A stretch of DNA of 29,644 nt from a virus: the IMG/VR virus record IMGVR_UViG_3300008999_000027, positions 1-29,644 of that record. One strand, written 5' to 3'. The notes beneath the pieces were generated by a model that saw only the letters and a list, made by a program, of their open reading frames with translations, was not told the origin of the DNA and searched no databases. Positions 1 to 29,644 of the stretch are shown here, piece after piece. A program made the position numbers and the translations under genes. Each line of letters opens with the position of its first letter. Position 1 is the stretch's first letter.

Positions 1-132
1 GGATTGAATTCAACAGCATTAGTTGCTAGTACACAGGAAGTGGCTCTAAACCCGATGCTGCAAGCTGCAGTGTTAATATTAACTATAATTTATACAAGTA
101 TAAATATATACAAAAAAATATGTAATAAATGA
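1..132 (+). CDS. C-terminal end of a membrane protein, possible holin (partial, 5' end missing)
   Basis: The first reading frame is open from base 1 to a TGA at 130-132, giving 43 codons of a protein that begins outside the window. Its end holds one hydrophobic stretch (about residues 19-33 of the fragment, containing AAVLILTIIYTSINIY) followed by a short basic tail (KKICNK). That fits a transmembrane helix with a cytoplasmic positive end. The stop overlaps the ATG of the next gene in an ATGA arrangement, so the two are probably translationally coupled. The next gene is a peptidoglycan peptidase, so a holin or other lysis membrane protein is the natural guess. Only position and hydrophobicity support this. 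It could be an unrelated small membrane protein. Confidence 0.5.
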   Translation, partial: GLNSTALVASTQEVALNPMLQAAVLILTIIYTSINIYKKICNK

Positions 133-485
133 AATTAAAATACTTTACGGATAGCGGAGACTTTAAAGGGAACATAAATAAAATGAATCCTAAATTATTA
201 GGCATGCTTGATGCCCTCAGAAAAGAGTACGGCTTTCCTGTAGTTATAAATTCATCTTATAGATCACCAGATCATCCAATTGAAGCAAAGAAAGATAAGC
301 CTGGAGAGCACGCGCACGGAGCAGCTGTAGACATTAAATGTGTCGGTGGGGAGGCTACATATCTATTAGTTGCTGCAGCTATTAAATGTGGTTTTAAAAG
401 AATAGGTATATCAAGAAAAAGTAATTTTGTTCACGTAGGGATAGGCTATCCTGGCGCACCTGATACAACTATTTGGACATACTAA
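129..485 (+). CDS. M15-family peptidoglycan peptidase, probable endolysin
   Basis: This 118-aa single-domain protein matches the M15 (VanY/DD-carboxypeptidase-like) fold pattern. An SSYRSPDH segment lies at residues 42-49. GEHAHGAAVDI follows, with the likely zinc ligands H61 and D68 (the H-x6-D spacing of the family). FVHVGI near the end supplies H102 as the third ligand. Family members cut peptide cross-bridges or D-Ala termini in peptidoglycan. In a phage this size usually means a compact endolysin without a wall-binding domain. There is no signal peptide, so export would need a holin, and the membrane protein ending at 132 overlaps this start by 4 bases. A virion-associated role in wall penetration is a less likely alternative. 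Confidence 0.85.
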   Translation: MKLKYFTDSGDFKGNINKMNPKLLGMLDALRKEYGFPVVINSSYRSPDHPIEAKKDKPGEHAHGAAVDIKCVGGEATYLLVAAAIKCGFKRIGISRKSNFVHVGIGYPGAPDTTIWTY

Positions 486-496
486 AAATAAATTTA

Positions 497-715
497 ATGA
501 AATTAATTAGAAAGATAAGCATTGGACAAGATTATAAAAACGAAGCGATGCATTACTCTGTAGGACAAGAAGTTTACGGAGGTCACAAAATATGTGACAT
601 ACTAGAAGAAGATGGAAATTACAAGATATATATTCAAAAAAATGGAGCGCAGTTGCCTTGGAAACATTTTAATGCTAACATGGCTGTATCAATAGAATAT
701 AACTTAGATTACTAA
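497..715 (+). CDS. Conserved small phage protein, unknown function
   Basis: A 72-aa protein begins MKLIRKISIGQDYK. It contains MHYSVGQEVYGG and ends with an NMAVSIEYNLDY-type strand. I chose ATG 497 over the in-frame ATG at 473. The later start follows an A/T-rich leader (AAATAAATTTA) like its neighbours and avoids overlap with the peptidase gene. The pattern (basic N-terminus, GQ-V-GG, then short beta strands) recalls a small protein seen near the terminase genes of Bacteroidota phages, but I know of no assigned function. It looks like a small beta-rich soluble domain with no membrane segment. The stop codon directly abuts the ATG of the next gene. Confidence 0.7.
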   Translation: MKLIRKISIGQDYKNEAMHYSVGQEVYGGHKICDILEEDGNYKIYIQKNGAQLPWKHFNANMAVSIEYNLDY

Positions 716-1303
716 ATGAAATCACTATACAATTATATTATATCAACAACCAATCGATACGATAATAAAGTGTCTATCGATAACAAAGAGCTTATACTAA
801 ACACAGAAGTTACTGAGCGGGATTATATGTTCGTTAACAGAGTTGGAACTGTAATTAATGTTCCAATTAATATAGCTACTCCTATAAAATCAGGAGATGA
901 TGTTATTATACATCACAACGTGTTTAGAAGATGGTTTGACGTAAGAGGGGTTGAAAGAAACTCGGGCAGCTATATAGACGAAGATAAATATATAGTCGCA
1001 CCAGATCAATTGTTTGCTTACAAGCAAAACGGTAAGTGGCACTGCCCAAATATGTACTGTTTTGTAGAACCATTAGAAAACGAAGACATATGGAGTACTG
1101 AGAGTGAACAAAAACTTTTAGGAAAGCTTACATATACAAATGACTATTTGGATTCCTTAGGGTTGTCCTATGGCGACACAGTAGGCTTTACTCCAGATTC
1201 AGAATACGAATTTAACATAGATGATAAAAAATTATATAGAATTTTATCAACAGACATAACTATCAACTATGGACATAAAAAAGAAAAGAGAACTTATTCT
1301 TAA
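716..1303 (+). CDS. Possible GroES-like/co-chaperonin-fold protein
   Basis: This 195-aa protein has a central segment VNRVGTVINVP, then TPIKSGDDVIIHHNVFRRW and DVRGVERNSGSY. A 'G-V-V ... G-D-x-V' layout is typical of the GroES beta-barrel, and phages such as T4 (gp31) encode their own co-chaperonin to fold the capsid protein with host GroEL. Placement just before the terminase and capsid genes would suit that role. The resemblance is by topology and a few residues, without a clear mobile-loop match, so this is an inference. The gene starts directly after the preceding stop (TAA-ATG) and its 3' end overlaps the next gene by 35 bases. An unrelated conserved beta-barrel protein is the alternative. 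Confidence 0.45.
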   Translation: MKSLYNYIISTTNRYDNKVSIDNKELILNTEVTERDYMFVNRVGTVINVPINIATPIKSGDDVIIHHNVFRRWFDVRGVERNSGSYIDEDKYIVAPDQLFAYKQNGKWHCPNMYCFVEPLENEDIWSTESEQKLLGKLTYTNDYLDSLGLSYGDTVGFTPDSEYEFNIDDKKLYRILSTDITINYGHKKEKRTYS

Positions 1304-1529
1304 AGCTACAGAGAATTCAATAAACGAATTAATAAAAGTTATGAATAAGAAAATGGATCCAGATGAATTAGATCCTGAAAAAGTTAAAATATCTGCTTCA
1401 GCATATAGATTAGCAATGGAAGACGCTATCACAATGTTAGATAGAGTTGAAGAGTTGTCTAATATAAAAGAAGAAGGAGAAAAAGAAAAAAGAGAATTTT
1501 TTGGTGTGGAGGGCCGCACTAATGTATAA
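1269..1529 (+). CDS. Small helical protein, candidate small terminase subunit
   Basis: This 86-aa protein is predicted almost wholly alpha-helical and highly charged. It has a basic start (MDIKKKRELILKA), a DPDELDPEKVKISASAYRLAMEDA helix and a LDRVEELSNIKEE helix. Small terminase subunits are short helical DNA-recognition proteins encoded immediately upstream of the large subunit, as here: the 3' end overlaps the large terminase start by 8 bases. I recall similar short proteins before the large terminase in marine Bacteroidota phages. No helix-turn-helix can be assigned with confidence. The start lies 35 bases inside the preceding gene. A later in-frame Met (residue 25) is possible but would remove the basic N-terminal helix. 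Confidence 0.5.
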   Translation: MDIKKKRELILKATENSINELIKVMNKKMDPDELDPEKVKISASAYRLAMEDAITMLDRVEELSNIKEEGEKEKREFFGVEGRTNV

Positions 1530-3750
1530 GCAAATGCTATACACAACAACTACAGATCATTTAGATTTAAAACACGTTAAAAAAACCAATAAAGCCAAAG
1601 CTTTTAAATACGGTTATAACGAAGATATTGATTGTGTTGTTATAAGTAAAACCGGTGTTATAGGTAAAATATATGAAGTTCAAGGATTACGAATTGCATT
1701 ACCTCAAGCGCCAGACAAAATTGCTGGTCAAGAATTAAATAAAGAAGATCAGGTGTTTATTAAGACACTAAAACCATCTTCGCTAAATAAAATTAAAACA
1801 ATATATGATTTTAAAATACTTCCAGACGATTTTAAAGAACAGTACTACGACTATATTGATAACGAGTTTAGTCGGAGGTCTGATGGTTATTGGTTCATGT
1901 GCAACGAAACCCCATGTTATATTACAGGGTCACACTATATATACCTCAACTGGACAAAAATCGACGTGGGATCACCAGACTTTAGACAAGCGAATAAAAT
2001 ATTCTACTATTTCTGGGAGGCGTGCAAAGCTGATTCGAGAAGTTATGGAATGTGCTACCTCAAGAACAGACGGTCTGGTTTCTCCTTTATGGGAAGCTCA
2101 GAGGTTGTTAATCAAGCTACGGTCTCCAGAGATTCAAGATTCGGAATTTTATCTAAATCTGGATCAGATGCAAAGAAGATGTTCACAGATAAAGTTGTAC
2201 CAATATCGGCAAATTATCCGTTCTTCTTTAAACCAATACAGGACGGAATGGAACGTCCCAAAACAGAATTATCATACAAGACCCCATCAAGAAGACTTAC
2301 CAGAAGCACCATTAATGAGGCCTCTACGGAAACACAAAAAGGACTTGACACAACAATCGACTGGAAGAACACAGGGGACAACTCGTATGATGGAGAAAAA
2401 CTAAGATTACTTGTTCACGACGAATCTGGTAAATGGGAGAAACCTGATAACATACTTAATAACTGGAGAGTTACGAAAACGTGTCTCAGACTTGGAGCTA
2501 AAATAGTTGGTAAGTGCATGATGGGTTCTACATCAAATGCTTTAGATAAGGGTGGTGAGAATTTTAAAAAATTATATTATGACTCAAACGTTACGAAGCG
2601 AAATCGCAATGGGCAGACTGCTAGTGGATTATACGCTTTGTTCATACCTATGGAATGGAATTACGAGGGATTCATTGATAAATATGGATACCCTGTATTT
2701 GATACTCCAGAAGCTCCAGTCGAAGGAGTCGATGGGGAGCCTATCAATTATGGAGTTATCGAGCATTGGGAGAATGAAGCAGATGGGCTTAAAGGAAACA
2801 ATGATGGACTTAATGAATTCTACAGACAGTTTCCAAGATATGAGAAACACGCCTTTAGAGATGAAATAGAAAAGTCTTTATTTAATCTAAATAAAATATA
2901 CGAACAAATAGATTTCAACGAAGAAATGGTTATGCAAGGTTATGTAACTCGAGGATCATTTAGTTGGAAGAATGGAGTGAAAGATTCTGAAGTAGAGTTT
3001 CACCCAAATAAAACTGGAAGATTTAAATTATCTTGGATACCTCCAGTTAGTATGCAAAACAATATAATTGTTAAAAATGGAATTAAATATCCGGGTAATC
3101 AAGATTTAGGAGCTTTTGGTTGTGATAGTTATGATATATCTGGAACAACCGACGGTAGTGGTTCAAACGGAGCATTGCATGGATTAACTACATTCAATAT
3201 GTTATCTGAAGTGCCATCTAGTCAATTCTTCTTAGAATACGTAGCTAGGCCGCAAACTGCTGAGATATTTTTTGAAGACGTTCTTATGGCGATGATATTT
3301 TACGGAATGCCAATACTAGCGGAAAACAATAAACCTAGATTATTATATCATATTAAAAGAAGAGGCTATAGAGGTTATTCAATGAATAGGCCAGATAAGT
3401 CTAGAAATAAGCTTTCTGTAACAGAAAAAGAATTAGGTGGTATACCTAACTCTTCAGAAGATATAAGGCAAGCTCATGCAGCTGCAATTGAAAGTTATAT
3501 TGAAAACCACGTAGGCATCAAAGAGGATGGCGCTTGTGGTAGAATGTACTTTCAAAGAACGCTTGAAGACTGGTCAAAGTTTGATATTAATAAAAGAACT
3601 AAGTTTGATGCCTCTATAAGTTCTGGACTAGCTATTATGGCTTGTCAAAGACACTTATACGCATCTAAAAGTACACGCGAAATTAAAAAAATAGATTTTG
3701 GGTTTTCGAAATACAACAACGCAGGATCAAATAGTAAAATAATACAATAG
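1522..3750 (+). CDS. terL: Terminase large subunit (DNA packaging ATPase/nuclease)
   Basis: This 742-aa protein is the packaging motor, which pumps DNA into the prohead and cuts concatemers. A Walker A-like segment NRRSGFSFMGSSE lies at residues 182-194. The usual GK[ST] is GFS, a variant found in a subset of phage terminases. Walker B is LRLLVHDE with D300-E301. The C-terminal RNase H-like nuclease half probably begins near FGCDSYDISG, with D535 as a candidate metal ligand. The length is above the usual 450-650 aa. I chose ATG 1522, which overlaps the previous stop by 8 bases. A GGAGGG at 1508-1513, spaced 8 bases before it, is the one clear Shine-Dalgarno-like site in the window. Codons in roughly 1880-2560 look richer in C-ending forms than the flanks. 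Confidence 0.93.
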   Translation: MYKQMLYTTTTDHLDLKHVKKTNKAKAFKYGYNEDIDCVVISKTGVIGKIYEVQGLRIALPQAPDKIAGQELNKEDQVFIKTLKPSSLNKIKTIYDFKILPDDFKEQYYDYIDNEFSRRSDGYWFMCNETPCYITGSHYIYLNWTKIDVGSPDFRQANKIFYYFWEACKADSRSYGMCYLKNRRSGFSFMGSSEVVNQATVSRDSRFGILSKSGSDAKKMFTDKVVPISANYPFFFKPIQDGMERPKTELSYKTPSRRLTRSTINEASTETQKGLDTTIDWKNTGDNSYDGEKLRLLVHDESGKWEKPDNILNNWRVTKTCLRLGAKIVGKCMMGSTSNALDKGGENFKKLYYDSNVTKRNRNGQTASGLYALFIPMEWNYEGFIDKYGYPVFDTPEAPVEGVDGEPINYGVIEHWENEADGLKGNNDGLNEFYRQFPRYEKHAFRDEIEKSLFNLNKIYEQIDFNEEMVMQGYVTRGSFSWKNGVKDSEVEFHPNKTGRFKLSWIPPVSMQNNIIVKNGIKYPGNQDLGAFGCDSYDISGTTDGSGSNGALHGLTTFNMLSEVPSSQFFLEYVARPQTAEIFFEDVLMAMIFYGMPILAENNKPRLLYHIKRRGYRGYSMNRPDKSRNKLSVTEKELGGIPNSSEDIRQAHAAAIESYIENHVGIKEDGACGRMYFQRTLEDWSKFDINKRTKFDASISSGLAIMACQRHLYASKSTREIKKIDFGFSKYNNAGSNSKIIQ

Positions 3751-3753
3751 AAA

Positions 3754-6114
3754 ATGGCAGAAGCTACAGGACAAGTTACCCAATTTCCCAGCCAATCGGT
3801 TGATGACGCTACGAAAAATAGCAAATCATACGGAATGGAAGTGGCACAAGGTATCCAAAACGAATGGTTTAGAAAAAACTCTGGATCGGGTAGGTTCACT
3901 CAGAATCAACGTGATTTTCACAAATTAAGATTGTATGCTAGAGGTGAGCAATCAACTCAAAAATATAAAGATGAATTTTCAATTAACGGGGATTTATCAT
4001 ATCTTAATTTAGATTGGAAGCCGGTTCCAATTATACCTAAATTTGTAGATATAGTTGTTAATGGAATGCAAGATCGTTTGTTTACGATTAAGGCTATAGC
4101 TCAAGATCACACGTCAATAAAAGAGAGGACTAATTTTGCAGAAATGCTCTTGGAGGACATGAACACTAAAGAGCTTGCTACGCAAATAGAAGATTCTTTA
4201 GGTGTAAATGTTAGAAACGTTAAGCCTGAAGATTTACCTGCAAATAATGAAGAGTTAGAACTTCATATGCAATTAAACTATAAGCAGTCTTGCGAAATAG
4301 CTATTGAGCAGGCTGTAGATAACGTTTTTAAAAATAACAGTTATCCCGATTTAAAAAAGAGATTAGATTATGACCAAGCTGTATTGGGAATTGCCGCCGC
4401 TAAACACTCTTTTAATAATACAGACGGGGTAAAGCTTAGTTACGTTGATCCTGCTAATTTGGTTTATTCATACACAGAAGATCCTAATTTTGAAGATGTT
4501 TATTATTTTGGAGAAATAAAGCAAATTAAAAGTAATGAACTTAAAAAACAATTTCCAGACTTATCTGACGAAGAGTTTAATGACACTATAAAAAAATCAA
4601 GTAATTATAATAATTATGATTACACTACTAATGATAGTGCCGATAGTTCAGACTCTAACACATTAACTGTATTATATTTTAATTGGAAAACTTGGGAAAA
4701 AAGCGTTTATAAAATAAAAGAAACCTCTACAGGAGCTAACAAGGCTATTAAAAAAGATGACACTTTTAATCCTCCTAAAGATCAAAGAGCTAGATTTGAA
4801 AAAGTAGCTCAGTCTAGAGAAGTGGTATACGAGGGTGTTATGGTTTTAGGGGCTGACAAGCTGTTAAAGTGGGAAAAAGCTTCTAATATGGTTCGTCCTG
4901 ATTCTAACTTTAATAAAGTTATGATGAATTATATTGTTAGTGCTCCAAGAATGTATAAAGGCAAGATAGAAAGCTTAGTTGGCAGAATGGTAACTTATGC
5001 TGACCTTATACAGCTTACGCACTTGAAGTTACAGCAAACAATTCAAAGAATGACGCCGTCAGGAGTTTATCTAGACGCTGATGGGCTTGCAGAAATTGAT
5101 TTAGGTAACGGGAGTAATTACAATCCGCAAGAAGCACTTAACATGTACTTCCAAACAGGTTCTGTAATAGGTAGGTCTATGACTGTAGACGGTGAAATGA
5201 ATCCTGGGAAAGTTCCAATACAGGAACTACCTGGTGGTGGTGGGCAGCAAACGCAATTATTGATACAAGCATATAATTACTATTTGCAAATGATGCGTGA
5301 TGTTACCGGTCTTAACGAAGCACGTGATGGAAGCGACCCCGATCCTTATGCTTTAGTAGGCGTTCAAAAATTAGCAGCTGCGAATTCTAATACAGCTACA
5401 AGACATATATTACATAGTTCTTTGTATATAACCGCGCAATTAGCGGAAGCAATTTCAATAAGAATTAAAGATATTTTAGAATTCCATCCTGCTAAAAATA
5501 GTTTAGTTAGCTCGATTGGTAGGTTTAGCGTAGGTGCACTAAAAGAGCTTTCGGAATTGTATATGCACGAATACGGTATATTTATAGAAATAGATCCAGA
5601 CCAAGACGAAAAACAACTTGTAGAAAACAACATACAAACAGCTTTATCTAGAGACCAAATTGAACTTGAGGATGTTATTGATATTAGACAAATAAAAAAT
5701 ATAAAACTAGCTAATCAGCTTTTAAAATATAGAAAATCTAAAAAAGTACAATTAGATCAACAAAGAGCAGAAAGAAACATTGCAGCACAATCAGAAGCTA
5801 ATGCCCGCGCAGCTCAAGCAGCTGAAATGGCAAAAGCACAAGCTGAAAGTATAAAAGCTGAATCAAAAATAAAAGTTGTTCAAGCTCAAACTGAATATGA
5901 AACAAAAAAATTAATTAGCGAAGCCGATGTTAAAAAGAATTTAATGCTTTATGAATTTGAACTAAATTTAAAGCTAAAAAAAATGGAGTTAGATGCTAAA
6001 AAAGAAATTGATTTACAAAAGCCGCCATCTAATCCAAAGCCTAGAAAAGGGTTTGAGTCTAGTGGGAATGACGTGCTAGGCGGTATCGACCTTAGTGGTT
6101 TTGAACCACGATAA
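3754..6114 (+). CDS. Portal protein
   Basis: This 786-aa protein starts 3 bases after the terminase stop. Portal proteins form the dodecameric ring at one capsid vertex through which DNA enters and leaves. Support comes from position (terminase, portal, scaffold, capsid), from size, and from the helical wing/stem-type segment MMRDVTGLNEARDGSDPDPY followed by YALVGVQKLAAA (about residues 513-545), a pattern I associate with portals of crAss-like and related phages. Residues about 655-755 are a long Ala/Gln/Lys/Glu-rich helix, probably a coiled coil, followed by a Pro/Gly-rich tail. This C-terminal region could form the barrel inside the capsid, as in P22, or contact internal proteins. Confidence 0.85.
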   Translation: MAEATGQVTQFPSQSVDDATKNSKSYGMEVAQGIQNEWFRKNSGSGRFTQNQRDFHKLRLYARGEQSTQKYKDEFSINGDLSYLNLDWKPVPIIPKFVDIVVNGMQDRLFTIKAIAQDHTSIKERTNFAEMLLEDMNTKELATQIEDSLGVNVRNVKPEDLPANNEELELHMQLNYKQSCEIAIEQAVDNVFKNNSYPDLKKRLDYDQAVLGIAAAKHSFNNTDGVKLSYVDPANLVYSYTEDPNFEDVYYFGEIKQIKSNELKKQFPDLSDEEFNDTIKKSSNYNNYDYTTNDSADSSDSNTLTVLYFNWKTWEKSVYKIKETSTGANKAIKKDDTFNPPKDQRARFEKVAQSREVVYEGVMVLGADKLLKWEKASNMVRPDSNFNKVMMNYIVSAPRMYKGKIESLVGRMVTYADLIQLTHLKLQQTIQRMTPSGVYLDADGLAEIDLGNGSNYNPQEALNMYFQTGSVIGRSMTVDGEMNPGKVPIQELPGGGGQQTQLLIQAYNYYLQMMRDVTGLNEARDGSDPDPYALVGVQKLAAANSNTATRHILHSSLYITAQLAEAISIRIKDILEFHPAKNSLVSSIGRFSVGALKELSELYMHEYGIFIEIDPDQDEKQLVENNIQTALSRDQIELEDVIDIRQIKNIKLANQLLKYRKSKKVQLDQQRAERNIAAQSEANARAAQAAEMAKAQAESIKAESKIKVVQAQTEYETKKLISEADVKKNLMLYEFELNLKLKKMELDAKKEIDLQKPPSNPKPRKGFESSGNDVLGGIDLSGFEPR

Positions 6115-6143
6115 AATTATTAACTATTATATATTATTAAATT

Positions 6144-7355
6144 ATGAGTGAATGGAAAATTAAAGGTGCTGTTGAGGGTGAAGAAACTAAATCAGCGCAA
6201 GAACAAGAACAAGCTGTACTTGATAAAGCTGTAGAAAAAGGTGATATTGCCCCAGAAGCAGCAGGCAAAGAAACAGATGATGTGCCTAAGATTAATTTAG
6301 ACGAATTAAATAACCCAAAAGACGCCGTTCAAGAGTCAAAAACAGAGAAGGTTTCTGTAGAAGATGAAACCGAAGATAGCAAAGAGGTGGTCGAAGAAGT
6401 ACAAGAGCAAGCTGAACCCGAAGAAAAAAATTCGCCGCTAGAGCTCATTACTGAAGAAGAGGTTATAGAGGTAAAATCAGAAAAGCCTAAAGTTGATGAA
6501 AACGCAGCTAAGGTTAATGAACAACCTAAACAGCCGCAAGTTGAATTGCCAGAAAACGTTGATAAGCTTTTAACGTTTATGGAAGAAACTGGAGGTACCT
6601 TAGAGGACTACGTTAATTTAAACCGCGATATTGCAGCCTACGATGATGGCCAAATACTGCGAGAGTATTATAAACAAGCAAAACCTTGGGACCGTCAAGA
6701 TATTGATGAATACATGGAAGACCAGTTTTCATTTGATGATGATGATGATCCAAGAGAAATACGCTCAAAGAAAAGAGCATTTAAAGAAGAATTATTTAAT
6801 GCAAGAAAGTTCTTAGAAGGAAACAAAGAGAAATATTATGCTGATCTCAAGTTGAGAAAGCAACAAAATATTCCTCAGGAGTACCAAGAGGCTTTTGCGT
6901 ATTATAATGAATATCAACAAGGGGTTGAATTGAATAAACAACAAACTGAGGCTTTTTTACAAAAAACAGATAATGTATTTGGTGAAAACTTTAAAGGTTT
7001 TGATTTCCAAGTTGGAGACAATAAATACCGATATAAAGTTAACAACGTTGCGGATACAAAAACGCAACAATCAGACATTAACAATTTTGTTTCAAAGTTT
7101 ATAGGTGAAGATGGACAGCTTAGTGACGCTAAGGAATACCACAAAGCTTTATTTACAGCAAGAAACGCTGATAAATTAGCAGAACATTTTTATGAGCAAG
7201 GCCGTGCCGATGCTCTTCGCAACTCTGCAAGAGAAGCTAAAAATATTAATATGGATCCTAGAAAAGAAGGCGTTATTAAAACCAGCACCGGACAAAAGTT
7301 TAAAGTTGTAACAGGAGATTCGAGTTCTAAATTGAGAATGAAACTAAAACAATAA
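6144..7355 (+). CDS. Acidic protein between portal and capsid, probable scaffold
   Basis: This 403-aa protein sits directly before the major capsid gene. Its first ~130 residues are low-complexity, Glu/Lys/Gln/Val-rich and probably disordered. A Pro-rich hinge (NEQPKQPQVELPENV) and an Asp run (FSFDDDDDPRE, near residue 196) follow, then a helical C-terminal half rich in Lys, Gln and Tyr ending in KLRMKLKQ. This acidic, helical, charged composition and the position are what scaffold or head-assembly proteins show. No protease motif is visible, so nothing suggests a fused prohead protease. The sequence itself gives no family match that I can name. Confidence 0.65.
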   Translation: MSEWKIKGAVEGEETKSAQEQEQAVLDKAVEKGDIAPEAAGKETDDVPKINLDELNNPKDAVQESKTEKVSVEDETEDSKEVVEEVQEQAEPEEKNSPLELITEEEVIEVKSEKPKVDENAAKVNEQPKQPQVELPENVDKLLTFMEETGGTLEDYVNLNRDIAAYDDGQILREYYKQAKPWDRQDIDEYMEDQFSFDDDDDPREIRSKKRAFKEELFNARKFLEGNKEKYYADLKLRKQQNIPQEYQEAFAYYNEYQQGVELNKQQTEAFLQKTDNVFGENFKGFDFQVGDNKYRYKVNNVADTKTQQSDINNFVSKFIGEDGQLSDAKEYHKALFTARNADKLAEHFYEQGRADALRNSAREAKNINMDPRKEGVIKTSTGQKFKVVTGDSSSKLRMKLKQ

Positions 7356-7372
7356 CTTAAAAATTTATTACA

Positions 7373-8785
7373 ATGGCTTTAACAACTGGCATTGAAAACT
7401 TACAACCCTCACAAACTAAAGGGTCTTTATTTCAAAACAATTACATTACAGACTTTGATTTTACAAAGCAATTTTTACCTGATGTATACGAAAAAGAAGC
7501 TGAGATTTACGGAAACCGTTCTATCTCTTCTTTCTTACGTATGGTATCAGCTGAAATGCCTTCTACATCTGACGAAATTCGTTGGGTAGAGCAAGGGCGT
7601 TTACACACACGTTACGAAGATATTGCTATTAACACTACCACCAATGTATTCACCGTTACTTTACCAACTGGTGTAGACACAGCTTCTGCTCCTGCTATTC
7701 GTGTGGGGCAAACAATTATGGTACAAGGTGTTACTGCTGCTAACGCTCCTGTTGGAATAGTACTCAAAGGTGTTGTTACTGTAGCAGGCGCTAATACAGC
7801 TACATCTGAAGGAACTTTCACAGCTGTATGTTATACTGCTGCTGACTGGACTGGATTAACTCTAACTAACGGAGCTACTGCTGTAGTTTACGGTTCTGAG
7901 TTTGCTAAAGGTTCTGCTGGAATGACCGGATCTATTGATGCTGACTACAGCTCTTACACCAACAAACCAATTATCTTAAAAGATAACTACCAAATCAACG
8001 GATCTGACACTGCTCAGATTGGATGGATTGAAGTAACTTCTGAGAACGGAGCTTCTGGATACCTATGGTACTTGAAGTCTGAGCACGAAACTCGCTTACG
8101 ATTTGAAGACTACCTAGAAATGTCTATGGTTGAATCTGTTAAGAAGGGAGCTGGATCTACTTTAGGCGCTGGCTACACTGGTTCTGAAGGATTCTTTGCG
8201 GCTTTAGAAGCTCGTGGAAATGTATTTGAAGATTTATCTTCTGATGCTGATCTTTCTGACTTTGACGTTATCTTAAAGCAATTAGATAAAAATGGTTCAA
8301 TTGAAGAGAACATGATTTACGCTAATCGTGCATTATCTCTATCTATTGATGATGGATTAGCTGCTAAAAATTCTTATGGTGCTGGTGGAACTTCTTACGG
8401 AGTATTCAACAACTCTGAGGATATGGCACTAAACTTAGGCTTCTCTGGTTTCCGTCGTGGATCTTATGACTTTTATAAGACTGACTGGAAATACTTAAAC
8501 GACTTTGCTACAAGAGGTGGTTTTGGAGATGTTGAAGGAGCAATCATTCCTGCTGGTACTTCTACTGTGTACGATCAAGACCTTGGTAAAAACATCAAGC
8601 GTCCATTCTTGCACGTACGTTACCGTTCATCTGAAACAGATGATAGAAAAATGAAAACTTGGATTACTGGATCTGTTGGAGGAGCTTACACTTCTGACGT
8701 TGACGAAATGAAAGTTAATTTCTTATCTGAAAGATGTTTGATTACACAAGGAGCTAATAACTTCTTCTTATTGAAAAAAGCTTAA
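7373..8785 (+). CDS. Major capsid protein (probable HK97 fold)
   Basis: This 470-aa protein forms the icosahedral shell. It contains YGNRSISSFLRMVSAEMP and DEIRWVEQGRLHTRYED (about residues 46-82), a combination I recognise from major capsid proteins of marine phages, and it lies after the portal and scaffold genes. Residues ~85-200 are Ala/Thr/Val-rich beta sequence that could be an inserted decoration domain. Codon use differs from neighbouring genes: 15 of 18 Arg codons are CGN (13 of them CGT) and only 3 are AGA, with many AAC, TAC and GAC codons. That is the usual mark of a very highly expressed gene. A strong hairpin terminator follows the stop by 12 bases. Confidence 0.88.
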   Translation: MALTTGIENLQPSQTKGSLFQNNYITDFDFTKQFLPDVYEKEAEIYGNRSISSFLRMVSAEMPSTSDEIRWVEQGRLHTRYEDIAINTTTNVFTVTLPTGVDTASAPAIRVGQTIMVQGVTAANAPVGIVLKGVVTVAGANTATSEGTFTAVCYTAADWTGLTLTNGATAVVYGSEFAKGSAGMTGSIDADYSSYTNKPIILKDNYQINGSDTAQIGWIEVTSENGASGYLWYLKSEHETRLRFEDYLEMSMVESVKKGAGSTLGAGYTGSEGFFAALEARGNVFEDLSSDADLSDFDVILKQLDKNGSIEENMIYANRALSLSIDDGLAAKNSYGAGGTSYGVFNNSEDMALNLGFSGFRRGSYDFYKTDWKYLNDFATRGGFGDVEGAIIPAGTSTVYDQDLGKNIKRPFLHVRYRSSETDDRKMKTWITGSVGGAYTSDVDEMKVNFLSERCLITQGANNFFLLKKA

Positions 8786-8797
8786 TAGCTTATAATT

Positions 8798-8834
8798 AAT
8801 AGCCTCCGTTTCGGCGGAGGTTATTTTATTTTAT
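8798..8834 (+). terminator. Rho-independent terminator after the capsid gene
   Basis: The sequence AATAGCCTCCG-T-TTCG-G-CGGAGGTTATT folds into a stem of about 11-12 base pairs. It has a six-pair GC-rich core (CCTCCG/CGGAGG), a T-G closing pair and a UUCG tetraloop, and TTATTTTATTTTATT follows. This is a textbook intrinsic terminator. The next gene starts only 11 bases after the T-rich tract, so downstream genes probably depend on readthrough. Confidence 0.9.
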
Positions 8835-8845
8835 TAAATTATATT

Positions 8846-9571
8846 ATGAAAAATTGGGAAATTAAAGACAGAACATATGTCTTAAAGAACGGAATGTCTC
8901 CGTTAACTTATAAAATTAAAAGTTCAAACATTCTTTGGTTTGATGAAAAAGCAGGGGTTAATAAAGAAATTCGATATGCTACTAACCAAAGATCACTATT
9001 TGTAGAAGAGCAAGATGGGTTTGCTAAAATGGAGCATATTATATTTTCGGATGGTTCTCTTTTTGTACCTAGAAATCAGCCTTTGTTACAACAACTTTTA
9101 TCTATTTATCATCCAGGTAAAGATATTAAGTTTGAAGAAGTTGATTATGCTAAAGAAGCGGTGGATGACATTGATATGATTGAACTGGAACTGGAAGCTT
9201 TAAAGCTAGTTCAAGAGTTAGACATTGAGCATTTAGAAGCTATACTGAGAACAGAGATAGGTTCTGATGTTATTAACATGTCCTCAAAAGAAATTAAGCG
9301 TGATTGTTATTTGTTTGCTAGAAGCGAACCAAAACTATTTATAGATGTTGCTAATGATGAAGATATTAAACTTCGTAATTTAGCCAATCGATGCGTAGAA
9401 GCCAGTATCGTTAAACTAACAGACGACAACACAGTATTTAAATGGGCAACTAATAGTAAGAAAATTATGACAGTGCCATTTGATGAACACCCATATGCAG
9501 CGTTTGCACGATTCTTAAAAACAGATGAAGGCGTAGACGTTATGAAAGCTATTGAAAAGAAACTTTCATAA
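8846..9571 (+). CDS. Conserved structural-module protein of unknown function
   Basis: This 241-aa protein follows the capsid gene. The N-terminal half is beta-rich: SPLTYKIKSS, LWFDEKAGVNKEIRYATNQ, an EEQDG turn, then IIFSDGSLFVPRNQPLLQQLLSIYHP. An acidic helical stretch (AKEAVDDIDMIELELEALKL) and a mixed C-terminal half follow. I recall a protein with this 'RYATNQRS...F.DG.L.VP...LLQ.LL..HP' pattern beside the capsid gene of marine phages, with no firm function. A minor capsid, decoration or head-completion role would fit the position. It lies between a terminator and a perfect hairpin, so its expression is probably set lower than that of the capsid protein. Confidence 0.7.
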   Translation: MKNWEIKDRTYVLKNGMSPLTYKIKSSNILWFDEKAGVNKEIRYATNQRSLFVEEQDGFAKMEHIIFSDGSLFVPRNQPLLQQLLSIYHPGKDIKFEEVDYAKEAVDDIDMIELELEALKLVQELDIEHLEAILRTEIGSDVINMSSKEIKRDCYLFARSEPKLFIDVANDEDIKLRNLANRCVEASIVKLTDDNTVFKWATNSKKIMTVPFDEHPYAAFARFLKTDEGVDVMKAIEKKLS

Positions 9572-9578
9572 AACAATA

Positions 9579-9606
9579 GGTTATGATTATTCGGTTAATC
9601 ATAACC
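9579..9606. repeat. Perfect 11-bp inverted repeat (hairpin) between genes
   Basis: GGTTATGATTA (9579-9589) and TAATCATAACC (9596-9606) are exact reverse complements around a TTCGGT loop, in the 57-base gap between two structural genes. No T tract follows on either strand, so it does not look like an ordinary intrinsic terminator. It may be a transcript-stabilising or processing hairpin, a weak terminator, or a protein-binding site. Confidence 0.75.
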
Positions 9607-9628
9607 AACTAATAAATAAATAAAACTA

Positions 9629-10333
9629 ATGGTAAGCATAGACAACGTTTATAAAACAGTACTAAACATACTGAATAAGGAAAATAGAGGTTACATAGTA
9701 CCAAGAGAGTTCAATACTCTAGCTACACAAGCTCAGAATGAAATTTTTGAGGGTTACTTTTCTTTTAGAAACTATGTTGTTTCTAATGATTCTGATTATT
9801 CAGATATAAAGAAAAACGTAGAAGAGAAAATAGCTTTATTTGAGAACGAGGAAACAATAAGTGCGGGTACTTTTACCAATGCGGAAGGTAATACAACTTC
9901 TAGTTATTATGCTTACCCCAGCAATTTTTATAGACTAGGCTCTGTAGCTGCTAATGCTATACACGTAGAAGAAATATCTAATAAAGATCTTTTATACGTG
10001 AATAGAGCTCCTCTAACAAAGCCTACTATAAATAATCCAGTGCATTTAAGACACGAAGGAGGTATAGTAATTCACCCTACAACAGGAATATCTAGTATTA
10101 ATATTAGCTATGTAAGAAAACCTGCAACACCTAACTGGATTGGAGGTACAGCAGGTGGACAAGTGGTACCAAACACAGGCGCTGTGGGCTATCAAAATTT
10201 TGAGCTTCACGCCTCAGAAGAGCATGAGCTTATAATAAAAATATTAGCGTACGCTGGAGTAATTATAAGAGCCGCTGATATAACACAAGTAGCTGCTCAA
10301 AAAGATCAACAAATAACTCAATCTGAACGATAA
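9629..10333 (+). CDS. Probable head-tail connector or ring/tail-tube protein
   Basis: This 234-aa protein begins MVSIDNVYKTVLNILNKENRGYIVP. A PREFNTLATQAQNEIFEGYF helix follows, a signature I recall in the first structural gene after the capsid module of Bacteroidota phages. The middle has YAYPSNFYRLGSV, and the C-terminus is a helix (EEHELIIKILAYAGVIIRAAD) with a polar Gln-rich end. Size, position and paired arrangement with the next gene suggest adaptor, ring or tail-tubular proteins that join the portal to the tail. The start follows an AATAAATAAATAAAA leader. The stop overlaps the next ATG by one base (TAATG). Confidence 0.6.
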   Translation: MVSIDNVYKTVLNILNKENRGYIVPREFNTLATQAQNEIFEGYFSFRNYVVSNDSDYSDIKKNVEEKIALFENEETISAGTFTNAEGNTTSSYYAYPSNFYRLGSVAANAIHVEEISNKDLLYVNRAPLTKPTINNPVHLRHEGGIVIHPTTGISSINISYVRKPATPNWIGGTAGGQVVPNTGAVGYQNFELHASEEHELIIKILAYAGVIIRAADITQVAAQKDQQITQSER

Positions 10334-11271
10334 TGGCAGAATCAAGAAAAGTATATACTAACCAAGCCTATTTTGCGAACTTTGAAAACGACGCAGCAAA
10401 TACGCCCTCTGATTTTAAAGGCTTAGGATATTACCGCAGGGTAAGTTTAGAAGATGTTATAAACAACTTTATTGTTGCTTATATAGGAGAAGAAAAAACA
10501 TTAGCTAAAGTACCTAGGTACGAAGTCGACTTTTGGGCCCAGCGTGGTTTACAAGAGTTTAGTTATGATATACTACATTCTGAAAAAAGTATTGAAATAG
10601 AGCTTAATGATGCTTTAACATTTCCACTACCGCAAGATTATGTTAATATTACAAGTTTATCTGTAGTAGATGTTAATGGGAATAAACACACACTACTCCC
10701 GCAGAAAAAATCAAACAACCCTAAAGCTATATTGCAAGACTCCGATTTTACTTTTTTATATGATGTATCTGGAGAGCTACAGCAAGCTGCAAAATCAACA
10801 ACAACTGATAGATTCCAAACAAGCTCAAATATTGCGGGTGCTGCTCAAAATAATTACCAAGAGCCTTATGATGAAGACTATCTAGGCTCTGTTAAAAGGT
10901 TCGGGAGCAACCCAGAAGATATGAATACTAGTGGGACTTATTTTATAGACTACACTGAAGGCATTATATACTTTGACGGAAGCTTTGGCAGTAGAGATAG
11001 TAATGTAATTGTTTTAGACTACATTTCTGATGGCTTAGCTGAAAATGGAGACTTATCTAAGGTTTTTATTCCAAAGCTTGCTGAAGACGCTTTATATGCT
11101 TATATGCTTTACAATTTAAGTAAAGTTAGACCAATGAGCGCACAGCTAGTGCCTTTATACAAAAAAGAGGCAAGTGCTAAAATGAGAAACACAAAAATAA
11201 GACTAACAGATTATAGCTCTAAAAATTTAGCTCAAGTGCTAAGGGGCAAAGCAAAATGGATTAAGCATTAA
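10333..11271 (+). CDS. Probable tail-tube/ring protein
   Basis: This 312-aa protein is translationally coupled to the previous gene (TAATG overlap). Recognisable conserved segments are KVPRYEVDFWAQRGLQEFSYD (about residues 57-77), FPLPQDYVNITSLSVVD, and a C-terminal AEDALYAYMLYNLSKVRP helix. The combination of a helical N-terminal part, a 'PLP.DYV' beta segment and a terminal helix is what I recall for a tail-adaptor or ring protein common in marine and crAss-like phages. It probably forms part of the short-tail assembly under the portal. The exact ring position cannot be deduced from sequence. Confidence 0.6.
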   Translation: MAESRKVYTNQAYFANFENDAANTPSDFKGLGYYRRVSLEDVINNFIVAYIGEEKTLAKVPRYEVDFWAQRGLQEFSYDILHSEKSIEIELNDALTFPLPQDYVNITSLSVVDVNGNKHTLLPQKKSNNPKAILQDSDFTFLYDVSGELQQAAKSTTTDRFQTSSNIAGAAQNNYQEPYDEDYLGSVKRFGSNPEDMNTSGTYFIDYTEGIIYFDGSFGSRDSNVIVLDYISDGLAENGDLSKVFIPKLAEDALYAYMLYNLSKVRPMSAQLVPLYKKEASAKMRNTKIRLTDYSSKNLAQVLRGKAKWIKH

Positions 11272-11297
11272 ATATATACTTTTTATGGTATTTATGC

Positions 11298-11327
11298 AAT
11301 ATATATTATATAAATATAATATATATT
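11298..11327. repeat. Perfect 14-bp AT-only inverted repeat
   Basis: AATATATATTATAT (11298-11311) and its exact reverse complement (11314-11327) flank AA, in the 90-base gap before the tail-fibre module. A TATAAT lies at 11315-11320. A TAGCTTTT at 11336-11343 is one base off the Bacteroidota -7 element TAnnTTTG, but I see no good -33 TTG. It could be an operator or promoter site, a weak hairpin, or chance in AT-rich DNA. Confidence 0.45.
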
Positions 11328-11361
11328 CAGTAGTATAGCTTTTTAATCACAAATAAATCAA

Positions 11362-13161
11362 ATGGCAGAAAGTAAAAGAACGTTCCAGTCGGCTAAAATG
11401 GATAAAGACATTGACGACAGAATATTACCAGCAGGCACTTATAGAGACGCACTCAACGTTAGTGTAGATTTTTCCGAAGATGCGAATGTTGGAGCATTGG
11501 AAAACCTTAAAGGCAATGAACTTTTAGCTAATCAAAACATTCTAGGTTTGAGTGCGGCTTCAAATCCAAACGCAGAAGTAATTGGCAGCATAGCCCACCC
11601 AGAAGAAAATAAAATTTATTATTTTGTTACAGGTGACAACACCGATGGAATATTCGAGTACGACTTCAGCTCACCCACTCCAACTGTAAATACTGTAATA
11701 GTAGATTCATTAACGGAAGTGCCAGAGGTTACAACCGTTTTCAACTTTGCAGATGCTTTTGTAACAGCTTCTATATCACAAAGCGGGATAATTTCCGTTG
11801 CAAGTGGAAATGGTGTTGCTAACGCTATAACCCAAACCCAAGCACCAAATAATACTGGATCCGCAATAAGTGTAACAATACAAGTTAGAGTTAGAGTTCC
11901 AGCTGGGTATTCTAATTATAATAACTACGTACAAGGGCCAGTCACGGTATTTCAACCTTCTGTAACTGCACCATCTCCAACAACAACATTTTCTAGCAAT
12001 GTTGCAAGTACAACTGCAACACTTAATGGTAAAATAAATAGAAATAATGTGGGTGTTACAACTGTAGGTTTTAACTGGGGTTATAATACAGCTGGAACAG
12101 CTTTAACAGCTTCAGAGCTGCAAACAGTGGGACCAACCGGCGGAACTACAGTTTCCACTGTCTCTCAAAATCACGGTACCGTTGATTTTAAATCAGATGT
12201 AACTCTTTTACCTAGCTCTAAGTTAATAAGCTTTATTGCTTTTGCCACTAACTCGGTAGGCACAGAATACGGTGATGTAAAAACATTTAACACTGCAACA
12301 GTTATTGCTCCTACGTATAATACTTTGCCAGATGATAAGTTATTTATTTTCCCAACAATTTGTGACGAAACAACAAACCAACTTGGCCCGTACTATCCGG
12401 GTTATGGTGACTTTGAAAAGGCAGATGGCAATTTTTATTTTGCCGTAGTTGCTTCAAAACAAAGCGGTTTATTTGCTGACTATACCGATTTAACAAATGA
12501 AACAAGTTTATTAAGCAATACAGGTCCCGCTACTTTAACTTTTGCCAATGCTGGACCAAATTATCCAACTAATTATGCGAAAACCCGAAGTGAATATGTT
12601 ACAGCAACTACCACTGGAATGTATACTATTACAGCTTCCAAAGCTGGGCTAACGTCAAATAGCATACAAATAAAAAAAGGAACAGTCTCTAACGCTGTGT
12701 ACACTTCTACTTTTAATTTAAATTTTTCAAAAACAGGAACCGGAGCAGTGCCGGCTGTAGCTGTGTTTGACCATAATACGAGTGGCTCACTGCACTGGAA
12801 TGCTTCTCCACTCCCTTTAGCTAGTTTCAAAATAGGGCCGTTCGAGCAGTCGCATGGCAACGGCGCTATAATAATACCTATAGCAAATGATACTAATGTT
12901 CCTTTAGCAACAGCAACAACTTCAAGTTTTACAGGGTTTGACCCTACGAAATTAGATGTTTCTATAACAGGGAAAACAGAAGGTGTTGACTATAACTATT
13001 ACATTTCAGAAGAAGCTATGTCAATTTGGGGCTCTAATGCATTAAGCTCCGTAATACCAGCTATTGTTATAGAGGCGGACCCTTACACTTTAAATACCAA
13101 CCAATTTGGTTTTACTGCAAACTTAGACTCACACACTTTAAATATAACATATAATTATTAA
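11362..13161 (+). CDS. Tail protein, N-terminal segment of a split core plus adhesion domains
   Basis: This is a 599-aa protein. Residues 1-56 (FQSAKMDKDIDDRILPAGTY, RDALNVSV, NVGALENLKGN) and about 75-102 (IGSIAHPEENKIYYFVTGDN, GIFEYD) match the start of a large tail protein that I recall as a single chain in marine Bacteroidota phages. The core then stops, and beta-rich domains follow. A segment with VTIQVRVRVPAGYSNYNNYV lies near residues 158-190. One fibronectin-like repeat (about 204-312) has ATLNGKI, VGFNWGY and AFATNSVGTEYGDVKTF. About 290 further residues of Thr/Ser/Asn-rich beta sequence end in SHTLNITYNY. The N-terminal part would sit in the tail and the C-terminal domains would project and bind the host surface. 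The rest of the core seems to be encoded by the genes at 13387 and 17405. Confidence 0.75.
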   Translation: MAESKRTFQSAKMDKDIDDRILPAGTYRDALNVSVDFSEDANVGALENLKGNELLANQNILGLSAASNPNAEVIGSIAHPEENKIYYFVTGDNTDGIFEYDFSSPTPTVNTVIVDSLTEVPEVTTVFNFADAFVTASISQSGIISVASGNGVANAITQTQAPNNTGSAISVTIQVRVRVPAGYSNYNNYVQGPVTVFQPSVTAPSPTTTFSSNVASTTATLNGKINRNNVGVTTVGFNWGYNTAGTALTASELQTVGPTGGTTVSTVSQNHGTVDFKSDVTLLPSSKLISFIAFATNSVGTEYGDVKTFNTATVIAPTYNTLPDDKLFIFPTICDETTNQLGPYYPGYGDFEKADGNFYFAVVASKQSGLFADYTDLTNETSLLSNTGPATLTFANAGPNYPTNYAKTRSEYVTATTTGMYTITASKAGLTSNSIQIKKGTVSNAVYTSTFNLNFSKTGTGAVPAVAVFDHNTSGSLHWNASPLPLASFKIGPFEQSHGNGAIIIPIANDTNVPLATATTSSFTGFDPTKLDVSITGKTEGVDYNYYISEEAMSIWGSNALSSVIPAIVIEADPYTLNTNQFGFTANLDSHTLNITYNY

Positions 13162-13163
13162 TT

Positions 13164-13394
13164 ATGCCAAAAGCAATCATAACACAATCAACGCCTATTT
13201 CTGAAGCTCAAAATTTTATAGCTGAAAGCGAGATTACTGTAGAAAGCATTGTTAATGAGTATAACTTTAATTTAAACTTCTCAGAAGGCGATGTTATAAG
13301 TTTAGGCACAACTTTATCATTAAATGAATTTAAAGAGCCAGAAATCATAAATGGCGTGGTTCAAACACCTAAAGTAATTATAACATATGTCTAG
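13164..13394 (+). CDS. Small tail-module protein, unknown
   Basis: This 76-aa protein lies between two tail genes, starting 2 bases after one stop and overlapping the next gene by 8 bases. It is acidic and probably beta-rich (NEYNFNLNFSEGDVISLGTT, then PKVIITYV). Its last strand resembles the ending of the preceding protein (LNITYNY). It may be a small structural subunit, a chaperone for the fibres, or a remnant of a domain that once joined the neighbouring coding regions. No homology is recognised. It lies in a different frame from both neighbours, which share a frame with each other. Confidence 0.6.
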   Translation: MPKAIITQSTPISEAQNFIAESEITVESIVNEYNFNLNFSEGDVISLGTTLSLNEFKEPEIINGVVQTPKVIITYV

Positions 13395-16300
13395 TAAAAT
13401 ATTAAAATTTAGTAAAGATCGTTTAATAACAGGAATTAACATAGTTGATGGAATGTTATTTTTTACAGACAATCATAGTGAGCCTAAAAAAATAAACATT
13501 GAAAAGTTTAAAGGTAATGACCCAGACGTCCCAGTTGACCACAGTACAGGCACAACATCCATATACAGACGGACATTTCAAGAGGCTGATATAACCGTAA
13601 TAAAAGGTCATCCAAAACACGCTTTAAACACTGATTTAACTACTTCTGGTGGTTATTCAAGTGGTGGTGGAGATGGTTATGGTGGTGGTGGTGGTGATAT
13701 TATTGTTGACCCAACACCCGATCCCGTAGCAAACACCTTTCGTATTTCTACTCAGAAGCCAAGCGCAGGGGCGTCAATAAATAAAATAAATTTAGAAGGT
13801 AGATTAATAACTGGAGTAAATGAAATTGGGGAGCAAGGCTTTTATTATACATTTAGTGATAGTTTTGGATCTAGAACGGATTTAGAGGATATTGATTCGC
13901 TTATTGAAAACTTAGGCAACGGAGTATATAAGATACAGGAAGACGCGCTTAGTGAAGGTATTTATAATTTACAAGTTCCTACAAGTACTGCTTCTTCTCA
14001 AGGAGCTGTTGTTGGTGGTTACGTATACTACATTGCATACTGTATAGTGAAGGTTTCTAATAACGGAACTCAGCGCGATGAAGTTAGATATGCAAGCAAA
14101 AAGGAAGTTTATAAATTAGAAGATACCACTTCAGTTCCAACTGGAACAATTTCTGATTTAAAAGTAACAATTTCTAAAAGACCTGGTTTATTTGCTGGTG
14201 CTAGTTTATCTACAACTATATATGCTACCTTTAGCAATACAACTAATTTATTATTAAACGATTTACCCCGCGGTTTTTATATAAGTGCTGCATATAAAGA
14301 AATAGATAACCCAACTCCGCCAACAACAACAGAAATCACAGCCCAGGTTGATGATAAGCCGGTTGATAGTCAAAGTCTTTTCCCTATAGCATACAACCAA
14401 AGGTCTCAAACAAGTTTTGGTTTTGGAAACGAAAATCAATTAAATTTGAACACGTATGTAGACATGAGCGCACTAAACACGGGCGATTTGTATTTTGTAT
14501 ATTGTTATATAGAACTTCCTGACGGTACTATCGTTTATTCGCCAGTAGAACGGTTTGTGGTTGACGCAGAACCTAACCAAGAGGGGCCTAGTTTAGCTCA
14601 CAAACCAGCTGATGTTCAAGAAACAGAAGTGGGTTTAAACGCAGAAGTTTATAATGCAGGAGCAGAAGCCACTATAACAGAAAGAGGGTTTGTTTTTTCT
14701 ACTGAAGTGGATGAAATTAATACCGTTAATAGAATATTTACAGATTTTAATAGTCAAGCACCTTATGAATATAACGGAAACGAAAGTATTAACAATACAT
14801 TCAAAGTTCCCGTACCTATACCAACTGGAGAAGATGGCTTAGGGGATATTTCTATTTCTACAGAAAATTATTTAACTAATCTTTTAGGAGGAACAACATT
14901 AAATTATGTTGCTTACGCTATAAATAGCAGGGGGCAAAGAAGTTATGGGGGCGATTACTCTGTAGGAGGTTTTTTCGCTTCGAACAATGGAATGCTTAGT
15001 GTTATTACTCAAGAAAATAGCACACCAAGAATTCAAGCTGGAGTTGGACTTAATTACTATAAACATGAGGGAGCTAACACGGACCCTCTTGAGCCTATTT
15101 TTACTTTTAAAGTTTTAGGAGGTATATCTGACCCAACTAAGGTTACAAGCATGGGTATTGTTTATGCTTATGCTACCGGACCTAATATTGATTACGGTGT
15201 AACTTACGAAAACCTTATAAAATTTGCTGGCGATGAAGAGCATTCAAAAATTGACCTTGCACCAACCTCGGTAAATCTTGATATAACGCAATTTGATTAC
15301 ACAGGAGTTGATGCAGACCAAATAATTGGTAACTTTGCAATCAAAGACGGATTTGAAATTGCAGGTAGTAAATATATTAATCCAGACGACTCAGCGCTTG
15401 TAGAAGCAATTAGAGTAAGTAGAGGAGACGATCATATAGAATCTTTAAGTTATACCTGGGGGCAACCTTTAATTAAAACATTAAGCTACTATGCTTATAT
15501 TGAGTACGACGGTGTAACATACAAAAGTAAAGTTTCTAGAGGGTGGTTTCAAGGAAACAGCGCTATTTGGGGAGACTTAACAGCTTTTACAGGTAGGTAT
15601 TGCGGCACTATGGCAATGATTGCTCCAACTTTTTTCTCGGGAGGTAGAGAAGCTAGTAAGACGCATCTTCCTGAAAAGCCACCAGTGGGAGGAACAGCTC
15701 AAATTTATGGAGCCATGTGCCCAAACTCACTACACGGCGGTACTGTAGGAGGGTCATTACAAGAGCTTGGTTTTTACTGGAGTGAAACACCAATAGACGC
15801 TGGTGACGCAAACATAGCAACTAATGAAAAAATAAAAAAATGGACTGAAGCATCAACTACAAGTAAAGTACCTTGTACAGGTGGTGGACCAAACGCTATA
15901 GACCCTACAAACCCAGTAAACACAGGTACATCAGCAAAACACTGGCACGTAGGTGCTACTAGTGATAATAGGGGACATTTTGAATTTTCTGCCACCATTG
16001 GACCATTTAGTTCGAATGCTACTAAAATATATTGGGTTCCTTATTTAAAACCACAACCAAGAGGTGATTTAGCTGGTTTATGGAACTTTAGTGCACCTCC
16101 TGTAGATATATACGCTAATAGCGCAGGGGGCGGCGCATTAAATTCCTTTAGTATTGGAAGCGCTATAACTACTATTGATGTAGAACCTAGCGTTTCAATA
16201 ACATCAGCAAAGGAGCTTAGAAGTGGTTTTTTGGGCTTTACAGGCATGGCAGAACCAGGGTCTAGTAACTACGAAATAAGTAGAAAAGGTTTTTATATTA

Positions 16301-17376
16301 AACCGCTTTCTAGTTTTGCTACACCAAACGATCAAGCTTCTGTTAAAACAGAAATGGCTAATGCAACTGGTAGAACTACATTATACACTAATAACAACTT
16401 TAACCCCGGCTCTGAGTACGGTGCTAGCAGTACATTTGCTACAGGAAGTTATTTGGCTTCTGCTTTTTGTGAAATAATTATAGCAGGAACCACGTATATA
16501 AGAATATCTGATAATAACCGAAGAGAAGACATTGGAACACCCCCAGCTTCTACAGTAATAACCACACCTGTAGTAACTAACACGGGCGGGGGAGATGTTA
16601 TGAGTGGAACAGTTGATTCTAAAGGAGTTGCGATAGCATCAAAAGGTTTTTATCTACTAGAAGTAAAAGGTAAGCTACATAACAACCCTAATTTAAGTAA
16701 ACCATCAAATGGAGCTGCTTTAAAGCAAATTTTTAATGGTACTTTACCTAGTAATGTAACTGCTATAAATGAACCCAGCTCATCCACAGACCCCTTAAGT
16801 TCTGCTGTTTTTCGAGCTAGCATACCAAATCAAAAAAGAGGGTATGTTTATTATTACGCTGCATACGTTACAAACAGTAAAAGCGAAGAGGGTATTTCTC
16901 CTGTGGTTAAGCACAAAGAATACCAGGAAGTTATTGATAAGTTCATAGAAATAAGTCCCGTTCCTTTTAGTCATACTATTAAGGCGGACAACAGAGGGCG
17001 AGTTAGTTTGTCAGGCGACACGAGCTCATACGTAAACCAAGTATCTGTAAAAGTTACGACCGAAAACAACTCTGCAGATAATTTTAAATTTACAGTTTCT
17101 CAATGGAACTCTGGTGGTAGAATTAGCACAATTAGCAAAAGAACTAGTCCGAACGGTAATTTTTTAGATATACCTTTATTAGAAGCAAATTTTCAAACTT
17201 CTCCTAGACAATGTACTTTAAAAATAACACACGCCACAGATCCCAGTAAAGAAGTTGCACTATCAATACTTCAGGAGGGCAATAGTATCATTATGGATGA
17301 ATTTGATGATTTCATACCACCTCGAGACTTACTGAATGACGATTTGTTTGGTAATGATTTTGGGAACTTATTTTAA
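13387..17376 (+). CDS. Giant tail fibre/adhesin: core segment 2 plus FnIII-like repeats and a BACON-like end
   Basis: This is a 1329-aa protein. Residues 1-75 (ITGINIVDGMLFFTDNHSEP, KKINIEKFKG, DITVIKGHPK) match an internal segment of the tail protein core whose start is encoded at 11362. A Gly-rich hinge (87-103) follows, then about seven fibronectin-like units. Each has a GF-x-[YFV] strand (near residues 150, 433, 589, 794, 966, 1085) and an A-Y/A-F strand (near 213, 369, 507, 701, 882, 1023, 1155), such as NYVAYAINSRGQ and YYAAYVTNSKSEEG. This is the repeat style of Bacteroidota surface proteins. Residues ~1183-1300 resemble a BACON domain (ends VALSILQEGN). The last 26 residues are acidic and phenylalanine-rich. 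It is the likely receptor-binding fibre. Confidence 0.75.
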   Translation: MSSKILKFSKDRLITGINIVDGMLFFTDNHSEPKKINIEKFKGNDPDVPVDHSTGTTSIYRRTFQEADITVIKGHPKHALNTDLTTSGGYSSGGGDGYGGGGGDIIVDPTPDPVANTFRISTQKPSAGASINKINLEGRLITGVNEIGEQGFYYTFSDSFGSRTDLEDIDSLIENLGNGVYKIQEDALSEGIYNLQVPTSTASSQGAVVGGYVYYIAYCIVKVSNNGTQRDEVRYASKKEVYKLEDTTSVPTGTISDLKVTISKRPGLFAGASLSTTIYATFSNTTNLLLNDLPRGFYISAAYKEIDNPTPPTTTEITAQVDDKPVDSQSLFPIAYNQRSQTSFGFGNENQLNLNTYVDMSALNTGDLYFVYCYIELPDGTIVYSPVERFVVDAEPNQEGPSLAHKPADVQETEVGLNAEVYNAGAEATITERGFVFSTEVDEINTVNRIFTDFNSQAPYEYNGNESINNTFKVPVPIPTGEDGLGDISISTENYLTNLLGGTTLNYVAYAINSRGQRSYGGDYSVGGFFASNNGMLSVITQENSTPRIQAGVGLNYYKHEGANTDPLEPIFTFKVLGGISDPTKVTSMGIVYAYATGPNIDYGVTYENLIKFAGDEEHSKIDLAPTSVNLDITQFDYTGVDADQIIGNFAIKDGFEIAGSKYINPDDSALVEAIRVSRGDDHIESLSYTWGQPLIKTLSYYAYIEYDGVTYKSKVSRGWFQGNSAIWGDLTAFTGRYCGTMAMIAPTFFSGGREASKTHLPEKPPVGGTAQIYGAMCPNSLHGGTVGGSLQELGFYWSETPIDAGDANIATNEKIKKWTEASTTSKVPCTGGGPNAIDPTNPVNTGTSAKHWHVGATSDNRGHFEFSATIGPFSSNATKIYWVPYLKPQPRGDLAGLWNFSAPPVDIYANSAGGGALNSFSIGSAITTIDVEPSVSITSAKELRSGFLGFTGMAEPGSSNYEISRKGFYIKPLSSFATPNDQASVKTEMANATGRTTLYTNNNFNPGSEYGASSTFATGSYLASAFCEIIIAGTTYIRISDNNRREDIGTPPASTVITTPVVTNTGGGDVMSGTVDSKGVAIASKGFYLLEVKGKLHNNPNLSKPSNGAALKQIFNGTLPSNVTAINEPSSSTDPLSSAVFRASIPNQKRGYVYYYAAYVTNSKSEEGISPVVKHKEYQEVIDKFIEISPVPFSHTIKADNRGRVSLSGDTSSYVNQVSVKVTTENNSADNFKFTVSQWNSGGRISTISKRTSPNGNFLDIPLLEANFQTSPRQCTLKITHATDPSKEVALSILQEGNSIIMDEFDDFIPPRDLLNDDLFGNDFGNLF
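13645..13695 (+). repeat. GGT-rich low-complexity tract encoding a glycine hinge
   Basis: Seventeen codons encode SGGYSSGGGDGYGGGGG, mostly with the codon GGT, ending in five GGT in a row. At protein level it is a flexible linker between the core segment and the adhesion repeats. At DNA level it is a possible slippage site that would change linker length in steps of one residue. Confidence 0.8.
13790..16930 (+). repeat. Array of divergent fibronectin-like repeats inside the fibre gene
   Basis: About seven protein-level repeats share the order: a strand near GF-x-Y, a variable middle, and a closing Y/F-x-A-Y/F strand often followed by N-S-x-G. They are diverged at the DNA level, so no exact direct repeats are expected. 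Boundaries are approximate and set by eye. Confidence 0.6.
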
Positions 17377-17404
17377 TAGATTAACTTTAAATAAATAAAA
17401 ACGC

Positions 17405-20400
17405 ATGGCTGATAAAGTTAAACCTTTTGAAGAAATATTTCCCTACTTAAGCTATAGATGGAGATACGACGATGGGGAATACTCTCCGTATGCTCCTTTT
17501 ACTGAGGTTCAATTTAGTTCTACTTCAGATATAGATGATTTAACACGATTTAAGGAAGGTTTTAATTCTTTTATGGTTAATGATGCTGATGAAATTGTAA
17601 TAACTAAATTACCTAAAGGTAGAGAAGATGTTGTTGCGGTAGATATACTGTATACAGAATCTATTTCAACAACAATATATGTATTAAAAACAATTGAAAT
17701 TCCCGCTGCTGAAAGAGGTACCGGGAATTTATATGACATTAAAATACCAAGAAGAGCTATTGGTGCTGCTTTAGTTAACGACCAGTTAAACAGACATTTT
17801 GATAATGTACCTTTAAAGGCTAAAGCACAAGAAATAACTGCTAATAGGTTAATGTATGGTAATTATCTTCATAAATTTGACCAAGGAACCGCTGAGTTAA
17901 ATGGCGATTTTGCTATTAACACAGGAGTTTCTCTAGATCAAAGTAAACCAGCTGGAAGGTCTGTAAAAACAGATAGGAATTACGAAATTGGAGTGGTGTA
18001 TATTGACAAGTACGGTAGACAGGGTTCTTTATTGACACAAAAAACATCTACCGGAGCATCTACAGGTTCTTTAATTAAAACAAATTTTACTTATGGTGGT
18101 CCAACAAAGCTTACAGGGCAAATTTTAAACACCCCTCCACAATGGGCAACTTGTTATAGATATTTTGTTAAAGACACTTCGGGTGATTTTAATAACATGA
18201 CCTCTTTTTATTCTTACCTAGATGGTACAGTTGGAGATGATGATGCCACCGCAGCTTACATACAGTTTGATTCAAAAGATAGAAACAAAATTACTGAAGA
18301 TGATTTTTTAATGCTTCGCAGGTCTACTTTGGTTGTAGAAGAAGGTGAAGTCGTTAGAGAGCTATTTAGACAACCTGTATTAAGTATTGAGAACGAAGCG
18401 CCTGACACTGTTAAGCAACAATTAGCTGAAAGAAAAGTTGCTTCTATAGGACAGACTTTTAACAGTAAGCAGGCTAAAATATGGAATGGAACAACGCTTG
18501 GTAGCGGAGCTAGTACAACCTCAATAGGGCAAACAGTGTTATATTTGCATGACGGCAATAATCCGTTTGATTTAGTTGGTTTAAATAGATATATACAAGA
18601 CCAGGATGGTACAGCTAATACTTTAGCTGTTGAAGTTGGTAACAATCCAACAACACCAATTACAATAGATTGTACTCAGTTTCCAGAAAGACTTTTAATG
18701 AAATTTAAAAGAGCTCAAGGTAGTAATATTGGACAAGGTACTAATCAAGAGACTGAATTATGCGTAGTTGATGAAATTTCACTTTTAGGTAGTACAGGAG
18801 AAGACAGAAGAAGTATATTAAAATTAACACTAGATAAGAGGTTTACTTCTCAAGGTACAATTAGTGGTACAAACCTAGGGCTTAGTGTTCAAGGTATAGA
18901 CATGGAGCAGGATGTAAATAATGATGGAGCGCCTCCATTTTATAACCCTAAAATTGTTTTTTCTAAAATAGCATTAACAGAAACTGCTTTAAATAAACTT
19001 AAAGGTTCGTTTTTTGTAAAAATACCTACTGCTTTTACAGACCCGAGCACTTCTGCAACAATTAGATCAATACCAATAGGACAGACTACACTTAATGAAG
19101 ATGGAGATGTTGATAAATTAATTACATTTGATTTTGAGATAAGTCCTAAAGATGATTCTAATTTAGATTTATACTGGGAAAGCTCTTCAACATTTGATTT
19201 AGTAGATCATGGTAAAGTAAACGTAATAAACTGGAGTAATTGCATAGCGGTTACAGGAGGTGTCCCTAAGGCTATATATAAAGAGTCAACAAAAATACTC
19301 GACAAATTTAACGGCATTGAACTTGTTAAATCAATAAGAGTTAACACTCCTGACACTAGGTTTGCACAAGAAAGAAGGAAGGCGGGAATAATATTTTCTG
19401 GGCTATATAACTCAAAGACAGGTATAAATGAGTTGAATCAGTTTAACATGTCTTTAAACCCCACAAAAGAACTCGAAAACAATTACGGAGGAATACAAAA
19501 AATGTTTGCCTTAGATAGCAATTTATTAACATTAACAGAGGATAAAGCATTTAATGTTCAAGTTGATAAAGATATACTATTTAATGCTGATGAAGGGCTT
19601 AACGTAACTGCTACAAGTAAGGTTATTGGATTTGCACAAGCATACAGTGGCAATTACGGCATAAGCACACACCCCGAATCTTTTGCTTTTTTCGGTAACA
19701 ACGCTTATTTTACAGATGCGAAAAGAGGCAATGTAATGCAACTCACCCCAGCTAACGGTCAGTTATTTCCAATTAGCTCTCAAGGGATGTCAAACTTCTT
19801 TAGAGATCGTATAGGCACAGCTGATAAACTAATAGGGGCTTATGATGGATCTAAAAAGATGTATACCTTATCTATGCAAGGCTATGACCAAACCAGCGCT
19901 TCAATTGGCTCTGAAACAATTCCGAACGAAACCTCTAACATAACTTTAGGTTATAGTTTAAGAGGTAAGAGTTGGACTTCTAGATATAGCTTTATACCTG
20001 AGTCTGGTGTAACAATGAACAATAAGTTTTATACATTTAAAAATGGTCAAGCTTACTTGCACAACTCTGACGCTGCGCTTAGAAATAATTTTTATGGAAC
20101 GCAGTATAATTCAGAAGTAGAAATAATATTTAATGATAATCCGACTTATGTATCAGACTTTTTAACGTTAAATTATGAGGGTGATTCTGGATGGGAAGCA
20201 ACACAATTAATAGGCGACCAAGACGGAGTACATAATATAACAAACGTAAGAATACTTGACTCTGAAGAATCTGGTTTTTTAGGATGGTTCCTTAAAGAAG
20301 GAAAATACCATGGAGCAGTTGTAGGTACACAACCTGTATATATAATTGATCCAAGTGGTTCTGTTGGAGCTGATGGGTTTTGGCCACTTATACAAGATGG

Positions 20401-20524
20401 TGCAAACACACAGGATATATCTGGAACAAAAGGATTTTTCTTAAAAACAAGGTTTAAAACATCAGCAACGACCGCAAAAGAACTTTTTGCAATTAGTTCT
20501 GAATATTACATTAGTCAAACATAA
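17405..20524 (+). CDS. Large tail protein, C-terminal segment of the split core (nozzle/hub candidate)
   Basis: This 1039-aa protein carries the longest conserved stretch of the tail core. It includes FPYLSYRWRYDDGEYSPYAPF (residues 13-33), VAVDILYTESISTTIYVLKT, and the signature NQLNRHFDNVPLKAKAQEITA with NRLMYGNY. I recall these in one chain downstream of the motifs found here at 11362 and 13387. The rest is mixed beta sequence (TPDTRFAQERRKAGIIFSG, LTEDKAFNVQVDKD, AFFGNNAYFTDAKRGN), consistent with a propeller-like body. A role as the central tail nozzle/hub carrying fibres is plausible. Unlike the other two pieces it lacks obvious fibronectin-like repeats. The start follows an AAATAAATAAAA leader. 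Confidence 0.75.
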   Translation: MADKVKPFEEIFPYLSYRWRYDDGEYSPYAPFTEVQFSSTSDIDDLTRFKEGFNSFMVNDADEIVITKLPKGREDVVAVDILYTESISTTIYVLKTIEIPAAERGTGNLYDIKIPRRAIGAALVNDQLNRHFDNVPLKAKAQEITANRLMYGNYLHKFDQGTAELNGDFAINTGVSLDQSKPAGRSVKTDRNYEIGVVYIDKYGRQGSLLTQKTSTGASTGSLIKTNFTYGGPTKLTGQILNTPPQWATCYRYFVKDTSGDFNNMTSFYSYLDGTVGDDDATAAYIQFDSKDRNKITEDDFLMLRRSTLVVEEGEVVRELFRQPVLSIENEAPDTVKQQLAERKVASIGQTFNSKQAKIWNGTTLGSGASTTSIGQTVLYLHDGNNPFDLVGLNRYIQDQDGTANTLAVEVGNNPTTPITIDCTQFPERLLMKFKRAQGSNIGQGTNQETELCVVDEISLLGSTGEDRRSILKLTLDKRFTSQGTISGTNLGLSVQGIDMEQDVNNDGAPPFYNPKIVFSKIALTETALNKLKGSFFVKIPTAFTDPSTSATIRSIPIGQTTLNEDGDVDKLITFDFEISPKDDSNLDLYWESSSTFDLVDHGKVNVINWSNCIAVTGGVPKAIYKESTKILDKFNGIELVKSIRVNTPDTRFAQERRKAGIIFSGLYNSKTGINELNQFNMSLNPTKELENNYGGIQKMFALDSNLLTLTEDKAFNVQVDKDILFNADEGLNVTATSKVIGFAQAYSGNYGISTHPESFAFFGNNAYFTDAKRGNVMQLTPANGQLFPISSQGMSNFFRDRIGTADKLIGAYDGSKKMYTLSMQGYDQTSASIGSETIPNETSNITLGYSLRGKSWTSRYSFIPESGVTMNNKFYTFKNGQAYLHNSDAALRNNFYGTQYNSEVEIIFNDNPTYVSDFLTLNYEGDSGWEATQLIGDQDGVHNITNVRILDSEESGFLGWFLKEGKYHGAVVGTQPVYIIDPSGSVGADGFWPLIQDGANTQDISGTKGFFLKTRFKTSATTAKELFAISSEYYISQT

Positions 20525-20538
20525 AAAAATAATAAATT

Positions 20539-21282
20539 ATGCCATTACCAATAGCAGGCGCCTTAATAGGTGGTGTTACACAAATTGCCAGTTCCATAAT
20601 AGGAAGCGGTGCGCGTAAAAGAGAGCAAGCCAAGGCTCGGCAAGAATACGAAGAGCAGAGAGCGGCTTTTAAAGACTTTACGTTTACCAACCCATATTCA
20701 AGTATGGAGAACGTTTTTGAAGACGCTACAATCAATCAACAAGCAACACAATTTCAAGCTCAACAAACAGATCAAGCTTTAGCTCAATCACTGCAAGCTG
20801 CAACAATGGCTGGAGGTGCTTCTGGAGGTGCCCAAGCTATAGCCCAAGCAGCTTTACAGTCTAAGCAAGGTATTGCAGCTGATATAGCGCAGCAAGAAGC
20901 GGCTAATAGAGCAGCTACACTGTCGCAAGAAGCAGCTTTGCAATCAGCAGAAGCGCAAGCGGGAGATGCTATACAACAGCGACAATATGGTCAAACACAA
21001 CAGCTTTTAAATATGGCTTCTGGTCGTAAAAATGCTGCTGACGCAGCTAGGGCTCAAGCAACTCAAAGACTAGTTAGCGGGATTGGCACTGTAGCTGGCG
21101 GGTTGTCTAGTGGTGGATTTTTTAACAGTATGGGCGGAGCTGCTGGAAATGCTAATGCAGGAATGAATTTTGGCGAATACCAAGCAATGGGTGGACAAGG
21201 AACTAGAGCGGACATGCAAGGTTTTGGTGGCGGAACAAGAGTTGGTAACTTCTTGAGATCTAATTTTAATTTTAATAATTAA
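20539..21282 (+). CDS. Internal virion/ejection protein, T7 gp14-like
   Basis: This 247-aa protein has an N-terminal hydrophobic Gly/Ala/Ile segment (LPIAGALIGGVTQIASSIIG) and a basic helix. A NPYSSMENVFEDATINQQATQF motif follows, then long Ala/Gln-rich helices, and a Gly/Asn-rich C-terminus. The motif and helical composition are those of the small internal core protein of short-tailed phages (gp14 in T7), which is ejected into the host envelope and helps form the DNA channel. Its position first in a set of three genes of rising size (247, 630, >2154 aa) mirrors T7 gp14-gp15-gp16. Confidence 0.75.
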   Translation: MPLPIAGALIGGVTQIASSIIGSGARKREQAKARQEYEEQRAAFKDFTFTNPYSSMENVFEDATINQQATQFQAQQTDQALAQSLQAATMAGGASGGAQAIAQAALQSKQGIAADIAQQEAANRAATLSQEAALQSAEAQAGDAIQQRQYGQTQQLLNMASGRKNAADAARAQATQRLVSGIGTVAGGLSSGGFFNSMGGAAGNANAGMNFGEYQAMGGQGTRADMQGFGGGTRVGNFLRSNFNFNN

Positions 21283-21288
21283 TATATA

Positions 21289-23181
21289 ATGGCAAAAATG
21301 CAAGCAAGAGGGGGTTATCAAATATCGATTCCACCCCAGATCAGTGGGAATATACATGAGTTTTTAAAATACAACGACATAGCTAAAGCGGGAGCACCTA
21401 CTAATCTTTTGGGAGATGCTCTTTACGACATAGGGTCTGGGATTGCGCAGATGTTTGAAGATGAAATTTCTCCTGAAAAAAAAGAAATTATTAAAGAAAC
21501 AAACACTTTTGATCCAAATGCTAATGTAGAAACAACTACAGAAGATACCAGTGTTACTGAAACCCCGGTAGAAACCGGTGTTAATGAAGAAATCCCACCG
21601 CCACCGCCTCAACCCCAAATACAGCCAGTAGTAACAACACAAGAAACAACCGATGTTGACGAAACAGAGATAGTTTATGTGAATAGTGATAACCGACCTC
21701 CCAGGACAGGACAGTTTGGAAGTGCTAACTCTTCAAGAAGATCAGAAGACTATGATGACTTGAAGCACCGCCAGGGGTTTGCAATACCCAACAGGCAAAA
21801 ATCCAGTGCTGGTTCTTTTGGGACTGATTACTTTAATCTTAATAAAGGCTTCCCTCGTTTGAGTAAAGAAAAAACAAATGAAAACAGCGTACTGCAAACC
21901 CTACAAGCGTTTGCTTATCCTTATAAAAATACCGAACAAGACTCTCCTTTAAGAAGGATTGCTCATGTAGCAAACTCTCCGTTTTTAAAAACAGATAGTT
22001 TAAAATACCGAGAAATGCGTGAAATGACATACGACCCTAATAAAAGAGGTTCTATTGGAACAGCATTTCAAGAAGCATTTAACGTTCAGGTACAAAAATT
22101 TAATTACGGACAAAAAGTAAAAGCTGACTTTGAAAGTGCTGTAGGCGATGAAATAGGACAACTAGTTGTTGATGTAGATAAGGTTGATGACCAATGGCAG
22201 TCTAGTATACTAGCAACTGCTCAAGAAATGAAGTCCTCGTTATACAATGATTACATAGATTATATAAACGGAGACTTAAGTAAAGTTGATTACGAAACAA
22301 AAAAACTAGGTTATCAAAGTGAATTAGGAGAATTAAGGCAAGGTAATGATAACTTAGTAAAATCTGCAAAAGTGTATGCGGAGAATAAACATTTAATCGA
22401 CCCAGACGCATCTGATGACGCTGTTATGGATTTTTGGAACACTAGAGAACAAGCTCCTGGTAATATTAAAATTCAAAAAGCTGAAAATGGCGTAAGATAC
22501 TACACTGGGGAAACTATAAATGGGGAATATTTTCAGTTGCCAGTAAGCAAGATTGCTAATGGCACCTCTGGCATGAACTTAGTTATGAGCGCTAATTTAA
22601 GTCCAGATATTACAAAAATAGTTGCTGGTATTAAAACAATAAAAGAGCAGACTATTTTAGAGAACGGATATACAATGGGTAACCTTAAAGCGGATGATCC
22701 AAGAATTACCAACTACTCAGTGAGCAGATTAAAAAGTGCTCTTAATGATGAAAGTGTTTTAAGGTCTGCAGCTGCTAAGTATGGAAACTTAAACTCAACA
22801 GCTTACGCAGAAACTATAAAAGATAAAGAAGACAGAAGTGCTCTTATTCAAGATTTAGCTGAACAAATACATACGGAAGTTGTAGTACCTCAGTATATTC
22901 CTGAAGAAAGAACGTATACAACAAAACAAAAAGAAGCTGCTCCTGATAAAAGAGCAAAAGAGCAAACAGAAGCTTTTGTAGAGCAATATGATAGTTTAGG
23001 AGAAATAACTGAAACAAATATAAATAGCCTAAAACAAGGCAAAATTACCGATGCTCGATTCGTTGAAGGTAAATTAAAAGTTAAAATTGGTAATAAGGTT
23101 ATTGCATTATCTGACGACCCTTCTGTAAGAAGAAAACAAATTATACAACTACAAGGAGGACAACTCCGATACATAAAATAA
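21289..23181 (+). CDS. Probable internal virion/ejection protein, T7 gp15-position
   Basis: This 630-aa protein starts 6 bases after the gp14-like gene. The N-terminus (residues 1-60) contains YQISIPPQISGNI and GDALYDIGSGIAQMFEDE. Residues ~75-125 are Thr/Glu/Pro-rich and likely disordered, with a PPPPPQPQIQP run. The rest is soluble and mostly helical (for example DLAEQIHTEVVVPQYIPEER) and ends in a short beta segment (RFVEGKLKVKIGNKVIALSD). No catalytic motif is visible. I assign it to the ejectosome by position only. The proline run could be a tether that lets the protein thread through a narrow tail. Confidence 0.55.
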   Translation: MAKMQARGGYQISIPPQISGNIHEFLKYNDIAKAGAPTNLLGDALYDIGSGIAQMFEDEISPEKKEIIKETNTFDPNANVETTTEDTSVTETPVETGVNEEIPPPPPQPQIQPVVTTQETTDVDETEIVYVNSDNRPPRTGQFGSANSSRRSEDYDDLKHRQGFAIPNRQKSSAGSFGTDYFNLNKGFPRLSKEKTNENSVLQTLQAFAYPYKNTEQDSPLRRIAHVANSPFLKTDSLKYREMREMTYDPNKRGSIGTAFQEAFNVQVQKFNYGQKVKADFESAVGDEIGQLVVDVDKVDDQWQSSILATAQEMKSSLYNDYIDYINGDLSKVDYETKKLGYQSELGELRQGNDNLVKSAKVYAENKHLIDPDASDDAVMDFWNTREQAPGNIKIQKAENGVRYYTGETINGEYFQLPVSKIANGTSGMNLVMSANLSPDITKIVAGIKTIKEQTILENGYTMGNLKADDPRITNYSVSRLKSALNDESVLRSAAAKYGNLNSTAYAETIKDKEDRSALIQDLAEQIHTEVVVPQYIPEERTYTTKQKEAAPDKRAKEQTEAFVEQYDSLGEITETNINSLKQGKITDARFVEGKLKVKIGNKVIALSDDPSVRRKQIIQLQGGQLRYIK

Positions 23182-23182
23182 T

Positions 23183-26100
23183 ATGGAAGACGAAACAATG
23201 ACATTTTCTGAGTGGCAGAATGGACAATCGCAAGATATTTCACCTAAAGAAAATGAGGAAGCAAACGAGTTCGATAACAATAATTCTGTGTCATTTGACC
23301 AATTTCAAATGGATCAATTTGAAACACAGGAATTACAAAGAATAGAAGCTGAAGAATTTGAAAGCGACGTACAGGCTAAACGAGAAGAAATAAAAAACGC
23401 AGCTAAAGAGTATAATTTACCTGAATGGTGGATAAGAACATTAAAAGGCATTAAAGGTTCCACTATGAATATTAGTGAAGGTTTTGACAATCTTATTACT
23501 GATGCTATAATTGATACTTATGATGAAGTTGTTGGTGGAGGTAGAAGTGCTGAGGAAAAAAGAGCTTTAGCCGATAAAGTTTTTAGCTTAGGAGGGATAT
23601 TGCCAAATACAGATGCAGATATAAAGGAAAGATTTGGCGATCCAGCTGTTGATATAGCAGCTTCATTTACTGATTACGGTACAATAGTAGACGAAGACAC
23701 AGGAGAAGTTAGACAAAAAGACTTTGTTGATTTAATAGGGGAAGATGATTACAAGGCAGCTGCAGATAATTTAGCCAGCAACTTGGTCCAGGCAGCGCCA
23801 TCTGCTCTAATAGCTATGACGGGTATAGGAGGGGTCGTTGTTTTAGGAGGATCCGCTGCGGGTGCTAAAGCAAAAGAAATTGATGAAGAGTACGGTACCG
23901 GTGTAGACTTTAGTAAAAAATGGGCAAACGCAGCAACAACAGGTGCTGGAGAATTTGCTACTGAATTAGTAACATTTGGTTTAAGTAGAGGTTTAGGTAA
24001 AGTCGCTACTAAATACGGGTCAAAAGCTATACCTAAGTTACTTAAACAATTTGGAGATGTTGCTTTTGGTGTTGCTTCAGAAGGCGCATCTGAAATTGGT
24101 GCGGATGCTATAAGCAGGGCTGCGGATAAATATTACATGGGAGATACTACAGCTTTTGAAGGTTTCGGTAGAGCCTCTGTAGTTAACGGTGTTATTGGTG
24201 GAATTATGGGAGGTGGTATGTCTTTTATAAATAACGGTAAGCCAACAGGTACTATAGCCCAAAAAGTTGTAACCCCGTCATCAATAAGAAACGCTCAGAA
24301 AAAAGCAGCTGTAGAAATGCAGATGCTAAAAAATGAAATAGCTAATGCGACAAGCAAAGAAGCTGAAGACATACTTAGTCAACAATTAAAAGATAAGCAA
24401 AACTCATTACGCGATTCAAATAAGATGGTACAAAACCAGCTTAGTAATTTGTCAGATGAGCAGTTAAAAAGACTAGCCGAGGTTAGTGGTAAAATAGCTT
24501 TGTATGAAGACATGCTCAGTGATGATAACTATGATGATGCTTCAAAAGGCTTATTCAGATCACAAATTGTTGATTTAGAAAATGAAAAAAACACAATATT
24601 TTCTAATCCAGACATAACTGATATTCAAAAAGCAGAACCAGTTAGTAAAAAGAATGTTGAATTATCTAAAGAAGCACAAAATTTATACGAAAGTAATAGT
24701 AACCCTACCGTTATAGCAGATAAACTTGGTGGGCTTGCAGGCACTGTGGCAAATAGAAAATGGAGTTTAGTTGCGCCAGATCTACAGGTTGGTACTTATC
24801 AAGATTTCTTATCAGCTTTAAAATTCGGCAAAGGAGGTATTGTAGACATGGTACGCACCTATGAAGTGCAAAAAAACGATTCCATAGCTGCGTATGTTGC
24901 TTCTCTTATGGATAAACGCGCAGATAGAATTATAGGTAAGTTTACTAAAAGAAAAGCGGATACATCTATAGAAAAGGCTAGAGGTGTTATGGCTGAAGAA
25001 TCTGGGCCTACAGCTGCAGAACTTGCGGATAGACTAACAATACCTCAACAAGCAATTGAAAAAGCAGCAACCAATGCAGAACTATTTAACTTAAAGCTTG
25101 ACAAAATATCTAATATTAAAGATTATGTTAAGCAACAAAAAGATTTCTTTAAAACATATCTAACACCTGAAATAAAAAGTTTTTTAAAACCAAAAGGCTC
25201 TCAGTTGGAAAAACAGAAGGCTTTAAAGAACTATGTTTATAAAAATGTAGATACGCTTAAAGAATTATACATAGCGGCGCCTGGTTTAAATAAAGTGCGC
25301 TCTGGGCCTATTGCAACATGGAGTATTACTCCGCCTACTAATAAAGAGTTTGCAGACTATATTATGGGTGAAGATTTAGATTTGTCTACACCTAAAGGAC
25401 GCAATGCTTTAAATAGCAGAAAGGATAAAGTTGCTGAAAGAATTGCTGATAGTCTAGGACAAAAAGCTTGGCAAGAATTTGTTGATAAAAACCAAGATAC
25501 TAGCGATAGCATCAACAATTTGAGTAAACAAATCGTAGAAGAATCCGCGGATAGAATGTATACACCAATGGAGATTGGGGAACGCATTAACTCTCCAAGA
25601 TTATTTGCTAAAACGATTAAACCTATAGCTGATAATATTGTAAAAAACAAAGGCTACGACAATAACGCTTTCCGCGAATTTGTAAAAAAGTCACCTTTTC
25701 CTAATTACGCTATACAGTTTGCTAAAACCATGTACGATGAAGGCAGTCTTGTGGGCACAACGTATGGAGGCATAATATATGAAGACGCGTCAAAAGCTTT
25801 CTTAAGAGCTGCTGGCATTAACGTCCTTGAAGTACAATCTGGAGGATTTGATTCCACAGTACCTGATTTACAAGTAAAAGTTCCAGATGGCAGGCTGCTA
25901 AACGTTGAGTATAAGTCTAACAAAGGTGATAGGCTAGGCCAATTTACTATTAGGATCGAGCCAGATGGGAATATTAATTATATTGAGAACAGAAAAATAA
26001 TAGATATAAGTAAATATCCTGGAGGTGATGTAATAAATAATTTTATTCAAGATAAAATAAAAAGCAAAGCATTTAAGCAGGTTCTTGACAAAATAAACGA

Positions 26101-29100
26101 AATAGAAAATAGAATAGGCAACGATAAAATAACTAATATACCGTTTGGTTCAGCCATAAAGCAGAGTACATGGGACCAAATATTAAAGCTACCTGCCTAT
26201 AGACAATTAGTTGAAACTATAGAAATACCTATTGAAGCTGTAATAGATCATTATACTGGTAAAGGTCCTGATAAATCTTCTTTTTTGATACAAATTGGAG
26301 GAAGTGGACTATACCATTTTAAAGATCCAATAAAAGGTATTCCTTCTAAAAAGTTTGACGGTAATGTCGTTGCAAGGTTTAGGCTAAAAAGTGGTGGCGG
26401 GATGGGTAAAAACGGAAAAGCTTCGTTTAGCTATGTTGCCGAGCTTGGCATGCAAGGGGAATTTGAAAATTCAGATTTTAATTTAGACAACAAAGAAAAT
26501 GTTGCAGACTTTAAAGCTGCTGTTGATAACATAACACCCGACGATAAACTATCCTTCCAGTTAAAAAGGCAAGAAGCTTTAGAGGGTTTAAGAGATGTTA
26601 AGGAAAAACAAATAAACGAAACTTTAGCTAAGCAATTTAAAGACGTAAGCAATGTAGCCGCTACGGAAGATACAGCAAGAACTTTAACTGCATTGCTAGA
26701 TAACGCTTGGGGTGGTAGTGTTGATACTACAACCAACAAAGCTACAGCTGTTGAGTATCTTGTAAAAAACCAAGGCTTAACACCGCAAGAAGCTAAAGAT
26801 GTAGTAAATAAAGTGAATGGATTCCAGCAATCAAATTTTGTGTTTGTTAATAAAGATGGCTCTAACTTAGACACTAAGTTTCATGAATTTCAGCATATAT
26901 GGAACAAAGTAGTGTATAGCAAATCACCTCGTGTTTTTAATGCTTTATATGAAAAAATAAAGAACGAAGCCCCCGAGCTTTATAAGCAGCAGGTTAAAAG
27001 AATAAAAGAAGCTGGGTACAATTTTAAAGAGGATTCGTTTGAATGGAAAGACGAAATCATAGCTGGCATTGGAGGCTTAAACATAGCTAAAGAATTTACT
27101 GACCCGCAACAGCAAAAATCATTTAAAGATTTGATGTTGGAATATTGGGACATTGTTAAGAAATTTTTAGGCATATCTAAAATGGCTAAAGATAAAACTT
27201 TGCAAGACATGTCAGTCGGTGAGGTTTTAGACGTCATGGCTTATGAAGTATTATCAGGTAAACCTGGTTCTGTACTATCTAAAATGAAACCAGAAAGCTG
27301 GCTAGCTCCGACTATGACAAGATTAGATCCTTCTTACAGTATTTCTAAGGATAAACAATTTCAAGGGCTACAAGCGTTGAAAAACGAATATAGAGATTCT
27401 AAGGATTTATCTAAAGCAATTGAAGCTGGATATAATGTAGTAAAAGGTTCTTATTCTTTAGAAACTTGGACAGAGTTTGTTGAAAAAGCGGTTAAAGAAG
27501 CAAACATTAGCAACAGCAAAACCCTTTATGTAGCTAAAGGGACATGGCTTGCATCTAACGATATTTCTTTAGACAATATACAAGAATTAGAAAAACTTAA
27601 GTTTAATGAAGAATTAAATAAAAAAGCACGTAATTTAATATACTCGGCTAAAGATAAAGGTAAGCCTTCTAAATGGTTTATACCGCCTAACGCTGAAGAT
27701 TTCCGTGGATTGTTATACACGCTTTTTCCTAAAGGAAAAGCTGGTAAGGAAGCTAAGGAATTTTATACAAAGTATGTTTTAGAGACTTATCATCAAGGTG
27801 TTCAAAATGCTAATGCCGAGGTTGTTAATAAGCTTAAGGCTGTAAAAGAAGTTATTACAGGTGTAAAAATAAACGAAGATATAGAAGGCACTCCCTACAA
27901 TGTTGGCACAGCCGTGAAAGTTTACAATTGGGTTAGAAATGGGCAAGATCCATTACCTAACTCTAAAAGCTCTCAAAAGCAAGCTATAATTGATAGAATG
28001 ATAGCCACTGTTGATGGGGATCCTAAACTAGTTGAGTTAGCTGATTTTCTAAATGAAAACGTTAACATACCTTATAGTGATACTAATTTAACTACTAGCT
28101 TAGGCCAAAACATTTTATCAGAAGTTCAGAAAAATGTTAGAACTAAAAACCTCGAAACTTTTGCTAATAATGTAGATGCTATTTTTGATCAAACAAATTT
28201 AGACCAACTAGAGAAACAGTTTGGGGATAAATATGTGCAATCTTTAAAAGCTACGATAAAGAGAATGAAAACCGGTAGAAACAGAACTGGTCTTGACTCT
28301 CAAAGTAACGCTTTTGCAAAGTGGTTAGGTAGAGCTGTTGGGTCTACTATGTTTATTAACCGAAGATCCGCTTTATTACAGACTATATCGTTTGTAAATT
28401 TCATAGGTAAAGACAACAACAATCTGTTTCAAGCTACAAAAGCTTATGCTAGCCCAGATGCTAATCAAGTATTAAAGAAGCTTTGGACTAGTGACTATTT
28501 AGTTAATAGACGTGAAGGTGCTAAATTTGATGTGCTTGCAGATGAAATTGCTGAAGAAAACAATTTAATAGATAAAGTGTTAAACTTTGGATTCTGGCCT
28601 ACTAAAATGGCAGATAGTTTCGCTATAGCTTTCGGAGGAGTTCCTTACTACATAAACACAAGAAACGCTTTAATCAAACAAGGTGTTAGCAAAAAAGAAG
28701 CAGAAGCTACAGCTATGCAGAAATGGGTTGAAGCAGCTGAAGAGACGCAACAGTCTTCAGACCCTTCTAAAATATCTGAAATACAAGCCTCTACTGTTGG
28801 TAAAATTATATATGCTTTTGCAAACACGCCGTTTCAGTATGCTAGATATGCTAAAAGGAAATTACAAGATGTGGCTAACGGTACGTCTAAAAATCCTAAA
28901 AAAGATATGGGTTCTATATTGTATTACACGATAGGGCAAGCTGCTATGTTTAGTGCACTGCAATCTGGATTATTAGCTTTAGCTATGTTTGGGGATGAAG
29001 AAGACGAAGATCTTATTGATGAAAAGACATTACAAGCCATAGAAAGGTCTATAACTTCTTTTGCTAAATCTCTAGGTAACCCTGGGGCTATAACAGCAGC

Positions 29101-29644
29101 GACTTATAGTGTTCTCAAAGAAGCTATGCAAGACAGAACTTCTGGAGAAAAAATAGCTTTAGCTGCTACTGAAATATCACCTCCAATAAATTCCAAACTT
29201 AAAGATTTAAACTCAGCTTATTGGGCTAAAAAATATGATGACATACCTGGTATGATTGGAAAAATTGGATCTTTTGTAGGAGTGCCTTTAGATAATATCT
29301 TAGCTATAACAAACTCAATGGTTGCTTTCACTAACGACCAGCTCGAAACATGGCAAAAAATAATGTTAGCTTTAGGCTGGAGCGAATGGGATGTTGCTCC
29401 TGATGTTAAAAAGAAAAAATCTAAAGCTAATGAGTTTAAAGACGAAATTTGGAATGATGATGAGTGGAATGATGCCGACGATTGGGCTGAAGATAATTGG
29501 GAGGACACACCTGTTAAAAAGTTAGAAAGAGGAGTTGCTGGTAGAGCAAATAATGATGGAACTATAGAGATAGACCCCAATCTATCTCCCGTTGAACGTG
29601 AAAAAACTATCGCGCATGAAGAACAACATATGAAAGACATGAAA
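23183..29644 (+). CDS. Giant polyvalent virion/ejection protein (partial, 3' end missing)
   Basis: The frame is open from ATG 23183 to the window end: 2154 codons and no stop. Order of parts: N-terminal acidic region; hydrophobic Gly-rich segments (~208-232 and 334-352) that could insert in membrane; a coiled-coil-like stretch (~370-480); a region around 545-590 (GGIVDMVRTY, IAAYVASLMDKRADRIIG) that weakly recalls sigma region 2; a PD-(D/E)xK-like segment with P894-D895 and E909-Y-K911; SSFLIQIGGSGLYHF (~1033-1047); a metallopeptidase-like HEFQH (1234-1238) with E1291 as possible third ligand; WFIPPNAEDFRGLLY (~1498-1512); then an LPD38-like region with VGSTMFINRRSALLQTISFV (~1719-1738), PTKMADSFAIAFGGVPYY (~1806) and FANTPFQYARYAKRK (~1879); finally HEEQH (2145-2149) at the edge. 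It is analogous in position to T7 gp16 and is probably injected with DNA. Confidence 0.85.
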   Translation, partial: MEDETMTFSEWQNGQSQDISPKENEEANEFDNNNSVSFDQFQMDQFETQELQRIEAEEFESDVQAKREEIKNAAKEYNLPEWWIRTLKGIKGSTMNISEGFDNLITDAIIDTYDEVVGGGRSAEEKRALADKVFSLGGILPNTDADIKERFGDPAVDIAASFTDYGTIVDEDTGEVRQKDFVDLIGEDDYKAAADNLASNLVQAAPSALIAMTGIGGVVVLGGSAAGAKAKEIDEEYGTGVDFSKKWANAATTGAGEFATELVTFGLSRGLGKVATKYGSKAIPKLLKQFGDVAFGVASEGASEIGADAISRAADKYYMGDTTAFEGFGRASVVNGVIGGIMGGGMSFINNGKPTGTIAQKVVTPSSIRNAQKKAAVEMQMLKNEIANATSKEAEDILSQQLKDKQNSLRDSNKMVQNQLSNLSDEQLKRLAEVSGKIALYEDMLSDDNYDDASKGLFRSQIVDLENEKNTIFSNPDITDIQKAEPVSKKNVELSKEAQNLYESNSNPTVIADKLGGLAGTVANRKWSLVAPDLQVGTYQDFLSALKFGKGGIVDMVRTYEVQKNDSIAAYVASLMDKRADRIIGKFTKRKADTSIEKARGVMAEESGPTAAELADRLTIPQQAIEKAATNAELFNLKLDKISNIKDYVKQQKDFFKTYLTPEIKSFLKPKGSQLEKQKALKNYVYKNVDTLKELYIAAPGLNKVRSGPIATWSITPPTNKEFADYIMGEDLDLSTPKGRNALNSRKDKVAERIADSLGQKAWQEFVDKNQDTSDSINNLSKQIVEESADRMYTPMEIGERINSPRLFAKTIKPIADNIVKNKGYDNNAFREFVKKSPFPNYAIQFAKTMYDEGSLVGTTYGGIIYEDASKAFLRAAGINVLEVQSGGFDSTVPDLQVKVPDGRLLNVEYKSNKGDRLGQFTIRIEPDGNINYIENRKIIDISKYPGGDVINNFIQDKIKSKAFKQVLDKINEIENRIGNDKITNIPFGSAIKQSTWDQILKLPAYRQLVETIEIPIEAVIDHYTGKGPDKSSFLIQIGGSGLYHFKDPIKGIPSKKFDGNVVARFRLKSGGGMGKNGKASFSYVAELGMQGEFENSDFNLDNKENVADFKAAVDNITPDDKLSFQLKRQEALEGLRDVKEKQINETLAKQFKDVSNVAATEDTARTLTALLDNAWGGSVDTTTNKATAVEYLVKNQGLTPQEAKDVVNKVNGFQQSNFVFVNKDGSNLDTKFHEFQHIWNKVVYSKSPRVFNALYEKIKNEAPELYKQQVKRIKEAGYNFKEDSFEWKDEIIAGIGGLNIAKEFTDPQQQKSFKDLMLEYWDIVKKFLGISKMAKDKTLQDMSVGEVLDVMAYEVLSGKPGSVLSKMKPESWLAPTMTRLDPSYSISKDKQFQGLQALKNEYRDSKDLSKAIEAGYNVVKGSYSLETWTEFVEKAVKEANISNSKTLYVAKGTWLASNDISLDNIQELEKLKFNEELNKKARNLIYSAKDKGKPSKWFIPPNAEDFRGLLYTLFPKGKAGKEAKEFYTKYVLETYHQGVQNANAEVVNKLKAVKEVITGVKINEDIEGTPYNVGTAVKVYNWVRNGQDPLPNSKSSQKQAIIDRMIATVDGDPKLVELADFLNENVNIPYSDTNLTTSLGQNILSEVQKNVRTKNLETFANNVDAIFDQTNLDQLEKQFGDKYVQSLKATIKRMKTGRNRTGLDSQSNAFAKWLGRAVGSTMFINRRSALLQTISFVNFIGKDNNNLFQATKAYASPDANQVLKKLWTSDYLVNRREGAKFDVLADEIAEENNLIDKVLNFGFWPTKMADSFAIAFGGVPYYINTRNALIKQGVSKKEAEATAMQKWVEAAEETQQSSDPSKISEIQASTVGKIIYAFANTPFQYARYAKRKLQDVANGTSKNPKKDMGSILYYTIGQAAMFSALQSGLLALAMFGDEEDEDLIDEKTLQAIERSITSFAKSLGNPGAITAATYSVLKEAMQDRTSGEKIALAATEISPPINSKLKDLNSAYWAKKYDDIPGMIGKIGSFVGVPLDNILAITNSMVAFTNDQLETWQKIMLALGWSEWDVAPDVKKKKSKANEFKDEIWNDDEWNDADDWAEDNWEDTPVKKLERGVAGRANNDGTIEIDPNLSPVEREKTIAHEEQHMKDMK

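Follow-up and report, generated by a model that had tools for sequence, protein, structure and literature searches.

A phage tail muzzle likely encoded in pieces by three neighboring genes

Results

Three genes carry the segments of one tail-protein core

The sequence examined here (the window) comprises 29,644 bases and is a virus record from IMG/VR. On its + strand, an endolysin gene is followed by a GroES-like gene, terminase, portal, further virion structural genes, and then the first of three large ORFs, which we call genes 1, 2, and 3. Downstream of gene 3 are ORFs at 20539-21282 and 21289-23181, and then a giant open ORF from 23183. The features of the locus are as follows:

11362-13161, + strand: gene 1, ORF of 599 aa
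11362-11709, + strand: core segment 1, N-terminal part plus propeller blade 1 (gene 1 residues 1-116), from phrog_14478, AF2 strands, and the single-chain alignment
11710-13161, + strand: extension 1, predicted chain of Ig/FN3-like beta-sandwich domains at the end of gene 1, from the AF2 model and PDB matches
13164-13394, + strand: small 76-aa gene between genes 1 and 2, with an ORF of similar size in most three-gene loci
13387-17376, + strand: gene 2, ORF of 1329 aa
13387-13638, + strand: core segment 2, propeller blade 2 (gene 2 residues 1-84), from alignment A3, the single-chain alignment A1, and the S2 profile
13639-17376, + strand: extension 2, variable arm of ~1245 residues at the end of gene 2, with low identity within the clade
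17405-20524, + strand: gene 3, ORF of 1039 aa
17405-20524, + strand: core segment 3, first Ig-like domain plus the rest of the muzzle, including blades 3-7, from phrog_14478 and model positions
20081-20200, + strand: crAss_MUZ_C domain match (gene 3 residues 893-932), PF25729

The small gene and gene 2 share 8 bases, at the 3' end of the former and the start of the latter. Its product had no match in profile family searches, and 14 of the similar-size ORFs in other three-gene loci align. Since the small gene is missing from the loci with the longest gene 1 (L026, L027, L035, and L120), it may encode a partner of the gene 1 arm. Separately, the ORF at 23183-29644 encodes more than 2154 aa without a family match, is still open at the end of the window, and sits where relatives have a giant structural protein.

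A first-pass annotation had claimed that the motifs of one core occur in a fixed order across the three proteins, and all of its motifs and coordinates proved correct: KMDKDIDDRILPAGTYRDALN lies near the start of ORF 11362-13161, ITGINIVDGMLFFTDN..EPKKINI at the start of ORF 13387-17376, and YRWRYDDGEYSPYAPF and NQLNRHFDNVPLKAKAQEI within ORF 17405-20524. It had omitted the fourth, small gene at 13164-13394 between the first two. This order does not reflect chance, since proteins 1 and 3 match a single family profile, phrog_14478 (1474 positions), at its start and later part, respectively; residues 5-144 of protein 1 correspond to positions 2-127 (E 6.6e-22), and protein 3 matches with E 3.5e-86.

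Single-chain relatives span all three segments

The annotation had also pointed to a single-chain relative and held that its reading would fail if no single-chain homologue spanned the segments. Such homologues exist. In cultured relatives, the same two small structural genes precede a single-chain gene in this position, with lengths of 1324 aa in phi38:1, 1386 aa in Gundel_1, and 1470 aa in elemoE; the order upstream of gene 1 (terminase, portal, and two small virion structural genes) is the same in phi38:1 and elemoE. BLASTP located the three segments, in the expected order, on one protein each in the IMG/VR loci L007-L010 and L012-L015 (the 5' part of L011 is cut off), as well as in ctfjg026, Gundel_1, and phi13:2, and single chains with all pieces in order make up 53 of the 90 rows of our tree, including phi38:1, Gundel_1, and the elemo phages.

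A model built from nine single-chain sequences recovered all three pieces in eight other contigs of the three-gene type, once each and tiling end to end. Model positions 1-110 and 112-185 are found only in chains 1 and 2, with none doubled in chain 3, which corresponds in clade members to positions from about 182 to the end.

The core is very probably a crAss-type muzzle

Gene 3 carries crAss_MUZ_C (PF25729; E 3.7e-8, score 34.1 bits, cut-off 27), a domain also present in seven of nine single-chain relatives. We modelled one relative only, the single-chain protein of L057 (residues 1-970, 53-sequence alignment), which is distant from the window, on a long branch of the tree. The predicted fold combines a propeller with an Ig part (pTM 0.74): the strands of blade 1 lie at 63-112, blade 2 spans 126-184, and an Ig domain follows from about 203. 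Its top fold matches in the PDB were the crAss001 muzzle chains 7qok_A and 7qol_P (7qok_A E 1.2e-25, TM 0.53 by query length), followed by cyanophage A4 portal-tail and SU10 tail chains. PDB sequence searches with P0004 and with the single-chain profile returned no muzzle; the fold search alone did so. Since the best solved matches of the single-chain relative are crAss001 muzzle chains, the core is very probably the muzzle (nozzle) gate protein of a crAss-related podovirus of Bacteroidota. The annotation had called the core a tail fibre; this is corrected to a muzzle gate cut at propeller-blade boundaries.

As for membership in the muzzle group, the three-gene locus meets the criterion that the gene follow the portal and small tail (ring-type) structural genes. 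The fold criterion is met on the homologue L057 and not on the three chains of the window together, and the criterion of a single polypeptide chain fails, with three ORFs present. Since every core stretch is present once, we treat the three-gene form as a variant of the crAss-type muzzle.

The cuts likely fall between propeller blades and domains

In crAss001, the muzzle gp44 is a seven-bladed propeller in which the domain IG1 (residues 163-292) separates blade 2 from blade 3 (PMC10172136). Profile comparison against gp44 alone aligned only the C-terminal part. In the full search, S1 matched gp44 residues 7-95 weakly (0.006), and S2 matched residues 111-157, directly before IG1, also weakly (2.3e-4). 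From the gp44 layout, these matches, and the L057 model, we therefore place cut 1 between blades 1 and 2 and cut 2 between blade 2 and IG1, a likely assignment. Chain 1 thus holds the N-terminus and blade 1, chain 2 holds blade 2, and chain 3 holds blades 3-7 together with the Ig-like domain. For the window's gene 1, the AF2 model shows a four-stranded blade (strands 72-78, 84-90, 94-101, and 108-116), with residues 1-42 at low confidence when modelled alone.

In compact single chains, the linkers at cut sites 1 and 2 are 9-15 and 10-17 residues long, respectively, and other single chains carry about 100-465 inserted residues in the linkers at both sites. The annotation's suggestion that surface loops of the core became chain ends fits these data, since linkers of only ~9-17 residues at the cut sites hold such large insertions elsewhere. 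We also observed that, of two close single-chain muzzles (L044 7030-12669 and L047 8455-12720), that of L044 has ~460 extra residues just before blade 1, an insertion that looks recent.

The three pieces are separate, conserved genes

Both junctions end in TAA stops in 22/22 three-gene loci, the frame relations between the pieces differ from contig to contig, and the downstream pieces start with ATG in all 22 except for the called ORF of L005. Since TAA stops stand at both cuts and the frames vary, the split is not explained by sequencing or assembly error, a frameshift, stop readthrough, or an altered genetic code. A broader alternative is that readthrough, frameshifting, splicing, or an intein joins the pieces covalently into a single giant muzzle chain, within which the two arms would be insertions. 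In favor of this, single-chain relatives have large insertions at the same two places. Against it are the stops at both junctions, a start codon on each downstream piece, the varying frames, the separate small gene between genes 1 and 2 in most loci, and core segments that begin only a few residues away from the start codons. We consider covalent joining very unlikely, a judgment made without a dedicated intein or intron search.

Median identity among clade pairs is 71% for core 1, 58% for core 2, and 57% for chain 3, compared with 27% for extension 1 and 4% for extension 2 (median coverage 14%). Between the window and L004, with dS near saturation throughout, core 1 has dN 0.055 and dS 1.66 and core 2 has dN 0.158 and dS 1.45, and the extensions have dN of 0.25 and 0.70; dN/dS is about 0.03 for core 1, 0.11 for core 2, and 0.10 for chain 3, compared with 0.27 and 0.37 for extensions 1 and 2. 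The cores are under purifying selection. Pairwise distances in chain 3 correlate only moderately with those in core 1 and core 2 (Spearman 0.53 and 0.46).

The split genes could instead be decaying remnants or assembly artefacts, as might be argued from the further division of gene 1 in L029 and L033. Identical cuts, however, occur in 22 distinct contigs and a metagenome-assembled genome (MAG) contig that are monophyletic and deeply diverged, and the cores are under strong purifying selection. A hidden intact copy can also be set aside: no second copy of any core piece and no intact muzzle was found in eight split-clade contigs of 40-65 kb, although these records may be incomplete. Decay or artefact is all but excluded.

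The arms are variable and predicted to be at least partly Ig/FN3-like

Following the blade, the AF2 model of gene 1 contains beta-sandwich domains that match Ig/FN3 multi-domain chains in the PDB, with the low overall TM expected for multi-domain chains. Arm 1 is thus likely a string of Ig/FN3-like domains, as predicted by the model. The annotation had described both extensions as fibronectin-like, which the prediction supports for gene 1; in gene 2, FN3-like repeats are seen by eye only. Since the arms are hypervariable and likely at the tail tip, they may contact or bind hosts, an inference from variability, fold class, and likely position without binding data. In two loci, gene 1 is divided again within its arm (L029 2815-4573 and L033 2694-4473; 208 aa plus about 370 aa), and in L030 it is whole (579 aa).

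The split arose stepwise, and other cuts arose separately

We surveyed five core profiles across 202 distinct loci; below, the digits 1 to 5 denote the core parts and a slash marks a break between genes. The whole single chain was present in 45 loci, plus many that are truncated or slightly variant, and the 1234/5 split in 43. The three-gene layout, 1/2/345, was found in 22 related contigs, some truncated at the contig end, and also on a contig of a Bacteroidetes MAG, which fits a Bacteroidota host. Other splits were rarer: 12/345 in four loci, and 1/2345 and 123/45 in one each.

In an unrooted tree of the shared S3+S4 columns (90 rows), the 1/2/345 loci form one clade with 100/100 support. 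The sister of this clade is L040, which has cut 1 only (100/91), and the next clade is uncut. Homology, tiling, monophyly, and a stepwise origin are shown by these data; the direction, from uncut to one cut to two cuts, is likely and is inferred from the single chain of crAss001 and the wide spread of single chains. The 12/345 loci form a separate clade, and 1234/5 requires two changes on the tree. On the evidence of this one tree, cuts at other boundaries (12/345, 123/45, and 1234/5) likely arose separately, for five to six fissions in total.

Several further observations bear on these groups. In the split clade (window 17405-20524 and others), the S3-S4 stretch (crass-fold region) measures ~420-440 residues, compared with 620-650 in the sister clade without cuts, as though growth of the arms had gone along with loss of part of the distal domain. 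In many 1234/5 genomes, the muzzle pieces are separated by one or two additional genes of about 80-960 aa (L067 6185-7117, L074, L082, L196, L224, and others), and several of these genes have a common N-terminal stretch of about 50 residues. In Maribacter phage Panino (L017 7446-11359), the annotated muzzle is split in the S4 region into 946 + 320 aa, which may be either a further fission or a sequence error; for the latter reason, Panino was left out of the split count.

Discussion

We think it likely that this locus, from a phage family of marine Bacteroidota, is a tail muzzle present as a "gene in pieces," in which three chains rebuild one propeller; assembly in trans, stoichiometry, and receptor binding are inferred. 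The three chains would be translated separately from one gene cluster, in which the start codon of gene 2 lies within the 3' end of the small gene, and would meet in the virion, assembling on the tail barrel. Core 1 as blade 1, core 2 as blade 2, and chain 3 with blades 3-7 and the Ig-like domains would then close one seven-bladed propeller per subunit. In the SU10 nozzle protein, blades 1-3 face away from the channel (PMC9509320). Outward-facing blades 1 and 2 would act as plugs that hold two long adhesin-like arms on the tail tip. At the equivalent sites, relatives such as SU10 have the dock for the short fibre, on blade 1, and the Ig-like domains of the nozzle, which lie between blades 2 and 3. 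The arms would be rooted in the propeller itself, which in crAss001 gates the channel by a loop of blade 4 (PMC10172136), and receptor contact could pass from the arms straight to the gate.

That the core reassembles from separate chains, as the annotation had proposed, remains an inference. Our predictions covered single chains only, up to a limit of 1200 residues, and no three-chain complex is among the models. Assembly in trans is likely by analogy with split phage enzymes (PMC2988022) and propeller complementation (PMC8907234). There is no virion proteomics or structure for the clade, and chains 1 and 2 may not be present in the particle at 1:1:1 with chain 3. Among relatives, both muzzle pieces of phi13:2 are annotated as structural by similarity to phi8:3, whose virion proteomics the phi13:2 record gives as its basis, and phi38:1 gp97 is not mentioned in the Cellulophaga proteomics paper. 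Overall, the observation of the first-pass annotation held and its interpretation was largely right.

Alternatively, chains 1 and 2 could be separate fibres with a muzzle-derived anchor, docked outside a chain 3 propeller that is complete or five-bladed alone. The N-terminal anchors of phage fibres are often their conserved part, and the SU10 short fibre docks on a blade 1 loop (PMC9509320). However, the model positions of the first two blades occur only in chains 1 and 2 and are not doubled in chain 3, and chain 1 keeps four of four blade 1 strands, more than a docking peptide needs. We regard docked fibres as unlikely and favor one propeller rebuilt from three chains.

Compared with known systems, the locus most resembles gp44 (MUZ; PDB 7qok and 7qol; Pfam crAss_MUZ and crAss_MUZ_C), the best fold match of the single-chain relative, in its seven-bladed propeller, the Ig-like domain between blades 2 and 3, the conserved C-terminal domain, and a gene directly after the ring-protein gene. 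Unlike the split locus, with three chains of which two have long C-terminal arms, gp44 is one chain of 1371 residues. According to the crAss001 muzzle paper, the protein varies in length through inserts in its crass and IG2 regions; neither "split" nor "cleaved" appears in the text (PMC10172136). The SU10 nozzle is also a single chain, to which the fibres dock as trimers of their own rather than extending from a blade. We found no published split muzzle or nozzle in the open-licence literature searched.

Phage genes in pieces (Aeh1 nrdA, the split gene 43 DNA polymerase, and T4 topoisomerase) likewise divide an ancestral chain among genes, and their split products reassemble (PMC2988022). The muzzle locus meets the criterion that uncut homologues exist and the split products are all conserved. 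A splitting element at the break, a frequent but not universal criterion, is not met; we rejected a homing endonuclease as the splitter, with no match in the 76-aa gene or in the genes between pieces of other split types. Those earlier cases are enzymes, several of them split by homing endonuclease insertion (PMC2988022), whereas here a virion gate is cut at blade boundaries and domains have grown on the new chain ends. In Seh1/Nup85 and Sec13/Nup145C, a missing propeller blade is also supplied by another chain, but these are eukaryotic and involve one blade from one partner (PMC8907234), whereas in the muzzle two chains would each contribute a blade, both having arisen when one gene was divided.

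A bolder reading is that muzzle blades are detachable adaptors, with several lineages having independently cut the gate at domain boundaries and hung or inserted adhesin-like genes there. We lean slightly against this reading; if true, a receptor-sensing arm would be part of the gate and could be exchanged without touching the channel-lining blades. For annotation, the risk is that the three genes would otherwise be taken for unrelated tail proteins. In cultured Cellulophaga phages such as phi13:2, phi18:3, phi46:3, and phi19:3, a gene of its own encodes the C-terminal muzzle piece. These related, C-terminally split muzzles make reassembly directly testable, with phi13:2-type phages as the nearest test system, and the natural series of uncut, one-cut, and two-cut forms allows study of how a folded domain becomes a multi-chain complex. 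If our reading is true, such a gate, its propeller blades divided among chains, would add a new route by which phage tail tips are built and diversified, with receptor contact mechanically linked to the gate.
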